NCBI RefSeq assembly: GCF_017751145.1
Contig: NZ_CP046640.1
Coordinates: 3,824,137 to 3,888,136, forward strand
Direction of reading: 5' to 3'
Length of the DNA stretch: 64,000 bases
From: Iocasia fonsfrigidae
GTDB lineage: Bacteria > Bacillota > Halanaerobiia > Halanaerobiales > DTU029
Positions 1 through 64,000 of the stretch are shown one piece after another (position 1 is the first letter of the stretch; every line of letters begins with the position of its first letter). Below the pieces are notes generated by a model that worked only from the letters and a program-made list of their open reading frames with translations, had not been told where the DNA came from and did not search any database. A program made the translations under genes and the position numbers.

Positions 1-686
1 CTAACCTTTGACTTTTTCCTGGCCCTCTCAATACTAAAATGTAGATGATTAATCAAGCGAATATAACTTAACTCTCCAACCTGCAAAGATATCTCTAACT
101 CTTTTTCTATAGTATTTACAAGTTCATTTATAAGAGAGATATCTCTTAGTGTATTTTTCACATCACTATTTTCCCGGGCAGCATAAAGGTGCATCGTAAT
201 AAATCCAATTTCAGCCTCAGGTAGATTTATATCCAATCGTTTACTAATTATCTCTACAGCCTTTATGGCTACTTTGTACTCTTCATTGTATAAAACTTTT
301 ATTTCTTCCAAAAAGGGGTTATCAATCAGCATTCCCTCAGAAAGTCTTTCTACTGCAAAGCTGATGTGGTCAGTAAGGGCAATATGAATATGCTGGTTAA
401 GTCTACCTAGTTCTTTTTCTGCAAGTGAGATAATCTCTTCACAGAGACCTATTATCTCTCCATCCAGGTCATTGAGCAGATTAAAGTACTGTTTTTTGAA
501 TTTTTCATCATAGGTTACAAACGATTTCTCTATTTTAGATGGTTCCAATTCTAATAATTGACCTCTCTTTTTCCCAAAACCAATTCCCTTACCGAGCAGG
601 ACTTCTTCTTCACCGTTTTTTCTCTTAATAAGAATCACATTATTATTAAACACCTTTTTAACTCTACAGCTTACCTTGTCTGACAT
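1..686 (-). CDS. BglG/GlcT-family transcription antiterminator (3' end outside window)
   Basis: RNA-binding antiterminator with PTS regulation domains. The first ~55 residues read as a CAT RNA-binding domain (begins MSDKVSCRVKKVFNNNVILI, then GKGIGFGKK). PRD1 follows, with LTDHISFAVER and FITMHLYAA around its conserved histidines, then the start of PRD2 with INHLHFSIER. The gene runs off the left edge, so the rest of PRD2 is missing. ATG at 686 is preceded by its own leader with a RAT and terminator, which suggests autoregulation. A matching RAT lies before nagE, so the likely job is control of GlcNAc PTS expression according to PTS phosphorylation state. The family is clear. Whether it is best called glcT, licT or a nag-specific variant cannot be settled here. 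Confidence 0.9.
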   Translation of the reverse strand, partial: MSDKVSCRVKKVFNNNVILIKRKNGEEEVLLGKGIGFGKKRGQLLELEPSKIEKSFVTYDEKFKKQYFNLLNDLDGEIIGLCEEIISLAEKELGRLNQHIHIALTDHISFAVERLSEGMLIDNPFLEEIKVLYNEEYKVAIKAVEIISKRLDINLPEAEIGFITMHLYAARENSDVKNTLRDISLINELVNTIEKELEISLQVGELSYIRLINHLHFSIERARKKSKV

Positions 687-710
687 CTGCTACCCCCTTG
701 AGTTAAAATA

Positions 711-757
711 ATTAAAAAACCAGGAAAAGAGAGATAACTCCCCCCTCTTCCTGGTTT
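711..757 (-). terminator. Leader terminator of the antiterminator gene
   Basis: Minus-strand hairpin: AACCAGGAAGAG pairs with CTCTTTTCCTGGTT and is followed by a run of six or more T. It lies between the promoter and the ATG at 686, so it is an attenuator rather than an end-of-gene terminator. Its 5' arm overlaps the RAT at 753-781. Confidence 0.82.
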
Positions 758-781
758 ATGCCTGCTAATCAGTAACACACC
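753..781 (-). promoter_or_regulatory. RAT: antiterminator-binding RNA site
   Basis: The minus-strand sequence begins GGTGTGTTACTG and ends CAGGCATAAACC around a short loop, matching the pattern of BglG/SacY/GlcT ribonucleic antiterminators. It overlaps the 5' arm of the leader terminator, so the RAT fold and the terminator are mutually exclusive. A near twin lies before nagE at 6177-6207. Confidence 0.82.
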
Positions 782-823
782 ATTTAATAGTCTGTATTAT
801 AATGTATATAATGTATTATTTTT

Positions 824-852
824 ATAATATATTATTTTTTCCAAATTGTCAA
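824..852 (-). promoter_or_regulatory. Promoter of the antiterminator gene
   Basis: Minus-strand TTGACA (847-852) and TATTAT (824-829) with a 17-base spacer. A second TATAAT-like box lies closer to the RAT. The IS insertion ends at 868 and its target duplication ends at 867, so the promoter is intact and the IS is just upstream of the -35 box. Confidence 0.65.
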
Positions 853-867
853 TGATTATTCCAAATA

Positions 868-2360
868 AATGAGTTTCCCCATTTTTAAAAATAGCAAAAA
901 CTAACCTTTACTGTCATAGTGGTAAAGAAAGTTGTAAATTGTTTTGTGATCGCTGTTTTTGGTAATAACTTTTTAAAAACGAATTTATTCCAGTGTATGA
1001 TTTCTCTAAAATAGCTTTAAAACCATCTGCTATTGCATAATAATCAAAATCCGGGAGATTAAATATTCTATCAGAAACCTTCTTTACAATTATCTTGAGT
1101 TCGGTCTGTTTTTTCTTGTTTGAAAATAGAGCTAAAAATCCTATTGCTATTGATAAAATTAAATCTAAATTTCTTATTCTTTTTAAAGATCTTACTCTAA
1201 AATTTTCAAAGTCAAACTTCTGTTTTTTGAATCTAAAATATTCTTCTATTCTCCATCTTTTAATATATGCTTTTAAAATGGTAAGAGTAAGTTTTTTAGC
1301 CTTTGGCCTTAAATTTGTAATTAACATCATTGGATTATTTCCAAGGCCTCTAACGATTACAAGAGTTAACTTTTTATCTTTTAAAGCTGGTAATTTAATT
1401 GGAGCATAACTAAATTTTAATTTTCTTTCTTTGTTATCCTGGTTGGTATAGCAATAGACATATTTACCTTTGTATAGATCAGCTATTTTCTTAATATTTA
1501 TGCTTCTGCCTTTATAAATAAGATTGCGGTTACTTTTAGCCCTAATTACAAAATCTTTATTGCTATCAGTAAAATATTTATAATAAAGATTGGCATCATA
1601 GCCTCTATCAAGGGCATAAATACCTTTTTTTCCAAAATGCTTTTCAATAAAATTAAGACCTTTTAATGCTTCAATATTTCTACTTTTAAAACCAGATTCT
1701 AAACTTGAGTAGATATGAGAGTATACTTCTATAGGCAGTTCTTTATTATCAGTTAGAGCAGCTATTTCAAAAGTATCATAACCTTTTTCAGTTTCACATT
1801 TGCTACCATCTCTAACTCTATCAAGAGCCTCCAGTTCTTTACTATAGGGTTTTACTATATCTGATTTGTCACAGCAGAAAACAGTATTATCATCAATATG
1901 TGGTTTAATCTTATTTAGATAATCAGTAATTAGTTCTTCTTGTTGATTAAAATTTTCAAGGTTTCTGGATAAACGTTCAACAGTTTTTTTGAAAAGGATA
2001 TCTTCTTTAAGAGAACGAGCAATATTACTTAAAAGTACTGATTGACCTTTTAGTAAACCATAAATCATTTGAGTAATAAATTTAGTTTTAGGTTTTGATA
2101 GGTTTTTAGAAATACTTTTAGAAAAATTGCTTACTTTTCGTTTCAATTGGTAAATAAATTTGGTATAATTACTCATAGGTGGAACAACTCCTTTTGGTTT
2201 TTGTGTCCAAACAAATTATACCAAATTCAGGAGCTTGTTTCACCTTTTTTGCGTAATCTGTGGATAACTATTTTTAAACCATTCTCAACATGAATTATCC
2301 ACAATTTTGCCTGTTGATAACTTTTTCTTTATATACACTGAAAAAATGGGGAAACTCCTG
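868..2360 (-). mobile_element. IS4-family insertion sequence, copy A
   Basis: About 1493 bp with terminal inverted repeats built on GAGTTTCCCCATTTTT. Element ends (AATGAG... and ...CTCCTG on the plus strand) were set by comparing the three copies. The flanks carry TTATTCCAAATA on both sides (856-867 and 2361-2372), a 12 bp target duplication typical of IS4/IS231-type elements. It carries one transposase. It lies between nagB and the antiterminator gene and separates them. Confidence 0.93.
914..2176 (-). CDS. IS4-family DDE transposase (copy A)
   Basis: 420-residue DDE transposase. Visible catalytic context: first Asp in FCCDKSDIVKP, second Asp in IYALDRGYD, and the glutamate with the IS4 Y-R-E-K signature in WRIEEYFRFKKQKF. 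Nearly identical to the copies at 12177 and 45324. This copy has Cys instead of Gly in the segment SKCETEKG, a single change of unknown effect. Start ATG at 2176 follows a GGAGTTGTTCCACCT-type leader. The ORF is intact, so transposition competence is plausible. Confidence 0.95.
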   Translation of the reverse strand: MSNYTKFIYQLKRKVSNFSKSISKNLSKPKTKFITQMIYGLLKGQSVLLSNIARSLKEDILFKKTVERLSRNLENFNQQEELITDYLNKIKPHIDDNTVFCCDKSDIVKPYSKELEALDRVRDGSKCETEKGYDTFEIAALTDNKELPIEVYSHIYSSLESGFKSRNIEALKGLNFIEKHFGKKGIYALDRGYDANLYYKYFTDSNKDFVIRAKSNRNLIYKGRSINIKKIADLYKGKYVYCYTNQDNKERKLKFSYAPIKLPALKDKKLTLVIVRGLGNNPMMLITNLRPKAKKLTLTILKAYIKRWRIEEYFRFKKQKFDFENFRVRSLKRIRNLDLILSIAIGFLALFSNKKKQTELKIIVKKVSDRIFNLPDFDYYAIADGFKAILEKSYTGINSFLKSYYQKQRSQNNLQLSLPL

Positions 2361-2388
2361 TTATTCCAAATATACTAGCCTAGTGTAG

Positions 2389-3114
2389 CTATAATAAATT
2401 AGCAGCTTCTTCATCTATAATCAGGGTTACTTCTGGATGGGTCTGCAGTAATGATGAAGGAACTCTGGTATCAACATAACCATTAACTGTCTTTTTTATT
2501 GCCTCTGCTTTATTTCTGCCGCTGGCTAACAAAATAATCCTTTCGGCTTTTAGTATCGTAGCCATTCCCACCGAAACTGCCTTACGGGGGACTTCCTCTG
2601 GAGAGTCAAAAAAACGGCTGTTGGACTTAATAGTTTCTTCAGTAAGTTTAACCAGCTTAGTGGTAACATTTAGCCTATCACCTGGTTCATTAAACCCAAT
2701 ATGTCCATTTGAACCTATCCCCAGAACCTGTAAGTCGATTCCTCCTGCCCGCTGGATTTTTTCTTCATAATACTTACATTCGGTTTCCATATTTTCTACC
2801 ATGCCACGTGGTATATTAGTATTTTCGGAGTAAAGATTAACATGCTTAAAAAGATTTTGCTGCATGTAATAGTGATAGCTTTCTTTGTTATCGGGGGTGA
2901 GTTTATAATACTCATCAAGGTTAAATGTTATCACCTCAGAAAAATCTATTTCCCCCCTGTGATACATCTGAACTAACTCCTGATACATTCCTTCCGGAGT
3001 ACTCCCGGTAGCTAAGCCTAATACACTATCGGGTTTTAAATTAACCTGACTTGCCACTAATAAGGCTGCTTTACGGCTCATTGTCTGATAATCTTTTTCT
3101 ATTATTACTCTCAT
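2389..3114 (-). CDS. nagB: Glucosamine-6-phosphate deaminase
   Basis: Converts glucosamine-6-phosphate to fructose-6-phosphate and ammonia, the last step linking GlcNAc catabolism to glycolysis; cytosolic. At 241 residues it has the usual short Gram-positive NagB length. Visible motifs: LGLATGSTPEGMY near the N terminus, FNLDEYY, and the active-site stretch LGIGSNGHIGFNEPGD. The start overlaps the nagA stop by one base (TAATG), so the two are translationally coupled. A ribosome site GAGGTGA lies in the end of nagA. No clear terminator is visible before the IS, which begins 28 bp downstream and may have displaced it. Confidence 0.95.
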   Translation of the reverse strand: MRVIIEKDYQTMSRKAALLVASQVNLKPDSVLGLATGSTPEGMYQELVQMYHRGEIDFSEVITFNLDEYYKLTPDNKESYHYYMQQNLFKHVNLYSENTNIPRGMVENMETECKYYEEKIQRAGGIDLQVLGIGSNGHIGFNEPGDRLNVTTKLVKLTEETIKSNSRFFDSPEEVPRKAVSVGMATILKAERIILLASGRNKAEAIKKTVNGYVDTRVPSSLLQTHPEVTLIIDEEAANLL

Positions 3115-4256
3115 TAATCTGTCACCTCTTCTCCATCTTTAAATACTTTTTTTACATTTAAATCTTTATCTAACAGAACTAAATCTGCCTGATATCCCGG
3201 CAATAATTTACCAAGTTTATTATCTATTTTCAACATCCTGGCTGGATTAGCTGTAACCAGGGAGATAATCTGCGGCAACGTAAGTATCTTTAAGAAATTA
3301 ATGTTTTTGACTGCTTGTTCTAATGTTAAAACACTCCCGGCCAATGCCCCTGATGCCAGACGGGCAGCACCATCTTTTACAGTTACTTCTTGACCACCAA
3401 GTTGATAAACCCCATCTCCTCTCGAACCTGCTTCCATCTGGTCTGTTACCAGGATTAGCTTATCCAATTCCTTAATCTTGAAGACTATTTCTAAAACAAC
3501 AGGTTTAATATGTATAAAATCAGCTATTAGCTCACAACTCAAATCACTATTAAAAACTGCTCCCACTACCCCAGGTTCACGATGGTGAAGACCGCACATG
3601 CCATTAAAAAGATGGGTAGCATGTGATAATCCCCAGTCTCTTGCCTTGATAACCTGTTCATAACTAGCGCCAGAATGACCTACAGATACAATTACATCAT
3701 TATCTACCAGGTACTTGATTAGGTCTTCTGCCCCTACCAGTTCAGGGGCAATAGTTATTATTTTAGTAATATCTATATATTCTTTGATTAATGACAGGTC
3801 AGGTGATACAATATGGCTCTCTTCCTGAGCACCTTTATAATCTTTATTGAGAAAGGGACCTTCGATATGTGTTCCTAGAACCCTAGCCCCTTTAGTCCCT
3901 TTCTCCATGACATCTCTTATGTTTCTCAAGGCATTTTTGATATCAGCATAGGGCATAGACATAGTTGTAGGTAAAAAGGAAGTAACACCAGATTTAATCA
4001 CAGCCTTACTTATCTCGTTAACTGCCTGATAACTCCCTTCCATGGTATCAAAACCATTAGCACCATGGATATGAATATCAATAAAACCAGGACTTAGGTA
4101 ATTCCCCTCCCCATCAATAATTTCTAACTCCTCATTATAAGAATCCTGTTCACTTATTTCCTGGTCGAGTATTTTAAGTATTTTCTCGTTAAAAAGAATG
4201 CCTCCTTCTTTAACCCTATTGTGATTAATAATTTTTATGTTTTTAATCAGTTTCAT
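3114..4256 (-). CDS. nagA: N-acetylglucosamine-6-phosphate deacetylase
   Basis: Amidohydrolase that removes acetate from GlcNAc-6-phosphate made by the PTS. 380 residues, normal for the family. Metal-site HIHGANGFDTMEG near residue 60, HIEGPF near 130, VGHSGAS near 190, THLFNGM near 215 and the catalytic aspartate in LVTDQMEAGSRGDG near 275 are all present. The start is ATG at 4256 behind AGGTGAG. It is transcribed with nagB. A probable promoter at 4503-4530 and a hairpin after nagE suggest that nagAB can be transcribed separately from nagE. Confidence 0.95.
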   Translation of the reverse strand: MKLIKNIKIINHNRVKEGGILFNEKILKILDQEISEQDSYNEELEIIDGEGNYLSPGFIDIHIHGANGFDTMEGSYQAVNEISKAVIKSGVTSFLPTTMSMPYADIKNALRNIRDVMEKGTKGARVLGTHIEGPFLNKDYKGAQEESHIVSPDLSLIKEYIDITKIITIAPELVGAEDLIKYLVDNDVIVSVGHSGASYEQVIKARDWGLSHATHLFNGMCGLHHREPGVVGAVFNSDLSCELIADFIHIKPVVLEIVFKIKELDKLILVTDQMEAGSRGDGVYQLGGQEVTVKDGAARLASGALAGSVLTLEQAVKNINFLKILTLPQIISLVTANPARMLKIDNKLGKLLPGYQADLVLLDKDLNVKKVFKDGEEVTD

Positions 4257-4571
4257 TTAACTCACCTATCTTTTCTTATTACTTCAGTTAAATAATCCTT
4301 TTTTTCCTTACTTGAACCCAGTTCCAGTACCTTCTCTGCTATTAGTAAGGCATCTTTTCTTGCCCATTTACTAATCTACTCCTTAACACATAAAATAGAA
4401 ATCGTACCCCTACTAAGCTTATCTATCATCACCTCTTTGTTTATTTTTTAAGATCATCTCCTTAAGAAAAGTAGAAGTAGAGATACAAATATAATATATA
4501 ATATTATACCATAAATTGAGTTTCAATTAATATTTATCTTGATAGTACCATTTGTTTATAGGTATGGCAAA
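4257..4571 (-). other. nagE-nagA spacer with a possible gene relic
   Basis: This 350-base gap holds no intact gene. Immediately before nagA on the minus strand is a protein-like reading segment containing KDALLIAEKVLELG and EKKDYLTEVIRKDR, ending at a stop at 4262-4264. It is closed upstream by a TAG near 4378. It looks like the last ~35 codons of a lost gene, but I cannot name the family. The rest is AT-rich and includes the promoter listed separately. Confidence 0.3.
4503..4530 (-). promoter_or_regulatory. Possible nagAB promoter
   Basis: Minus-strand TATAAT at 4503-4508 with TTAATT at 4525-4530 and a 16-base spacer. The -10 box is perfect and the -35 box is weak. Position just after the nagE hairpin fits separate initiation for nagAB. 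Confidence 0.4.
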
Positions 4572-4599
4572 TACCAAGGGAGAAAAAACTCCCTTGGTT
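4572..4599 (-). terminator. Hairpin after nagE
   Basis: Perfect 11-base stem (ACCAAGGGAG with CTCCCTTGGT) around a T6 loop, directly after the nagE stop. The following T tract is short (ATTTGCC), so it may be leaky or act as an mRNA stabiliser between nagE and nagAB. Confidence 0.6.
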
Positions 4600-4607
4600 A
4601 ATCTTAA

Positions 4608-6035
4608 TTATTCGAGTGCCTTATTAATCTCATCTGCAATTAATTCAGCCTGAGTTCCAACTACTACCTGAGCATTGGTCTTATTGGCTTTTAACACCCC
4701 GGTAACCCCTATACTCTTTAATTTTGCTTCATCGATCTTATCAGTATCATTAACTTCCAGACGCAAACGGGTAATACAGGAATCAAGTTTATTTATATTT
4801 TCAACACCACCAAGGTATTCAATAAATTTCTTTATTTTTTCATCGACCCCTCCGGCTGACACTGTCTTATTCTTACTACTTCCTTTTTTCTGTGATTCTG
4901 GTAGTATATCAAAAGCCCCAACAGTATCTGCATCAAGGCGTCCAGGTGTAGCTATATTAAATTTCTCAATAGCAAATTCAAATACTATATAGTAAAGAAT
5001 AAAGGCTCCTATACCCAGTAGTATGAGCAATAATGGTCTTTCTGCCAGGTTAAAATTTACCACATAGTCAATCAGCCCTGCTGAAAAGCCAAAGCCGTGT
5101 CTAATCCCAAGCAAATAGGCAACTATAAGGAAACCGCCACTCAGAATTGCGTGGATGAGGTATAGTAATGGTGCCAGAAACATAAAACTAAATTCGATTG
5201 GTTCTGTTATTCCTGTCAAGAAAGAGGTAAGGGCAACACTAATAAATATACCAGAAACAGCCTTTCTATATTTTGGTTTAGCAGCCCGGTACATGGCCAG
5301 GGCAGCAGCGGGCAGCCCAAACATCATTATCGGGAAAAAGCCAGCCATAAAGATACCTGCACTGGGATCTCCGGCAAAAAAGCGGTGGAGGTCACCAGTT
5401 ACTACTTCTCCAGCTGCTGTAGTAAATTCACCAAAGACAAACCAGACCAGGGTATTTAGAACATGATGTAGTCCCACAGGAATAAGAAGCCGGTTTAAAA
5501 ATCCATATACTCCAACACCTATTGCCCCTGCATCTATAGCCCACTGTCCAGCTGCATTAATTACATTTTGAATTGGAGGCCAGATATAGCCAAATAGATA
5601 GGCCAGTACGATACAGGCTGCCCCGGTTACAATCGGCACAAACCTTCTTCCTCCAAAGAAACCCAGGTAATCAGGAAGTTTTATATCATGATAGCGGTTA
5701 TAAAGAGCCCCTGCTACTAAGCCGCCAATAATACCAGCCAGTACCCCCATATTTATATCCGGGTTTATAGCCTGAGTAGCATTTGTTATAATTAGATATC
5801 CAACAGCACCTGCCAGACCAGCGGCACCTGATTTGTCAAAAGCAATTCCCACGGCAACACCTATCGCAAATAATAACGCTAAATTATCAAAAATAGCACT
5901 ACCAGCAGCAGCCAGGAAAGGAAAGTTAAAGGGGTCAACCCCAAAACGGAGCATAAGGGCAGCCACAGGCAGAACAGCAATGGGAAGCATTAAGGCCTTA
6001 CCAATACGTTGTAATTGTGAAAATCCTTTCTTCAT
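4608..6035 (-). CDS. nagE: PTS N-acetylglucosamine-type transporter, EIIC-EIIB
   Basis: Membrane PTS permease that imports and phosphorylates GlcNAc (or a related hexose). 475 residues: about ten hydrophobic segments forming EIIC (residues 1-370, with GITEPIEFSFMFLAPLLY near 280), a linker, and a C-terminal EIIB domain with the phosphocysteine in KLDSCITRLRLEV near residue 420. There is no fused EIIA, so it must borrow one, for example a glucose-type Crr protein. ATG at 6035 follows AAAGGAGG. The long leader carries a RAT and terminator, so expression depends on an antiterminator, probably the one at 1-686. The GlcNAc assignment leans on the adjacent nagA and nagB. Confidence 0.9.
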   Translation of the reverse strand: MKKGFSQLQRIGKALMLPIAVLPVAALMLRFGVDPFNFPFLAAAGSAIFDNLALLFAIGVAVGIAFDKSGAAGLAGAVGYLIITNATQAINPDINMGVLAGIIGGLVAGALYNRYHDIKLPDYLGFFGGRRFVPIVTGAACIVLAYLFGYIWPPIQNVINAAGQWAIDAGAIGVGVYGFLNRLLIPVGLHHVLNTLVWFVFGEFTTAAGEVVTGDLHRFFAGDPSAGIFMAGFFPIMMFGLPAAALAMYRAAKPKYRKAVSGIFISVALTSFLTGITEPIEFSFMFLAPLLYLIHAILSGGFLIVAYLLGIRHGFGFSAGLIDYVVNFNLAERPLLLILLGIGAFILYYIVFEFAIEKFNIATPGRLDADTVGAFDILPESQKKGSSKNKTVSAGGVDEKIKKFIEYLGGVENINKLDSCITRLRLEVNDTDKIDEAKLKSIGVTGVLKANKTNAQVVVGTQAELIADEINKALE

Positions 6036-6132
6036 AATTTAACATCCTCCTTTAAATCATAATAGTGATTAAAACGACAAAGCAAATTATATTTACTGAC
6101 TACCACCCCCTTTAATCAATTCTACCAACATT

Positions 6133-6187
6133 AATAATAAAAAGGCATAAACCTCTCCACAAAAAATCTGGGTAAGACTTATGCCTG
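6133..6187 (-). terminator. nagE leader terminator (attenuator)
   Basis: Minus-strand hairpin in which AGGCATAAGTC pairs with GTTTATGCCT, followed by TTTTTATTATT. It lies about 100 bases upstream of the nagE ATG. The 5' arm is shared with the RAT, the usual arrangement for PTS antitermination. Confidence 0.8.
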
Positions 6188-6207
6188 AATTATCTCAGTA
6201 ACACACC
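6177..6207 (-). promoter_or_regulatory. RAT upstream of nagE
   Basis: Minus-strand GGTGTGTTACTGAG...TCAGGCATAAG shares GGTGTGTTACTGA and CAGGCATAA with the RAT at 753-781 and overlaps the attenuator at 6133-6187. Shared sequence implies that one antiterminator serves both leaders. Confidence 0.82.
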
Positions 6208-6304
6208 TTTTAATATGCTATTATGGTAATTGTTTTAATTTTCTTAATAGTTATTATATTACACAGAAATATTCTTGTCAATAAAATTCTAATATTAGAC
6301 AATA

Positions 6305-7555
6305 TTATATTATTGGCCTCCATTCCTCCAATTGAATAACCTTCTTATTTTTTCTTGCTTCCTCAGCAGCAAAAGCTATTAAATGGCTTTCCAGCGAAAC
6401 ATCTAAAGATGTCGCCCAGTTATTACCTTTATTATTTTTTAATATATCGACATACTGGTTCATAAGCCCGGTATCACCACCACTATGTCCACCCCGTCCT
6501 TCTTTAACACTTATTTTATAAACATCTTTTCCAAACTTAAATACCTGAATAGTTCCATGTTCAAGATCACCTCTGATTTCCCCCTGTGACCCAAATAGTT
6601 TTATCGTTCTATTAATCTCCTGAGAAAATGCTGTTAGGGTAAAATTCACCTCAGTATTATCCTCCTGGGTCATATTCACCCGCTGTACCTCAGGTACATT
6701 ATTATCACATTTCCAGACACACTTGCCATAGGGACCTTCTTGTAAGGCCTTAAACCTACCTTCATAGGAAAAGTCAGTGGTAATTACTGAAACCGGCCAA
6801 CCAGTATTATCCCCTAAATAGATTTTGCGGGCAGAATAGGGGCAGTCATTTTCAATACCACAATCAAGACAACGGTCACCGGCACCTTCCGGTTGTTTTT
6901 CTTTCCGAAATACCTCCCGGGAGGCATGTGAAGATAAAAGCTTTGTTTTAGTTCCTAAAAGCCAATGTAAAATATCAAGGTCATGACAGCTCTTGGCTAA
7001 AATTATAGGGGCAGCAAGATCTGTATTCCGCCAGTTACCCCTGACATAACTGTGGGCAAAATGATAAAACCCTATATTTTCAACCAGATCGACAAGCCTG
7101 AGAGCACCAATCACCTTATCATCCAGCAATTCCTTTAATTTCTGAAAAAAATTAGTATACCTCAACACATGAGATACCAGTACTGTACTATTAGTCTCTT
7201 TATATTTGCGATAGATCTCATTTACTCCCTCTAATGTAGGGGCAATTGGTTTTTCCAGCAATAATTTATAGCCTTTGTCCATAGCCTGAATAGCTGGCTC
7301 GACATGCATGTGATCCAGAGTAGCAATTATTATTCCCTCAGCAAGCCTATCCCTGGATAATAATTCTTTCCAGTCAGCAAATTGTCTATCTTTATCTATA
7401 TTATGCTCTTTGGCAAAAAGTCTGCGTTTAGTCACATCTGGTTCAGCTACTGCGACAGCTTTAATATCACCAGGGTGTTCCTGTATATACCTCCCATAAG
7501 CCTCTCTTCCGCGATTACCAGCACCTAACACAGCAACAGTTGCAGGACCTGACAT
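6305..7555 (-). CDS. Gfo/Idh/MocA-family sugar dehydrogenase
   Basis: NAD(P)-dependent oxidoreductase acting on sugars, inositols or glycosides. 416 residues. N-terminal Rossmann fold with VAVLGAGNRGREAYG at residues 7-21, and the family lysine in LLEKPIAPT near 100. KSCHDLDILHWLLG near 190 supplies the usual catalytic aspartate/histidine region. A CLDCGIENDCPYSAR cysteine cluster near 235 recurs in some members of the family. Last gene of the sugar ABC operon, so it probably oxidises or epimerises the imported sugar. The substrate cannot be read from sequence. Confidence 0.87.
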   Translation of the reverse strand: MSGPATVAVLGAGNRGREAYGRYIQEHPGDIKAVAVAEPDVTKRRLFAKEHNIDKDRQFADWKELLSRDRLAEGIIIATLDHMHVEPAIQAMDKGYKLLLEKPIAPTLEGVNEIYRKYKETNSTVLVSHVLRYTNFFQKLKELLDDKVIGALRLVDLVENIGFYHFAHSYVRGNWRNTDLAAPIILAKSCHDLDILHWLLGTKTKLLSSHASREVFRKEKQPEGAGDRCLDCGIENDCPYSARKIYLGDNTGWPVSVITTDFSYEGRFKALQEGPYGKCVWKCDNNVPEVQRVNMTQEDNTEVNFTLTAFSQEINRTIKLFGSQGEIRGDLEHGTIQVFKFGKDVYKISVKEGRGGHSGGDTGLMNQYVDILKNNKGNNWATSLDVSLESHLIAFAAEEARKNKKVIQLEEWRPII

Positions 7556-7628
7556 TAATAATCACCTCTAATAAATTATTTTTTAATCTACCCATTTATT
7601 AAATAAAAGTTAAACAGATAACTAAATT

Positions 7629-8468
7629 CTACCCTTTAACGGCCCCAGCAGTTAATCCTTGCACCAGGAATCTCTGGACAAAGGAAAATAAAATAGCAAC
7701 AGGCAAAATAGAGATAACAGCAGCCGCCATCATTTCATGCCAGAGTACTACATTTTTCCCTACGAAATCACTCATAGCCAGGGTTATTGGCGACATACTG
7801 GCATCATTTATAAAGGTCAAAGAAAACATCAAATCATTCCACCCCATGATAAAGGCATAGATACCAGCTGTCGCAATTCCCGGCCCGGCAAGCGGGAGAA
7901 TTATTCTATATAGGGATTTAAATAATGAACAACCGTCTACCATAGCAGCTTCTTCCAGGCCACGGGGAATGTTTTCAAAATAACCAAGCAAAAGCCAGAT
8001 AACCATCGGTAACGCAAAAGCAGTTCTACCTACAATTACAGAGGTAAATGTATTAATTAATCCTAGATTTATTACTATTTTATACAAGGGAACTAACAAA
8101 ACTATGGGAGAAAACATCTGAGTAGCCAGTACAGAAAACAAAAATAGTTTCCTCCCTTTAAATTGGTAGCGGGACATAGCATAAGCAGCTGGCGTACCAA
8201 GGGTCAGAGACAATATACCTACAGAACCAGCTATTAAAATACTATTTAAAAATGGTTTATAAAACTGATACTCACCTACCCAGACTGTCCAATAATTGAC
8301 GAACTGTAAATCCTCAGAAATCCAGGTAGGAGGCCAGGTCAATACACTATCAAAGGTTTTAAATGAGGTCGAGATCATTACTGCAGTAGGAAATAGTAAC
8401 ATCACTAAAAAAAGTATCATTATAATATGGGTCAATGATATTTGTATAGATCTACCTTTGTTTTTCAT
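7629..8468 (-). CDS. Sugar ABC transporter permease (MalG-like)
   Basis: Inner-membrane permease of a carbohydrate ABC importer of the CUT1 type. 279 residues with six hydrophobic segments. The EAA loop that contacts the ATPase reads EAAMVDGCSLFKSLYRIILP near residue 190. Second permease of the pair and close to the MalF-like gene (19 bases). No ATPase gene is present in the operon, so a shared MsmK-type ATPase encoded elsewhere is likely. Confidence 0.92.
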   Translation of the reverse strand: MKNKGRSIQISLTHIIMILFLVMLLFPTAVMISTSFKTFDSVLTWPPTWISEDLQFVNYWTVWVGEYQFYKPFLNSILIAGSVGILSLTLGTPAAYAMSRYQFKGRKLFLFSVLATQMFSPIVLLVPLYKIVINLGLINTFTSVIVGRTAFALPMVIWLLLGYFENIPRGLEEAAMVDGCSLFKSLYRIILPLAGPGIATAGIYAFIMGWNDLMFSLTFINDASMSPITLAMSDFVGKNVVLWHEMMAAAVISILPVAILFSFVQRFLVQGLTAGAVKG

Positions 8469-8487
8469 TTGATCACCATCCTTTAAC

Positions 8488-9363
8488 TTATTCTTTTGCT
8501 TTAAATAAATTCCAGTAGAACAAACTAAAAATCATAAGTAAGATAAAGGTTGTCACAGCATAAGCGCCACCAATACCTAAATCAAATTTACTAAAGGCCT
8601 CTTTATATGTTTTAATAACCAGGGTTTCTGTGGCATTGACCGGCCCACCCTTAGTTAAAACCCAGATAATATTAAAAGAATTAAAAGTCCAGATAATTGA
8701 CAAGATAGTCCCAGTTAAAAAGACAGGTTTCAACTGGGGTAATGTAATTTTAAACAATTGCTGCCACTTATTTGCCCCATCTACCCGGGCTGCCTCATAT
8801 ATTTCCTGAGGAATCCCCTGTAACCCAGACAAAAATACCACAATCATAAAGGGAATACCAATCCACATATCATTAATAACTGCGGCTATAAAAGCTGTCG
8901 ACCTATGACCAAGCCAGGAAATACCTTCACTAATAAATCCTAATTTCATAAAAACATAATTCAACATACCATATTCACCATTATAAACCCAGCGCCAAAT
9001 AATAGCTGAAACAACCTGAGGTGTAACCCAAGGAATTAAAATAAGGGTTCTATAAAGCCCTCTTATCTTAAATTTCTGATTTAATACTAAAGCTATAGCT
9101 AGTCCAATTAGTGTTTTGCCCATCACAGAACTAACAGTCCAGATAAGGGTTCGCTGTAAGGCACCCCAAAATTCCCTATCCTGAAGCAATTTAGTAAAAT
9201 TACTTAAGCCTGCAAATTCTACTCCCTCCCAGGGACGTGTTAAAACCTCATGGTAAAGAGCAGTTCTAACAGTTAATAAAATTGGATAAGCAACAATTAA
9301 TAACATAAAAGTAACCGCTGGTAGTATAAAGATATAGGGAAGATACTTTTTACGAATACTCAT
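8488..9363 (-). CDS. Sugar ABC transporter permease (MalF-like)
   Basis: First permease of the CUT1-type pair. I place the start at ATG 9363 (MSIRKKYLPYIF...), directly behind a strong AGGAGG. A longer frame to 9417 exists but lacks a good ribosome site. 291 residues with six membrane segments and the EAA loop EAARVDGANKWQQLFKITLP near residue 200. It partners the permease at 7629 and the binding protein at 9422. Confidence 0.92.
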   Translation of the reverse strand: MSIRKKYLPYIFILPAVTFMLLIVAYPILLTVRTALYHEVLTRPWEGVEFAGLSNFTKLLQDREFWGALQRTLIWTVSSVMGKTLIGLAIALVLNQKFKIRGLYRTLILIPWVTPQVVSAIIWRWVYNGEYGMLNYVFMKLGFISEGISWLGHRSTAFIAAVINDMWIGIPFMIVVFLSGLQGIPQEIYEAARVDGANKWQQLFKITLPQLKPVFLTGTILSIIWTFNSFNIIWVLTKGGPVNATETLVIKTYKEAFSKFDLGIGGAYAVTTFILLMIFSLFYWNLFKAKE

Positions 9364-9421
9364 TGTCTTTACCTCCTGATTAAGGGTCTTCCCCCAGAAT
9401 ATTCTGAGGGAAGGCAATTAT

Positions 9422-10648
9422 TTATCTAGTGGGAGCAATACCTTCATCTTTTATCCTAATAACAGCTTGATCAAGGGCCTCCTGGGGAGTTTTATCTCCC
9501 ATTAAGGCACTCTGAATTGCGTCTGTCATAATATCCTGAAATGTTTCCCAGACTATCGGTAATGGTTGTGCTTCACCAGTTTCAATAGTATCAATAAAGG
9601 TCTTAAAGAAATCATCTTTTTGGAATTGTTCAGTATCTGCAGCATCTTTCATAACTGGTACTGAACCATACTCATAATCTTGATAAGTCTGATTTTCATA
9701 ACTAGTAATAAAATTCAGGTAATCCCAGACCTGTTCACCTGCATTTTTAAATAAAACATAAGAATCAGAGACCAGTATGCTTTTACGGTAGTCTCCCTTT
9801 GGTATTAACGCAGTTTGATAGGGAGTTTCTTTATTATCGGGGGAACGACCAATAATTGATTTGCCCCAAGGACCACAAATAAACATAGCAATCTTACCAG
9901 TGGCAAAAAGATTCGGGAGTTCTTCTCGATTATATTCTACTGGATTAGGAACAACTTTGTGTTTCCGGTAAAGATCCACATAGTATTTTAGTGCTTTAAC
10001 ACCGGCCTCACTGTTAATTACAGGTTCACCATTTTTATCAAAAACCTCTCCCCCTGCCTGGAAGAGGTAGTTAAAAAATTGGGAAGTTGTAGAAACATGT
10101 TTTGCCCCGGCGATAGCGAACCCATACATATCCGGGTTTTCCTGCTGTATTCTTTTGGATACTTCAATAAGCTCTTCCCAGGTTTGTGGTGGTTCTGCAA
10201 TTAGGTCAGTTCTATAAAACAGGGCTTTAGTAGAAAAGGCTCTGGGTAAACCATACTGTTTATTTTTATATTGGGCAGTTGCCAGCAGTGCTTTAGTATA
10301 GTCATCTTTTTTATCTTGACTCATATACTGATCAAGGGGCTTAATTGCTTTCATCTCAGCTAATACAGGTATCCAGCGGGAACCTACGTATATAACATCA
10401 GGTAAGTTATCGGTCTGAGCCATACTCATCATTTTTTGATAAATATTTCCCCAACCCACTTCAATTATTTCAACCTTAACATTAGGGTTTTTTCCCATGT
10501 ATTTATTGGCAAGTTCATGGACATATCCGAGCTTCTTCTCATCACCTGGTTCCATGTGTCTAATAGTAATTTTTTCTTGAGCAAATACTGAAAAACTCAT
10601 ACCTGCCAATATCAGTAACAATAGAGCAATTAATAGATATTTTTTCAA
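9422..10648 (-). CDS. Sugar ABC transporter substrate-binding protein
   Basis: Extracytoplasmic family 1 solute-binding protein, 408 residues. N-terminal signal peptide (KKYLLIALLLLILAGMSFSV, likely cleaved after FAQ) with no lipobox cysteine. If the host is diderm this would be a free periplasmic protein. The body has the usual two-lobe pattern (DVIYVGSRWIPVL, GLPRAFSTKALFYR, ATGKIAMFICGPWG). Start codon is TTG at 10648 behind AGGAGGGAT. The ligand is probably a mono- or oligosaccharide. Confidence 0.9.
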   Translation of the reverse strand: MKKYLLIALLLLILAGMSFSVFAQEKITIRHMEPGDEKKLGYVHELANKYMGKNPNVKVEIIEVGWGNIYQKMMSMAQTDNLPDVIYVGSRWIPVLAEMKAIKPLDQYMSQDKKDDYTKALLATAQYKNKQYGLPRAFSTKALFYRTDLIAEPPQTWEELIEVSKRIQQENPDMYGFAIAGAKHVSTTSQFFNYLFQAGGEVFDKNGEPVINSEAGVKALKYYVDLYRKHKVVPNPVEYNREELPNLFATGKIAMFICGPWGKSIIGRSPDNKETPYQTALIPKGDYRKSILVSDSYVLFKNAGEQVWDYLNFITSYENQTYQDYEYGSVPVMKDAADTEQFQKDDFFKTFIDTIETGEAQPLPIVWETFQDIMTDAIQSALMGDKTPQEALDQAVIRIKDEGIAPTR

Positions 10649-10704
10649 AGTTATCCCTCCTTGTTTTGGTTAAAAACGAAAAATCTTAAAATAGTTTAAA
10701 TTTT

Positions 10705-11847
10705 TTATTTTATTGCTCCCCCCTCTCTCTTAAAATACCTGGAATTATGAAAACAAAAACTAGCCCCTCCCATTATAACGGCATCCTCTGCTAGAGTCGC
10801 TGGCAGAACCTGTACATTTTGATAAAAATCCCACATCGAGTATTTCTTGATTCTGTCTTTCATTTGCTTGTAAAAAGACTTTGGAGCCAGTTTTACCAGC
10901 TCTCCTCCAAAAATGACTGCCTCAGTATCTATCAAATGTATGTAATTGGAAAGAGCCAGGGCTAGATAATCACAAAAGTTTTCATAATTTGGAGAATCAA
11001 AATCTATATTCTTAAATTGTTTACGGAATTGCCTTTCATTTTCCACAGAAATATACTGGGATAAAACAGCTGTTAAACAACCTTTACGCCCACAAACACA
11101 CTTAGCCCCTTCTTTTTCTACAATTATATGGCCAAATTCACCGGCCTGACCAAATTTTCCCCGGTAAATATTGTTATCTATTATTATTCCAGCACCGACT
11201 TGGGACCCAATCATTACATATATATAATTTTCTAAATGTTTATAGCCAAACTCATTTTCCGCGAGAGCAGCTAAATTAGTATCGTTTTCTAAATATACAG
11301 GAAAAGAATATTTTTCCTGTATTGGTTCAAGGACAAGGAAATCCCTTAAACCCATAATAGCCGAATATTTAACAGAACCATTTTCTTGATTAATAATTCC
11401 CGACCACCCGAGAGCCAGCCCAATGATTTTTTCTTCAATAATATTGTTGTTTTTAATCAATTTATTAATTATATTTACTATTATTTCAACTATATTGTGT
11501 TCAACTGGATATCTTAATTCCTCTTCATAACTATCATGAATATTATATTTGAGGTCAAGTAAAGCCATTGAAATAGAACCTGCAGAAATATTAGCACTAA
11601 GTATATAACCATGATCAGGGTTTAAATCTAATAAAATTGGTCTCCGTCCACCTTTTGATTCACCTTCACCTATTACTATTATCAACTTATTTTTTATCAT
11701 TTCATCAATCAGGGTAGTAATCGTAGTAGGGCTCAAGCCTGTTTTTTCAGTTAAATCTGCTCGAGAACAGGGACCAGCATCATTAAATTCCCTGATAATT
11801 AAGGATACATTTATATTTTTCATTAATTTCATATTACCTTTTCTCAT
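10705..11847 (-). CDS. ROK-family transcriptional repressor
   Basis: 380 residues: an N-terminal winged helix-turn-helix (residues ~10-75, SRADLTEKTGLSPTTITTLIDEM) followed by a sugar-kinase-like ROK domain. Sugar-binding/zinc features are visible: GHIIVEKEGAKCVCGRKGCL near residue 240 holds the ROK cysteine cluster. First gene of the operon, 56 bp upstream of the binding protein, with GGGAGG before ATG 11847. The perfect palindrome at 11868-11898 is a good candidate operator, implying autoregulation and sugar induction of the whole operon. It resembles XylR/NagC; the effector is unknown. Confidence 0.9.
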   Translation of the reverse strand: MRKGNMKLMKNINVSLIIREFNDAGPCSRADLTEKTGLSPTTITTLIDEMIKNKLIIVIGEGESKGGRRPILLDLNPDHGYILSANISAGSISMALLDLKYNIHDSYEEELRYPVEHNIVEIIVNIINKLIKNNNIIEEKIIGLALGWSGIINQENGSVKYSAIMGLRDFLVLEPIQEKYSFPVYLENDTNLAALAENEFGYKHLENYIYVMIGSQVGAGIIIDNNIYRGKFGQAGEFGHIIVEKEGAKCVCGRKGCLTAVLSQYISVENERQFRKQFKNIDFDSPNYENFCDYLALALSNYIHLIDTEAVIFGGELVKLAPKSFYKQMKDRIKKYSMWDFYQNVQVLPATLAEDAVIMGGASFCFHNSRYFKREGGAIK

Positions 11848-11867
11848 CTAGTATTCCTCCCAAACCC

Positions 11868-11898
11868 AAAACTTTTTTTGTATGACAAAAAAAGTTTT
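11868..11898. promoter_or_regulatory. Perfect palindrome, candidate ROK operator
   Basis: AAAACTTTTTTTGT and ACAAAAAAAGTTTT face each other across three bases (ATG), a perfect 14-base-arm repeat, 21 bp before the ROK start. AT-rich long palindromes are typical ROK repressor sites. As RNA it would also form a hairpin, but there is no upstream gene here that needs a terminator. Confidence 0.5.
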
Positions 11899-12032
11899 TA
11901 AAAAAATAATTTCTGATACTTATTCAATCGTCCAAAATAAGTTTCTATAATTAGTTTACTACTTTTCTTGATAACTGTCAAATTATTTTTGACAGGAGTT
12001 TCCCCATTTTTTGAGTGTATATAAAGAAAAAG

Positions 12033-12094
12033 TTATCAACAGGCAAAATTGTGGATAATTCATGTTGAGAATGGTTTAAAAATAGTTATCCACA
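12033..12094. promoter_or_regulatory. Cluster of three DnaA-box-like sites inside the IS
   Basis: TTATCAACA at 12033-12041, TTATCCACA in reverse at 12050-12058 and TTATCCACA at 12086-12094, all upstream of the transposase. Two are perfect matches to the DnaA box TTATNCACA. The same cluster occurs in copies A and C. IS50, a better-known IS4 relative, has a DnaA box at its outer end. Confidence 0.5.
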
Positions 12095-12176
12095 GATTAC
12101 GCAAAAAAGGTGAAACAAGCTCCTGAATTTGGTATAATTTGTTTGGACACAAAAACCAAAAGGAGTTGTTCCACCT

Positions 12177-13439
12177 ATGAGTAATTATACCAAATTTATT
12201 TACCAATTGAAACGAAAAGTAAGCAATTTTTCTAAAAGTATTTCTAAAAACCTATCAAAACCTAAAACTAAATTTATTACTCAAATGATTTATGGTTTAC
12301 TAAAAGGTCAATCAGTACTTTTAAGTAATATTGCTCGTTCTCTTAAAGAAGATATCCTTTTCAAAAAAACTGTTGAACGTTTATCCAGAAACCTTGAAAA
12401 TTTTAATCAACAAGAAGAACTAATTACTGATTATCTAAATAAGATTAAACCACATATTGATGATAATACTGTTTTCTGCTGTGACAAATCAGATATAGTA
12501 AAACCCTACAGTAAAGAACTGGAGGCTCTTGATAGAGTTAGAGATGGTAGCAAAGGTGAAACTGAAAAAGGTTATGATACTTTTGAAATAGCTGCTCTAA
12601 CTGATAATAAAGAACTGCCTATAGAAGTATACTCTCATATCTACTCAAGTTTAGAATCTGGTTTTAAAAGTAGAAATATTGAAGCATTAAAAGGTCTTAA
12701 TTTTATTGAAAAGCATTTTGGAAAAAAAGGTATTTATGCCCTTGATAGAGGCTATGATGCCAATCTTTATTATAAATATTTTACTGATAGCAATAAAGAT
12801 TTTGTAATTAGGGCTAAAAGTAACCGCAATCTTATTTATAAAGGCAGAAGCATAAATATTAAGAAAATAGCTGATCTATACAAAGGTAAATATGTCTATT
12901 GCTATACCAACCAGGATAACAAAGAAAGAAAATTAAAATTTAGTTATGCTCCAATTAAATTACCAGCTTTAAAAGATAAAAATTTAACTCTTGTAATAGT
13001 TAGAGGCCTTGGAAATAATCCAATGATGTTAATTACAAATTTAAGGCCAAAGGCTAAAAAACTTACTCTTACCATTTTAAAAGCATATATTAAAAGATGG
13101 AGAATAGAAGAATATTTTAGATTCAAAAAACAGAAGTTTGACTTTGAAAATTTTAGAGTAAGATCTTTAAAAAGAATAAGAAATTTAGATTTAATTTTAT
13201 CAATAGCAATAGGATTTTTAGCTCTATTTTCAAACAAGAAAAAACAGACCGAACTCAAGATAATTGTAAAGAAGGTTTCTGATAGAATATTTAATCTCCC
13301 GGATTTTGATTATTATGCAATAGCAGATGGTTTTAAAGCTATTTTAGAGAAATCATACACTGGAATAAATTCGTTTTTAAAAAGTTATTACCAAAAACAG
13401 CGATCACAAAACAATTTACAACTTTCTTTACCATTATGA
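12177..13439 (+). CDS. IS4-family DDE transposase (copy B)
   Basis: 420 residues, full length, with the same catalytic motifs as copy A (CCDKSD, ALDRGYD, WRIEEYFRFKKQKF). Differs from the other copies by Asn for Lys in KDKNLTL. The near identity of all three genes suggests recent spread within this chromosome. Confidence 0.95.
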   Translation: MSNYTKFIYQLKRKVSNFSKSISKNLSKPKTKFITQMIYGLLKGQSVLLSNIARSLKEDILFKKTVERLSRNLENFNQQEELITDYLNKIKPHIDDNTVFCCDKSDIVKPYSKELEALDRVRDGSKGETEKGYDTFEIAALTDNKELPIEVYSHIYSSLESGFKSRNIEALKGLNFIEKHFGKKGIYALDRGYDANLYYKYFTDSNKDFVIRAKSNRNLIYKGRSINIKKIADLYKGKYVYCYTNQDNKERKLKFSYAPIKLPALKDKNLTLVIVRGLGNNPMMLITNLRPKAKKLTLTILKAYIKRWRIEEYFRFKKQKFDFENFRVRSLKRIRNLDLILSIAIGFLALFSNKKKQTELKIIVKKVSDRIFNLPDFDYYAIADGFKAILEKSYTGINSFLKSYYQKQRSQNNLQLSLPL

Positions 13440-13548
13440 CAGTAAAGGTTAGTTTTTGCTATTTTTAAAAATGGGGAAACTCATTATTTTTGATCTTCCT
13501 CAGGAGATATTCCTCAGGAGATGAGTTAAACTTGCCTCCTATAACCTA

Positions 13549-13572
13549 TAAAAGCCAGCTAAAAAGCTGGCT
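13549..13572 (-). terminator. Terminator after the PF04020-type gene
   Basis: Minus-strand AGCCAGCT TTTT AGCTGGCT followed by TTTATAGG. An eight-base GC-containing stem located 6-7 bp past the stop of the gene at 13579. A tandem TTCCTCAGGAGAT repeat lies just beyond it. Confidence 0.7.
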
Positions 13573-13578
13573 AATTCT

Positions 13579-13923
13579 TTAATCCAGTATTCCTTCCAAA
13601 ATCCAGTTAATAAAACTTAGTATTATGGAAGCAATGATGGCAGAGAAGATTCCAGAAATATAAAAACCAGGGACAAAAGCTGCAGTTATGAGCAGCATCA
13701 GTCCGTTTATTACAAATAGGAAAAGACCGAAGGTTATAATTGTAAATGGTAATGTCAATATTGTAAAGATTGGCTTGAATACAGCATTGACAAAACCCAA
13801 TATTAAGGCTGCCAAAAGGCCAGCAATGAATCCGCTAACATAAATTCCAGGAACAATATAAGCTGTTATCATTAAAGCAACCATAGTTATCAATAATTTG
13901 GCCGCAAAGGTTTTTCGTTGCAT
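13579..13923 (-). CDS. Four-helix membrane protein of the phage-holin-4 superfamily (PF04020 type)
   Basis: 114 residues with four hydrophobic segments: residues 8-25, 30-48, 55-80 and 85-108. The repeated GxYxSGxxxxxxAxxILxFxN pattern (IYVSGFIAGLLAALILGFVN and FYISGIFSAIIASIILSFIN) is typical of this widespread chromosomal family. Despite the name, most members are housekeeping membrane proteins of unknown role, and this one stands alone with its own terminator. ATG at 13923 follows GGAGGTGAAATT. No phage genes are nearby. Confidence 0.8.
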   Translation of the reverse strand: MQRKTFAAKLLITMVALMITAYIVPGIYVSGFIAGLLAALILGFVNAVFKPIFTILTLPFTIITFGLFLFVINGLMLLITAAFVPGFYISGIFSAIIASIILSFINWILEGILD

Positions 13924-14097
13924 AATTTCACCTCCAATTTTTTAGTTCAGTGATAAGTTTAAAATGGAACTATAGACTATATTATATTACAATAGACTTT
14001 AATGGTTCTTCAAACCAGGCTTGTCTGTTAGCAAATTTATACCCAAAACGCTATTTTTCTATTTATACTATAATTATAATACAGAATTTTATAATTG

Positions 14098-14133
14098 ACA
14101 AAAGGACCCCTGGATTTACATCCTGGGGTCCTC
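14098..14133 (-). terminator. Terminator of the acid-sugar/TRAP operon
   Basis: Minus-strand hairpin AGGACCCCAGGAT / ATCCAGGGGTCCT with a four-base loop, followed by TTTTGTC. It lies about 30 bp past the stop of the aldolase-like gene and closes the operon that begins at 22859. Confidence 0.82.
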
Positions 14134-14164
14134 CCGCCTTACTAGTTGATTGTCAGAGATATAT

Positions 14165-15061
14165 TTAAAAGGAAGATGTGTATTGCAAATAATGTTTATT
14201 AATAACTTCCTTGACTTTCGTTTTTATACTTTCATCAGGCATTAGAATTGGACTTCTAGTTGGACCAACAGGCTTACCGCTTAGTTCCATAGCTGTCTTA
14301 ACAATTGATGGAAAGGTATTTAAACCCAGAGTACTCCGAATTGGAGCAATTTTATCCTGCATTTCTTTTGCCTCTTCATATTTTCCTTCTTTCCATAAAC
14401 GGTATATACCTACCATTATTTCGGGGAAAATATTGGCCATACCACTAACAGACCCTTTACCTCCTGCCAGTAAAGTCCAGTATACTAATCCATCATTACC
14501 TGATAATACACTAAAATCTGCAGGTGTTAATTGGATATATTGCAGGATATTTTTAAAATCTCCACTACTATCTTTAATGCCCACAACATTATCAATCTCT
14601 GCCAGCTGCTGTACAATATCTGGGGAAATAGAAACCTGTGTCTTAGCAGGAATATTATAAATTATAATCGGTAGCTTAACACTTTCAGCAATACGCTGAT
14701 AGTGAACAAACATTTCTTCCTGTGAAGGTGAGATCACATAAGGTGTAATTACAGAAACTGCATCGGCACCCATAGCTTCCACTTCTTTGGTAAGTTTAAT
14801 TACTTCCCTGGTAGTTATTCCGCCAGTACCAACCCATACCTGAACTCTTCCTTTAGCTTCATCTATTACTATTTCAACCATTCGTATCTTTTCTTCATAA
14901 GTTAAAGAGAAAAACTCTCCATTAGTACTTAAACAAAATAATCCCTGTACACCTTTGTCAATATAATAGTTTACAGCTTTACGTAATATTGCTTCATCAA
15001 GGTCCTCATTTGAAGTCATAGGAGTAACCATGGCAACAATTATTCCCTCCGGATTAAACAT
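14165..15061 (-). CDS. DapA/N-acetylneuraminate lyase superfamily aldolase
   Basis: 298-residue class I aldolase fold. Schiff-base lysine in VVGIKDSSGDF near 165 and the proton-relay tyrosine in IIYNIPAKTQ near 137. The phosphate/carboxylate-binding motif is GLFCLSTNGEFF (STNGE instead of the GTTGE of lysine-pathway enzymes), which argues for a catabolic aldolase or dehydratase using a sugar acid. Last gene of the TRAP operon. The product annotation dihydrodipicolinate synthase would be misleading here. The true reaction is probably cleavage or dehydration of a 2-keto-3-deoxy acid, which is an inference from context. Confidence 0.82.
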   Translation of the reverse strand: MFNPEGIIVAMVTPMTSNEDLDEAILRKAVNYYIDKGVQGLFCLSTNGEFFSLTYEEKIRMVEIVIDEAKGRVQVWVGTGGITTREVIKLTKEVEAMGADAVSVITPYVISPSQEEMFVHYQRIAESVKLPIIIYNIPAKTQVSISPDIVQQLAEIDNVVGIKDSSGDFKNILQYIQLTPADFSVLSGNDGLVYWTLLAGGKGSVSGMANIFPEIMVGIYRLWKEGKYEEAKEMQDKIAPIRSTLGLNTFPSIVKTAMELSGKPVGPTRSPILMPDESIKTKVKEVINKHYLQYTSSF

Positions 15062-15082
15062 TTTAAATTCCTCCTTATTATA

Positions 15083-16237
15083 TTAGTCAACAAAAACCTT
15101 TTTATATATTCTTTTTGCATCTTTATATTCAACTAACCGTGGATTATTATTTAATAAACGTTCTACTGTCATTGCAGACTTAGCCAGATCCTTAATATCA
15201 TTTTCAGCAATATTGATAGTATCAACCTTGATACCGACCTCTCTAGTTAAATCTTTAATTGCCTCTACTACTCTAACTACAATCTGCCCTGTTGAAAGTC
15301 CATCTCTCTTAATACTCATTTTTTCTGCCACTCTAACAAATTTATCTGGTACTGCTGAAGAATTGAATTCCATTACATCAGCCAGTAAAATAGCATTAGA
15401 TAACCCATGACTTACCCCATATTTCCCGCCTAATGGGTAGGCCAGAGCATGCACTGCCCCTGTTCCAGAATTTGTTATCGCTACCCCACCATAAAAACTC
15501 CCTAAAATCATTTTATATCTTGCTTCTTTATTTTCTCCGTTTTTAACTGCTAACGGTAAATATTTACTTATTAAACGAATTCCCTCCAAAGCATATAAAT
15601 CACTCATTTCATTTGCTTTATTACAAATAAAGCATTCAATAGCATGGGTAAAGGCATCTATTCCTGTTTCTGCTGTAATTTTTGGCGGCAGAGATATCGT
15701 TAACTCTGGGTCCAGTATAACTACTTTCGGTATTAACGCCGGTCCAATTAATCCCAATTTGATATTTTTTTCAACATTTTTTACAATAGCATTTGGGGTT
15801 GCTTCCGAACCAGTTCCTGATGTCGTAGGAATCATAATTGTCGGTAATCCCGGTTCAGTTATCTTTTTACCAATAAACTCTTTAACAGAATCTTCTACAC
15901 TATTGGCAACGGCCAGCAATTTTGCAGTATCAAGAGTACTACCTCCACCAATACCTATAATTCCATCAAATCTATTTATTATATTAAGTTTTTTTATGGC
16001 TTGATCTATCTCATCAATAGTAGGCTCCCCTTTTATTTCATCAAATATTGAAAATGATATTCCTAAATCTTTTAAGAGAGCTAATATGCTGTCTATAAGT
16101 CCTAATTTCATCAAATTATTATCTACTACTACAAGTAATCTAGAAATACCTAATTCTTCAACTATTTCTCCTACCTGTTCACTCTTAGAAAAACCTATTT
16201 CTACTCTTTTTGGTATTTGAAAAATAATATCTTGCAT
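15083..16237 (-). CDS. Iron-containing (group III) alcohol dehydrogenase
   Basis: 384 residues. NAD-binding GGGSTLDTAKLLA near 98. Metal-site residues appear in DAFTHAIECF near 195 and in GAVHALAYPLGGKYGVSHGLSNA near 260. Family members reduce short aldehydes or oxidise alcohols and hydroxyacids. It lies 21 bases upstream of the aldolase and downstream of the TRAP permease, so it probably reduces an aldehyde product (for example glycolaldehyde or a semialdehyde) of the acid-sugar pathway. The substrate is not identifiable from sequence alone. Confidence 0.88.
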   Translation of the reverse strand: MQDIIFQIPKRVEIGFSKSEQVGEIVEELGISRLLVVVDNNLMKLGLIDSILALLKDLGISFSIFDEIKGEPTIDEIDQAIKKLNIINRFDGIIGIGGGSTLDTAKLLAVANSVEDSVKEFIGKKITEPGLPTIMIPTTSGTGSEATPNAIVKNVEKNIKLGLIGPALIPKVVILDPELTISLPPKITAETGIDAFTHAIECFICNKANEMSDLYALEGIRLISKYLPLAVKNGENKEARYKMILGSFYGGVAITNSGTGAVHALAYPLGGKYGVSHGLSNAILLADVMEFNSSAVPDKFVRVAEKMSIKRDGLSTGQIVVRVVEAIKDLTREVGIKVDTINIAENDIKDLAKSAMTVERLLNNNPRLVEYKDAKRIYKKVFVD

Positions 16238-16351
16238 ATTTAAGACTCCTTTCTTATAATTTTAATTTTTTCCTTATAAAATAATAGTTACCTTACTGCT
16301 AATTACTGTTACAAGTTCCCCTAATGCTAAATCATATTTTCCCTACAACTA

Positions 16352-17647
16352 CTAGATTAAACCAAATAATCTAGGCAAGAAAAGTGAGATGGCAGGAACA
16401 AATGTAACTAAACACAGAACTGCTAATTCGATTATTAAAAAAGGCCATAACTCTTTAATTAAATCAATTAAAGATACTTCACCTATTGCAACAGCTGAGA
16501 AGAGTCCAACTCCAAATGGAGGTGTAATTAACCCAATCATAAAATTAACTATCATAATCACACCAAAATGTACAGGGTTTATTCCAAAACTTTGTATTAT
16601 AGGAAATAAAATAGGACCTAAAATTAATATGCCTGGGTTTGTACTAATAAACATCCCCCAAAGTAATAGTATTACATTGAGTATCAATAGTATTTTCCAT
16701 GTGCTACCTCCACTATAAGATAGCAAGATATTTGTAAGTAAATCTGGAAAACGTTCCAAACTTAAAAACCAAGCAAAAGATGTCGCAACTCCTATAATAA
16801 AGTATATTTTAGAAGATTGAATAATTGTTTCTTTCATAATATTTATCAAGCTCTTAAGCCCTACATTCTTGTATATTAATACCGCAACAACAAAAGAATA
16901 TAGAACTGCAATTCCTGCTGCTTCAGTAGGAGTAAAAATACCACTTAATATTCCCCCTAAAATAATAACAGGAGCCATTATTGCTACAATTGAATCCTTA
17001 ATTATTTTAAATATTTGTTCTTTAGTATATTTTGTTTCATTTTTAGGGTATTTTCTTTTTCGAGCCAAAAAGAATATAATAATAAAACAACCAACACCAA
17101 GAAGCATACCAGGAATAGCTCCTCCCAAAAATAGGGCTCCTGTACTAATACCTGTTACAGCTGCTACTAATACTGCTGGAATTGACGGCGGAATAATAGG
17201 ACCCTGAATAGCAGAAGCAGCAGTAACAGCTGTTGAAAATTCTTTATCATATCCATCCTCAACCATTGCTGGAACTAAGACAGAACCCATAGCTGCTATA
17301 TCAGATAACGCAGACCCCGTTATTCCAGCAAAAAGCATACTCGCTAAAACATTAACATGTGCTAATCCACCCCTTAAACGACCTACTAACAAATCTGACA
17401 ATTTAATCAAACGAGTTGTAACTCCACCTTTATTCATTAAACTTCCTGTCAACATAAATAATGGAATTGCCATAATAACAAAACTATTCATACCAGCAAA
17501 CATTCTCTTGGGTATCATAAGGATAAAAGAATAATTTCCAGTTATTACACAATAAAAAAGTGATGTTAACCCTAGTCCAACACTTACTGGAATTCCTGAA
17601 AATAACAAGATTGCAAAAACTAGAAATAGCCAAGCTAAAACACTCAC
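16352..17647 (-). CDS. dctM: TRAP transporter large permease subunit
   Basis: 431 residues with about twelve hydrophobic segments, the ion-coupled channel subunit of a tripartite ATP-independent transporter. Typical stretches: LFMLTGSLMNKGGVTTRLI, GRLRGGLAHVNVLASMLFAGITGSA (split here for length), and MIVNFMIGLITPPFGVGLF near the end. GTG start at 17647 behind GGGGGG. Works with the DctQ and DctP proteins encoded upstream. Confidence 0.93.
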   Translation of the reverse strand: MSVLAWLFLVFAILLFSGIPVSVGLGLTSLFYCVITGNYSFILMIPKRMFAGMNSFVIMAIPLFMLTGSLMNKGGVTTRLIKLSDLLVGRLRGGLAHVNVLASMLFAGITGSALSDIAAMGSVLVPAMVEDGYDKEFSTAVTAASAIQGPIIPPSIPAVLVAAVTGISTGALFLGGAIPGMLLGVGCFIIIFFLARKRKYPKNETKYTKEQIFKIIKDSIVAIMAPVIILGGILSGIFTPTEAAGIAVLYSFVVAVLIYKNVGLKSLINIMKETIIQSSKIYFIIGVATSFAWFLSLERFPDLLTNILLSYSGGSTWKILLILNVILLLWGMFISTNPGILILGPILFPIIQSFGINPVHFGVIMIVNFMIGLITPPFGVGLFSAVAIGEVSLIDLIKELWPFLIIELAVLCLVTFVPAISLFLPRLFGLI

Positions 17648-17718
17648 AATATTACCCCCCTTTTGTAATTAAAACTTCTCTTAAAATATTTAAATCTTAA
17701 AATAAAAAACTAGCTGCC

Positions 17719-18192
17719 TTATTTATCTTTGCTTTTAACTTTTAACATGTTAATAAATTTTTCCACTGTAAAGAGAAATAGTAAAACTCCTGCCAGAGAT
17801 ATTGAAAAATAGGGGAATGCCCATAAAATTCTTAAGGCTGGTGTTCTTGAAGAAAAACCTTCAAACATAAAAATTGAATATCCACCCCAGATTATTACTC
17901 CTGCAAAAAAAAGAGTCGCTATTTGACAAATTAAATCTAAAATATAATTTCCTCTGTCTGTCAATACTTTTTTAATAAAATCAATACTCGGATGAGAACT
18001 CTCTCTTAAAGTTAGTGCACTCCCTATCATACCTATATATATCATACAATATCTTGCTAATTCTTCTGCCCATGGTAGACTAAAACCAAATACATACCTC
18101 AAAAAAACTTGAATGATAATTATTATAATACCACTTGCAAGAGATATAAGGGAAATAAACCAACTAAAATTTGATAATATTTTCCAAAACAA
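17719..18192 (-). CDS. dctQ: TRAP transporter small permease subunit
   Basis: Four-helix membrane subunit, including FGFSLPWAEELARYCMIYIG, the DctQ hallmark. I set the start at TTG 18192 (MFWKILSN...) because GGGAGGG lies six bases before it. An open frame to 18234 would start inside sequence with no ribosome site. 157 residues, normal for the family. Between dctP and dctM. Confidence 0.88.
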   Translation of the reverse strand: MFWKILSNFSWFISLISLASGIIIIIIQVFLRYVFGFSLPWAEELARYCMIYIGMIGSALTLRESSHPSIDFIKKVLTDRGNYILDLICQIATLFFAGVIIWGGYSIFMFEGFSSRTPALRILWAFPYFSISLAGVLLFLFTVEKFINMLKVKSKDK

Positions 18193-18294
18193 AATAAACC
18201 CTCCCTTATTTTTATTGTTTTTTTGATAGGGCACCTGTGATTTTAAATACCCTTGATAGGTGCCCTATTATTAAACTAAAGCTCAGTTTTAGTA

Positions 18295-19329
18295 TTAATA
18301 CTCATATTTTTCAATTTCAGCAAATAATTCGTCAATAATATCCTGATCTTCTACTTGTTTACGAATAAATTTAAGGACTTTAGGTCTGGCAGCATCTCTA
18401 AATTGCTGTAATTGTTCATCAGTTAAAATAGTAACCTTCATCCCATGTTCCTTTACTTCTTTTAATCCTATCATGTTCTGTATTGAAGACACAGCATTAT
18501 TAATTCTAAATGATTCTAAAGCACCTTCTCTAATTATTCTTTGCTGATCCTCAGTTAGACCTTGATAGAATTTCTCGTTTATTACTAGGGGAACCATATA
18601 TGTGATATGACCATCAAGAGTAACATATTTTTGTACTTCATAAGCCTTTAAATAATTAATATTGTTTATTGGATTTTCCTGCCCATCTACTACTCCTGTC
18701 TGCATCGCGCCATAAAGCTCTGAATAAGCAATTGGTGTAGGTGATGCTCCTAATGCCTTAACCATTTCCATATGTGCCGGTACAGACATTGTTCTAATCT
18801 TTAAACCTTTCATATCTGCTGGAGTATGAATTGAACGAACATTATTAGTAAAGTGGCGTCTCCCTTCTACATAAAATCCAAGAGGTCTAACGCCTGACTT
18901 TTGAGCCATATCTTCCAATAATCCCTTCATAAACTCATTATTAGGATTAACTACATCCCAAGCTACCTTAGTAGATTTAAACAAATATGGAATATCAAAC
19001 ATATAGAAATTTGGATAATACTTTGCAGCTAACTGTCCACTCCCCATACTTGTAGCCATTTCAATCGTCCCTCTTTTTACCTGTTCAAGCATCTCATCAT
19101 TACTTCCTAACTGATTAGCTGGAAATAAGTCAACTTTAATATTTCCATTTGATTCTGTCTCAACGTATTGTTTGAAATACATCATACCAGCACTAGAAGC
19201 ATCAAAAGGATCTAATTGACTACCAAATCCTAATTTAATTGAAACCTGACCTGCTAAAGCACCTGCACTTACAACTAATACAAAGACCATTGACATGATT
19301 AATACTGTAGATAGGTTAAACTTTTTCAT
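18295..19329 (-). CDS. dctP: TRAP transporter substrate-binding protein
   Basis: 344 residues with a signal peptide (KKFNLSTVLIMSMVFVLVVS, cleavage near AGALAG). The carboxylate-binding arginine region is seen in GRRHFTNNVRSIHTPADMKG and in KIRTMSVPAHMEM, and the family motif GVVDGQENPINNI is present near 215. It captures an organic acid, probably an aldonate or four-carbon acid sugar in view of the kinase and PdxA-like enzymes in the operon. ATG 19329 follows AAAGGAGAG. Confidence 0.92.
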   Translation of the reverse strand: MKKFNLSTVLIMSMVFVLVVSAGALAGQVSIKLGFGSQLDPFDASSAGMMYFKQYVETESNGNIKVDLFPANQLGSNDEMLEQVKRGTIEMATSMGSGQLAAKYYPNFYMFDIPYLFKSTKVAWDVVNPNNEFMKGLLEDMAQKSGVRPLGFYVEGRRHFTNNVRSIHTPADMKGLKIRTMSVPAHMEMVKALGASPTPIAYSELYGAMQTGVVDGQENPINNINYLKAYEVQKYVTLDGHITYMVPLVINEKFYQGLTEDQQRIIREGALESFRINNAVSSIQNMIGLKEVKEHGMKVTILTDEQLQQFRDAARPKVLKFIRKQVEDQDIIDELFAEIEKYEY

Positions 19330-19431
19330 TTTACACTCTCCTTTTGTTTAGTATTAAAATTAAAAAATATGAACTTATTTATTTCTTTCTAGTCACCTCC
19401 TGCCTTATCACTGCTATCTATAATTAATTAG

Positions 19432-20379
19432 TTAGTAAGTTATTTGATTTAAATTTACAACGTTTTCTGGCATTTCTCCTTCTAAAACTTTTAATACTCC
19501 TCTAGATACCATCGTTGACATTTTAATAATTGCTTCTTCTGATAATGCTGCCATATGAGGAGTTACAATAATATTATCATAAGAAAATAATTTTTCATTT
19601 ATATCAGGTGGTTCCTTATCAAACACATCTAAAGCTGCTCCAGCTATAATCTCATTTTCTAATGCTAATGATAAATCACTCTGACATATAACTTCTCCTC
19701 TTGCACAATTAATTAAATACCCTTTTTCACCCAATAATTTTAATTGTTTATATGTTATCAAATTTATAGTTTCCTTAGTTAATGGCATATGCAAACTTAC
19801 AATATCAGATTTTTTAAAAAGGGTATCAATGCTATCACAAAATTCTACTTCCTGATTTTCATTTATTTCAGCATAAGGGTCATAAACTATTGTATTCATG
19901 TTAAAGCCCCTGCTTTTTTCTACTATTTTTTTTCCAATCTGCCCATAACCAGCTACGCCAAAAGTTTTACCCTCTAGTCCAACTGGTTTAGCACTATCTC
20001 TATAGTTGAATTTTCCCTTTCTCAAGTTAATATCAGAATTCCTTATATTTTTAACCAGAGCTAATAACATAGCAATAGTATGTTCAGCAACCGAATCTGC
20101 ATTAGCCCCAGGAGCATTTACAACAGGGATTTTAAATTTAGTAGCAGTTTCTACATCTATTTCATCAACTCCAACCCCATGTTTTGCTATAACTTTTAAA
20201 TTAGGATTCCCCTCAATGATACTTTTCGTAACATTGCCTATTCTAAGAATGATTGCGTCTTTATCTTTTGATTCCTCTTCCATATTTTCAACACTAGATA
20301 AAATTGCTACATCTGCTTTCTCACGTAAAATTTTCATTCCAATAGGATGTATCGGCTTTGTAACCAAAATCTTATACAT
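19432..20379 (-). CDS. D-2-hydroxyacid dehydrogenase (SerA-like)
   Basis: 315 residues, NAD-dependent. Rossmann motif VAGYGQIGKKIVE near 143, catalytic arginine in INCARGEVI near 230, glutamate in VFDKEPPD near 257 and histidine in IVTPHMAALSEEA near 276. It lacks the C-terminal ACT domain of biosynthetic 3-phosphoglycerate dehydrogenase. In this operon it probably interconverts a 2-hydroxy and 2-keto acid of the imported substrate. RBS GGAGGG precedes ATG 20379. Confidence 0.9.
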   Translation of the reverse strand: MYKILVTKPIHPIGMKILREKADVAILSSVENMEEESKDKDAIILRIGNVTKSIIEGNPNLKVIAKHGVGVDEIDVETATKFKIPVVNAPGANADSVAEHTIAMLLALVKNIRNSDINLRKGKFNYRDSAKPVGLEGKTFGVAGYGQIGKKIVEKSRGFNMNTIVYDPYAEINENQEVEFCDSIDTLFKKSDIVSLHMPLTKETINLITYKQLKLLGEKGYLINCARGEVICQSDLSLALENEIIAGAALDVFDKEPPDINEKLFSYDNIIVTPHMAALSEEAIIKMSTMVSRGVLKVLEGEMPENVVNLNQITY

Positions 20380-20428
20380 TATTTACCCTCCTTTATCAAT
20401 GATTCACACTAATCTTAAAATATTTATA

Positions 20429-21457
20429 TTAATATCTGTTTTTCGCAAAATCTATCGCCATATTAAAGGCCTCTACAAGGCTCTCTTCATTAGCCCTTCC
20501 TTCACCAGCTTTATCATAGGCTGTTCCGTGGTCAACTGATGTCCTGATGATAGGCAGGCCTACAGTAGTGTTTACCCCACTGACAGAAGAAAACTTATCT
20601 GTTTCTTTATTGTATTTAAAACCTGTCACCTTCATCGGGATATGTCCCTGGTCATGATACATTACCACAGCAATATCATACATGCCTCCCTGCACCTTAC
20701 TAAAGATTGTATCTGGTGGAACAGGTCCTTCAGCCTTTATCTCTCCAACAGCAGCCTCTTCAATTGCTGGTATAATCTCATCAATCTCTTCCCTGCCAAA
20801 AAGGCCTTGTTCCCCTGAATGGGGGTTTAAGCCTGCCACAGCTATGCGGGGTTCTGCTATACCCAGATCTAACAGGGCCTGATGGGCTAGTTCTATGACC
20901 TTTAATACCCTATCTTTTTTGACCAAATCACAGGCCTTACGTAAAGAAACATGTGTAGAAACATGAATTACCTTCATATCTTCACTGGTCAACATCATAG
21001 CATAATCCTTTGCTTTAGTCTTTTCAGCGAATATTTCAGTATGACCGGCATATTTAAAACCTGCCTGATTAATTGCCTCTTTATGGATAGGTCCGGTTAC
21101 TACTGCAGCAACCCTATTATCCATGGCCAGTTCTATCCCTTTTAGTATATATTCTACAGAGGCCTTACCGGCAGCCGCACTGACCTCTCCATACTTAAAG
21201 TCATGTAATCCAATATTGTCAAGGTCAAGTAAATCCAACAGACCGTGTTTCCCTACTACATCCCCAATATCTTCTATAACATTTAATTTAAGATTTGAAG
21301 GAATATAATTAATTGCATCTTCCATAATTACCCGACTGCCAATAACAAGTGGTTTTGCCCTTTCATATATTTCTCTATTCCCCAGTGCCCTGACCGCAAT
21401 CTCTGCTCCAATACCAGCCGGGTCTCCCATTGTTATTGCTATAATTGGTTTATCCAT
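20429..21457 (-). CDS. pdxA2: PdxA-type 4-phospho-hydroxyacid dehydrogenase (PdxA2-like)
   Basis: 342 residues. Motifs of the PdxA family: ITMGDPAGIGAEI at 7-19, GHTEIFAEKT near 130, HVSTHVSLRKA near 160, VMYHDQGHIPMKV near 245 (metal histidine) and RTSVDHGTAYDKAG near 305. Adjacent to a four-carbon acid-sugar kinase, which marks the PdxA2 subgroup. Those enzymes oxidise and decarboxylate 4-phospho-D-threonate or -erythronate to dihydroxyacetone phosphate, rather than serving vitamin B6 synthesis. The subgroup assignment is by context. Confidence 0.85.
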   Translation of the reverse strand: MDKPIIAITMGDPAGIGAEIAVRALGNREIYERAKPLVIGSRVIMEDAINYIPSNLKLNVIEDIGDVVGKHGLLDLLDLDNIGLHDFKYGEVSAAAGKASVEYILKGIELAMDNRVAAVVTGPIHKEAINQAGFKYAGHTEIFAEKTKAKDYAMMLTSEDMKVIHVSTHVSLRKACDLVKKDRVLKVIELAHQALLDLGIAEPRIAVAGLNPHSGEQGLFGREEIDEIIPAIEEAAVGEIKAEGPVPPDTIFSKVQGGMYDIAVVMYHDQGHIPMKVTGFKYNKETDKFSSVSGVNTTVGLPIIRTSVDHGTAYDKAGEGRANEESLVEAFNMAIDFAKNRY

Positions 21458-21472
21458 ATTTAAGGTTTATCT

Positions 21473-22792
21473 CTAAACCTTCACCTCCCTGTTAGTACTG
21501 AGTTTTGATACTATTTTATATAAGGTCTCTTCTCCCCCAAATCCCCCTGCCTTGGTAACTAATCTCAGTCTCTGATATTTTGAGTTTTCAGGAGAACTAA
21601 GGGGTATACCTGGTAAAATCTCTTCCCTGATTAATAGACTCTTAATACCAAGTTTATTACAGATACCAATAGCTGTATCACCACCTGTTACAAAAAGGTC
21701 TCTTATCTCGGCTTCTGCCAGGATATTAGCAGTAAGCTCAGCCAGGAAATCCCTGATCTTTGTCTCCAGTCCCCTGAAAGAAATCTCTCTGGCCTGTAAT
21801 ATCTCATCAGCTGCTTCCTGTTGATTAAAATCAGGGTCAGGGTGAATGATAAGGTGCTTTTCTCCCTCCAGGGCAGCCAGGGCCTTACTGGTATAGCTCT
21901 TTAAAGAACCCTTTTTATCCCCAAAAATGTCCAATAGATCAATCTTAAGGTAAGAAACTAATAAATTCCGGGAGAGGTATTTTATCTGCTCCTCCATTAC
22001 CTTATTTCTGGTGCCTACTACCATTAAAATCGGCTTCTTATCACTGCTTATTAAATAATCATCTTCTCTTTTACTGGAGTTTAGACTGGAAAAATGATTG
22101 GCCAGACCAGCAGAACCACAGTACAGGATAGAACTATTCAATCTTTTGCTGCTGTTTACAATATCCCTTAACTGTGAATCCAGTGCTGCATCAAAGACTA
22201 TAATCTTTTTCCCTTTTTTCTGCAGGGCTTCAATCTGTTTAAATATGACCTTTTCCCCCTGCATAACATCTTTTAATTCAACCAATCCTACCGGTAAATC
22301 AGTCTGCTGCTGGATATAATCGGGGATATAACTCCCCTGCCAGGGGTCAAGACCCCCTTGATAATACTGACTTAACCCCAGGGGTTCATTGTTTACCAGC
22401 AGATATCCACCTACAGTTAAACGGTTATTACCCGGGAAACTTGGAGCCAAAATACAGAGGTCCTTATCCAGAAAATCCATTAATACCTCCAGCTCTTTAC
22501 CAATATTACCCCTGAGTGTGGAATCGATTTTTTTGTAAAAAGTAGCATTTTTTTGCTGATCCAGCCGTAATTTAGCAGTGATTTTCCTGCTGGCCTCAGC
22601 AGCCTCCTCACCACTTAGCTCCCTTGTCTCTGTATCAATTACCAGAACATCGCCCTTAAATAAATTATTACTTTGAGAGTCATCCTGCCAATTCAAGGGA
22701 TCAATATAGACCAGTGTCTTAAGGCCCTGTTTGGAAAGCTGTACACCTGAATCATTGGCACCAGTTAGATCGTCTGCAATTATAATCATCAT
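21473..22792 (-). CDS. Four-carbon acid-sugar kinase (D-threonate/D-erythronate kinase type)
   Basis: 439 residues, the former DUF1537 family (OtnK/DtnK/DenK). N-terminal acid-sugar-binding domain opens IIIADDLTGANDSGVQL, with FYKKIDSTLRGNIG near 85. The C-terminal nucleotide-binding part holds LFVTGGDTAIGICNKLGI near 365. First gene after the sigma-54 promoter, 15 bases from the PdxA2-like gene. Together they should phosphorylate and oxidise a four-carbon sugar acid to a triose phosphate. Exact stereochemistry cannot be read. Confidence 0.88.
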   Translation of the reverse strand: MMIIIADDLTGANDSGVQLSKQGLKTLVYIDPLNWQDDSQSNNLFKGDVLVIDTETRELSGEEAAEASRKITAKLRLDQQKNATFYKKIDSTLRGNIGKELEVLMDFLDKDLCILAPSFPGNNRLTVGGYLLVNNEPLGLSQYYQGGLDPWQGSYIPDYIQQQTDLPVGLVELKDVMQGEKVIFKQIEALQKKGKKIIVFDAALDSQLRDIVNSSKRLNSSILYCGSAGLANHFSSLNSSKREDDYLISSDKKPILMVVGTRNKVMEEQIKYLSRNLLVSYLKIDLLDIFGDKKGSLKSYTSKALAALEGEKHLIIHPDPDFNQQEAADEILQAREISFRGLETKIRDFLAELTANILAEAEIRDLFVTGGDTAIGICNKLGIKSLLIREEILPGIPLSSPENSKYQRLRLVTKAGGFGGEETLYKIVSKLSTNREVKV

Positions 22793-22842
22793 TGTCTCTC
22801 ACCCTGTATAATTTCATTTTTTATTTATTTGTTTATTATAAA

Positions 22843-22859
22843 TTGCATCAACTATGCCA
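22843..22859 (-). promoter_or_regulatory. Sigma-54 (-24/-12) promoter of the acid-sugar/TRAP operon
   Basis: Minus-strand TGGCATAGTTGATGCAA fits the sigma-54 pattern TGGCAY-N5-TTGCA with one change (ATGCA). The GG and GC cores are ten bases apart as required. It is about 50 bp before the kinase ATG. A sigma-54 activator gene lies directly upstream, and TGAAACA-type repeats lie between them. Confidence 0.75.
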
Positions 22860-22871
22860 GGGAATACCTTT

Positions 22872-22913
22872 ATAGAAAAATTAAATACTCCCAATTTAAA
22901 AAGGGAGTATTTA
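22872..22913 (-). terminator. Terminator of the sigma-54 activator gene
   Basis: Minus-strand AAATACTCCC / GGGAGTATTT, ten-base stem, followed by AATTTTTC. It stands between the activator's coding end and the sigma-54 promoter, separating the two transcription units. Confidence 0.72.
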
Positions 22914-22936
22914 ATCCTGCTTCTTTCTTTTCTTTT

Positions 22937-23140
22937 TGAAACAATATTGCTGTTTTTAACGGTTATTCGTTTCATTTTTAAACATAAAATTATTTTTATG
23001 GAATAATTTTTATTTTTCATTCTTTTTTATTTTATAAATAAATAAGAATGTAAGTTTCACACTTGTCGGGGTTGTTTGTTAATGTTTTATTATGAAACAA
23101 TAGTTGTTTTTATTTGAAACACTATTCTATTTTGAAACAG
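22937..23140. promoter_or_regulatory. Putative upstream activator sites (TGAAACA repeats)
   Basis: TGAAACA occurs on the plus strand at 22937, 23093, 23115 and 23133. At 22937 and 23093 it is followed within about eight bases by TGTTTT, giving partial palindromes. Reverse copies (GTTTCA) lie at 22969 and 23054. They sit about 80-280 bp upstream of the -24 element, the normal range for sigma-54 enhancer sites. The activator at 23151-25079 is the obvious candidate to bind them. Confidence 0.5.
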
Positions 23141-23150
23141 CTATTACCTT

Positions 23151-25079
23151 TTAACCATCTAATTTACGCCACAGGGTAGTCCTGCCGATACCTAATCTTT
23201 TAGCAGCTGCTGATTTATTACCACCCTCTGCCCTGACAACCTGGTCTATAATCTCTTTTTCCATCTCTGACAAGGGCTTACCTAAAGAGAGAGATATTTT
23301 ATTTTTACCATTTAACTTCCCATCTGCTTTGATACCCTTCGTAGGAGATCCCTCCAGAGAACTAATCGTCTCCTTTACTAATCTTCGGGGAATCTCTTTC
23401 CCTTTTGCCCTGACAACCAAACGTTCTACAGCATTTTCCAGTTGACGCACATTGCCCGGCCAATCATAATTACTGAGTATTTTCATAATCTCCGGACCCG
23501 GATTTTTTATTACCCTTTTGAGCCTGGAATTAAACTCGGCAATAAAATAATCTACCAAGAGGGGAATATCATTTCTCCTCTGTCTTAAAGGTGGAATGTT
23601 TAGATTCAGGACATTAATCCGGTAAAAGAGGTCTTTTCTAAAATCCCCTTTCTCTACTAACTGATAAAGGTCTTTATTAGTAGCCACAATAATTCGTACA
23701 TCAACTGGTGTTATCTTATCATCCCCAATACGCCTTACTTTTCTTTCCTGCAGTACCCTTAGTAGTCTGACCTGAATATCCAGGGATATCTCCCCGATCT
23801 CATCCAAAAAGATAGTTCCTTCATGGGCCTGTTCAAAAAGGCCTGCTTTTCCTTTCGCAGCACCGGTAAATGCCCCTGCCACATAACCAAACAACTCACT
23901 CTCTAATAGATTTTCGGGAATAGCTGCACAATTAAAGGCTACAAAGGGTTTATTATGACGGAAACTGGCATTATGAACTGCCTGGGCAAAAAGCTCTTTC
24001 CCTGTTCCAGTCTCCCCAAATATTAATAAAGGTGAATCTATCCGGGCATAGTCCTGGGCCTCAATAATAGTTTCTTTAATGGTTTCAGTTTGACCAATTA
24101 TATTATCAAAGGTATTTTCAGCAACATATCCTTTCAGATAGAGCTCCTTCCTAATCTTCTGCTCCATCTTCTGAACACCAGAAACTTCCTGACAGGTGGC
24201 TACTACACCAATGTGTTCTTCTGCTACTCTAATCGGTGTTACATTAGCTGCAATTTTCTTTTTTCCTACAGTCCATATCTCTTCCCTGGGCTTATCGACC
24301 ATCTTAATCATTTTTGTCAGCTTAAGTTCAGGTAAAACATCATTAATCTCCCGACCAATTACTTTATCCGCCTTTTTGTTAAAAAGGATTTCAGCACGAG
24401 GATTAAAAATATCTATCCTACCGTCTTTATTAATGCTAATAATACCTTCATGAGCCGAATCAATGATACTCTTTATCCTGTTTGTTTTTTCCATCTCTCT
24501 ACGCCTTGTCCTGGCTATATTTTCAGCCTCAATCAGGGCCCGGTGCAGACTCTCTTTACCGGATTTTATTAGATGTGTTTCTAAGCCTAATTCCTTGGCC
24601 ATTCTTACCGAAATATTATCACCAACAACAAAATTATACCCCTCTGCCTTAACTCCCTGCAATACACTTTTTATCTTAGCAGTATCTTCATACCATTCCT
24701 CTTTCAGGGTAAAGACCTTCAGGTTTATCCCCATTATCTCTCCCAGTCCTTCTATACCATGTGTAAAGGGTTCAAAACCCACCAGAGCTATCTTATCAGC
24801 CTCTCTCCTGACATAGTACAATACCCGAATCAGGTCAAAACCACTTACCGGAACATCAACAACCGGCAGGTCTGTTACCTCCTTTTTGATAGCAATCGAA
24901 GTACCACCACGGCTAATAACTACATCACAGCCCTTTGCTTCTAACTCAAGGGCCTTCCTGGCCCCTATCTCCAGGTCTCCTATCTCTATCTCTATTTTTT
25001 TGCCTACTTCATTAGCCAACTCTGCAAAAAGATCAGCCAGTTTCTTATAAGGGGAAATAAAGGCTATAGAATACTTCAA
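23151..25079 (-). CDS. Sigma-54-dependent transcriptional activator, PrpR-N/PAS/AAA+/Fis
   Basis: Enhancer-binding protein. Residues 1-190 form a PrpR-type sensory domain (ISPYKKLADLFAELANEV, VVISRGGTSIAI, VDVPVSGFDLIRVL). A PAS domain spans ~210-310 and the AAA+ domain ~340-570: Walker A GETGTGKELFAQ, the sigma-54-contact GAFTGA loop within YVAGAFTGAAKG, and FLDEIGEIS. A Fis-type helix-turn-helix ends the protein (GGNKSAAAKRLGIGRTTLWR). I choose TTG 25079 because GGAGGG precedes it and the PrpR domain begins there; upstream codons (to 25247) include a promoter and lack homology. It likely senses a metabolite of the downstream acid-sugar operon. Confidence 0.93.
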   Translation of the reverse strand: MKYSIAFISPYKKLADLFAELANEVGKKIEIEIGDLEIGARKALELEAKGCDVVISRGGTSIAIKKEVTDLPVVDVPVSGFDLIRVLYYVRREADKIALVGFEPFTHGIEGLGEIMGINLKVFTLKEEWYEDTAKIKSVLQGVKAEGYNFVVGDNISVRMAKELGLETHLIKSGKESLHRALIEAENIARTRRREMEKTNRIKSIIDSAHEGIISINKDGRIDIFNPRAEILFNKKADKVIGREINDVLPELKLTKMIKMVDKPREEIWTVGKKKIAANVTPIRVAEEHIGVVATCQEVSGVQKMEQKIRKELYLKGYVAENTFDNIIGQTETIKETIIEAQDYARIDSPLLIFGETGTGKELFAQAVHNASFRHNKPFVAFNCAAIPENLLESELFGYVAGAFTGAAKGKAGLFEQAHEGTIFLDEIGEISLDIQVRLLRVLQERKVRRIGDDKITPVDVRIIVATNKDLYQLVEKGDFRKDLFYRINVLNLNIPPLRQRRNDIPLLVDYFIAEFNSRLKRVIKNPGPEIMKILSNYDWPGNVRQLENAVERLVVRAKGKEIPRRLVKETISSLEGSPTKGIKADGKLNGKNKISLSLGKPLSEMEKEIIDQVVRAEGGNKSAAAKRLGIGRTTLWRKLDG

Positions 25080-25155
25080 TCTTAAACCCTCCTCTCCTAA
25101 TATATGGGAAATTATTATAATATTCGTCAATTTTCGATAATTTTGATTTAATCCT

Positions 25156-25184
25156 ATTATAATACAAACTACCCTAATTGACAA
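25156..25184 (-). promoter_or_regulatory. Promoter of the sigma-54 activator gene
   Basis: Minus-strand TTGTCA (25179-25184) and TATAAT (25156-25161) with a 17-base spacer, about 75 bp before the TTG start. Its location inside the longer possible reading frame supports the shorter coding region. Confidence 0.6.
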
Positions 25185-25197
25185 TTCCTGAGAATAA

Positions 25198-25233
25198 AAT
25201 AAAAAAAGACCGAGGAATAATAACCCCCGGCCC
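25198..25233 (-). terminator. Terminator of the chemoreceptor gene
   Basis: Minus-strand GGCCGGGGG / CCTCGGTC imperfect GC-rich stem with an eight-base loop, followed by TTTTTTTATTTT. It begins about 30 bp past the stop at 25262. Confidence 0.75.
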
Positions 25234-25261
25234 TTAAGCAATTTCAATTTATCCTAAAAGA

Positions 25262-27301
25262 TTATAACTCAAATCTCTTAATAAGCTCATTTAGTTCATC
25301 AGCCATGGCAGCAAAAGAATCGGCCAGGGAACTCATCTCTTCAATATAGGAGATCTGTTCCTGACTGGAAGCGGCCACCTCTTCACTGCTGGCTGAGGTT
25401 TCTTCAGAGATGCTGGCTATGTTATCAAGGCCTTCAGTTATTTCCCTGCTTTCACCGCTAACACTCTTAACAGCCTGACTGGCTTTCTCAATACCTCTGT
25501 TTACTTTTTCAATACTGGCTTTGATATCATCAAAGGCCCCTCTGGCTGATTCAACGGTCTTTTCACCTGTCTCTATCTGACGGGAACCTTCTCCCATCTT
25601 GCTGGTAGCATCCTTTGTCTCGGATTTGATATCTTCAATCAAATCCCTTATTTTACCGGCAGAACTGGCAGATTCTTCAGCCAGATCACGTATCTCATCA
25701 GCAACAACAGTAAAACCTCTACCTGCTTCACCTGCCCGTGCAGCCTCAATAGCTGCATTTAAGGCCAGAAGATTTGTTTGATTGGCAATACTATTAATTA
25801 TCTCTAAAATACCATCAATCTCATTGGAGATATTCTCAAGGTTATTTATACCACTAGCTATTTCATTGATGGAAAGCCGTATATTGTTCATCTGCTGACT
25901 TACCTTCTCAATCTCATTCTGACCTTTTTCGGTGGCCTGGTTTACCTCTACAGCCAGAGTTTCAACATCCTGGTTAGACCTATCCATGGTATCTATACCC
26001 TCAGCCAGATTTTTCATCTTAAAATTAATATTATCGATATTCTCTGATTGATTATCAGCCCCGCTTGCTACCTCCTGAATAGCCTCAGCAACCTGTTCAG
26101 AGCTAGACTCTACTTCATCACTGATAACCTTTAATTGTTGTGAGGAGTCTGCAACATTACCAGCAGCCCCAATAATATTATTAATCACTTCTCTCAGTTG
26201 TAGAACCATACTGTTAAAGGCTTTACTTAAAATCCCTATTTCATCCTTACGTTCAGTATCTTTATCTTTAAGTAAAACCTCTTCTTTTATAACCCCTTTA
26301 CCAAGTAAATCAAAGGCCTTTAAGAGGTCTTTAAGGGGATTAAGCTGCCAGCCTATCAGAAAATAACCTGTTACAAAAATTAAGATAACACCAATTACTG
26401 CTACCATTAAAATGCTGTTTCTGACCTTATTAACCGGCTCATTTATTACTTTGATAGGAACATCAATTGCCAAATACAGATTCCTATCTTCGGCCAGCCG
26501 CTGAATTATCTTATACTGCCTGTCTGTTTTTTCCTCTACAGAATTAACTCCCTCTTTTATCTGCGAAAAATACCAGGGGTCATTACATTCTCTCCCTATT
26601 AATTTAGTATCAGTATGATTTAAAACAATTCCCTCTTTATTAATCAACTGAATATTAGCATCTGCCATATATGACTGACTTAAGGTTTTATTTAAGACAC
26701 TAAGGGGTACTGCCATTACATAATAGCCCATTAAATCCTCATTATTCCTGTAAATAGGGGAATTAAATAGTAAGTAATTTCCCCCATCACTGCTCATTAT
26801 TCTTTCAGAAGAGGTGTTTTTATATTCATCTTCTGGCATCAGTACCTGTATAAAATCAGTCATCTCGTCGTCTTCTTCCATCCGTGAATCAGCCAGTACA
26901 ATCCCATCAGGGCTGGTAATATAGGAAAAAGCAATCTCAGTAATTGAGCTGTCGATACTCTTTCTTAAATCAGCAGAATCATTCCTTACATTATAACTAA
27001 ATGACTTGAGCAATCTATCAGACTTAAAATCACCCTCTAAAGTTAAGTGTAACATATACAGATAGTTTACTACATCCCGGTCAGCAGCAAACTGGGCAAC
27101 CTGTTTCTCTGATTGGGAGAAGATCTCTGCAATTGTATTTTTCTGAGACTGCTGTATAATACCAATCTTACCATCAATCTGTTCTAACAACATATCACTG
27201 GTATTGTGATATGTAAGATAAGAAACAACCACCATAACTATTACTGCAATAAAAGTAATTATCAAACTAATTTTCCATTTTAATTGTAATGATTTAAACA
27301 T
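25262..27301 (-). CDS. Methyl-accepting chemotaxis protein with extracellular dCache-type sensor
   Basis: 679 residues. Transmembrane helix at ~10-30, extracytoplasmic sensory region ~35-290 of dCache type ([38 protein letters not shown]), second transmembrane helix ~295-318, HAMP ~320-375, then the coiled-coil signalling domain. The signalling hairpin tip reads [20 protein letters not shown] then [12 protein letters not shown]. Probably detects a small carboxylate, sugar or amino acid; dCache domains vary in ligand. Being beside the acid-sugar regulator, it may respond to the same compound, which is inference only. Confidence 0.93.
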
Positions 27302-27438
27302 AGAACCACTCCTTTAATAATTAAAGTCTCTGATATTTAATAGAATATAATAAATAGTTGTTTAAAATACCTATATAAAGATCTTAATATAATAATTCAC
27401 GCTAAAATCTTAAATTCCTCTAAAAAATGGTTTTTTAT

Positions 27439-27468
27439 TTGACAATTATACACTTTTTCTAGTATAAT
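27439..27468 (+). promoter_or_regulatory. Promoter of cysK
   Basis: TTGACA (27439-27444) and TATAAT (27463-27468) with an 18-base spacer, both perfect. It leaves a leader of about 80 bases before the cysK ATG. I see no T-box or SAM-riboswitch pattern in that leader. Confidence 0.75.
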
Positions 27469-27554
27469 CAATTAAAGTCCTGAAAACTTATCAGTTTACT
27501 AGGTTTTATTTTGTTTCATTTACACGGGGCTATCAAAAGGGAGGTATACTAAAT

Positions 27555-28472
27555 ATGAGGATTTACAATAATGCTGTAGAACTTATTGGTGATACACCGA
27601 TTATCAAGCTAAACAAAGTAACCGGTGATAGTTCAGCAACAGTCTTATTGAAATTAGAAAGGAATAACCCTGGAGGGAGTATTAAGGATAGAATCTGCTA
27701 TAATATGATTAAAACTGCAGAGGAAGAGGGAAGACTAAAAAAGGGTGGAACTATCATTGAACCAACCAGTGGTAATACTGGTATTGGCCTGGCTCTGATT
27801 GGTGCTGTTAAGGGGTATCAGGTAATTCTGACTATGCCTGATTCAATGAGTATAGAGCGGCGCAATTTGCTTAAAGCCTATGGGGCAAAATTAGTACTTA
27901 CCCCTGGTGAAAAGGGCATGAAGGGGGCTATTGATAAAGCCAGAGAATTAGTTGCTAAAAATAGTGATTATTTCATGCCAGGTCAATTTGAAAACCCGGC
28001 CAATCCTGAAATCCACCGCCAGACAACTGCCCGCGAGATCCTGAGAGATACTGGTGGAAAGATAGACTATTTTATTGCAGGTGTCGGTACAGGTGGAACT
28101 CTGACTGGCACTGCTGAGGTTTTAAAAAATGAAATACCAGAAATTAAAGCCATTGCTGTTGAACCAGCTACTTCAGCAGTTCTCTCCGGTGAAAGTGCTG
28201 GTTCTCACAAGATTCAGGGTATTGGTGCAGGCTTTATTCCTGCTGTTTTAAATAAAAACATTATCGACAGGGTGATAAAAATTTCTGATGATAAAGCAAT
28301 TGAAACAGCACAACTACTGGCCAGTAAAGAAGGGCTTTTACTGGGTATATCCTCAGGAGCTTCTGCTGCTGCGGCCCTACAGATAGCAGCTGAGGTAGAT
28401 AGTAATAAAACAATCCTGGCACTAGCACCTGATACTGGTGAACGTTACCTCAGTACCGGGCTGTTTAATTAA
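27555..28472 (+). CDS. cysK: Cysteine synthase (O-acetylserine sulfhydrylase)
   Basis: PLP enzyme that makes cysteine from O-acetylserine and sulfide. 305 residues. Lysine for PLP in NNPGGSIKDRICYNM near 43, the substrate loop EPTSGNTGIGLALIG near 70, the PLP-phosphate-binding GVGTGGTLTGTAEVL near 178, and ISSGASAAAAL near 267. ATG 27555 follows AGGGAGG. Convergent with cysE, which supplies O-acetylserine, so the pair forms a complete cysteine route. Confidence 0.95.
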   Translation: MRIYNNAVELIGDTPIIKLNKVTGDSSATVLLKLERNNPGGSIKDRICYNMIKTAEEEGRLKKGGTIIEPTSGNTGIGLALIGAVKGYQVILTMPDSMSIERRNLLKAYGAKLVLTPGEKGMKGAIDKARELVAKNSDYFMPGQFENPANPEIHRQTTAREILRDTGGKIDYFIAGVGTGGTLTGTAEVLKNEIPEIKAIAVEPATSAVLSGESAGSHKIQGIGAGFIPAVLNKNIIDRVIKISDDKAIETAQLLASKEGLLLGISSGASAAAALQIAAEVDSNKTILALAPDTGERYLSTGLFN

Positions 28473-28496
28473 AACCTGATTTATTACTATAAAATC

Positions 28497-28540
28497 AAAG
28501 ACCAGTCCACCTTTAGCCAGGTGTTCTGGTCTGTTTTTTG
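28497..28540 (+). terminator. Terminator of cysK
   Basis: AAGACCAG ... CTGGTCT stem followed by GTTTTTTG. It overlaps the 3' end of cysE on the other strand, so the two convergent genes share this structure. Confidence 0.7.
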
Positions 28541-29160
28541 TCTTTTTCTAATTTAACAAGCCTTTCCTCAAAAGAACGGAGTGCTTCCCCGATTATATCC
28601 GGTAATTCTCTATGGTTAAGCTCCATTTCAGGATGAATTTTCTTCCCCGCCCTCCTGGTCACTCTACCAGGTACACCCACAACAGTACTATTTGCCGGGA
28701 CATCATGTAAGACAACAGAACCTGCCCCAATCATGGAGTCCCTGGCAATGGTTATTGAACCAAGGACCTTAGCACCTGCCCCAATCAGGACATTGTCACC
28801 TATTGTCGGGTGCCTCTTTCCTTTTTCTTTACCAGTTCCTCCCAGGGTTACCCCCTGAAATAGGGTAACATTTTCTCCAATCTCTGTGGTTTCACCAATC
28901 ACAACACCCATCCCATGGTCAATAAAAAAACCCTTACCGATCACTGCTCCAGGATGTATCTCTATACCGGTAAAAAACCTGGCCACCTGTGATATTATCC
29001 GGGGTAATGTCCGCAGCCCGATCTTATATAAGCTATGTGCTAAGCGATGAATAATAATGGCGTGGAGCCCTGAATAAGCTAATAGCACCTCTATAATGTT
29101 ATTAGCAGCAGGGTCCCTTTCAAAAACAGCCTTTATGTCTGCCTTAATCTCTCCAAACAT
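28513..29160 (-). CDS. cysE: Serine O-acetyltransferase
   Basis: Makes O-acetylserine from serine and acetyl-CoA. 215 residues, with an N-terminal helical part and left-handed beta-helix hexapeptides. Landmarks are [40 protein letters not shown] and [21 protein letters not shown] choose ATG 29160 ([10 protein letters not shown]) behind GGGGAGGGG. The ATG 15 bases upstream lies in that ribosome site. Confidence 0.95.
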
Positions 29161-29277
29161 AAAACCCCTCCCCATATATAAAAATATTCATTGTGAAAGT
29201 TAATTATTAGTAATTTACTCAAGTTAATTATATCATTTTTCTTTGCTTAATCAAACAATAATTTAACCTAAAGGTTA

Positions 29278-29438
29278 TAATCCAGACAAATATATTTACT
29301 GAACGACTCTAGAAATTGTCTGGAGGCATGGACGCCGAAAGACAATTTCTCGACAGTAAGCGGAGGCAGGACGCCGTAGTGCACGACAAGGGAAGTAAAT
29401 ATATTTGTCGATGTTGAAAGTTATCTACAATCCTACAA
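29278..29438. repeat. Structured dispersed repeat, copy 1
   Basis: Outer inverted arms GACAAATATATTTACT and AGTAAATATATTTGTC enclose two inner hairpins. The first has stem GAAATTGTCT/AGACAATTTC capped by GGCATGGACGCC, the second is CGGAGGCAGGACGCCG. Two relatives lie at 44312 and 51541, with matching compensatory changes. The surrounding 29161-29522 gap holds nothing else except a terminator. Not a family I recognise. Confidence 0.85.
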
Positions 29439-29450
29439 AATGTGGTGTTT

Positions 29451-29489
29451 TAATAATAAAAATCCCATCCTTAATAATTAAGATGGGAA
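29451..29489 (-). terminator. Terminator after the NifX-like gene
   Basis: Minus-strand TCCCATC ... GATGGGA stem, extended by A-T pairs, followed by TTTTTATTATT. About 30 bp past the stop at 29523. Confidence 0.75.
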
Positions 29490-29522
29490 AATAATAAAAG
29501 TATTCTATTTTAATACTATTAT

Positions 29523-29855
29523 TTAGTGTTCACAAATATCCTCTTCTGTCTCTAGACTCCCTTCAAGATAAAGCCTGATACCATCCATGACCGAACCACT
29601 GGCACCTGTTACAACCTCAATATCAAATTGATTAAACAAATCAACTGCTTTCCTGCCCATTCCCCCGGCGATAATAACATCTACACCATGATCCCTTAAG
29701 AATTTAGGCAAAAAACCAGGTTGATGACCGGGATTATCAATAACTTCTTTATTAAGCACTTTATTTTCATCTACTGCAACAATGGTAAATTGTGGGCAAT
29801 GCCCAAAATGCTGAGCAAACATATCCCCTTCAGTAGGGACAGCTATCTTTTCCAT
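29523..29855 (-). CDS. NifX/NifB-C-terminal-like (dinitrogenase cofactor family) protein, first copy
   Basis: 110 residues of the family that includes NifX, NafY and the NifB C-terminal domain. AVPTEGDMFAQHFGHCPQF at the N terminus carries the histidine-containing HFG(H/R) motif, and VDVIIAGGMGRKAVDLF follows near 57. There are no nif genes in the window, so nitrogen fixation is not implied. Such proteins commonly accompany MinD-like iron-sulfur ATPases in anaerobes, with unknown function. It has its own promoter at 29891. C-terminal ICEH could bind metal. Confidence 0.85.
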   Translation of the reverse strand: MEKIAVPTEGDMFAQHFGHCPQFTIVAVDENKVLNKEVIDNPGHQPGFLPKFLRDHGVDVIIAGGMGRKAVDLFNQFDIEVVTGASGSVMDGIRLYLEGSLETEEDICEH

Positions 29856-29890
29856 CTTTAAATCACTCCTATAATTAGATAGTTTTTTCT

Positions 29891-29919
29891 ATTCTAACAC
29901 AGTTATAAGCATATGTCAA
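29891..29919 (-). promoter_or_regulatory. Promoter of the 29523 NifX-like gene
   Basis: Minus-strand TTGACA (29914-29919) and TAGAAT (29891-29896), 17-base spacer. The run ATTGACATATGCT at and after the -35 box is repeated exactly in the promoter at 32060-32088, suggesting shared control. Confidence 0.65.
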
Positions 29920-29925
29920 TTAATC

Positions 29926-30798
29926 TTATAACTGGTTTATCTCTTTAACCTTCTGCCACATATCTCTAATAGCCACAGCAGGTTTAGCTGCTGGTTTGTA
30001 ATTAACAATCAACTTGCCCAGATGCATCGCCTCATTAATCTCGCGAGAGAATGGTATCTTGCCAATAACTGAAATTCCTTTTTCCTGACAATATTTATTA
30101 ATCTCGGCTGTCATCTTTTCATTAAGATCATATTTATTAATAACAATAAATACTTGAATATTAAAGTGTTTACTGAGTCCTAAGACCCTTACCAGATCAG
30201 CCAGGCCTGACTGAGTAGGCTCTGTAACAACTAAAGCCATATCAACACCATTAAGTGAGGCAATAACAGGACAGCCTATCCCTGGTGAACCATCAATTAA
30301 AATGAGTTTTTTATTTTGTTCGATAGCAGTTTTAGCTGCCTCTTTTTTTACCTCACTTACTAATTTACCAGAGTTATCTGCCCCGGCCTTCAATTTTGCA
30401 TGGATCATTGGTCCAAACCTGGAATTGGAATGATAGATATGACCTGTTATCTGTTCCTCCAGGTGAATTACATTAGATGGACAGACAACTGCACATACAC
30501 CACATCCGTCACACTTCAGCGGGTTAATGCTTAAATCTTCATTGATAGCCTTAAAACGGCAAAACTCTCTACAAAGTCCACAGTTATTACAGCTGTCCTC
30601 ATTTTTTACAGCCAGTTTAGCACTTTTAAAGACTGTCTTTTTCTCTACAGTCGGTTTTAGTAATAAATGCATGTTAGGGGCATCTACATCACAATCTCCT
30701 AAAACAACATTATCTGCCAGAGCAGCAAGGTTGGAGATTACTGTTGTCTTACCAGTACCTCCCTTACCACTAATTACTGTCAGTTTTTTGATTGTCAT
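29926..30798 (-). CDS. MinD/Mrp-superfamily P-loop ATPase with inserted 2[4Fe-4S] ferredoxin domain (A)
   Basis: 290 residues. Deviant Walker A SGKGGTGKTTVISNLA at 9-24. Two ferredoxin clusters are inserted near residues 63-110 (CNNCGLCREFC and CDGCGVCAVVC). The signature ILIDGSPGIGCPVIASLNG near 165 replaces the Walker B region. Paralogue of the adjacent gene at 30795, whose stop it overlaps by four bases (ATGA), so translation is coupled. Members are thought to handle Fe-S clusters or redox-linked ATP hydrolysis; no specific substrate is established. Confidence 0.88.
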   Translation of the reverse strand: MTIKKLTVISGKGGTGKTTVISNLAALADNVVLGDCDVDAPNMHLLLKPTVEKKTVFKSAKLAVKNEDSCNNCGLCREFCRFKAINEDLSINPLKCDGCGVCAVVCPSNVIHLEEQITGHIYHSNSRFGPMIHAKLKAGADNSGKLVSEVKKEAAKTAIEQNKKLILIDGSPGIGCPVIASLNGVDMALVVTEPTQSGLADLVRVLGLSKHFNIQVFIVINKYDLNEKMTAEINKYCQEKGISVIGKIPFSREINEAMHLGKLIVNYKPAAKPAVAIRDMWQKVKEINQL

Positions 30799-31637
30799 TT
30801 GACTACCCCCTTAATATGTTGATAAATTTTGCTAAACTCCTCTTTCCATTCAGGCAGTTCCTGTACAAAGGGTATACCTTCAGAATACAACTCAGCTATC
30901 TGACGGTCATAGGGGATTTTTAATAAAATTTCAATACCCTCTTGACGACAATAATCCTCTATCAGATAATCATAGTCTTCCTCTGAGCGATTGATTATCA
31001 CCCCATATGGTTTTTTTAATTCCTTTAACATATCAACAGCCATCTGCAGGTCATTTAAGCCAAATGGAGTCGGTTCAGTAACAAGAATACAATAATCACT
31101 ATCTAAGGCTGCTTCAACTGTAGGACAGGTGGTACCTGGTTGAGCATCAATAATAACATCCTTTTCTTCATCCATAAATCCTTTTAATTCTTCAATTACC
31201 GGTACAGCAGTCTCTTCACCAATATTTAATTCACCCTGCCAGAAATCAAGTTCTCGATCAGAGTGATCCCATTTTATATTGCCGATCTCTCTTTTTTCTT
31301 CACTTATAGCATCCCGGGGACAGACTATCTTACAACCTCCACAGCTGTGACAGATCTCTGGAAAAACCATTACTTTCTCTAAGATGATAGCCAGGGCATT
31401 ATACTGACAGAAATCCACACATTTACGACAGGAATCACATTTATCATGGTCAATTTGGGGGACATATCTATTAACAGCCTGGTATTCATCAGCAAAATCT
31501 GGTTTAATAAATAAATAGGAATCAGGTTCCTCTACATCCGCATCCAGCAATTGTACATTTGACAGTGACAGGGCAAGATTAGTAGCAATAGTAGTCTTAC
31601 CCGTCCCTCCTTTGCCGCTTAGTACTGTTATTTTCAT
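30795..31637 (-). CDS. MinD/Mrp-superfamily P-loop ATPase with inserted ferredoxin domain (B)
   Basis: 280 residues. SGKGGTGKTTIATNLALSLS at 6-25, cysteine clusters CDSCRKCVDFC near 67 and CHSCGGCKIVC near 97, and VIIDAQPGTTCPTVEAALDS near 160. Similar throughout to the gene at 29926, so the pair may form a heterodimer. It lies 10 bases downstream of the NifX-like gene at 31648. The operon order (NifX-like, ATPase B, ATPase A, then NifX-like with its own promoter) gives two of each partner. Confidence 0.88.
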   Translation of the reverse strand: MKITVLSGKGGTGKTTIATNLALSLSNVQLLDADVEEPDSYLFIKPDFADEYQAVNRYVPQIDHDKCDSCRKCVDFCQYNALAIILEKVMVFPEICHSCGGCKIVCPRDAISEEKREIGNIKWDHSDRELDFWQGELNIGEETAVPVIEELKGFMDEEKDVIIDAQPGTTCPTVEAALDSDYCILVTEPTPFGLNDLQMAVDMLKELKKPYGVIINRSEEDYDYLIEDYCRQEGIEILLKIPYDRQIAELYSEGIPFVQELPEWKEEFSKIYQHIKGVVK

Positions 31638-31647
31638 AATTGATAAC

Positions 31648-32025
31648 CTACTTTAACCCTGCATGGGCCCCGTTAGTTGGGTCAAGTAATTCCTTAAGTG
31701 AATCATCCTGGTACAATTTAACAGCATCTCTAACTGTATCACCGCTATATGAATACATCTTAATACCGGCAGCTTTTAAAACACTAAAAGCCTTGGGACC
31801 AAAATTACCGGCTATAACAGCTGCCGGGTCTTCATCAACTACCTGCTGGGCAGCCATTACCCCGGCACCACTGGAAGCATTTGCAGCAGAATTATCCAAA
31901 AAACTTATCTCTAAATTATCTGTTTCCAGCAGAGCAAAAAATGGAGCCCTTCCAAACTGTTTGTCCACCTTTGCATTTAAATCATTATTATCACTTGTTG
32001 TTAATATAATTTTGATTATAATCAT
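31648..32025 (-). CDS. NifX/NifB-C-terminal-like protein, second copy
   Basis: About 125 residues, same family as the gene at 29523: TTSDNNDLNAKVDKQFGRAP at the N terminus carries the QFGR motif, and AAVIAGNFGPKAFSVLKAAG follows. The body ends in a short acidic/helical tail. The ATG at 32025 directly abuts AGGGG with no spacer, so the true start may be one of the following ATT or ATA codons a few bases on. First gene of the ATPase operon, behind the promoter at 32060-32088. Confidence 0.83.
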   Translation of the reverse strand: MIIIKIILTTSDNNDLNAKVDKQFGRAPFFALLETDNLEISFLDNSAANASSGAGVMAAQQVVDEDPAAVIAGNFGPKAFSVLKAAGIKMYSYSGDTVRDAVKLYQDDSLKELLDPTNGAHAGLK

Positions 32026-32059
32026 CCCCTAACTTATATTTAAACAATGAAACATGATA

Positions 32060-32088
32060 ATTATAGCATTGTTTTTAGCATATGTCAA
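32060..32088 (-). promoter_or_regulatory. Promoter of the NifX-like/ATPase operon
   Basis: Minus-strand TTGACA (32083-32088) and TATAAT (32060-32065), both perfect, 17-base spacer. Shares ATTGACATATGCT with the promoter at 29891-29919. Confidence 0.75.
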
Positions 32089-32229
32089 TAACCGGCCCTT
32101 TATCCATGGTTTTTAAAGGTATAGTACATGACTTTTTGCCTATTTTTTTAAAATATGAAGGAAATTCCCGTTTTATGTATAATATTATAAATAAAAGTAG
32201 TTTTTGGTAATATAGGAGGTGTTTATAAA

Positions 32230-32433
32230 ATTATTAATTTACTCTCTCTAATTGAGGAAAAACGCCGAGAATTAAACGAACTTTTTCTGGAAAAAAACCA
32301 TTTTGATGAAATAGTCCTACAAAAAAGCCAGGAAATTGATATGCTGCTAAATCTTCTCGCCAGGGGATATGGGGATGATTACCTAGAAAAAGACAATAAC
32401 AGCGTATTAAAGAAAGCCCAACCAGGCGGCTGA
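32230..32433 (+). CDS. Spo0E-like sporulation phosphatase family protein, apparent ATT start
   Basis: 67-residue helical-hairpin protein: LLSLIEEKRRELNELFLEKN, then IVLQKSQEIDMLLNLLA. The SQEID matches the SQxLD signature of the Spo0E/YnzD/YisI family, which dephosphorylates Spo0A~P. A strong AGGAGGTG ends at 32221, but no ATG, GTG or TTG follows in frame before the conserved region. The first workable codon is ATT at 32230 or 32233. Either the gene uses a non-standard start or it has decayed; the frame is otherwise clean through TGA 32433. Confidence 0.65.
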   Translation: MINLLSLIEEKRRELNELFLEKNHFDEIVLQKSQEIDMLLNLLARGYGDDYLEKDNNSVLKKAQPGG

Positions 32434-32461
32434 GCTGTGAAAAAGAAATACATTTTTTAAA

Positions 32462-33739
32462 TTAATAACTATCATCAAAGACTCTATAGGCTATATCTGT
32501 TCGATAGTGCATATCTTCAAAAGAAATCTGATCTATACATTCATAGACCTGGTCAATAGCATCTATCAGACCGCTGCCAAGTACTGTAATACCCAGAACC
32601 CGGCCACCTGCTGTATAAAAATCATCGCCCTCTTTTTTTGTCCCGGCATGAAAAACCAGGACATTGTCATATTTATTTAACTCATTTAAACCCTCTATCA
32701 AATAACCTGATTTATAATCTATGGGATAACCACCAGAGACAAGAACTACACAAACAGCAGACCTTTTATCCCACTCTAATTTAATCTCTTCCAGATTATC
32801 ATTGACTACCATTTCTATCAGGTTTATCAGGTCATTTTTTAATCTGGGTAAGATCACCTGTGTCTCAGGGTCACCAAGTCTGGTATTAAAATCAAGAACT
32901 TTGGGGCCCATATCAGTAATTATTAAGCCCGCATAAAGTATTCCTTTGTAGTTAATCCCTTCAGCCTGAAAAGCCTTTATAGTAGGTTTGAGAATTTTAT
33001 GACAAATTTCCTCCTGTAGAACATCATCTATAAAGGGAGTCGGACTATAAGCCCCCATACCTCCTGTGTTGGGGCCTTCATCACCATCAAAAATTGCTTT
33101 ATAATCCTGGGCAGGAGACAGAGGTAGAATGTTTTTCCCATCAGTTAAAACCAGGATAGATACCTCTTCCCCCTCTAAAAAATCCTCAACTACTATTCTA
33201 TTACCTGCATCACCAAAAATTCGTTCTTCCATAATCTTAGCTACTGCTTTTTCAGCCTCTGATTTATTTGTTGCAATAACAACACCCTTACCCCCGGCTA
33301 AACCTTCAGCCTTGATAACCACAGGGTAAACACAGTGCTGGAAGTATTGTAGTGCTTCATGGGGATTAGTAAAGACCTCATACTCAGCTGTCGGTATATT
33401 ATATTTTTTGAGTATCTCTTTAGCATAAACCTTACTCCCCTCAACCATTGCTGCCTTTTTACTGGGGCCGAAAATAGCCAGCCCCCGCTTGTTAAATTCA
33501 TCAACAATACCAGCTACCAGGGGGTCTTCTGGTCCTACAACAGTCAGGTCAATATGGTGAGCAACTGCCCAGTTAGCCAGACCAGTAATATCGTCACTAC
33601 CTATATCAACCCTGTCAGCCAGCGGAAGCATACCATCATTACCTGGTGCGGCATAAATTCTTGCTACCCTTTCACTCTGAAAGAGCTTCCAGACCAGGGC
33701 ATGTTCCCTGCCACCACTGCCGACAACCAGCACTCTCAT
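32462..33739 (-). CDS. purD: Phosphoribosylamine-glycine ligase
   Basis: 425 residues, second step of purine synthesis (GAR synthetase), an ATP-grasp enzyme. MRVLVVGSGGREHALVWKL at the N terminus, GPEDPLVAGIVDEF near 75, VIKAEGLAGGKGVVIA near 140, and FNTRLGDPETQVILP near 280. I choose ATG 33739 behind GAGGGGTGAT rather than the in-frame ATG five codons upstream. Follows purA by 11 bases and ends the purB-purA-purD operon. Confidence 0.95.
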   Translation of the reverse strand: MRVLVVGSGGREHALVWKLFQSERVARIYAAPGNDGMLPLADRVDIGSDDITGLANWAVAHHIDLTVVGPEDPLVAGIVDEFNKRGLAIFGPSKKAAMVEGSKVYAKEILKKYNIPTAEYEVFTNPHEALQYFQHCVYPVVIKAEGLAGGKGVVIATNKSEAEKAVAKIMEERIFGDAGNRIVVEDFLEGEEVSILVLTDGKNILPLSPAQDYKAIFDGDEGPNTGGMGAYSPTPFIDDVLQEEICHKILKPTIKAFQAEGINYKGILYAGLIITDMGPKVLDFNTRLGDPETQVILPRLKNDLINLIEMVVNDNLEEIKLEWDKRSAVCVVLVSGGYPIDYKSGYLIEGLNELNKYDNVLVFHAGTKKEGDDFYTAGGRVLGITVLGSGLIDAIDQVYECIDQISFEDMHYRTDIAYRVFDDSY

Positions 33740-33750
33740 CTTATCACCCC

Positions 33751-36358
<2,608 letters not shown>

Positions 36359-36410
36359 AAGCTAATCTCCCTTTCAAATTATATTTATTTTAATTCTCTG
36401 CTACGTCTTA

Positions 36411-36440
36411 ATCTTAGCAAATAAAGGTTGTCTTTGTCAA
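36411..36440 (-). promoter_or_regulatory. Promoter of purB-purA-purD
   Basis: Minus-strand TTGACA (36435-36440) and TAAGAT (36411-36416), 18-base spacer, about 50 bp before the purB start. No purine riboswitch pattern is visible in the short leader. Confidence 0.6.
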
Positions 36441-36483
36441 GGTAAGTATAATTTTATTCCTATAGATATTTATTAAGAGTCTG

Positions 36484-36591
36484 TTCGAAAAGTCACTGCT
36501 TATACCCCTGTGATTATACATCCCTTCACTCAATGGTAGCACCTTAACTTCGTTCTGGGAAGTATAATCACCTAAAACAATTCTTTTCGAA
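36484..36591. repeat. Palindromic structured element
   Basis: Nested inverted repeats: outer TTCGAAAAG (36484-36492) with CTTTTCGAA (36583-36591), inner TGATTATACATCCC (36511-36524) with GGGAAGTATAATCA (36557-36570), one mismatch. It is the only copy in the window, between divergent purB and dnaD-type promoters. The layout (outer and inner long arms with unpaired spacers) is that of a MITE or a structured RNA. Confidence 0.6.
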
Positions 36592-36611
36592 CACACAAAT
36601 TAAGAAGGGTT

Positions 36612-36640
36612 TTGACTACTTTTAGAGAATTATTTATAAT
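36612..36640 (+). promoter_or_regulatory. Promoter of the replication operon
   Basis: TTGACT (36612-36617) and TATAAT (36635-36640) with a 17-base spacer, followed by a very short leader with AAAGAGGGG before ATG 36658. Confidence 0.65.
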
Positions 36641-36657
36641 GAGAAAGAGGGGTTTTT

Positions 36658-37683
36658 ATGTCTTTTTTTATTAATCAACATCAAAGGATCAGCATATCCT
36701 CGCCTGAAGATGATAGTATAATTGAATTGGGGAATACCTGTATTGATAATGGTTTTTTAAAGAGATTCCCTGGAATAAGCCTATCTATCTTCTTTTATCT
36801 CCTAACACACCTTGATGATAATCAATGTATCTATACCAATGCAACTATCATCTCCAGTTATTTGCCCAGGGAGCTTTCTATCCCTGCTATAAATAAAGCC
36901 TTAAAGCACCTCGCTGAACATGGTATAATAAGAATCTCCGCTAAACGGGAGGGGGACTACACCTATAAAATAGAACTTAATTTAAATATTTTAAGAAATA
37001 GTTCTCTTCCTATAACTAATCATAGAGAAGGATTATATAATAACAAGAACATACGAAAAGCTGTTATCGATAAAAAAACACCATCAGAAGAAGAACTATA
37101 TCAGGCAATATTAAGCTTTATTCCCCCAGAGGAGGATAAAGGGCAGTTAAGTAAATGGCTGGATAGCTTTGACCACAAAATGATTGCTGAGCTGATCAGA
37201 AGGGTAGATAGATGGTTAGAAAGAAATGATAACCCACCTGGTCAGGCTTTTCACTATTTAAAAGGAATTGTTGATGACTGGTACCGAAAGGAAATCTTTA
37301 CTTATCAGCGTTTAAAACACTTTGACCAGCTTTATCGTGAAACAAGGGAACTGGCCAGTTCTTTCGGAATTAAAAAATGGCAAAATGTTAAACCCATTCA
37401 TATGGAAACCTTTAAAAGCTGGTTAAGTGATGACTATCCTTTAAGTAGTTCAATCATTAAGCTGGCTATTCAAGAGGCTGTTAAAAGGAAACGGGATGGA
37501 CAACCTTCACTTAAATATATCGAAGACAATTTTATTAAACCCTGGAAGGAAGCAGGGATAAAAACTACCCAGGAGGCCAGGGCTCATTTGAAAAATTCCA
37601 GGGATTCTTACTATAAAGTAAACAAAGAAGAAAAAAAGATGGCTGATAATTGGGAAGATGTTCCCTGGGGGTTTGAAAGTTGA
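36658..37683 (+). CDS. DnaD-domain replication/primosome protein
   Basis: 341 residues. N-terminal winged-helix region (SIFFYLLTHLDDNQCIYTNA, with a two-helix IPAINKALKHLAEHGIIRIS) resembling DnaD or RepA-type N domains. The C-terminal helical domain ends in YIEDNFIKPWKEAGIKT, the DnaD/DnaB_2 signature Y-I-x-x-I/F-x-x-x-W. A second, helical middle domain (residues 130-230) I cannot assign. It directly precedes the replicative helicase, so it probably loads or assists DnaB at the origin or at restart. Confidence 0.75.
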   Translation: MSFFINQHQRISISSPEDDSIIELGNTCIDNGFLKRFPGISLSIFFYLLTHLDDNQCIYTNATIISSYLPRELSIPAINKALKHLAEHGIIRISAKREGDYTYKIELNLNILRNSSLPITNHREGLYNNKNIRKAVIDKKTPSEEELYQAILSFIPPEEDKGQLSKWLDSFDHKMIAELIRRVDRWLERNDNPPGQAFHYLKGIVDDWYRKEIFTYQRLKHFDQLYRETRELASSFGIKKWQNVKPIHMETFKSWLSDDYPLSSSIIKLAIQEAVKRKRDGQPSLKYIEDNFIKPWKEAGIKTTQEARAHLKNSRDSYYKVNKEEKKMADNWEDVPWGFES

Positions 37684-37709
37684 TTTATTACTAAAAAAGG
37701 AGGATTCAT

Positions 37710-39089
37710 ATGGCCACTAAAGAAAATATACTAAAGGGATTTGAACAGCACAACCACGAGTTTCAACTGCTGGGCATTTTATTACAATACCCTGAAAAGA
37801 TTGATGAGATAGCTGATACCCTGGAGTTAAAACACTTTTTGAATCCACAGGCCCAGTTAATCTATGAAATTCTCCTTAATCAATTTCAGGAAAACAGTCA
37901 AATATCCAGAACAAAACTCTTTTTAAGACTAAAGAAAGATGGTATTATTAAAAAACCAGAAGAAACCATCGAACTTCTTACGTCTGGTTTTAATACCCTT
38001 GATGAATTGTTACCAACTATTGACCTTATTAAAAATAACTATCAAAAACAATTACTGCTTAAAGCAGCCAGGAGATTAAAAGAGTTAGTTGATAAAACTG
38101 ACCTCTCTATCGGAGATTATCAGGCCAGGGCACAGGATATTATTTTTGAGGCTACCAATGAATCAACAGATACGGAAAAACATATTTATCTAATGGAAGA
38201 GGCCTTAATGGATTCTTTTGAAGCCTATATTGACCGGAAACACAACAAAGCTGATGTCGGTCTGCGGACAGGGTTCATCTCACTAGATAATTTAATCGGT
38301 GGGTTTAAAAAAGGACACCTCTCTGTACTGGCTGCTTCTACCAGTATGGGTAAAACCGCCTTTGCTATCAATATAGCCAAAAATATCATTAAACGGAATG
38401 TCCCAGTGGCAGTTATCAGCCTGGAGATGGATGCCCAGGAGATTATCGACCGCATGATTATCCAGGAATCAGGTGTTAACGGCTGGAAATATAATCAGGG
38501 AGAAACAAATGAGGAAGAAGATAAAAGGGTTTCCAGGGCACTTGATACCCTTCATAAACTCCCTCTGGTTATTTCTGATGAAAGGGGACTAAATGTTGCC
38601 CAGATCAGGGCCCGGCTCCGCAAGTTTAAATCACAGATGGGAGAGCTCGGTCTGGTTGTTATTGATTATCTACAGATGATCCAGCTGCCTGATGAGCAGC
38701 TGCATAATACAGCCCGGGCTGTCGGTCAGGTTGTCCTACAGCTGAGAAACTTAGCTTCTGAAATAAATGTACCTATTATTCTTATATCCCAGATTAGCCG
38801 TAGTTTTACCAGCCGACAAGATAAAAGACCTGTCCTCTCTGATTTAAGAGATTCTGGTAATATTGAAGAGGTTGCTGATGGGGTTATCTTCCTCTACCGC
38901 CATGCCCATACCAGTGCTGCTGCCCGTGAAAAGGCTGAAGAAGAAGGAACAGCCAACGATACTGATGTAATTGTAGCCAAGCAGAGGACTGGTCAAACCG
39001 GTTCAATTAAACTCTATTTTGAAGATGAATATATCCGCTTTATCGACCCTGAGAACCTGTCCCTGGAGGAGAGTCTACCCAATGTATGA
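37710..39089 (+). CDS. dnaB: Replicative DNA helicase
   Basis: 459 residues, hexameric 5'-3' helicase at the fork. N-terminal DnaB domain (LLGILLQYPEKIDEIADTL), linker, then the RecA-like ATPase domain: TGFISLDNLIGGFKKGHLSV, Walker A AASTSMGKTAFAINIAKN near 210, LVVIDYLQMIQL near 318 and ILISQISRSFTSRQDKRP near 350, and GNIEEVADGVIFLYR near 390. No intein is seen at the usual Walker A or Q-SRS sites. RBS AAAGGAGG before ATG 37710. The following small gene overlaps its stop. Confidence 0.95.
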   Translation: MATKENILKGFEQHNHEFQLLGILLQYPEKIDEIADTLELKHFLNPQAQLIYEILLNQFQENSQISRTKLFLRLKKDGIIKKPEETIELLTSGFNTLDELLPTIDLIKNNYQKQLLLKAARRLKELVDKTDLSIGDYQARAQDIIFEATNESTDTEKHIYLMEEALMDSFEAYIDRKHNKADVGLRTGFISLDNLIGGFKKGHLSVLAASTSMGKTAFAINIAKNIIKRNVPVAVISLEMDAQEIIDRMIIQESGVNGWKYNQGETNEEEDKRVSRALDTLHKLPLVISDERGLNVAQIRARLRKFKSQMGELGLVVIDYLQMIQLPDEQLHNTARAVGQVVLQLRNLASEINVPIILISQISRSFTSRQDKRPVLSDLRDSGNIEEVADGVIFLYRHAHTSAAAREKAEEEGTANDTDVIVAKQRTGQTGSIKLYFEDEYIRFIDPENLSLEESLPNV

Positions 39090-39279
39090 TGAAAACATAG
39101 AATCCCAGCTGGATTTTGATTTAAAAGCCGTCCTGGCCTTTGCCAATCGTTATGAAAAATTACATGAAAAAGGGATAATTTCAGCCGAACAGTTAGAACA
39201 AATTATTACCCTGATTGAGGATTATCAAAAATATAGTTTTGAGGAGTTTAAAGAAAAACTTAGAAGTATTATGAATTAA
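39082..39279 (+). CDS. Small acidic protein translationally coupled to DnaB
   Basis: 65 residues, mostly helical and charged: YDENIESQLDFDLKAVLAFA then ISAEQLEQIITLIEDYQKY. The ATG at 39082 overlaps the helicase stop by eight bases and has GGAGGAG at a good distance, so it looks real and coupled. The longer upstream frame is a dnaB shadow. I do not recognise the family. A stoichiometric DnaB partner is one possibility. Confidence 0.6.
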   Translation: MYDENIESQLDFDLKAVLAFANRYEKLHEKGIISAEQLEQIITLIEDYQKYSFEEFKEKLRSIMN

Positions 39280-39335
39280 GTAAATATGTCTGTTCTAACT
39301 TCTAGTATGAAAACAATCAATACTGAATTGTGTAA

Positions 39336-39372
39336 TCAAGAAAAGAACCTTCACTGAAGGTTCTTTTCTTGA
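39336..39372. terminator. Bidirectional terminator after the replication operon
   Basis: TCAAGAAAAGAACCTTC / GAAGGTTCTTTTCTTGA, a 17-base perfect stem with a short loop, rich in A on one arm and T on the other. It can serve the plus-strand replication operon and the minus-strand DUF350 gene. Confidence 0.8.
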
Positions 39373-39402
39373 TATACATAATATATATACTATAAATATT
39401 TT

Positions 39403-39597
39403 TTATACAATCACTGCACTCACTACAATAGCTACGCCAATAAATATTCCAGCTACAGTTAAACCAGCAGCTATATTATGGTCATCAATTTCTTCATTTA
39501 AATCAAATGGAGTAATTATATCAAATATTTTATAACCTAAGGCACAAAGTATCATACCTATAACAAAATAAACTATACTTGAAAGAATTGGATTCAC
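39403..39597 (-). CDS. DUF350 small membrane protein, copy 1
   Basis: 64 residues with two hydrophobic helices (SIVYFVIGMILCALGYKIFD and LTVAGIFIGVAIVVSAVIV) separated by an acidic linker, as in the DUF350/YjfL family. Starts with GTG 39597. Last gene of the PspA-centred cluster and paralogous to its neighbour at 39650. Family members are proposed to sit with potassium channels and PspA-type systems in membrane stress; no biochemical role is established. Confidence 0.82.
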   Translation of the reverse strand: MNPILSSIVYFVIGMILCALGYKIFDIITPFDLNEEIDDHNIAAGLTVAGIFIGVAIVVSAVIV

Positions 39598-39649
39598 TTA
39601 CCTAAACCCCCTTAATTTATCTAATAGTTTTAAACAGAGAAACCATTTA

Positions 39650-39850
39650 CTAAATAATTGCCGCTTTTATAATAATAGCCACTGCTATAAAGATTCCTGC
39701 AATTACTACACCTATAGCTGGATTTTTCTCTTTAATTTCTTCTGCGAAATTATATGGAGTTATCCAGTCAAAAAATTTATAACCTAAAAACATTAAAACT
39801 AAGGCCAGTACTGCATAAACAATAGTTGCAATAAATTCATTTGTTAACAT
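39650..39850 (-). CDS. DUF350 small membrane protein, copy 2
   Basis: Same layout as copy 1: helix FIATIVYAVLALVLMFLGYK, linker with TPYNFAEEIKEKNPAIGVVI, then a second helix. Both copies share the DxITP-(F/Y)-(D/N)-x-x-EEI pattern in the linker. I prefer ATG 39850 (MLTNEFIATIV) over 39862, whose ribosome site would abut it, but either is possible. Two tandem copies suggest a heteromeric membrane complex. Confidence 0.78.
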   Translation of the reverse strand: MLTNEFIATIVYAVLALVLMFLGYKFFDWITPYNFAEEIKEKNPAIGVVIAGIFIAVAIIIKAAII

Positions 39851-39880
39851 ATTCTCCTTCATCTCCTTTCCTTTATGATA

Positions 39881-40909
39881 TTAAATACAAAAATTATCTA
39901 TTCTCTTCAAAGCCATATATATAAGATAATCCCCTGCTAACACCAGCTTACTATTATCAGGATTAAGTAATACATTATCTCCCCTCTTCAATCCCAGGAG
40001 AATAGCATTCTCTTTCTGTTTTAGATATGTAAACAACTCCGCAAAACTTTTATCTGCATATTCTTTCTCTACTTTTAACATATATACTTCATTCCCTATT
40101 TTATTTGTTAAAAGTTCATTAAAAACAATAGAAGTACCATGGTAAAAAGCAGTCCTTACCATTAAGCGACTACTTATATCATTATTAACTACAATCTCAT
40201 CAACACCAGCATTTTGCAAGTGTATTCTATTCTCTTCTTTACTAATTTCAGCAATAGAATATAAAGTTGAATTTAAAGAATTAATCGTTAAAGCTGATAA
40301 AACAGTAGTTGCATCATTATTATCTTCATTCAAGATAATGGCAGTTCTAGCCCACTGTATATTGGCTTTTTCCAGTATTTCTTTATCATCAATCTCACCT
40401 CGAATAAAATGAACCAGATTATTATCAGGAAAGGGATCTCTTTCTAAATCAGCTATCAAAACTATCTGTTTATTCTCTATATCTTCGTTTAATATTTGCC
40501 TTATTATTTCAGAGGTCTTTTCACACCAACCACAGATAATAATATGTCCTTTATAGTCAGCAGTCAATTGGCCCAACTCCCTTCTCTTTTCTATTTTTAT
40601 AAATAGATCTGTTATTGTAGCAGTAATTCCGCCAAAAAGGCCAATACCTAAAACCATTAAGACAACAGCTAGTAATCTCCCTCCCACTGAAACAGGGAAA
40701 AAATCCCCATATCCAACTGTAGTAGCAGTAACTACTACCCACCAAATAGCATCAGCCAAAGAATTAAATTGATCTTGTGGTTCAATATTATAAACAATAA
40801 AAGCAATAATCAGAAAGATAATAATCCCCAGTAGAAGCATCCTGAACAACAATTTAGGATCTATCTGAGTCTTAAATCTCTTAAAATATCCTAGTAGTAC
40901 ATTAAACAT
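39881..40909 (-). CDS. Potassium channel with TrkA-N (RCK) regulatory domain
   Basis: 342 residues. Two transmembrane helices flank a pore helix and the selectivity filter TTVGYGDFFPV near residue 68, so K+ selectivity is expected. The cytosolic RCK part begins GHIIICGWCEKTSEIIRQIL near 120, with a GxGx-like nucleotide pocket changed to GWCEK. Central gene of the PspA cluster, between DUF350 and the spermidine-synthase-like gene. Probably gated by a nucleotide or membrane state. Confidence 0.88.
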   Translation of the reverse strand: MFNVLLGYFKRFKTQIDPKLLFRMLLLGIIIFLIIAFIVYNIEPQDQFNSLADAIWWVVVTATTVGYGDFFPVSVGGRLLAVVLMVLGIGLFGGITATITDLFIKIEKRRELGQLTADYKGHIIICGWCEKTSEIIRQILNEDIENKQIVLIADLERDPFPDNNLVHFIRGEIDDKEILEKANIQWARTAIILNEDNNDATTVLSALTINSLNSTLYSIAEISKEENRIHLQNAGVDEIVVNNDISSRLMVRTAFYHGTSIVFNELLTNKIGNEVYMLKVEKEYADKSFAELFTYLKQKENAILLGLKRGDNVLLNPDNSKLVLAGDYLIYMALKRIDNFCI

Positions 40910-40938
40910 AATAAGTCTATCTCTCCAATCTCTATCCT

Positions 40939-42471
40939 TTAGTTATACTCTTCCCAGGCATTATAATAAGTCCTGATTAAAATAGGCCTGATTAGGGTAT
41001 TAATATCAGCTGTTTTTTCATTTAATATATCCTGGCCAAATACAAACAAATTCTCGGCCTGTTGATCAGTCAAAAATTTTGTAGCCACCTTAATTTTGAT
41101 GTCAGCCGGATTAAATCTAAAACCCTTTGTCCCTATATTAAATCCCCAGTCTCCAAAAGAAGGAATATAAACATGATATGGCCTGGTATAAAAGCCAGCT
41201 TCTTTAATAGTATTATGTATAATCCAAAAACATTCAGCAGCAAAGTAAGGGGATGTAGATTGGGCAGCCATAATTCCTTGATCATTTAAATGCTCATAAA
41301 CAAATCTATAAAATGTTACAGTATATAATTTATTCAAACTCTCATTATTTGGATCAGGAAGATCAACAAGAATTACATCATATTTTTTTTTACTTGTTTC
41401 TAAGTACTGATAAGCATCCTGATTAATAATCTTAACCCTTTTGTCACTAAACGAATCCTGATTGAACTTAAGAAGATACTCAGAAGTTTTAGCAAGATCA
41501 GTTACTGATTTATCTAGATCTACCAGATCTATTTCTTGAATATCGGAGTATTTTAAAACCTCTCTTATAGCTAATCCATCACCACCACCCAAGATAAGAA
41601 TCTTCTTATCTCCATCTAATAAACTTAAAGCTGGATGAACTAAAGATTCATGATAACGGTATTCATCTTTTGAAGAAAACTGTATATTGCCATTTAAGAA
41701 TAGTCTAATATCATCCCTATCTTCTGTTATCACAATCTTTTGATATTCAGTCTGGCTGGAAAAAACAACCTTATCCCTGTATAACTTTCTTTCCAGAAAA
41801 GCCTCTGTATCATCAACAGTAAAAACACCTATCATAAGAATGACAATCACCAGCATAATAACAATAAATATCATCTTGTTTTTCCGTAAATTTCCTTTAT
41901 ATTTTATAAAAAGATAAGCTGCAACTATTATATTTAAGATCCCTATTATATAACTGGTTTTAATAAATCCCAATCTCGGCAATAGGAGAATCGGAAAAGC
42001 AATAGATCCAATTAACCCACCAATATAATCAGCAGCAGTTGCATTTGCTAAAGCATCTTTCAACTGATTAAAACTTCCAACAATTCTAGTAACTAATGGT
42101 AATTCAAAGCCAGTTAAAGTACCAATTATTACAGTCAATAAAAACATTATTGGCAGATAAGAATTCAGCACTGCATAACTATAAAATAGAATCAAACCAC
42201 AACTTCCACCTATTAAAGCTAAAGCTACTTCTATCAGCATAAACTTAAATATTAAATCTTCTTCAATATACTTTGAAAACAATGAACCTAAACCCATTGA
42301 AGTCATAAATAAACCTATTGTAATTGAAAATTGATAAACACTGTTACCCAATAAATATGAAGAAATACCACCAATAATCAACTCATATACTATTGAGGCA
42401 ATAGCAACAACAAAAGCACAAGTTAAGAAGGGTATTTTATTACTAAAATTCCTATTCCCTTTAGTTTCCAT
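40939..42471 (-). CDS. Membrane-embedded spermidine-synthase-like (aminopropyltransferase-fold) protein
   Basis: 510 residues. Residues 1-215 hold about seven hydrophobic segments. The rest is a spermidine-synthase-type SAM-binding domain: ILGGGDGLAIREVLKY near 300, DLVDLDKSVTDLAK near 320, and DVILVDLPDPNNESLNKLYT near 372. This SpeE-like/MFS-like fusion is a known partner of PspA, DUF350 and DUF4178 genes. Whether it makes a polyamine or modifies lipids is not known. Four bases past a SpeE shell do not prove activity. Confidence 0.83.
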   Translation of the reverse strand: METKGNRNFSNKIPFLTCAFVVAIASIVYELIIGGISSYLLGNSVYQFSITIGLFMTSMGLGSLFSKYIEEDLIFKFMLIEVALALIGGSCGLILFYSYAVLNSYLPIMFLLTVIIGTLTGFELPLVTRIVGSFNQLKDALANATAADYIGGLIGSIAFPILLLPRLGFIKTSYIIGILNIIVAAYLFIKYKGNLRKNKMIFIVIMLVIVILMIGVFTVDDTEAFLERKLYRDKVVFSSQTEYQKIVITEDRDDIRLFLNGNIQFSSKDEYRYHESLVHPALSLLDGDKKILILGGGDGLAIREVLKYSDIQEIDLVDLDKSVTDLAKTSEYLLKFNQDSFSDKRVKIINQDAYQYLETSKKKYDVILVDLPDPNNESLNKLYTVTFYRFVYEHLNDQGIMAAQSTSPYFAAECFWIIHNTIKEAGFYTRPYHVYIPSFGDWGFNIGTKGFRFNPADIKIKVATKFLTDQQAENLFVFGQDILNEKTADINTLIRPILIRTYYNAWEEYN

Positions 42472-42510
42472 ATTAATTACTCCTTATACTTATCCCTCTA
42501 ATAAAGCAGC

Positions 42511-42984
42511 TTATTTTCCAAAACCAAAACCACCACCGCGGGATGATGAAGAACCAATGCTACCTTCCCTTATACTGCGAGGGGTTCTTATCCTACCGCT
42601 CCGGTAAAGATTATTTCCCCAGAAAAAAACCATCGTATTATGATGACGACGATAGGCAGTTTTATGGTCTTCTATTAATTCTATTTCTGTATGCCCACCT
42701 TTATCTTCTACAATTATTACTGCTTCATCATATAATAAAATACTTTTCCCCGTAGAATCAATCTTTTGATCATAAGGTTTCTTTAATGAACTAATACTAT
42801 TTACCGTCATATTAAGATCATCTTTAGAGTCGTACGTTTTAACAGCACCCTCAACGGATTTTAAGGCATATTTTTTATCAACAGCCTTCACAATATTAGG
42901 TCCTCTTCCTGTTAATAAACCCCCTACAATAAAAATAATCAATATTAAGACCCCTAGACTAACAATAATATCTCTTTTTTCCAT
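42511..42984 (-). CDS. DUF4247-family membrane-anchored protein
   Basis: 157 residues. N-terminal single transmembrane helix (IIVSLGVLILIIFIVGGLL), then an extracytoplasmic beta-rich domain and a basic, glycine/serine-rich tail (SIGSSSSRGGGFGFGK). It fits the DUF4247 description of clusters like this one. Start is uncertain among GTG 42990, TTG 42987 and ATG 42984; I use the ATG. Function unknown. Confidence 0.7.
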   Translation of the reverse strand: MEKRDIIVSLGVLILIIFIVGGLLTGRGPNIVKAVDKKYALKSVEGAVKTYDSKDDLNMTVNSISSLKKPYDQKIDSTGKSILLYDEAVIIVEDKGGHTEIELIEDHKTAYRRHHNTMVFFWGNNLYRSGRIRTPRSIREGSIGSSSSRGGGFGFGK

Positions 42985-42990
42985 CAACAC

Positions 42991-43545
42991 TCAACCCTCC
43001 TTCTCTATTATACTTCTTGTTTTTATAATTTTTTTATCTGCTGGATAACTATGATAAGTTATCCAGCAAAATTTATCCTCTTTCCCCGTAATTTCAATGC
43101 TGGTAACAGCAAAGCCATCAGGTGAAGGAAAAACATACTCCAGATAAAAACCACAGCCTTTATCAGTATATTTATCTCCAAATTCCCCAGCATTTCTAAG
43201 ACAGTCATCAATTGTTTCAGTAATAAAACTATATTTATAAAAACTATTAAATCTTTTATTATACCTGTAGTTACAGCAAGCTATTAAATTCTTTTGTTGA
43301 ACAAGCACTTCATCAGCAATATCTTTTGAGTCAACACAGGCTAATAATTCTATTAATTTGTTTTTAGCACCTGTGTCAATTTTAACAAAATGACTTAATC
43401 CTATTATGGAAAAGTCTAATATAATCCCCTGCCAGTTTATAACCCTATTTTTTAATACATTAAATTTACAATTTAGAGCAGGAGACAGAAACAATTTGTA
43501 CTCAAGTCCTAAAACTGATAATTTTTTATACCTTACTTTATTCAT
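42991..43545 (-). CDS. DUF2617-like protein
   Basis: 184 residues without membrane segments. It resembles the DUF2617 partner of PspA clusters (LGLEYKLFLSPALNCKFNVL at the N terminus). The middle is cysteine-containing (IACCNYRYNKRFNSFYKYSF). It overlaps the pspA stop by eight bases, indicating tight coupling, and is 6 bases from the DUF4247 gene. The family match is from memory of the pattern, so it is moderate. No catalytic motif is visible. Confidence 0.6.
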   Translation of the reverse strand: MNKVRYKKLSVLGLEYKLFLSPALNCKFNVLKNRVINWQGIILDFSIIGLSHFVKIDTGAKNKLIELLACVDSKDIADEVLVQQKNLIACCNYRYNKRFNSFYKYSFITETIDDCLRNAGEFGDKYTDKGCGFYLEYVFPSPDGFAVTSIEITGKEDKFCWITYHSYPADKKIIKTRSIIEKEG

Positions 43546-44221
43546 TTTTATTCATTTCAGCCTTTAACTTAGCTAATTCATCATCTATAGAATCCTTATT
43601 TTCCAGTTCCTCAAACTGTGCTTCAAGATCATCTTTCTTTAAGTCTTCATATAATTCATCACTAGCCTGGGCCTCTGCTTCCATTTTACCAACTCTTTTT
43701 TCCAGTCTATCAAGATTGTCGCTCGCATTTTCCTTGCCAAGGCCACTCATTGTTTCATTAATTTCCTTAGTAGCTCTAGCAGATTCTGCAGCAGCAATTA
43801 ATTCATCTTGTCTATCTTCAGCTTCTTCAATTCTTTCCTGTAGTTCTTTTACTTTCGCTTTATGTATATCAGCAATCCTCCGTCTTTCAACTACCTGTTC
43901 CTGATATTTTTTATAATCCTTTTCAGCTTCTTGTTTTTTCTCTATTGCTTTTCTAGCCAAATCTTCATTACCAGCTTCCAGAGCCTGTTTAGCCCTATCA
44001 GCCCAGTGCTCTAATTCTTCTTTAGCTTTATTAGCTTTAGTCTCTGCCTCTTTAACCAAAGTAATAGACTTGGCAACTGCACTTTTAGCTTGCCGAAACT
44101 CCCCCTTCATCTTTCTTATTTCTTCTTTCACTATAGCTTCAATATTCTTATCTTCCAATTTATCCATCGCTTGATTGGCCTTACCCTTTACTAATGTCTT
44201 CATCCTATCAAAAAAACCCAC
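43538..44221 (-). CDS. pspA: PspA/IM30-family envelope-stress protein
   Basis: 227 residues, almost entirely coiled coil, beginning GFFDRMKTLVKGKANQAMDK with the amphipathic N-terminal helix. The long heptad region AELEHWADRAKQALEAGNED and the EEAEDRQDELIAAAESARAT segment are typical. GTG start at 44221 behind GAGGAGGG. Membrane-binding ESCRT-III-like protein that stabilises the inner membrane. Here it belongs to the channel/SpeE-like/DUF cluster and not to a pspF-pspBC operon. Confidence 0.92.
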   Translation of the reverse strand: MGFFDRMKTLVKGKANQAMDKLEDKNIEAIVKEEIRKMKGEFRQAKSAVAKSITLVKEAETKANKAKEELEHWADRAKQALEAGNEDLARKAIEKKQEAEKDYKKYQEQVVERRRIADIHKAKVKELQERIEEAEDRQDELIAAAESARATKEINETMSGLGKENASDNLDRLEKRVGKMEAEAQASDELYEDLKKDDLEAQFEELENKDSIDDELAKLKAEMNKNE

Positions 44222-44311
44222 TTCAAATCCCTCCTCATTTAAATTTCAAATTATTCTTACCTTTACCATAAAAAACAATAGAACAACACGACCTAACAGC
44301 CATCCAAACTT

Positions 44312-44580
44312 AATCACTAATTATTAACCTTACTTAAGAATACCTCTTACACAAAATTACCTTATTATCATAATACAGACAAATATATTTACTGGACGAC
44401 TCTAGAAATTGTCTGGAGGCATGGACGCCGAAAGACAATTTCTCGACAGTAACCGAAGGCAAGGCGCCGTAGTGCAACCTCAATTTTCTTGTACGGTCTA
44501 CTTAAATACGGAGTGCCCGTGGTGCACGACAAGGTAAGTAAATATATTTGTCGGTCTTCAAAGTTATCCACAATTTTCAA
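44312..44580. repeat. Structured dispersed repeat, copy 2
   Basis: Same family as 29278 and 51541. Outer arms GACAAATATATTTACT and AAGTAAATATATTTGTC, first inner hairpin identical to copy 1, second hairpin degenerate (GGCAAGGCGCC). A ~50 bp insertion after GTAGTGCA adds a third small hairpin (ACGGAGTGCCCGT). Left flank (AATAC...CTTACACAAA) and right flank (TTCAAAGTTATCCACAAT, including a TTATCCACA box) are also shared with copy 3. It lies between pspA and the DUF4178 gene and fills the 44222-44633 gap; the ORF at 44389-44628 is its shadow. Confidence 0.85.
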
Positions 44581-44633
44581 AATCACATAATTTAAGATTG
44601 AATCTCTAGTTTTCATACCAGATGTCAATCATC

Positions 44634-45152
44634 TTATTTGGCAGGATAAAATTCTAATAAACCTTCTTGCACTACTTCTCCAACACTAATTTCCAATTCA
44701 TTTCCCCATTTTTCAACTGATAGTTGATTTCCATTTCCTGTTTCATAATCCCAATATTTAATCCGCTGACCATCTTTGGCACCCACTTTCCCTTCAATTT
44801 CAATATTAGCACTACCTTCTTCAATTAAAGAATAATCCATATCTTCATATTTAATGACTGAAGGTATTTCTTCCTGGAACTTTGCATATAGTTGATGATC
44901 AACATCTAATTTCCGGAAGAGTCCTAATCTAACTTCATCATCATCTTCTGCATAAAGCCATAAGTGTTCTTTACTATCAAATAAATGATAATCATACCAT
45001 ATATAGCCTTCTTCATTATATTTAACTTTTCCTATGACCTGATATTCAACCAAATCATAATCTACAATATCATTAATTTGTAAATTAAATGGATTCCTTG
45101 CAACAATTTCTTCTTTTTTGTTTTTGTTAAATACCTTACTAAAAAAGCCCAT
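44634..45152 (-). CDS. DUF4178 protein
   Basis: 172 residues, all-beta, soluble. GFFSKVFNKNKKEEIVARNP at the N terminus followed by LQINDIVDYDLVEYQVIGKV and WLYAEDDDEVRLGLFRK. Matches the DUF4178 partner found in PspA/SpeE-like/DUF350 clusters. First gene of the cluster (AAGGAGGT before ATG 45152), separated from pspA by the structured repeat. Function unknown. Confidence 0.78.
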   Translation of the reverse strand: MGFFSKVFNKNKKEEIVARNPFNLQINDIVDYDLVEYQVIGKVKYNEEGYIWYDYHLFDSKEHLWLYAEDDDEVRLGLFRKLDVDHQLYAKFQEEIPSVIKYEDMDYSLIEEGSANIEIEGKVGAKDGQRIKYWDYETGNGNQLSVEKWGNELEISVGEVVQEGLLEFYPAK

Positions 45153-45277
45153 AGTACCTCCTTCTTATTACCATATTAATTTTTTATGCAAAAATATTAT
45201 ATTAAAAAAAACAAAAATACACAAAATTCATCTAAATTATAACATTTATTACTATTTGTTTCAATAATAGTTTTCTA

Positions 45278-46770
45278 AATGAGTTTCCCCATTTTTAAAA
45301 ATAGCAAAAACTAACCTTTACTGTCATAGTGGTAAAGAAAGTTGTAAATTGTTTTGTGATCGCTGTTTTTGGTAATAACTTTTTAAAAACGAATTTATTC
45401 CAGTGTATGATTTCTCTAAAATAGCTTTAAAACCATCTGCTATTGCATAATAATCAAAATCCGGGAGATTAAATATTCTATCAGAAACCTTCTTTACAAT
45501 TATCTTGAGTTCGGTCTGTTTTTTCTTGTTTGAAAATAGAGCTAAAAATCCTATTGCTATTGATAAAATTAAATCTAAATTTCTTATTCTTTTTAAAGAT
45601 CTTACTCTAAAATTTTCAAAGTCAAACTTCTGTTTTTTGAATCTAAAATATTCTTCTATTCTCCATCTTTTAATATATGCTTTTAAAATGATAAGAGTAA
45701 GTTTTTTAGCCTTTGGCCTTAAATTTGTAATTAACATCATTGGATTATTTCCAAGGCCTCTAACGATTACAAGAGTTAACTTTTTATCTTTTAAAGCTGG
45801 TAATTTAATTGGAGCATAACTAAATTTTAATTTTCTTTTTTTGTTATCCTGGTTGGTATAGCAATAGACATATTTACCTTTGTATAGATCAGCTATTTTC
45901 TTAATATTTATGCTTCTGCCTTTATAAATAAGATTGCGGTTACTTTTAGCCCTAATTACAAAATCTTTATTGCTATCAGTAAAATATTTATAATAAAGAT
46001 TGGCATCATAGCCTCTATCAAGGGCATAAATACCTTTTTTTCCAAAATGCTTTTCAATAAAATTAAGACCTTTTAATGCTTCAATATTTCTACTTTTAAA
46101 ACCAGATTCTAAACTTGAGTAGATATGAGAGTATACTTCTATAGGCAGTTCTTTATTATCAGTTAGAGCAGCTATTTCAAAAGTATCATAACCTTTTTCA
46201 GTTTCACCTTTGCTACCATCTCTAACTCTATCAAGAGCCTCCAGTTCTTTACTGTAGGGTTTTACTATATCTGATTTGTCACAGCAGAAAACAGTATTAT
46301 CATCAATATGTGGTTTAATCTTATTTAGATAATCAGTAATTAGTTCTTCTTGTTGATTAAAATTTTCAAGGTTTCTGGATAAACGTTCAACAGTTTTTTT
46401 GAAAAGGATATCTTCTTTAAGAGAACGAGCAATATTACTTAAAAGTACTGATTGACCTTTTAGTAAACCATAAATCATTTGAGTAATAAATTTAGTTTTA
46501 GGTTTTGATAGGTTTTTAGAAATACTTTTAGAAAAATTGCTTACTTTTCGTTTCAATTGGTAAATAAATTTGGTATAATTACTCATAGGTGGAACAACTC
46601 CTTTTGGTTTTTGTGTCCAAACAAATTATACCAAATTCAGGAGCTTGTTTCACCTTTTTTGCGTAATCTGTGGATAACTATTTTTAAACCATTCTCAACA
46701 TGAATTATCCACAATTTTGCCTGTTGATAACTTTTTCTTTATATACACTCAAAAAATGGGGAAACTCCTG
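45278..46770 (-). mobile_element. IS4-family insertion sequence, copy C
   Basis: About 1493 bp, same ends as copy A. Flanks share TAGTTTTCTA (10 bp; left 45268-45277, right 46771-46780) as a target duplication. It lies upstream of the DUF4178 gene, between it and the lonC terminator, and contains the same three DnaA-box-like sites upstream of its transposase. Confidence 0.93.
45324..46586 (-). CDS. IS4-family DDE transposase (copy C)
   Basis: 420 residues, full length. Differs from copies A and B by Lys for Glu in NKKRKLK and Ile for Thr in LTLIILK. All catalytic motifs are retained. It contains the usual IS4 C-terminal region with KSYYQKQRSQNNLQL before the end. Confidence 0.95.
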   Translation of the reverse strand: MSNYTKFIYQLKRKVSNFSKSISKNLSKPKTKFITQMIYGLLKGQSVLLSNIARSLKEDILFKKTVERLSRNLENFNQQEELITDYLNKIKPHIDDNTVFCCDKSDIVKPYSKELEALDRVRDGSKGETEKGYDTFEIAALTDNKELPIEVYSHIYSSLESGFKSRNIEALKGLNFIEKHFGKKGIYALDRGYDANLYYKYFTDSNKDFVIRAKSNRNLIYKGRSINIKKIADLYKGKYVYCYTNQDNKKRKLKFSYAPIKLPALKDKKLTLVIVRGLGNNPMMLITNLRPKAKKLTLIILKAYIKRWRIEEYFRFKKQKFDFENFRVRSLKRIRNLDLILSIAIGFLALFSNKKKQTELKIIVKKVSDRIFNLPDFDYYAIADGFKAILEKSYTGINSFLKSYYQKQRSQNNLQLSLPL

Positions 46771-46863
46771 TAGTTTTCTAGCACTTGCTTCTTAAAACAA
46801 ATAAATCAAAATTTATCAACATCCAAATTTATTATAAATTATACAAAATATAAACCAAAATCA

Positions 46864-46892
46864 ATAAAAAACCGTGGCAACCCACGGTTTAT
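46864..46892 (-). terminator. Terminator after lonC
   Basis: Minus-strand AAACCGTGGG / CCACGGTTT, nine-base stem, then TTTTATTGATTTT. It lies about 20 bp past the stop of the Lon-family gene and closes the rpsF-lonC operon. Beyond it is only the IS end. Confidence 0.8.
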
Positions 46893-46910
46893 AAACTCAC
46901 TTTAGTTAAA

Positions 46911-48845
46911 TTATTTCACTATTGATATCTTACTATTATCAATCAGGACCCTGTTCAAGGCCTCTCTAACAGTAGTAATTGCTGTTGTTTTAATCTTTAT
47001 ATCCTGACTGACATCATTATTATTTTCCCCAGGAAGGAGGACCTCTCTGATGCCTGCCTGTTCTGCAGCGTGTAGTTTCTCCCTGATACCACCAACTGGT
47101 TTAACCTTGCCCTGAATAGAAACCTCTCCTGTTACTGCTATATCCTGTTTTAAGGGTATTTCTTCTATAGCACTAATAATAGCCAGGAGTATAGCTATCC
47201 CAGCAGATGGCCCATCAACATTCCCACCACCGATAATATTGACATGGAGGTCGTAATCATCTATATTCTTCCCGATTATTTTCCTGACAACAGCTGCAGC
47301 ATTAAAGAGTGAGTCCTTGGTCATTGAACCAGCAGTCTCATTAAAATGGATTTTACCCCTGCCCTCAACAGCTGATTTAAAGGCTACAGCCTCTATCTCA
47401 ATAATTGAACCAATAAATCCATTAACCCCCAGTCCAAATATCTTGCCGATTTGCGTGTCCTCTGCAGTATCAATCTTATTATACGGCGTCATCCGCCGGT
47501 TCTGCAGGGCCTGATATAATATCTCATCAGTAATAAGTGGTTTTTCCTGATCGGTGTCATCCTTTTCATAGAGTATTAGACTGTAGGCATCAAGTAAAAG
47601 GTTTATAGCAGTCCTACCTTCAATAGTATAACTACTAATAATATCCGGAATATTTTCTGCCACACTAACAGCCAGTTTAGCTACTGCATTTTGGACAATC
47701 TTCTTAATATCTTCCCTGCTCAGTGGGTTAAAAAACACCTCTGCACAACGGGACCTGAAAGCCGGATTTATAGCCTCCGGACTCCTGGTAGTAGCACCAA
47801 TTAAGATAAAGTCTGCTGGAGCACCTTCCTTAAAGAGTTTCTGAATATATAACGGTATCTGGTCACTGTTTTCATCATAATAGGATGACTCAAATTTAAC
47901 CCGTTTATCTTCCATTACTTTTAAAAGTTTGTTCTGCAACATAGGGTCAAGCTCTCCTATCTCATCAATAAAGAGAACCCCCCCATGGGCTTCTGTAACC
48001 AATCCTGTCTTCGGTTCAGGAACCCCTTCATTGGCCAAATTCTTCCTGGCGCCCTGATAAATAGGGTCATGAACAGAACCTAAAAGTGGATTTGTTACTT
48101 CTCTGGGGTCCCAGCGCAGTGTTGTACCATCTACCTCTACAAAATTGGAATCATCATAAAAAGGTGTATTCTTTCTCTTCTTGGCTTCTTCTAGAGCAAG
48201 CCGGGCAGCAGTAGTCTTGCCAACACCTGGTGGGCCATAGAGTATAATATGCTGGGGATAGGGTGAGGCAATTTTGGAAACCAGGGCTTTAATCGCTGAA
48301 TCCTGACCAATTATTTCAGCAAAACTCTGCGGTCTAACCAGATCCAGGGTAGAACGGTTTAAGCCCCTTGCCTCCATCTTTTCCAGTTGTGCCAGACGGC
48401 GTAGTGTCTGAGCATTATCAACTGTCTCCTCGCCCTGTACTATTTCCTTTTTGATCTCTTTTAGATACTCCCGCTCCCTCTTTTTCATCCTGACTGCAAT
48501 CTGCTGTTCAAGTTCTTTTTCTACTGAACGTTCTGCCAGCAGATCTGCTAGTTTATTTTCCAGTCTGTCTAATCTTTCATTGACTGGCCCTTCAATTTTT
48601 TGTGAAGGGTCATCATAAATAAGCCGCTCCAGGGCAGTCAGTCTTTCTTTTGTTTTTTCCGAACTAATTAAGTCAAGTACATCAACCCTACCAGCCTTTA
48701 TAATAAACCTGTCTCTCCCATAATAATCACTAATCTTCTTATATAGTGCTTTAAGACGTTTATCCTGGTTATCTATACTACTGTCTTTATTCTGTTTTAG
48801 CTGTACATCTCCTTTATGAAAAAAACGCTGCCAGAAGGGTTTCAT
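46911..48845 (-). CDS. lonC: LonC-type ATP-dependent protease
   Basis: 644 residues. AAA+ domain: Walker A ILYGPPGVGKTTAARLA near 200, Walker B LFIDEIGELDPMLQNKLLKV near 285. The C-terminal Lon protease domain has the catalytic serine in NVDGPSAGIAILLAI near 540 and the partner lysine in GKVKPVGGIREKLHAAEQA near 585. Residues 15-150 include a coiled-coil rich N-terminal region. The domain order fits LonC of Firmicutes. Last in the rpsF operon and 26 bases after rplI. Confidence 0.88.
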   Translation of the reverse strand: MKPFWQRFFHKGDVQLKQNKDSSIDNQDKRLKALYKKISDYYGRDRFIIKAGRVDVLDLISSEKTKERLTALERLIYDDPSQKIEGPVNERLDRLENKLADLLAERSVEKELEQQIAVRMKKREREYLKEIKKEIVQGEETVDNAQTLRRLAQLEKMEARGLNRSTLDLVRPQSFAEIIGQDSAIKALVSKIASPYPQHIILYGPPGVGKTTAARLALEEAKKRKNTPFYDDSNFVEVDGTTLRWDPREVTNPLLGSVHDPIYQGARKNLANEGVPEPKTGLVTEAHGGVLFIDEIGELDPMLQNKLLKVMEDKRVKFESSYYDENSDQIPLYIQKLFKEGAPADFILIGATTRSPEAINPAFRSRCAEVFFNPLSREDIKKIVQNAVAKLAVSVAENIPDIISSYTIEGRTAINLLLDAYSLILYEKDDTDQEKPLITDEILYQALQNRRMTPYNKIDTAEDTQIGKIFGLGVNGFIGSIIEIEAVAFKSAVEGRGKIHFNETAGSMTKDSLFNAAAVVRKIIGKNIDDYDLHVNIIGGGNVDGPSAGIAILLAIISAIEEIPLKQDIAVTGEVSIQGKVKPVGGIREKLHAAEQAGIREVLLPGENNNDVSQDIKIKTTAITTVREALNRVLIDNSKISIVK

Positions 48846-48870
48846 TTTTTACACTCCTTCAAATTATAAG

Positions 48871-49314
48871 CTAGGCTTCAACAACCTTTACCTTCAGGGT
48901 AGCCTCAACATCCTTGAATATCTTAACCTTCACCTTATGTACCCCAAGTGATTTTATATGATCAGATAAATCAATTTTTCTTTTATCTATTTTGAATCCC
49001 TCTTTTTTTACTGCCTTGGCAATATCTTTGGTGGTAACTGAGCCAAATAGTCTACCATTTTCTCCAGCCTTAACAGCTATGACAAAATCTTTTTCTGCTA
49101 ATTTGCTGGCCAGTTCCTCTGCTTCAGCCCGGTTTTCCTTATATTTCCTCTCCTGAATCTTTTCCTTATGTTTTAGTTCATTTAAATTGCTCTGGGTTGC
49201 CTCTTCAGCCAGACCTTTGGGCATGAGAAAGTTCCTTGCATAACCATCTGAAACCTTAACAATATCACCTTTACTACCTAATTTTTTAACATCACTTTTT
49301 AGAATAACCTTCAT
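48871..49314 (-). CDS. rplI: 50S ribosomal protein L9
   Basis: 147 residues. N domain with [20 protein letters not shown] (canonical start at ATG 49314, so I drop the GTG codon just upstream), the signature [13 protein letters not shown] near 28, a connecting helix and the C domain with [20 protein letters not shown]. Binds 23S rRNA. Between yybS and lonC. Confidence 0.96.
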
Positions 49315-49384
49315 CACAAAACCCCCATTTAATTATATTTTACAGCAAAGAGTCTCCTCTGGCAATAGCAATTTAAGGCTTTGT

Positions 49385-50293
49385 TTACTTAAACTTCCTT
49401 AGATTAAACCACATATCAAAAAGCCCCAGGATAATTAAAACCGGAAGTAAAAGGAAGTTTAAAAATACTATTGCCATGATATAAAGAAAATTAATAATAG
49501 GATTTTTTAGCCGGGAAGTATAGAATAATCCTACTGAAAAACCCTGTAAAAACATAAAAAAGAGTAAAACAATCAATAAATTAACAAAGAATATATTGCC
49601 GTCCAATAGTAAGGCTATTACTATCCCCAGTGATAATATTCTGGGAAAATACCACATCTTAACTGGTTTATATATCTTGTCAACAAGCCCCTTTTTCTTT
49701 AGATACCAGGTACTTATATAATAGACCACAATCCCTGTAATTATAGAAGTAATAATAAGAATAGATGGATATATCCTTATTATTAGTGGGACTATCTGTT
49801 TAACCGTTTCCGAAAATTCGCCAAACTGAGAATTTTGATTAATAATATTGACTATATCATTTATAACATCTTTATATCCTGTACCAGTAAGATAAGGAAT
49901 GACCTGATTAGTAATTACCGTTGAAAATATTACAGCAGCAACGGTCAAAATAAGTGTTATACGTGGTGAAAAACCTTCTTTTACCCCGGAACCAACAACA
50001 AAACCAATCAAACCAAAACCTACTACTGTATTTACTATCATCATAGCCCCAAGCTGCATTCCACCTGTCATTCCTAATAATAGGCCATTAGTTAATGCTA
50101 CTGTAATAATTATTATTAATGAGCTCTGATTATTATACTTGCTAACAATATAGGCTATTGGTATAGGCAACACTAAATTAATAAAAAATCCCATAATTGG
50201 ACTATAAAGACCGATATAAATACTTAATAAACTAAATAAAAAAACAAGGCCCATTACCTTTAAACCATCTTTTATTAGCTTTGATTCCATCAT
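49385..50293 (-). CDS. YybS-like polytopic membrane protein (DUF2232)
   Basis: 302 residues with about eight hydrophobic segments, of the DUF2232/YybS type that sits in the rpsF-rplI region of Firmicutes. Examples: LVFLFSLLSIYIGLYSPIMGF and GFVVGSGVKEGFSPRITLIL. No known motifs for transport or catalysis. In many Firmicutes a gdpP gene lies between yybS and rplI; it is absent here, leaving only 67 bases. Confidence 0.82.
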   Translation of the reverse strand: MMESKLIKDGLKVMGLVFLFSLLSIYIGLYSPIMGFFINLVLPIPIAYIVSKYNNQSSLIIIITVALTNGLLLGMTGGMQLGAMMIVNTVVGFGLIGFVVGSGVKEGFSPRITLILTVAAVIFSTVITNQVIPYLTGTGYKDVINDIVNIINQNSQFGEFSETVKQIVPLIIRIYPSILIITSIITGIVVYYISTWYLKKKGLVDKIYKPVKMWYFPRILSLGIVIALLLDGNIFFVNLLIVLLFFMFLQGFSVGLFYTSRLKNPIINFLYIMAIVFLNFLLLPVLIILGLFDMWFNLRKFK

Positions 50294-50353
50294 AACACCA
50301 CCCTAATATTAAATAAAGGAGGCTAAAGTAGCCCTTTGCCTCCTTGTATCTCA

Positions 50354-50569
50354 CTATTCTTTTACATATGGTAATAGAGCTATTGCTCTTGCTCTTTTTA
50401 TCTGCCTGGTCAAAGCCCGTTGATGTTTAGCACAGGTCCCGGTTATCCTACGGGGGACAATCTTTCCTCTATCAGTAACAAACCGTTGTAAGGTCCTGAG
50501 GTCTTTATAATCTATTTCTTTATCCTTATTTGCACAGAAAAAACATGATTTTCCTCTTCCTCTTGGCAC
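50354..50569 (-). CDS. rpsR: 30S ribosomal protein S18
   Basis: 71 residues: basic N terminus ([19 protein letters not shown]), [20 protein letters not shown] and the C-terminal [19 protein letters not shown], all typical of bS18. GTG start at 50569 behind GGAGGG. The C-x-x-C within CFFCANK may hold zinc as in some C+ forms, though two further ligands are not obvious. Binds S6. Confidence 0.95.
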
Positions 50570-50583
50570 CTATATCCCTCCTT

Positions 50584-51024
50584 CTAGAATGGTACATCAA
50601 AATTATCATCTATATCAAAGTTGTCAGTAGTATCATTACCACTATCATTATTATTATTATTAGTAGCATTAGTGTTATTGGTACTGCGGTTATCCCTGTT
50701 GTTATCATTTGGCCAGTCAAGAAAACGTACTTCATTGGCTATGACCTGAGGATTTGTATATGTTCGTCCATCCTTTTCGCTGCTGCTTATCTGTAAGGAA
50801 CCTTCTACAGCAACCAGTCTACCCTTCCCCAGATGATGAGCACATGTTTCCGCCAGTTTCCGCCAGGTAACTATCCGGATAAAATCGACATCCCTTTCAC
50901 CCTGTTGATTGGTATAATTTCGCTCAACCGCCAGAGTAAAATTGCTTACAGCTGTTCCATTACTAATATACCTCAACTCAGGGTCTCTAACCAAACGCCC
51001 AATTAATACAATATGATTTAACAA
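50584..51024 (-). CDS. ssb: Single-stranded DNA-binding protein
   Basis: OB-fold protein with about 110 residues of core and an acidic, Asn/Asp-rich tail ending DDNFDVPF, the usual tip that binds other replication proteins. I use TTG 51024 (giving MLNHIVLIGRLVRDPEL, the canonical start) with GGTGGTGAG before it; a longer frame to 51036 starts in that ribosome site. Between rpsF and rpsR as in most Firmicutes. Confidence 0.95.
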   Translation of the reverse strand: MLNHIVLIGRLVRDPELRYISNGTAVSNFTLAVERNYTNQQGERDVDFIRIVTWRKLAETCAHHLGKGRLVAVEGSLQISSSEKDGRTYTNPQVIANEVRFLDWPNDNNRDNRSTNNTNATNNNNNDSGNDTTDNFDIDDNFDVPF

Positions 51025-51072
51025 TCCACTCACCACCTTACTTTGATAATCTTTCTATACCTGTTTATAGTT

Positions 51073-51369
51073 TTATTCCTCTACTCTGATTACCAGATAA
51101 CGAATAATGTCATCTATGATCTTAAAGTTTCTTTCAAGCTCTTCTACCAGATCTGCTTCTGCCTTAATAGTTAGCAGGGTATAGTAACCTGTTTTATAAT
51201 CATTAATCTCATAAGCTAGTTTTCTACTACCCCATTCATTAGCTTCGAGGATTTCACCATTATTATCAGTTATAATAGATTTAATCCTTTCAATAACTTC
51301 ATTTCTGGCTTCCTCTTCCACATCAGGTTTGATAATAAAAGTTGCTTCATAAACCCTTTCCATTCTCAT
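51073..51369 (-). CDS. rpsF: 30S ribosomal protein S6
   Basis: 98 residues. RVYEATFIIKPDVEEEARNE and WGSRKLAYEINDYKTGYYTL are typical of bS6. ATG 51369 follows GGAGGGGGTGAC. First gene of the operon; pairs with S18, and the leader may be a binding site for the S6:S18 complex. Confidence 0.96.
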   Translation of the reverse strand: MRMERVYEATFIIKPDVEEEARNEVIERIKSIITDNNGEILEANEWGSRKLAYEINDYKTGYYTLLTIKAEADLVEELERNFKIIDDIIRYLVIRVEE

Positions 51370-51370
51370 G

Positions 51371-51417
51371 TCACCCCCTCCACTCGGACTAAACGGCCCT
51401 GCTTTAAATACAGAGCA
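51371..51417 (-). promoter_or_regulatory. Probable S6:S18-binding leader of rpsF
   Basis: The minus-strand leader just before rpsF folds as CTCTG ... CAGGG and then contains two CCG triplets in GGGCCGTTTAGTCCGAG. Known S6:S18 leader motifs have a hairpin with CCG in an asymmetric loop. The match is by general pattern only. Confidence 0.4.
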
Positions 51418-51445
51418 TGGACTTAGCTATGCTAATTCATTCTAT

Positions 51446-51474
51446 ATTATAGCACTCTAGAACAATTAATGCAA
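51446..51474 (-). promoter_or_regulatory. Promoter of the rpsF operon
   Basis: Minus-strand TTGCAT (51469-51474) and TATAAT (51446-51451), 17-base spacer, about 75 bp before rpsF. Drives rpsF-ssb-rpsR-yybS-rplI-lonC. Confidence 0.65.
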
Positions 51475-51540
51475 GACCAATTTAAAAGACGACAGTGTAA
51501 TTCCATTTATATTTAACAAAATGGCTTCGTCACCTAGACT

Positions 51541-51765
51541 TAATCAACAATTATAACTTTACTTAGGAATATTTATTACACAAAGTTAACTAGTTTTAAT
51601 AATCCAGACAGATATATTTGTTGTACGACTCTAGAAATTATCCGTAGGCAGGACGCCGAAGGATAATTTCTCGACAGTAAGCGGAGGTAGGACACCGCAG
51701 CACACGACAAGGAAAACAAATATATCTGTCGGTCTTCAAAGTTATCCACAATCCTGCAAACCATA
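51541..51765. repeat. Structured dispersed repeat, copy 3
   Basis: Third member of the family. Outer arms GACAGATATATTTGTT and AACAAATATATCTGTC, first hairpin GAAATTATCC/GGATAATTTC with GGCAGGACGCC cap, second hairpin GGAGGTAGGACACC. Each arm differs from copy 1 with matching changes in the partner arm. Left and right flanks match copy 2, including TTATCCACA near 51742. It occupies most of the 51370-51785 gap between rpsF and the phage-like genes. Confidence 0.87.
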
Positions 51766-51785
51766 ATCCTAACTATTAACAAATT

Positions 51786-52136
51786 TTACCTCAACCCCTG
51801 CGCTAACAATACAAGCAAAGTCGCTATACCTGCCCCGGTTAAACCATCAGATAATCTAGCTAAATTAAAACCTTTGTTTTTCTCATAAGCCTTATTTAAC
51901 TCTTTTAACGCCTGTTCAAGTTTCGCTTCCAATTTTTTGTTTTTACTTTCTAATTCTGATATATAATCAGCCAGTTTAAGATACTGTTCAGATGTTAATT
52001 TTAGAATAAATTCTCCATCTTCATTAGTTTCTGTATCTATATTCTTATAATTACTTGCTATTATCACCGGAGAAAAACCTATCAAAAAAATCAAGAGCAG
52101 TATTAGCATCATGTTTAGTAGCTTCAATATCCTCAC
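51786..52136 (-). CDS. Phage lysis-region protein with signal, coiled coil and C-terminal membrane helix
   Basis: Up to 116 residues. N-terminal hydrophobic signal (MLILLLIFLIGFSPVIIAS), a 45-residue coiled-coil (YISELESKNKKLEAKLEQAL) and a C-terminal membrane helix (GAGIATLLVLLAQG). It overlaps the preceding small membrane gene by 86 bp in another frame, as Rz/Rz1-type pairs do. There is no lipobox cysteine, so it is not a classical outer-membrane spanin lipoprotein. The start (GTG 52136 or downstream ATG) is uncertain. Confidence 0.6.
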   Translation of the reverse strand: MRILKLLNMMLILLLIFLIGFSPVIIASNYKNIDTETNEDGEFILKLTSEQYLKLADYISELESKNKKLEAKLEQALKELNKAYEKNKGFNLARLSDGLTGAGIATLLVLLAQGLR

Positions 52137-52305
52137 CTGCCTTGTTTATCCTTTCTTTAGCTTCTTCAAGTTCATTTTTATTATATTTAATTAATCCAAA
52201 AGCACTTAAGATAAGACCAACAATTCCAGTAATTTTAACACCTAAAAAATTAATGATAATTAATAATAGGATAAAAATTAAAATATAAAGATATATCTTT
52301 TTCAA
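52051..52305 (-). CDS. Small phage membrane protein with coiled-coil tail
   Basis: 84 residues. N-terminal hydrophobic region (residues 1-38, one or two helices, e.g. YLYILIFILLLIIINFLG) then a charged helix (ELEEAKERINKAGEDIEATK). TTG start at 52305 behind AGAGGTG. Its 3' end overlaps the next gene in a different frame. The layout, N-terminal membrane anchor followed by a long external helix, is that of an inner-membrane spanin or a holin/antiholin; sequence does not decide. Confidence 0.6.
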   Translation of the reverse strand: MKKIYLYILIFILLLIIINFLGVKITGIVGLILSAFGLIKYNKNELEEAKERINKAGEDIEATKHDANTALDFFDRFFSGDNSK

Positions 52306-52309
52306 TTTA

Positions 52310-52504
52310 TCACCTCTTTAAAAAATCTCCTATATCTCTTTGCCCAGATAAATAAACAGCAAACCCTATTAACCATCTAACTGTACTAGTATCCATGTTT
52401 TTTAAAAAATATCCTATTATAGCCATAACAATACAAATACAAGCTATACTATAAGTCCATCTAGCTTCAAATTTATCTGGTATTTGATTATTATCCCTAT
52501 CCAC
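52310..52504 (-). CDS. Small phage membrane protein (holin candidate)
   Basis: About 64 residues. One clear membrane helix (SIACICIVMAIIGYFL) and a weaker second one (VRWLIGFAVYLSG), then a charged C terminus. I start at GTG 52504 (MDRDNNQIPDKFEARWTY), with AGGTGGG six bases before; the longer frame to 52540 runs into the peptidase gene. It overlaps the peptidase end by eight bases. Small size and position right after an endolysin suggest a holin. Confidence 0.55.
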   Translation of the reverse strand: MDRDNNQIPDKFEARWTYSIACICIVMAIIGYFLKNMDTSTVRWLIGFAVYLSGQRDIGDFLKR

Positions 52505-52874
52505 GCATATCCCACCTAGCTTTATTTTCTCGTACATCAATATGAATTCCCCAATTATACTTGCCTATCCCACTAAACCCAGCATCTTCAGCTATAGCTA
52601 CCATTTCATCTATTGTAAGTCCTTCTATTCTTCTAAGATCAACCGCCTTCCCTTTTAAATGTTGACTATTAGGAGAACCACCAACTGATTTATTATGTGA
52701 TTCATTTCTATAAGCTGAATTAATAACAATAGCTTGTCCTAAATAATCCCTTAATTTTTGTAATTTATCTATCAATTCACTATCAACCACTACTTGATGA
52801 CTACCATCTTTACACTCAAATTCAGATAAATAAAAATTTTTGCTTATTTTAATATTATTTATGATTGCAAACAC
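52497..52874 (-). CDS. Phage endolysin, M15-type peptidase
   Basis: About 125 residues. Zinc-peptidase signature SQHLKGKAVDL near 75 (H-x6-D) and the third ligand in WGIHIDVRENKAR near 112, as in M15/VanY/Ply-type L-Ala-D-Glu or D-Ala-D-Ala peptidases. It should cut peptidoglycan cross-links or stem peptides. The visible start GTG 52874 lies inside GAGGTG, the ribosome site; the real initiator may be an ATC or ATA codon six to nine bases on. No signal peptide, so release needs a holin. Confidence 0.82.
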   Translation of the reverse strand: MFAIINNIKISKNFYLSEFECKDGSHQVVVDSELIDKLQKLRDYLGQAIVINSAYRNESHNKSVGGSPNSQHLKGKAVDLRRIEGLTIDEMVAIAEDAGFSGIGKYNWGIHIDVRENKARWDMRG

Positions 52875-52901
52875 CTCTAATCACAGAATATTTTTGGAAT
52901 T

Positions 52902-53198
52902 CTAATCAATCTTATCCTGCTTCTCTCTCCATAATTCTTTTATTTCAGTTTCAATGTGTCCTATTTTATGTTCAACCCCTTTTATATCTTCAGCCTGTAC
53001 TTCTGTAATAGTTGCAACCCTTTCTAATTGAACAGAAACTTCTTTTAAAGCAGCTGAAACTTCTTTACTATTTTCATCACTTTTTTTCAATCGTTCAGAA
53101 GCAAATTTATAAATTAGTATTAAGGCGAATAAAGCTACTACTACTGTTGTGTCTGTTAATACTTGTCCTATTCCAGTTAGAATTTTTATAAATTCCAA
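52902..53198 (-). CDS. Phage membrane protein with coiled-coil tail (BhlA/UviB-like holin candidate)
   Basis: 98 residues. One N-terminal membrane helix (TTVVVALFALILIYKFA), then heptad-rich charged sequence (EVSVQLERVATITEVQAEDI). I start at TTG 53198 behind GGAGG, which overlaps the previous stop; the frame to 53234 begins inside the upstream gene. The plan (short N terminus, single helix, charged tail) resembles UviB/BhlA-type holins, or an XhlA-like tail-lysis protein. Not certain. Confidence 0.55.
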   Translation of the reverse strand: MEFIKILTGIGQVLTDTTVVVALFALILIYKFASERLKKSDENSKEVSAALKEVSVQLERVATITEVQAEDIKGVEHKIGHIETEIKELWREKQDKID

Positions 53199-53202
53199 GA
53201 CA

Positions 53203-53448
53203 CTATCCTCCAATACAATGTTTTTTTTGGTCATAAGTAAATTTAATCTCTAAATAGTCATCATCTCCTTCCATATTTCCTTCTAATTTATTTATTCTAT
53301 TGACTAAAATTTGAATAGCTTGTATAAGTTCTTCTTTAGTAATATAATTTAATTTATTAAGTAATTCACTATTTTCTTCAGATAATTTTTGATAACTTTT
53401 TTTTATTTTTAAAATGCCATCTTTTTCTTCACTTAAATAATTACTCAA
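53203..53448 (-). CDS. Small phage protein with coiled coil
   Basis: 81 residues, helical (YLSEEKDGILKIKKSYQKLS, then ELIQAIQILVNRINKLEGNM). Start TTG 53448 follows GAGGTGG by six bases and overlaps the end of the 161-residue gene. Tail or lysis-module proteins of this size are common and I cannot assign a family. Confidence 0.55.
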   Translation of the reverse strand: MSNYLSEEKDGILKIKKSYQKLSEENSELLNKLNYITKEELIQAIQILVNRINKLEGNMEGDDDYLEIKFTYDQKKHCIGG

Positions 53449-53926
53449 CGGCAACCACCTCTATTGAATCTGATATAAACTTATCATCATTACATGCTAT
53501 TGTATAAGTCCCTCCTTCAACTTCTATCTTTTTACTCCCCTGATAATTATCTAAAGGCATATTAAAACTTATCTCATTAATTAACATTTCCATGCTAGAT
53601 ATATCGGGTTGATGTTTACCTTCTAATTTAACAGTAATAATAAAAGTAGGATCATTAGATATGTTAATTTTATATTTATCACTTGTTATAATTAATTCTG
53701 GTTTTGAGACAGCAATACCATTAAATATCATTAATTCTTTTTGTGCTTGATTAGTTAACATTTCACCTTCAATTTCTGTAGTAGCCATATATTGTTTTTC
53801 TTCTTCTGATATTCTAGCACTTTTACATAATCCATTTAAAGAAGGCATAGGTGCTGAACCATGTGGTTTAGGTTGACATCTTAATATTTTATTTGTTCTT
53901 GTATCATATAATATTTTAGAAAACAT
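53441..53926 (-). CDS. Phage protein downstream of the tail tip (unknown)
   Basis: 161 residues. N-terminal MFSKILYDTRTNKILRCQPK then a C-terminal beta-rich stretch (GSKKIEVEGGTYTIACNDDK) that reads like a small structural domain. It shares one base with the end of the 578-residue protein (TAATG). In many siphoviruses a comparable gene follows the tail tip. I do not recognise the family. Confidence 0.55.
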   Translation of the reverse strand: MFSKILYDTRTNKILRCQPKPHGSAPMPSLNGLCKSARISEEEKQYMATTEIEGEMLTNQAQKELMIFNGIAVSKPELIITSDKYKINISNDPTFIITVKLEGKHQPDISSMEMLINEISFNMPLDNYQGSKKIEVEGGTYTIACNDDKFISDSIEVVAVE

Positions 53927-55662
53927 TAATCATCAGCACCCCCTTCTATTGCTAGCCACATTACTTTTCCACTAGAAATTGTTACTTCTGCTAAATACTC
54001 TACTTTTTTAACCCAATATTCAGCACGATGGGCATGAATTCCAGTAAATCTAAAAGCATATCGTCCTTTTGATAAATTAGAAATTGTAATTGATGTATCT
54101 ACCTTACCAGTATAATCATCATAAAAATATTTTAATTCAGTCCAAAAACTTTGATTAATTTCTTTATATTCTATTTTATATTTTATTCTAGGATGATGTC
54201 CAGGATCATCATCATATGCATAATATAATGTTGCACTTGTTGTGTTAGGGTCTGTATATGGAGTTATGTATTGTTGTGGAGCAGCTTTACCAGTTCTACC
54301 CTTTATTTTTGTATACCATAAATTACCTGTACTAGATATTTCTTTAGGAAAATCAGTCACTTTTATAAAATTATTAACACGAAAACCATCATTAGATATT
54401 TCTGTAGCATTGCTAATATAAATTTGATCACTTGAAGGAAAATCAGAAAGATAAGTTGTTAATTCATTAATTGCAGTTACCACTTTAGGCTTTCTCTTCC
54501 AATTCAATTCAATATAGTCCCCATCCTGTGCTGTTCCGCTAGCAATATTTTTACAATACCAATAAGGCTTATCTTCTCCCTCTTTATATAAATATAACCC
54601 TTTATCATCTAATCGAGAATAAAAACCATCACCATTAACTCTTATTCCATCATTATTAATTTTAACTGTATCACTAATTAAACTGAATTGTTCACTTTTT
54701 ATCTCACCATTAAATAAAGCATTACCATTTTTATCTAATTTAAAGTTTTCTGTGAATATTTCTAATCCTTCACCATCAAGAACAAAAAAGTTATATTCAC
54801 CAGAACCATCATCTTTACTAGCCCTTATTCCTATTTGGTTAGCATCCATAAAAATTGTACTACCTTCTGGTGTGGTATCTACTGCAAAGACAGCTTTATC
54901 TTCTCCTTCAATAATATCTCCATTTTCATCTGTAGGGAATAATCTAAAAGAATCGGCTACAAATTGTATATCTACTTTTTTTTCTGCTTCATTTACTTCT
55001 AAACCAATACCACCTATAATATCTTCACCATCAACATTTTTACCAACAATCCAGGTATATTTGTCTTGTAATTCAGAAACTGGTACACCAGGATTTCTTA
55101 ATGTCTCTGTTAAATTATTAGGACTTATTAAACTTTCATCAATATCAATAAATCTAATTTTGAAAGTTTCTACATAAACAGGGTCAGATATAGTTGAATT
55201 ATATAAAGAAGGACTCCAGTTATAGTGATAAACACTATCATATGCCCCAACTCTTACTTTAAATATTTTACCTGTTTCTGCCTGATAATAAATTATTCTA
55301 TCTTCTAATTCTTCAATATCATAATTTATAACCTCTTCATTTCCAACTGGATTATGATTGTCATCTACTTCTTGAATATGAAGCCTATATCCCAAGATAT
55401 CTTTTTCTTCAGATGTTTCATCATAAGGATAAACGGTTTGTGAAGTTTCTGAAAACGCTTTGGGTAAATTAATTTTAATACTTGCTATTAATCCTTGAAC
55501 ATCTTGCTCTTCTAATACTAATTGTTGGATACCTGGATGTTGCACTGTGATTTTACTTGGTTCACTATAATTACCGTTTTCATCTTTAGCTCGTATAACA
55601 AATGTATAATTAGTATCTCTTGGTGCACCCCTATTATATCTACCTTCAAAAGTATAACCCAT
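53926..55662 (-). CDS. C-terminal half of a gpJ-like tail-tip protein
   Basis: 578 residues. It opens in mid-domain: YTFEGRYNRGAPRDTNYTFV and IRAKDENGNYSEPSKITV are the last strands of a fibronectin type III domain whose first strands end the gene at 62305. A further FN3-like region (residues 45-165), a central fibre region like the gpJ C terminus (AVFAVDTTPEGSTIFMDANQ; NALFNGEIKSEQFSLISDTV) and a beta-rich receptor part follow. ATG 55662 follows GGGGTGG. Probably host-recognition or tail-tip protein. Confidence 0.75.
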   Translation of the reverse strand: MGYTFEGRYNRGAPRDTNYTFVIRAKDENGNYSEPSKITVQHPGIQQLVLEEQDVQGLIASIKINLPKAFSETSQTVYPYDETSEEKDILGYRLHIQEVDDNHNPVGNEEVINYDIEELEDRIIYYQAETGKIFKVRVGAYDSVYHYNWSPSLYNSTISDPVYVETFKIRFIDIDESLISPNNLTETLRNPGVPVSELQDKYTWIVGKNVDGEDIIGGIGLEVNEAEKKVDIQFVADSFRLFPTDENGDIIEGEDKAVFAVDTTPEGSTIFMDANQIGIRASKDDGSGEYNFFVLDGEGLEIFTENFKLDKNGNALFNGEIKSEQFSLISDTVKINNDGIRVNGDGFYSRLDDKGLYLYKEGEDKPYWYCKNIASGTAQDGDYIELNWKRKPKVVTAINELTTYLSDFPSSDQIYISNATEISNDGFRVNNFIKVTDFPKEISSTGNLWYTKIKGRTGKAAPQQYITPYTDPNTTSATLYYAYDDDPGHHPRIKYKIEYKEINQSFWTELKYFYDDYTGKVDTSITISNLSKGRYAFRFTGIHAHRAEYWVKKVEYLAEVTISSGKVMWLAIEGGADD

Positions 55663-55672
55663 TTAACCACCC

Positions 55673-58438
55673 CTATTTACTATAATATCTACCTTTCATT
55701 AGTAATTCCCCTGCAATTTTACCATCAAATTCTGCTAGACCTATACCCTTAGCAATAAACTCTCCTTTAGTTATACTAGCAGGTTTTATAATTCCTGTCC
55801 CTAGACCATTACCTTCATATTCAATAAATGTTCCAACTATTACTCTATGATAACTAGTTCTACTTCTTTCACCACTACCTGCTCTTTCAGGAACTGAATT
55901 AATTGATTTAATTTTACTTTCTAAAATAGTTAATAGTTCTTTATTTACTTCTGTATTGATTGGGTTTGTATACGAATCAACTTTAATAGAAGTTATTCTA
56001 CCAGGTTCAGACTTTATTTTTAAATAACTATTTATTGTTACAGTTCTTTTTTGTGTTGTATTAAAACCTATATTAAGTGTAGAAGTCACTCTTTGGGCTT
56101 GTTCTGTTATAATAGCAGGATTTTGGATATTATTTATATGAGAAGTTACTGTTACAATTTGCATGGGTTTACTTTCTATTCTTCTCATATGTGATCTAAC
56201 AATTGCAGGATTTGTAGCAACTTTAGAAATAATTTTATCTACTGAACTAAATTCATATTCTGGTCTTATCTCAGTATTCATTTTGCTTATATATGATTCT
56301 ACTGTTTTTTCAACTGCTTTTTTGGCTTCTGAAACAATTATATTCAAATGTGATTTTACTATTCTAGCACCTTCAGCAGTAACATTAGAATCAATATTTT
56401 TTAAATAACTCTCTAATATTTTAACAACTTTTTCTCTATTAGTTTCAGAATCTATACTATTAAGATAACTTTTAACTAATTGAGCAGTTTCTTTTTTAGT
56501 TGAAGAACTAATATTATTAACATGTGAATTTATTTTTCTTTCAATAGTTTCTTTAATATATTCATATCTTAAATCACTATTTATTTTATTTACATGAGAA
56601 CTAATAATACGTGGAGCAGTAAATGCTTTTCCACCAAGTTTATAAGTATATGAAGTAACTATTATATTAGGATCAGCTGTACCATATACAGAAAAAGAAC
56701 TTAATTGTGGTGAATAAGATGTATCTCTTGTATTGTAATTGATTATTATTTTAATAGATTCGCCAGGTAAAATATCAGCAATATCATAAGCATAACTGGT
56801 ATCATGGTCTATTAAATTAAAGGTTTTTTCATCATTTATGGTTATTCTATCATCACTTGTCTGGATAGTGATTGTTCCAGAACTTACATCAGGTAGATTA
56901 GGAACAATTTTTAAAACATTAAACACAGGATTAAAACCTACAAAAGCCCATTCAGTCTCATAGCTGCCGGAAGTAGTATATACACCATCAACATTTAATC
57001 TCATATATACATTTTTATCAGTATGAGTACTAAAAACACCTTCAGCTTTATATTGACTGGAATCACTTACACTTCTAGTTGTCTGTCCAAAAGAAGTTGC
57101 TAAAGGGTGGATATCTTTATCTACCCAGTGAATATCTCTGCTGTATCGAGAATAATGAACAATCCTATAAGTATTTCCAGCTAATAAAGTGGTATTAACT
57201 CCACTAACCTTAGCCCAACCTTCTGTAAGTTGAGGATTCTGTTCAATTGTTTCATTTATCTTTTCCCAACCATTTTCAGTCTGTTCAAAGATACAGACTT
57301 TCATATTCATGGTTAATTCAGTAGTATACAATACTTCTATATCTTTAATCACAACTGATTCAATTACATCAATTTCATAACCATAACCATAACTCCAACC
57401 CTCTTGAGTTGTTTGATAACCAGCTAACACATCAGTTGTTACATTTTCTCTTGTTTTGGCTAATTCAAGTTGCTTATTCTTGACTTTAGTATTATTAAAT
57501 GTTCCATATTTAAAATTGTTATTGTCAAAAGTAATTAAAGGAGGATTTTGATAATTTAGTTGTTCAATATCAGATGCTATGTTTAAATGAGAATCTCCAA
57601 AAAACAAACTTCTAATTAACTCTACTTCAATAATATTACTATTAAATTCTTTATATTTAAGGAGAGATACTTCCTGTATTGAACTATATTTTATTTTAAC
57701 TTTATTATTTTCATTATTATCCTTAATTAGAGAAATTTCTTGTTGAGAATCAATAATTGATGAAAAAGAATTTGTTGTTACAGTTTGCAATGTTCCTTGT
57801 ATTGATATTTGATATATAGTATCAGCAATTGCGTCAAGAGTCCACAGATTAGTTCCATCCCAAGTCAATCCAAAGAGATAATATATAGAAATTGCAAAAC
57901 TGGAAATAACATTTCCACTAATATCTAATTGATATATTGTACTAGGTTTATTAGCAATGCTGCTCGAGCTCCATAAGTATTCTCCATCCCAAGTTAATCC
58001 TTGAATATTGCTATTATCGGGAGTTATAAAACTAGAAATAACATTTCCATTAATATCTAGTTGATAGATTATATTAGTATAACTACAGTGAACCCATAGA
58101 TATTCTCCATCCCAAGTTAATCCTTGAGGAAATCTTTCCGGTGCAGGAAAATTAGAAATAACATTTCCATTAATATCTAGTTGATAGATTGTATCTGTAC
58201 CGTAATTGCAATACCACAAATATTCTCCATCCCAAGTTAATCCACCATGATTGTATTTATCTGGCGCAGAAAAACTAGAGATAATATTACCATTAATATC
58301 TAGCTGATAGATGTTTCCTATATTTTCTGTGTTATAATCTGACCCTGCAACCCATAGATATTCTCCATCCCAAGTTAATCCAGCGGGATTTTCTCCTGGG
58401 CTAGAGAAACTAGAAATAACTTCCCAAACCAAATACAT
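55673..58438 (-). CDS. Phage tail fibre with propeller-like and SHxNxI repeats
   Basis: 921 residues. Residues ~10-220 hold five ~42-residue repeats (GLTWDGEYLW ... IYQLDINGNVISSF), which look like beta-propeller blades. A beta-rich middle (VCIFEQTENGWEKINETIEQ) resembles a fibre-tip carbohydrate-binding region. Residues ~620-870 have about eleven ~20-residue units around V-x-S-x-x-x-x-I-x-S/T (e.g. VKSYLNSIDSETNREKVVK, VESYISKMNTEIRP). I start at ATG 58438 behind GGAGGGGGTG. Predicted adhesin or fibre. Confidence 0.72.
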   Translation of the reverse strand: MYLVWEVISSFSSPGENPAGLTWDGEYLWVAGSDYNTENIGNIYQLDINGNIISSFSAPDKYNHGGLTWDGEYLWYCNYGTDTIYQLDINGNVISNFPAPERFPQGLTWDGEYLWVHCSYTNIIYQLDINGNVISSFITPDNSNIQGLTWDGEYLWSSSSIANKPSTIYQLDISGNVISSFAISIYYLFGLTWDGTNLWTLDAIADTIYQISIQGTLQTVTTNSFSSIIDSQQEISLIKDNNENNKVKIKYSSIQEVSLLKYKEFNSNIIEVELIRSLFFGDSHLNIASDIEQLNYQNPPLITFDNNNFKYGTFNNTKVKNKQLELAKTRENVTTDVLAGYQTTQEGWSYGYGYEIDVIESVVIKDIEVLYTTELTMNMKVCIFEQTENGWEKINETIEQNPQLTEGWAKVSGVNTTLLAGNTYRIVHYSRYSRDIHWVDKDIHPLATSFGQTTRSVSDSSQYKAEGVFSTHTDKNVYMRLNVDGVYTTSGSYETEWAFVGFNPVFNVLKIVPNLPDVSSGTITIQTSDDRITINDEKTFNLIDHDTSYAYDIADILPGESIKIIINYNTRDTSYSPQLSSFSVYGTADPNIIVTSYTYKLGGKAFTAPRIISSHVNKINSDLRYEYIKETIERKINSHVNNISSSTKKETAQLVKSYLNSIDSETNREKVVKILESYLKNIDSNVTAEGARIVKSHLNIIVSEAKKAVEKTVESYISKMNTEIRPEYEFSSVDKIISKVATNPAIVRSHMRRIESKPMQIVTVTSHINNIQNPAIITEQAQRVTSTLNIGFNTTQKRTVTINSYLKIKSEPGRITSIKVDSYTNPINTEVNKELLTILESKIKSINSVPERAGSGERSRTSYHRVIVGTFIEYEGNGLGTGIIKPASITKGEFIAKGIGLAEFDGKIAGELLMKGRYYSK
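57835..58430 (-). repeat. Tandem ~125 bp repeats coding for propeller blades
   Basis: Five direct copies, each with TATTCTCCATCCCAAGTTAA and a paired stretch with ACATTTCCATTAATATCTAG on the plus strand. They encode the GLTWDGEYLW ... DINGNVISSF units. The near-identical DNA suggests recent duplication and potential for recombination-driven change in blade number. Confidence 0.7.
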
Positions 58439-58465
58439 CACCCCCTCCACTACTCCTAATCACTT

Positions 58466-61333
58466 TTAATTCTCTACCCATGTAGCTCCATATATAACAC
58501 CATGATTATCATTACCACTAGAATCAATTAATACTCCATGATTAACTTGTCTATCACATCTATAGTAAACGACTAAGCCTTCTTCATCTCCTGTAAGTCG
58601 TCTGTTCATGTTATTTTTTATTTCTTGTTGTGATAAAGTTCTATTCCAGATACGAACTTCATCTAACATATGTTTACCATATGAATTTTGGACGCTATTT
58701 ATAAAATGTCCTCCAACTATAGTATAATCTAAAGTGCTATTTATAATTGTATTTCCTTGAAAAGATGATACAAGCTGTCCTTCTTTATAAATATATAATA
58801 CTCCCGAAGTGTCTCTAGAAAATACAAAGTTTAGAAATTCATCGTAGTCATCCGTTGTTAACTGATATGATACTGTTCCGGGGTCAGAACTAGAATTATC
58901 AGCCCATTCAAAGCGCAATCTACCTGTTTCAAACTCCACAAATATTCCTAACCCATAACCTTGCCATCCATTATTATTCTGTCCGATTAAATAAGCCCTT
59001 TTATTTAATCCACGTTCGCTACTATCCAGATATACCTTTAAATCAACAGTAAATTCTAAGGTTTTTACTAATATAGAATTTACTTTTACATAATCATCGA
59101 TGCCATCAAAAGATAATGAATAAGGATTATAATTATCTAATACTTCTCCACCTGTAGTAGCAACTGCTCTGTAATAATAAGGTTTACTATTATCTAATCC
59201 TGTGATGGTTTTTGAAAATGTTATAGGTAATACTAAGTTTTCAGGGGATTCAGTATATGTTGCACCATTAATAATACCATCATTACCATTACCTGATAAA
59301 TCTACTAGAGTAGTTTCATCATTATTAGAATTATCACAATTATAATAAGCTATTAATCCTTCTTCAGTACCTGTTAATTTTTTATTCATGTAATATTGGA
59401 TTTCTGATTGAGTTCTATCATAATTCCATATTCTGAATTCATTAATATTACCATACCAATACCTATCTGTGTTAAAACCTCTTCCTATTTGAACATCAGA
59501 CATATTCGATGGTATATAAGAATGAGATTCATCAAAAACTAATTCTCCATCTAAATAACCTTTGACATTATTAGAACTAAAATCCCACACCAATGCTACA
59601 TGGTAAATTGTATTAACCATTAAAGAATTGGTATAAACATGATTTAAATGAGACGAACTATTCCCTATGCATGCGACAAATCTACCGTTAACATTCTCTT
59701 CAAAACGAATGGCATTATCACCACCTGCAAAATTCGTTGTAAAACAATTATTATAATTTTCCAGTGCTTTAGAATCCATCATAAATTCAATAGTGCCTAT
59801 AGTAGTTTGATTACCCAAATTTCCTATATCCACATAATCATCAACTCCATCAAAACTTAATACAGTATCTTTAATAGTTTGAGGTTCTGTTTCCTGTATT
59901 TCATAAACATTATCAGATAACTCTAATTCTGCTTCTCCTGGTACATAACTAGCGCCATATATAGTACCATCATTTCCGTTACCAGTAGCATCAATTAAAG
60001 TATTTCCAGTTCCTTCATCACAACGGTAATATGCTACAAGACCCGGTTCATTACCTGTAAGTTGTATATTCATATTATTTTGTATTTCTTGTTGGGATAA
60101 GGAACGGTTCCATATTCTTATCTCATCTACTCCCATTTCAGAAAATTGTGTATTATTATCACTTCTTTTTCCTAGAATTAAATTATATTGTCCTAATGCA
60201 TCATTAGCATGTGACCATGTATGTAATAATTCACCATCTACATAAAAATAAACATTAATTCCATCACGTACAATAGAAGCCATTTGCTGTTTAGAATTAA
60301 GACTAAAGTCAGGATAATTATTAAGATAATCAGCACCCCAAATCATTCTCAACATTCCATCATCCATACGTTTTATCATCCAACGATTGCTCCCATAGCC
60401 TCCGTAGTCAATAAACGTTTGAATTTGATTTTTGTCAGTTAATTGCATAAAAAATTCTATAGTAAAACTATCTTGTATCAATGCAGATTGATAAGGAATT
60501 TCTACATAATCATCAACACCATCAAAACTTAAAGCATATGGATTATTAATATTATTTAATTTACTAAATTCAGGATTAGTACTATATTGGAATTTACAAT
60601 CTACAGTAGGGTAATTAATAATTTCTTTTAATTTTCCATTAAGTGTCATCCTATCATAAGTAACATCTGTTGGTGGTAAAGTTGCTACATCAAGAAATTT
60701 TGTTTTAAAATCAACTGATCCATTTACATATGTTGCACCATAAATTATTCCATCATTTCCATTAGAAGAAGAGTCAATTAAAGTATTTCCAGAACCTTCA
60801 TCACATCTATAATGTGCAACTAAACCTTCCTCATCTTCTGATAAATATTTATTTATATTATCTTGTATTTCTAATAAAAAATAAGTACCTTTTCTTATTA
60901 TAATTTCATCTAAATTACCATTTAAATAAAATTGTGAAGCAATACCACTTTTACCTAATATAAAATCGAAATTTCCTATATTTCCAGAATAAGGCATTGA
61001 AAATTTCTCATCTGCCACTATAAAATTTATAGTTGTTCCATTCCTATGTAAAATAATAGGAAGCCAAGTATCAATATATTCATTTGCGGTAACAAAACGT
61101 TCTGCCCCATTAAAAAATAATCGAATATTATTAGTTCCACTTTTTGTTATTATTGTAAACCCTTCCGAAGAATTATACCCTAAAGAAATTAATGTTTGAT
61201 AAGTACTTGAATTTTTTAAATATGCCCAAAATGAAATATAAAAATCATCTGAATTAAGATTAAAATTTGATGAAATTTGAACGTAATCATCAACACCATC
61301 AAAACTAAGTGCATATGGATTATTTAAAGCCAT
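58466..61333 (-). CDS. Phage tail fibre with four LamG/concanavalin-like domains
   Basis: 955 residues. Four units begin with SFDGVDDYV (or SFDGIDDYV) at about residues 8, 275, 505 and 745, and end with GLVAHYRCDEGSGNTLID-type sequence containing GNGNDGIIYGATY. They match LamG_3-type jelly-roll domains, which bind sugars or proteins. Linkers between domains 1/2 and 3/4 are FN3-like. I start at ATG 61333 (MALNNPYALSF) behind GGGGGTGATAGG. Likely host-surface adhesin. Confidence 0.8.
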   Translation of the reverse strand: MALNNPYALSFDGVDDYVQISSNFNLNSDDFYISFWAYLKNSSTYQTLISLGYNSSEGFTIITKSGTNNIRLFFNGAERFVTANEYIDTWLPIILHRNGTTINFIVADEKFSMPYSGNIGNFDFILGKSGIASQFYLNGNLDEIIIRKGTYFLLEIQDNINKYLSEDEEGLVAHYRCDEGSGNTLIDSSSNGNDGIIYGATYVNGSVDFKTKFLDVATLPPTDVTYDRMTLNGKLKEIINYPTVDCKFQYSTNPEFSKLNNINNPYALSFDGVDDYVEIPYQSALIQDSFTIEFFMQLTDKNQIQTFIDYGGYGSNRWMIKRMDDGMLRMIWGADYLNNYPDFSLNSKQQMASIVRDGINVYFYVDGELLHTWSHANDALGQYNLILGKRSDNNTQFSEMGVDEIRIWNRSLSQQEIQNNMNIQLTGNEPGLVAYYRCDEGTGNTLIDATGNGNDGTIYGASYVPGEAELELSDNVYEIQETEPQTIKDTVLSFDGVDDYVDIGNLGNQTTIGTIEFMMDSKALENYNNCFTTNFAGGDNAIRFEENVNGRFVACIGNSSSHLNHVYTNSLMVNTIYHVALVWDFSSNNVKGYLDGELVFDESHSYIPSNMSDVQIGRGFNTDRYWYGNINEFRIWNYDRTQSEIQYYMNKKLTGTEEGLIAYYNCDNSNNDETTLVDLSGNGNDGIINGATYTESPENLVLPITFSKTITGLDNSKPYYYRAVATTGGEVLDNYNPYSLSFDGIDDYVKVNSILVKTLEFTVDLKVYLDSSERGLNKRAYLIGQNNNGWQGYGLGIFVEFETGRLRFEWADNSSSDPGTVSYQLTTDDYDEFLNFVFSRDTSGVLYIYKEGQLVSSFQGNTIINSTLDYTIVGGHFINSVQNSYGKHMLDEVRIWNRTLSQQEIKNNMNRRLTGDEEGLVVYYRCDRQVNHGVLIDSSGNDNHGVIYGATWVEN

Positions 61334-61365
61334 TCCTATCACCCCCATCAAAGTAAGAGTGGAAA

Positions 61366-61479
61366 TTAATCCACTCTTTTTTCTTTTTCTTTTGCTTTCA
61401 ACTTTTCATTCATTTTTTCAGGATTAAACAAATTTCCTATATCAATTCTACTGTTTACTACTACTGTTTTTTCATCCAT
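61366..61479 (-). CDS. 37-residue charged phage microprotein
   Basis: MDEKTVVVNSRIDIGNLFNP then EKMNEKLKAKEKEKRVD. ATG 61479 lies two bases from the preceding stop and has GGTGGTG at a good distance, so translation is plausible. Half hydrophobic/beta, half lysine-rich helix. No family recognised. Its 3' end overlaps a hairpin with a T run on the plus strand (see rejected). Confidence 0.5.
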   Translation of the reverse strand: MDEKTVVVNSRIDIGNLFNPEKMNEKLKAKEKEKRVD

Positions 61480-61481
61480 AA

Positions 61482-61835
61482 TTACACCACCTGGGGAATT
61501 TCAATACGATGCTTTACGGTCAGTTCATCACTGGTAGTATTAATCGTAAATGCTTCAAAAGTCTCATCTGCTAAAGGTTCACCTTCTGTTGCTACATTAT
61601 AAATTTCACTACCCGCAAAAATTTGAGGTGTGGTAACATCTGTATCTGCTCCTGATATTACGGTAGTTAATTCTAACACCTGTGCTCCAACAGCATGTGT
61701 CCAGGAAACCCTTGCATCAGCAGTAGAAAGTCTAAGTATTTCTGCATCTTCATCATCTCTCAAAGAATGATAAATCCAATTTGCCTCAATAAAATCCCTT
61801 ACAGTTTGATAGCCAGCTTCTGTTATTTCAGCCAT
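61482..61835 (-). CDS. Phage structural/tail-fibre-associated protein (unknown)
   Basis: 117 residues, beta-rich (VLELTTVISGADTDVTTPQI, FTINTTSDELTVKHRIEIPQ), starting MAEITEAGYQTVRDFIEANW. Resembles short tail-fibre or decoration proteins that accompany Gp80-like genes. RBS AAAGGAGAG before ATG 61835. Function unknown. Confidence 0.6.
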   Translation of the reverse strand: MAEITEAGYQTVRDFIEANWIYHSLRDDEDAEILRLSTADARVSWTHAVGAQVLELTTVISGADTDVTTPQIFAGSEIYNVATEGEPLADETFEAFTINTTSDELTVKHRIEIPQVV

Positions 61836-61885
61836 ATTATAAACACTCTCCTTTTGGTTTTTTATATTTTAAATTTGCTTAAAAT

Positions 61886-62293
61886 TTAATTCAATGTTAA
61901 TTGTAAACCACCAGCAGGAATTCTATAGGTATCTCCTGCAAAAACCTCTCTTACATTAGCAGCAGGACACCAGTATAAAATATTACCTCCTGTTACTGCA
62001 TCACAAACAATGGCATATTTTACGTTTGTTACAGGCATATCAACAAAATCAATACTAGTATCATTTTCAATAGTAGCCTTTCCATCTGCCTGTGTAACTC
62101 CAGTAAAAGAAATTACTTTTCTATCCCCTGAATAAGCAGTTATTTCATTTGTTAAATCACCTTCTTCCAATTCTGTATCAGTAGCAATATCATTTACTAA
62201 TCCTAAATAAATTGTTATAGGTGAATTATAAGTGATTCCATTAAAGATATGATTTAATATTTTTTCTTCTAAATAATTGCTTATATTAGCCAT
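61886..62293 (-). CDS. Phage tail-fibre-type protein (Gp80-like)
   Basis: 135 residues. NISNYLEEKILNHIFNGITY at the N terminus and TIYLGLVNDIATDTELEEGD then ISFTGVTQADGKATIENDTS. The C-terminal half has IPAGGLQLTLN, matching a small family of phage fibre or tip proteins. GGGAGGTGAG precedes ATG 62293. First gene of the block inserted into the gpJ-like locus. Confidence 0.65.
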   Translation of the reverse strand: MANISNYLEEKILNHIFNGITYNSPITIYLGLVNDIATDTELEEGDLTNEITAYSGDRKVISFTGVTQADGKATIENDTSIDFVDMPVTNVKYAIVCDAVTGGNILYWCPAANVREVFAGDTYRIPAGGLQLTLN

Positions 62294-62304
62294 AACTCAC
62301 CTCC

Positions 62305-64000
62305 CTAACCATTTTCAACTGTAATTTCATATTGATCAAAAGAATCATCAGGATGAGGCTGCCACACTAATTCAACTTTATCAGCAAACCAAGTAATCCT
62401 ATCCCATTCAATTACACCAGGTGAACCTGCTATAATTTCAACAGTATCTTCATCACTTAATTCAGCTTCATTTCCGCTATTATCGACAATAGACACTTTA
62501 TAAGAATACTCACTACCGTATTCTACTGTAGTATCTATATAAGAATTAGTTCTATAATCAACACTATCAATTATTGTATAAGTTGATTCTTCAGCTGGTT
62601 TACGGTAAATATTATAATGACTTAAATCATATTGAGAACTCTTATTCCAGGATATTTCAACTCTACTTCCTTTTGTTGATGCCTTTAATAATAAGGCATT
62701 AACTCCTGTTACTTTATTAAGTGTTATAAAATCACTTGGTTCTCCATTATTAATACCGTTTAAAGCTGGATTACCATCAGCTGTATATTCCCAATTGCTG
62801 GCCTGTGCCTGCTCTAATTTCAATTCCATTTCCCATTTACCATTTTTAAATCCATGTTTAATTTCTTTTATAAAAAAGTCATTATCTATATCTCTATTTT
62901 TTTGATGAACATGTACTTTATCCATCAATTCTAAAAAAGGCAATGGTTTTGTTTTGATTGTTAATACTGATTTAGGAGTAGAATATTGATATAGTAAATA
63001 TTTAGCAAGTTTCTTTAATTCAGTCTCTGATGAAATATAATCTAATTCAATATCAGACATTTCATATTTACCATATGCTTCTATACTCGGTTGATCAGCT
63101 TCTGTTATTTCAATTACATTACTTCTCTGTAAAGGTTCTCCTACTAATATTGGAGTGTTTTTAGTATCTTCTCTATTAAGTAAATAACCATACAACTCAA
63201 TAGGTCTATCAGTTTTATTAGTTATTTTAACTTTTACATTTTTTTGGTCTTCATAAATTTTTTGTTCAAAATCAAGTGAAATATCATCTGGATCAGAGAT
63301 GTTTTGACCTATATCATCTAAATACTTAATAAATAGAGCTTTTTTAAATGTCTGAATAAAAATATGTGAAGCTTTTTCAGATAAAATAGTATTACCATTA
63401 GGATCTATAATCTCAACCAATAATTCTTTAAAAAGTCTCCAGAAAATAATATTTTCTGATGGGACTAAAGAAGTTTTTATTGTATAATTACCTGTTGTAG
63501 GAATATTAATATGCCCATCTTTTTGAACAGCACGTTCTTCGGAACCTACAATATTACTTATTCGCCAGTTGATAACTACTCCGGCTTGCAAATAAAATTG
63601 TTTTTCACTTTTTCCTGTAAGCATAAATTCTTTTTCTATAAAAGAATAATCAATTTGTTGATTATCATCAGAAAATCTAGCTAATAAATTCAATGGTTCT
63701 ATATTTACTGCTGGATCATCTAAATGAATAATAAATTCTCTTATACCATGTGGGGCTAATTTATTAAAATAAAATTGATATTTAACTCTTAAGGTATCTG
63801 TATCTGCAATTTCTAGTTCCCCATGTGCTGCTTCAAAAGCTATTACTCCTTTATCATAATCAGAAGAAGCTAGTCCCCCATTAAGGATATAGTTAGTATC
63901 TGTATTTATATCATATACACTTATACTCCCTGGAATAATAGGAGTATTTTTAGTTGCTTGTTCAGTGGTTTCGCCTTCTGGTACATATGTTAGTTGCAAT
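62305..64000 (-). CDS. N-terminal part of a gpJ-like tail-tip protein (5' end outside window)
   Basis: At least 565 residues, running off the right edge. Beta-rich siphovirus tail-component region (LNLLARFSDDNQQIDYSFIE; LLYQYSTPKSVLTIKTKPLP), a hydrophobic FN3 domain (VTGVNALLLKASTKGSRVEI to VSIVDNSGNEAELSDEDTVE), then a second FN3 that stops after WFADKVELVWQPHPDDSFDQ and YEITVENG. The missing strands of that FN3 are at the start of the gene at 53926. So this is the front half of a single ancestral tail-tip gene. Confidence 0.75.
   Translation of the reverse strand, partial: LQLTYVPEGETTEQATKNTPIIPGSISVYDINTDTNYILNGGLASSDYDKGVIAFEAAHGELEIADTDTLRVKYQFYFNKLAPHGIREFIIHLDDPAVNIEPLNLLARFSDDNQQIDYSFIEKEFMLTGKSEKQFYLQAGVVINWRISNIVGSEERAVQKDGHINIPTTGNYTIKTSLVPSENIIFWRLFKELLVEIIDPNGNTILSEKASHIFIQTFKKALFIKYLDDIGQNISDPDDISLDFEQKIYEDQKNVKVKITNKTDRPIELYGYLLNREDTKNTPILVGEPLQRSNVIEITEADQPSIEAYGKYEMSDIELDYISSETELKKLAKYLLYQYSTPKSVLTIKTKPLPFLELMDKVHVHQKNRDIDNDFFIKEIKHGFKNGKWEMELKLEQAQASNWEYTADGNPALNGINNGEPSDFITLNKVTGVNALLLKASTKGSRVEISWNKSSQYDLSHYNIYRKPAEESTYTIIDSVDYRTNSYIDTTVEYGSEYSYKVSIVDNSGNEAELSDEDTVEIIAGSPGVIEWDRITWFADKVELVWQPHPDDSFDQYEITVENG

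What the first reader, a model, noticed from the sequence alone, without database searches (positions are those of the whole stretch)
39403..45152. PspA-centred envelope-stress cluster without classical psp regulators
DUF4178, PspA, DUF2617-like, DUF4247, a seven-helix SpeE-like enzyme, a TrkA-type K+ channel and two DUF350 proteins are consecutive on one strand. This combination is seen in comparative genomics as a PspA partner set, but its chemistry is unsolved. Having tandem DUF350 paralogues and both DUF4247 and DUF2617 makes this a rather complete example. No pspF or pspBC is present.
Basis: partly seen in the sequence, partly recalled or inferred. Interest (0 to 1): 0.55.

Follow-up and report, generated by a model that had tools for sequence, protein, structure and literature searches.

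The report
Predicted missing decarboxylase in PspA operon
A bacterial membrane-stress gene cluster that contains a polyamine-type enzyme, but whose genome lacks the usual gene for making that enzyme's co-substrate, carries a protein of unknown function that looks like a new kind of the missing decarboxylase.

Summary
In detail: eight minus-strand genes, from DUF4178 to two half-size DUF350 genes. The operon type is already in print (PMC11237479), so the gene set is not new. The new point is DUF2617. The complete genome has membrane-SpeE but no SpeD, so no known source of decarboxylated AdoMet. In 348 genomes of the phylum, DUF2617 occurs in exactly the four that have membrane-SpeE and lack SpeD. 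Among 90 membrane-SpeE genomes it is in 0 of 75 with SpeD and 7 of 15 without. Four of the remaining eight have an NspC-like decarboxylase gene overlapping SpeE. The invariant polar residues of DUF2617 (Ser-His, Glu, Cys, Thr, a distant His) fit the two-half AdoMet decarboxylase layout. A low-confidence AF2 model has human AdoMetDC as best VIA row (Z 7.1); a second model does not repeat it. Best reading: DUF2617 is an unrecognised, probably pyruvoyl, AdoMet decarboxylase feeding the membrane aminopropyltransferase. This is a prediction; no activity was tested.

The parts
45236..45264 (-). promoter-like site TTGAAA-17-TATAAT with TG before the second hexamer, upstream of DUF4178
   Evidence: consensus scan, 11 of 12 positions, the best of 41 in the region; shuffles give 31.8 on average; a match, not proof
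44634..45152 (-). DUF4178 protein, 172 aa
   Evidence: PF13785, 105.6 bits
44308..44583 (.). dispersed repeat inside the 412-nt gap between DUF4178 and PspA
   Evidence: blastn of the gap against the window: further copies at 29277-29441 and 51538-51752; no such gap in L028-L030
43538..44221 (-). PspA/IM30, 227 aa, GTG start
   Evidence: PF04012, 144.4 bits; only copy in the genome
42991..43545 (-). DUF2617, 184 aa: predicted AdoMet decarboxylase; Ser51-His52, Glu66, Cys70, Thr148, His165 invariant in 8 members
   Evidence: PF10936, 46.6 bits; invariants; exclusion of SpeD
42511..42990 (-). DUF4247 protein, 159 aa
   Evidence: PF14042, 44.5 bits
40939..42471 (-). membrane-fused SpeE-like aminopropyltransferase, 510 aa; carries GGGDG and DLPDP
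   Evidence: NF002956 613.5 bits; PF01564 142 bits; conserved residues
39881..40909 (-). K+ channel with RCK/TrkA-N domain, 342 aa
   Evidence: PF07885 and PF02254
39650..39862 (-). half-size DUF350 protein, 70 aa
   Evidence: PF03994 positions 1-65 of 133
39403..39597 (-). half-size DUF350 protein, 64 aa
   Evidence: PF03994 positions 6-65 of 133
39335..39373 (-). terminator-like perfect hairpin after the last gene
   Evidence: fold -24.6 kcal/mol, z -7.9 against 200 shuffles; not among the sites of the consensus scan

Best explanation
The cluster is a PspA-linked membrane aminopropylation operon. DUF2617 takes the place of the absent SpeD: it is a two-half, probably pyruvoyl-dependent AdoMet decarboxylase that makes decarboxylated AdoMet (dcAdoMet). 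The membrane-fused SpeE then moves the aminopropyl group onto an acceptor at the membrane that is probably not free putrescine, changing envelope charge; PspA, the RCK K+ channel and the DUF350 hairpins act with it at the stressed membrane. Shown here: gene content, genome-wide absence of a PF02675 match, exclusion of SpeD and DUF2617 in every sample, kept SpeE residues, invariant Ser-His, Cys and His in DUF2617. Inferred: decarboxylase activity, a pyruvoyl group from Ser51, the acceptor, and the roles of PspA, the channel and DUF350.
For: (1) SpeD (PF02675) is absent from the complete own genome, with no first-look candidate. (2) In 348 genomes of the phylum, full-length membrane-SpeE is in 12 (at E 1e-40), SpeD in 271, DUF2617 in 4, and these 4 are exactly the 4 of 12 without SpeD. 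(3) In 90 distinct membrane-SpeE genomes: SpeD+ 75, of which DUF2617 0; SpeD- 15, of which DUF2617 7; Fisher 8.6e-7, counting genomes and not events. The 7 fall in three groups: own class (4), Anaerolineae (2), Poribacteria (1). (4) An eighth, G517 (phylum of the Anaerolineae locus L087), has DUF2617 476 nt upstream of membrane-SpeE and no SpeD even at E 0.1. (5) SpeD lies in the same locus in 29 of 80 loci, and the four SpeD- and DUF2617-less loci with Campylobacterota-type titles carry an NspC-like PLP decarboxylase overlapping SpeE. (6) Of polar residues only S51, H52, E66, C70, T148 and H165 are invariant in 8 DUF2617 proteins; Ser, Cys and a second-half His are what PMC1282579 section 19 lists for the two-half AdoMetDC. 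Ser to Cys is 19 residues here and 20 in SpeD, where the Cys is kept in 11 of 13. (7) hhalign of the C half against 29 SpeD: score 31.7, against at most 16.6 in 60 column shuffles; five other operon families score 10.9-17.4. (8) Top VIA row for the first AF2 model: 1msv, human AdoMetDC, Z 7.1, 145 aligned, the longest alignment of the 50 rows. (9) Both control genomes with DUF2617, Corynebacterium glutamicum and Haloferax volcanii, have no PF02675 match at E 0.001; PMC5178350 (passages) reports membrane SpeE but no AdoMetDC in H. volcanii and other halophiles.
Against: The AF2 models are poor (pLDDT 56.7 and 56.5, three-row alignments). Foldseek finds nothing at E 0.001 for either, Z 7.1 is in the range the tool calls common, and the second model does not list AdoMetDC. 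The N half alone does not score above shuffles (16.3 against a 95% level of 16.5); the 13-row SpeD alignment gives only 5.6-6.1% probability. No DUF2617 scanned is listed against PF02675 or PF01536. The residue before the Ser, Glu in most SpeD, is Leu in the window. DUF2617 is next to membrane-SpeE on one strand only in the own class and G517; in L087 it is convergent with it, and in G394 and G422 it lies elsewhere. PMC11237479 section 19 has an ambiguous sentence that 'these operons' encode an AdoMet decarboxylase; if it covers the DUF2617 variant, exclusion is not universal. Four MAGs with membrane-SpeE (L045, L092, L095, L110) have no decarboxylase found. At E 0.1 C. glutamicum gives a below-cut-off PF02675 match, place not shown. 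The counts rest on few evolutionary events, and actinobacteria and haloarchaea were not sampled.
Confidence: 0.62

Rival explanations
1. Transfer first, decarboxylate later: membrane-SpeE uses AdoMet itself and transfers a 3-amino-3-carboxypropyl group, and DUF2617 (or the NspC-like enzyme in Campylobacterota) decarboxylates the product.
For: NspC acts on carboxy-polyamines (its NCBIfam name), and an NspC-like gene overlaps SpeE in the four SpeD-less Campylobacterota-type loci. The own genome has no known dcAdoMet source.
Against: SpeE residues invariant in the 12 membrane proteins are the same in SpeD+ and SpeD- genomes, 28 columns are shared with stand-alone SpeE, and SpeD sits in the locus in 29 of 80, so dcAdoMet is the likelier donor.
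Confidence: 0.13
2. DUF2617 is no decarboxylase: it is a binding or chaperone partner of PspA that replaces CesT/Tir (YjfI), and its exclusion of SpeD is a by-product of lineage.
For: PMC11237479 lists DUF4247 and DUF2617 where the CesT/Tir-PspA dyad is missing; in the window DUF2617 follows and overlaps PspA. Only a few independent groups are in the sample.
Against: Seven of the eight SpeD+ relatives have DUF4178, PspA, DUF4247 and SpeE on one strand without DUF2617; exclusion holds in three groups and in two control genomes; a chaperone would not be expected to have Ser-His, Cys and His as nearly its only invariant polar residues.
Confidence: 0.17
3. The SpeE is a plain spermidine synthase, with dcAdoMet from a SpeD elsewhere in the genome that is too diverged to detect.
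For: NF002956 names it polyamine aminopropyltransferase.
Against: PF02675 finds 271 of 348 genomes of the phylum and no candidate in the own genome. Recalled abstract of Li et al. 2019 (PMID 31467246, not held): such a fusion does not complement an E. coli speE deletion.
Confidence: 0.08

Closest known systems
PspA operon with 7TM-SpeE, DUF350 and DUF4178 (second group of Ravi et al. 2024, PMC11237479)
   Same: PspA, membrane-fused SpeE, DUF350 and DUF4178 in one operon (section 19 read whole)
   Different: no CesT/Tir gene; adds a K+ channel, DUF4247 and DUF2617, the last two placed by that paper in a variant of its third group without the PspA dyad; DUF350 is two half-size genes
S-adenosylmethionine decarboxylase SpeD / AdoMetDC (PF02675; two-half class 2, PF01536)
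   Same: Ser-His, Cys about 20 residues on, a second-half His with Pro at +3, Phe and Gly/Pro before it; weak profile and fold similarity
   Different: not listed by hmmscan against either family; two unequal halves in 184 aa; Glu before the Ser not kept in the window protein
membrane-fused SpeE of Haloferax volcanii (HVO_0255, HVO_B0357; PMC5178350 and PMC6267482, passages read)
   Same: membrane SpeE in an organism with DUF2617 (control) and no AdoMetDC; the source of dcAdoMet is called an open question
   Different: archaeal; its gene neighbourhood was not examined here
Carboxynorspermidine decarboxylase NspC (TIGR01047)
   Same: NspC-like proteins overlap SpeE in four SpeD-less loci
   Different: PLP enzyme family; they score 299-375 bits against a cut-off of 409; none in the window operon

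Membership tests
7TM-SpeE PspA operon (Ravi 2024 second group) | PspA, membrane-SpeE, DUF350 and DUF4178 clustered on one strand | tested here: met
   the number of TM helices was not predicted here
7TM-SpeE PspA operon (Ravi 2024 second group) | CesT/Tir-PspA dyad | tested here: not met
   no CesT/Tir match among the ten proteins scanned
Classical Psp system | pspF and pspBC next to pspA | tested here: not met
   none among the proteins scanned in 39403-45152 and the transposase upstream; genome outside not searched
Polyamine aminopropyltransferase NF002956 | score over curated cut-off | tested here: met
   613.5 against 472 bits
Polyamine aminopropyltransferase NF002956 | aminopropyl transfer to a polyamine | not testable with these tools
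   needs enzyme assay; putrescine residues of Haloferax homologues reported as not conserved (PMC5178350)
AdoMet decarboxylase (as family PF02675 or PF01536) | DUF2617 matches the family profile | tested here: not met
   not listed at E up to 10 for the window and L028 proteins; hence not filed as a member
AdoMet decarboxylase (as a kind of enzyme) | conserved Ser, Cys and His of the active site | tested here: met
   S51, C70 and H165 invariant in 8 of 8; their closeness in space was not measured
AdoMet decarboxylase (as a kind of enzyme) | AdoMetDC fold | tested here: inconclusive
   1msv top row, Z 7.1; not listed for the second model; Foldseek nothing at E 0.001
AdoMet decarboxylase (as a kind of enzyme) | self-cleavage and AdoMet decarboxylation | not testable with these tools
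   needs purified protein
DUF2617 (PF10936) | score over gathering cut-off | tested here: met
   46.6 against 22.3 bits

The most novel reading that the evidence does not exclude
DUF2617 is a so far unrecognised prokaryotic class of pyruvoyl AdoMet decarboxylase built of two unequal halves, with the cofactor Ser and the Cys in the first half and the processing His in the second, like the eukaryotic class 2 enzyme but much shorter. It would be the missing dcAdoMet source for membrane aminopropyltransferases in haloarchaea, actinobacteria, Chloroflexota and this lineage, and an independent or ancestral counterpart of the eukaryotic two-half enzyme, which PMC10407285 (passages) calls a eukaryotic invention.
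Probability: 0.48. Interest if true: 0.85.

Novelty: new variant of a known kind. Interest (0 to 1): 0.7.

Why it matters
PMC5178350 (passages) asks where Haloferax volcanii would get dcAdoMet for its membrane SpeE proteins, since no AdoMetDC is found in halophiles. A DUF2617 decarboxylase would answer that, give a first function to a domain that PMC11237479 also cites with accession CCP45394.1 (a Mycobacterium tuberculosis protein, by recall), and show that the PspA-linked operon needs a dcAdoMet supply, which makes its unknown acceptor chemistry testable in vitro. The exclusion pattern turns a list of DUFs into a two-enzyme pathway.

Tried and rejected
No Rfam family at gathering threshold in 38500-49000. 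PF01536 gave 0 of 12 genomes, but no control rang, so absence of class 2 AdoMetDC is not shown. Viral contigs: 92 pattern matches, none a DUF2617 relative. Plasmids: no DUF2617; 14 plasmid records with membrane-SpeE were not followed. PDB sequence search with DUF2617: best E 0.061. The second AF2 model, Anaerolineae protein first, does not list AdoMetDC. Human spermine synthase N-terminal residues appear in both VIA lists (Z 5.2 and 4.6); I recall, from no call, that this domain resembles AdoMetDC, and give it no weight. BFVD: nothing at E 0.001. A first comparison of membrane and stand-alone SpeE kept only 2 stand-alone sequences because of a strict motif filter; redone with 10.

Print: the word DUF2617 is in 3 papers of the library; I saw the passages of all three and none proposes a decarboxylase. 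Other paper searches showed nothing on it in the listings I saw. Li et al. 2019 (PMID 31467246) is not held and is quoted from recall. PMC11841054 was seen in passages only, PMC10407285 and PMC11107197 likewise. Rows dropped before the 90-genome count: L039 (taken as G076) and L061 (taken as G374), by equal contig lengths.
Full report
What is there. Eight genes lie in a row on the minus strand of 39403-45152: DUF4178, PspA, DUF2617, DUF4247, a membrane-fused SpeE, an RCK K+ channel and two half-size DUF350 genes, each above its Pfam cut-off. A promoter-like site (11 of 12 positions) precedes DUF4178, though the region as a whole holds 41 such sites against 31.8 in shuffles. A perfect hairpin (-24.6 kcal/mol, z -7.9) follows the last gene. 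From PspA on, genes overlap or lie at most 52 nt apart; PspA and DUF2617 overlap by 8 nt. Between DUF4178 and PspA lies a 412-nt gap with a dispersed repeat that L028-L030 lack, so DUF4178 may or may not still share the transcript.

Is it known. The operon type is. Ravi et al. 2024 (PMC11237479, section 19 read whole) describe PspA operons with 7TM-SpeE, DUF350 and DUF4178, and place DUF2617 with DUF4247 in a variant lacking the CesT/Tir-PspA dyad. [quoted passage not shown] From recall, Li et al. 2019 (PMID 31467246, not held) report SpeD next to such SpeE fusions and that the fusion does not complement an E. coli speE deletion.

The missing decarboxylase. Spermidine-type SpeE uses decarboxylated AdoMet, made by SpeD (PMC10407285, passages). 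In the order, membrane-SpeE is in 3 of 38 genomes (E 1e-40) and SpeD in 4 of 38, never together. In 348 genomes of the phylum, SpeD is in 271. The SpeE query finds 23 genomes at E 1e-40; 12 match over the membrane part too, and in the other 11 only the SpeE part matches (one of these with stops inside). Of the 12, 4 lack SpeD, the own complete genome included. DUF2617 is in 4 of 348, the same 4. I take the three draws of 348 to be the same genomes; the listed handles agree. Neighbourhoods of the 12 (window and L028-L038): DUF4247 and SpeE in 12 of 12, DUF4178 in 11, PspA on the same strand in 11 (L033 lacks DUF4178 and has PspA on the other strand), a channel in 8; DUF2617 only in the 4 without SpeD.

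Wider sample. SpeD lies in the locus in 29. Of the other 51, 50 genomes were searched (L061 left out as a copy of G374): 38 have SpeD. DUF2617 was searched in 61 and 29 genomes. After dropping L039 as a copy of G076 this gives 90 genomes: SpeD with DUF2617 0, SpeD alone 75, DUF2617 alone 7, neither 8 (Fisher 8.6e-7). Completeness of the 78 genomes reached through loci is not told, and many are MAGs, so a missing gene is weaker evidence there. The 7 come from three groups, so independent events are few. An eighth DUF2617 genome, G517 (one of 2 in 201 in that phylum sample), has DUF2617 476 nt upstream of membrane-SpeE and no SpeD. Linkage is not uniform: DUF2617 is in the operon in the own class and beside SpeE in G517, convergent with SpeE in L087, and elsewhere in G394 and G422. 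The 8 with neither are all MAGs by title. Four of them, with Campylobacterota-type titles (L054, L070, L083, L093), have an NspC-like decarboxylase whose open frame overlaps SpeE by 16-58 nt; that protein is found in these 4 of 92 loci only (whole genomes were not searched for it). In the other four (L045, L092, L095, L110) none was found. Control genomes: DUF2617 rings in Corynebacterium glutamicum and Haloferax volcanii, SpeD in eight others; at the looser E 0.1 a below-cut-off SpeD match appears in C. glutamicum. Whether C. glutamicum has membrane-SpeE was not tested.

What DUF2617 looks like. Eight divergent members share L14, L31, I47, I48, G49, S51, H52, E66, L68, C70, F139, P140, T148, H165 and P168. 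PMC1282579 section 19 (read whole) describes the duplicated AdoMetDC: pyruvoyl Ser in strand 4, an adjacent Cys, and a processing His in strand 12 of the second half, which no longer cleaves. In both DUF2617 models the Ser-His opens a strand and the His with Pro at +3 is in the second-last strand; the Cys follows the Ser by 19 residues. SpeD here has S63-H64, H68 and P71 invariant, and a Cys 20 after the Ser in 11 of 13 (the roles of H68 and C83 in the Thermotoga enzyme are recalled). Three of those 13 SpeD proteins have Thr or Lys instead of Glu before the Ser, so the Leu of the window is not disqualifying. The C half scores 31.7 against 29 SpeD, 60 column shuffles at most 16.6; the N half is not above noise. 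With eight members the score is 34.4 against the 29 SpeD (69% probability) but 22.9 (6%) against a 13-row SpeD alignment (22.8). The first AF2 model (pLDDT 56.7, pTM 0.61) has human AdoMetDC 1msv as top VIA row, Z 7.1, rmsd 3.9, 145 aligned, next row 5.9 with 59 aligned; Foldseek itself gives nothing at E 0.001. The second model does not repeat it.

Reading. The strongest argument is genetic: the enzyme family normally goes with SpeD, four genomes have an NspC-like gene on top of SpeE instead, and those with DUF2617 have neither. The residue pattern was noted after the exclusion and before the fold search. I therefore take DUF2617 as the AdoMet decarboxylase of this operon (0.62), working like one rather than a member of the family, since it is not listed against PF02675 or PF01536. 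Membrane SpeE keeps 28 columns in common with ten stand-alone SpeE-like proteins. [quoted passage not shown] In PMC6267482 (passages) a transposon insertion in HVO_0255 goes with hypochlorite hypertolerance, in line with an envelope role. The acceptor and the roles of PspA, the channel and DUF350 remain inference.

Noticed in passing
window 29277-29441, 44308-44583, 51538-51752: A dispersed repeat with three copies in the window, 81-94% identical in aligned pieces; one copy sits inside the operon between DUF4178 and PspA.
   Followed up: partly
L054 3768-4838, L070 3001-4125, L083 9502-10563, L093 9505-10578: NspC-like PLP decarboxylase open frames, below the nspC cut-off, overlap membrane-SpeE in four loci whose genomes lack SpeD: perhaps a third decarboxylase for the same pathway.
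   Followed up: partly
window 39403-39862; L028, L029, L040, L041, L046, L048, L057, L058: DUF350 occurs here as two tandem half-size genes; in other loci it is one half-size frame, one of about 110-165 aa, or one of about 280-300 aa: a modular unit.
   Followed up: no
window 45324-46586: A DDE transposase gene (PF01609) lies 171 nt upstream of DUF4178.
   Followed up: no
L060, L051, L062: SpeD proteins of these loci have Thr or Lys instead of Glu before the Ser, a possible sign of altered substrate.
   Followed up: no
L126 5052-5618 and 10286-11442: The Poribacteria genome has DUF2617 about 5 kb from a CesT/Tir-PspA pair on the other strand.
   Followed up: no
L029 7526-8546: The K+ channel of this relative is split over two overlapping open frames, a frameshift or sequencing error.
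   Followed up: no

Follow-up and report, generated by a model that had tools for sequence, protein, structure and literature searches.

The locus analysed here raises the question of whether a tail-tip protein encoded by two genes, with the break inside a fibronectin type III (FN3) domain and fibre genes in the gap, is a damaged gene or a working arrangement. The stretch of DNA under study (the window, G000:C1:3824137-3888136) covers 64,000 nucleotides of a 3.93-Mb chromosome from a Halanaerobiales-type bacterium. Both open reading frames (ORFs) named in an earlier sequence-only reading of the window were confirmed at their positions. The upstream one, encoding the hub or N-part of a gpJ-type tail tip, occupies 62305 to 64000 on the minus strand and is cut by the window edge. 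It runs on to about 64911, and the full ORF (L002:13305-15911) encodes 868 aa in an open frame of 870 codons. This hub matched the PF16467 and YQBQ-like profiles, and its hub region also matched the phages Slash and MaeS. The downstream ORF (53926..55662, minus strand) encodes the central fibre or C-part, of 578 aa. The hub and C-part genes have their own ribosome-binding sites, in the window and in the related viral contig L043 alike. The order of hub, FN3 domain and central fibre, in a gene position after the tape measure, is that of a gpJ-type tail tip. However, the typical continuous polypeptide is replaced here by two genes with separate start signals.

The hub ends with ...IEWDRITWFADKVELVWQPHPDDSFDQYEITVENG (longer stretch: ...VELVWQPHPDDSFDQYEITVENG), and the central fibre begins with MGYTFEGRYNRGAPRDTNYTFVIRAKDENGNYSEPSKITV. 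A half-domain profile located strands A, B and C of an FN3 domain at the C-terminus of the hub (residues 832-868; 62308..62418, minus strand). The profile of the C-terminal half matched the C-parts of the window and L043 from position 1, which placed the remaining strands of the window pair in residues 1-41 of the central fibre (55540..55662, minus strand). Neither the hub end nor the fibre start alone matched the Pfam FN3 family (PF00041). When joined, the window pair reached 19.0-19.4 bits (E about 0.0015) over profile positions 15-80/84, a modest score below the Pfam curated cut-off of 25 bits. Seven intact FN3 domains of phages were made into a profile, on which the matches of the three N halves fell within positions 2-41 (14-35 for the window) and those of the C halves within 55-86. 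The fused L043 pair scored 30.9 bits, compared with 18.9 and 19.8 for its halves, and none of the 2000 shuffles of either half reached this value. The fused window pair scored 19.1 bits, compared with 12.7 and 14.0, which was reached by 11/2000 and 1/2000 shuffles. A control in which real fragments were fused to each half was invalid because the fragment pool contained intact FN3 domains; the shuffle controls stand. Profile-profile comparison of the joined pair with intact FN3 domains of phage gpJ proteins gave an alignment over the full length, with a probability of 97.6 (E=3e-12). The joined pair also matched a chitinase FN3 domain in the PDB (6bt9, E=5e-4), and the alignment crossed the junction. 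At the sequence level, the proposed split of a tail-tip protein in the middle of an FN3 domain is borne out, with halves that lacked a Pfam FN3 match on their own matching across the junction when joined.

From the core of strand C to that of strand F, the joined window pair has 23 residues and that of L043 has 20, compared with 24 in 6bt9 and 30-32 in the intact phage homologues. This spacing is near that of 6bt9, and therefore the two chains could supply a complete, compact FN3 domain. The rebuilt domain possibly has a shortened strand D (also called C'). AlphaFold predictions of the parts, run with one or two sequences, gave pLDDT values of 32 and 38, which were too poor to judge the fold.

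Relatives of the locus (L041 to L045) were retrieved with the gp80-like gene of the cassette as bait. Without this bait, earlier scans of the viral and genome collections with single proteins or profiles had returned nothing beyond a locus of the same family (G004). A tblastn search of the INPHARED phages found no relative of the C-part, and the N-part gave hub or FN3 matches only. In L043, the break fell at the same position of the FN3 domain as in the window. Its genes encode, in order, a 1000-aa N-part, a gp80-like protein, a 282-aa protein, a 573-aa C-part and a relative of the 161-aa protein that follows the C-part in the window. The L043 N-part ends with ...DNIYWGADYIEITWKPHPDEDFDEYELRKDPYFGE, and its C-part starts with MGYRLEKPRQEQYTFYIAALDSSGNYSEP. 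The window and L043 share 31% identity between the N-parts and 42% between the C-parts, whereas the half-domains are conserved above these averages (47% vs 31% in the hub, and 56-60% vs 42% in the C-part). The conservation of the hub end was not extreme, with 11% of windows in the hub equally conserved. Half-domains that are better conserved than their proteins on average appear unlike decaying stumps. The same split occurs in L043 with other cassette genes, and it is therefore an established arrangement rather than a one-off event at this locus.

L041 and L042, which are 95% identical to each other, carry a different hub of the lambda-gpJ type (PF13550) that ends in the same half-FN3 and is followed by gp80. 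Both contigs stop before any C-part, and both halves were seen at two loci only (the window and L043). The N-half profile matched the last 37-45 residues of the hubs of the window, L043, L041 and L042 only.

The sequence-only reading had proposed a search for uninterrupted gpJ-like homologues as a check, and these were found in the Achromobacter phages JWF and 2-1 and in the G020 and G034 prophages. In their gpJ proteins, the same FN3 domain lies on a single chain, the N-half followed by the C-half, with neither the break nor the cassette. The L041 hub and the intact G020 prophage gpJ share 36% identity in an alignment that reaches YEVR of strand C. Past this strand, the G020 protein continues through the rest of the FN3 domain, and the G034 protein is similar. 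In phage 2-1 gpJ, the N-half profile matched residues 740-777 and the C-half profile residues 804-819, within one domain. HTVC026P and P26059A showed a weaker form of this pattern, and the same FN3 domain was intact in phage JWF gpJ. The hub type of the window occurs within single proteins of Slash (1970 aa) and MaeS (1784 aa), with other domains after the hub. Because intact single-protein relatives exist, the single-gene form, which appears widespread, is probably the older one. Cassette-less relatives consisting of two genes with the same ends, a case that had been raised against the split, were not seen; relatives without the cassette carried the domain in one protein.

A prophage of the same family (L029) has a single tail-tip gene encoding 956 aa, the C-terminal region of which matched the distal part of the 578-aa central fibre. 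The idea that this protein is an uninterrupted counterpart of both parts together was rejected; its C-terminal part is homologous, but its hub is not detectably so. The intact comparison therefore rests on the G020 and G034 prophages and the phage gpJ proteins. In L029 (11045-14747), a separate gene directly after the single-gene tail tip encodes the distal fibre domain once more (279 aa), and the 956-aa protein is matched by an H-type lectin domain. Shortly downstream lies a relative of the gene for the 161-aa protein (L029:14757-15233). The 161-aa protein of the window, encoded directly after the C-part (53441..53926, minus strand), is 38-40% identical to this relative and is also related to L043:13040-13447; no family match was found for it. 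Members of this family occur just after the central-fibre genes in three tail clusters (the window, L029 and L043), and directly after them in the window and L043.

The cassette between the two halves spans 6.6 kb with four or five genes in the window, compared with 1.3 kb and two genes in L043, and gp80 alone is common to both. Its first gene encodes a 135-aa gp80-like fibre adaptor (61886..62293; PF23140, E=4.6e-28) that is 52-64% identical to its counterparts in L043 and L041, which are likewise encoded after the hub. Then follow an ORF of 117 aa without a family match (61482..61835) and a possible 37-aa ORF read by eye (about 61367..61480). The next gene encodes a 961-aa fibre or adhesin with four LamG-type lectin domains (58466..61351; PF13385, 4 stretches, E=9.6e-55). 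The last product, of 925 aa, is a fibre or adhesin with N-terminal propeller-like repeats (55673..58450); it contains repeated GLTWDGEYLW...YQLDINGN units and had no confident family match. All of these genes are on the minus strand. The earlier count of five fibre or adhesin genes between the halves was fair, given four ORFs of 117-961 aa and the possible small one. No homology was found between the last cassette genes of the window and L043. Podophages and myophages also have members of the gp80 family next to their tail and fibre genes, and such neighbours would fit an adaptor role. A role of gp80 as a dedicated partner of the half-FN3 was considered and rejected, as gp80-like genes occur elsewhere without a half-FN3 before them.

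The arrangement might be attributed to recent damage, in which the cassette broke a once-intact gpJ at this locus and left the halves as remnants of a decaying prophage. Such an origin would agree with the intact single-protein relatives, which probably represent the older form, and with a locus without head genes. Nevertheless, the same break is found in L043 with other genes between the halves, ribosome-binding sites are present at both genes in both loci, the half-domains are conserved above average and the tail and lysis frames are all open, so we regard damage as very unlikely. The proposal of the sequence-only reading that a fibre module was inserted in the domain holds at most in an evolutionary sense. 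As a one-off event it conflicts with the split in L043, the separate ribosome-binding sites and the flanks of the cassette. No recombinase was found among the cassette ORFs of the window, and no direct repeat beyond chance was found at the cassette flanks in the window or L043. The longest word common to the window flanks had 8 bases, compared with 7-11 in shuffled flanks. These results also bear on the idea that the cassette is removable, with DNA excision or splicing joining the halves into one gpJ under some conditions. All that speaks for it is that the frame seemed, in the earlier reading, to be restored where AATGGTTA meets AATGGGTTA. That match at the two ends is a chance one, since the 8-base word is no longer than those in shuffled flanks, and the AATGGTTA repeat was rejected as an insertion or excision scar on the same ground. 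The C-part also has its own start signals in both loci, and on all these grounds a removable cassette is hardly credible.

An alternative without complementation deserves more weight than these two, although we still consider it unlikely. The ends would be trimmed and capped, the gp80-like adaptor or a different product of the cassette would cover the hub stump, and the hub and fibre would bind through whole domains as in T5 pb3 and pb4. It agrees with the position of gp80 directly after the hub stump in all four loci where this could be seen (the window, L043, L041 and L042), and with the binding of T5 pb3 to pb4 by FN3 loops (PMC10038345). However, gp80-like genes also occur in podophages, myophages and other contigs without a preceding half-FN3. 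Capping would moreover leave unexplained the matching half of the C-part, which has the same start in two phages.

We therefore favour, as the probable explanation, a conserved two-gene tail tip in which the break lies inside an FN3 domain, the halves rebuild one FN3 domain between the two polypeptides and a variable fibre cassette occupies the gap. The break would fall between strand C and strands E, F and G of one domain, so that the hub would end in strands A, B and C and the central fibre would bring the remaining strands. During assembly, the two polypeptides would rebuild the domain by strand complementation, and a string of FN3 domains, linked non-covalently but without a structural interruption, would run from the hub into the fibre. 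The variable cassette, headed by the gp80-like adaptor, sits between the two genes. Of the two sheets of an FN3 domain, one consists of strands A, B and E and the other of strands C, D, F and G. With a break between C and E, both sheets therefore depend on both chains. The physical complementation is what we infer here, together with a trimeric assembly and a role of the cassette proteins as side fibres or adhesins. The half-FN3 was found on two unrelated hub types. More tentatively, the half-domain pair could be a standard plug and socket between interchangeable hubs and fibres that leaves the gap free for exchange of whole cassettes, which we regard as possible rather than probable.

According to the account in PMC11666773, which cites Dutta et al. 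2005, the two fragments of a monobody (an FN3 domain) that has been cut in its CD loop refold when they are mixed, although the split form is less stable. The phage pair is similar in that its natural break lies in or near the same CD-loop region, as that account places it, but the split monobody is artificial, while complementation of the phage pair is what we infer. In phage T5, the hub pb3 and the central fibre pb4 are two proteins along an FN3 string, with two FN3 domains at the end of pb3 and three at the start of pb4 (PMC10038345). The hub and central fibre are likewise two proteins here, and they would also be joined along FN3 domains. However, the T5 break lies between whole FN3 domains, whereas the present break lies inside one, with a fibre cassette between the genes. 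Lambda gpJ has its hub, FN3 and central-fibre parts in one protein, and the HDII-insertion domain of lambda is common to gpL and gpJ, whose genes are separated by K and I (PMC10721106). This is a precedent for one tail-tip domain made from two gene products, but that domain is in the hub rather than being an FN3 domain at the hub-fibre joint, and the intervening genes are not a variable fibre cassette. The sequence-only reading had stated that no phage was described with this exact arrangement. For the mid-domain break the statement held, as a search of the open-licence literature turned up no conserved mid-FN3 break combined with interchangeable hubs and cassettes. It did not hold for the two-gene hub and fibre of T5 pb3/pb4 or the common domain of lambda gpL/gpJ, which were already known. 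What appears new against that literature is the conserved break inside the FN3 domain, with hubs and cassettes that can be interchanged. If the proposed complementation is correct, phage tails would conserve in nature what the split monobody does in the laboratory. The joint between hub and fibre, which carries a mechanical load, could then be non-covalent and exchangeable, and it would mark a site where tail fibres swap as cassettes with the hub untouched. The split FN3 also offers a directly testable peptide pair.

The two genes belong to a tail cluster of about 19 kb located between host genes, those of the rpsF/ssb side near 51.4 kb and those of the ptsI side near 72.4 kb (window scale). 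The cluster extends from about 51786 in the window to L003:3200 (about 51.8-72.2 kb, window scale). Its regulators are one repressor and a divergent sigma-factor gene. The tail genes encode tail proteins, a tail chaperone that is likely extended by frameshifting, the tape measure, a 114-aa protein and the hub. Besides the fibre cassette, the central fibre and the 161-aa protein, the cluster encodes small proteins, holin-like proteins and an M15-type endolysin (52497..52874, minus strand; PF08291, E=1.4e-22; phrog_894 endolysin). Profile searches of the cluster ORFs recognised no capsid, portal, terminase or integrase. Divergent head genes might evade profiles, yet no unassigned cluster ORF of fitting size was left. 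Because none of these genes was recognised, the cluster resembles an F-type tailocin (a headless siphophage tail). It has the expected gene content of a non-contractile tail with fibre and lysis genes but without head or packaging genes, and combines these with regulators in its short span. In contrast to the described F-type tailocins, this candidate is known from its genes alone, and no close described relative was found.

Several further features were noted around the cluster. The tape measure (L002:16288-17967; window 65288-66967) has 559 aa, or about 655 if the open stretch upstream, which has no usual start codon, is counted, and carries repeats of about 95 aa. The 559-aa form is about one third of the 1668-aa homologue in L043, and the tail is therefore probably much shorter than in the related phage. 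The gene for the 170-aa chaperone has an in-frame slippery heptamer, A AAA AAG, close to its end (about 18656 in L002, or about 67656 on the window scale). The -1 frame is open after the heptamer, and programmed -1 frameshifting of the G/GT type is likely. Reverse-transcriptase genes lie beside variable-protein-like genes, near gp80 or gpJ, in L043:15223-18159, L044:573-3449, L045:2654-5185, L082 and L083. These loci look like diversity-generating retroelements acting on the fibre proteins of related phages; no such element was seen in the cluster of the window. A transposase gene is present three times in the window (914-2176, 12177-13439 and 45324-46586), and the copies, with a DNA identity of 99.6-99.7%, represent a recently active insertion sequence.
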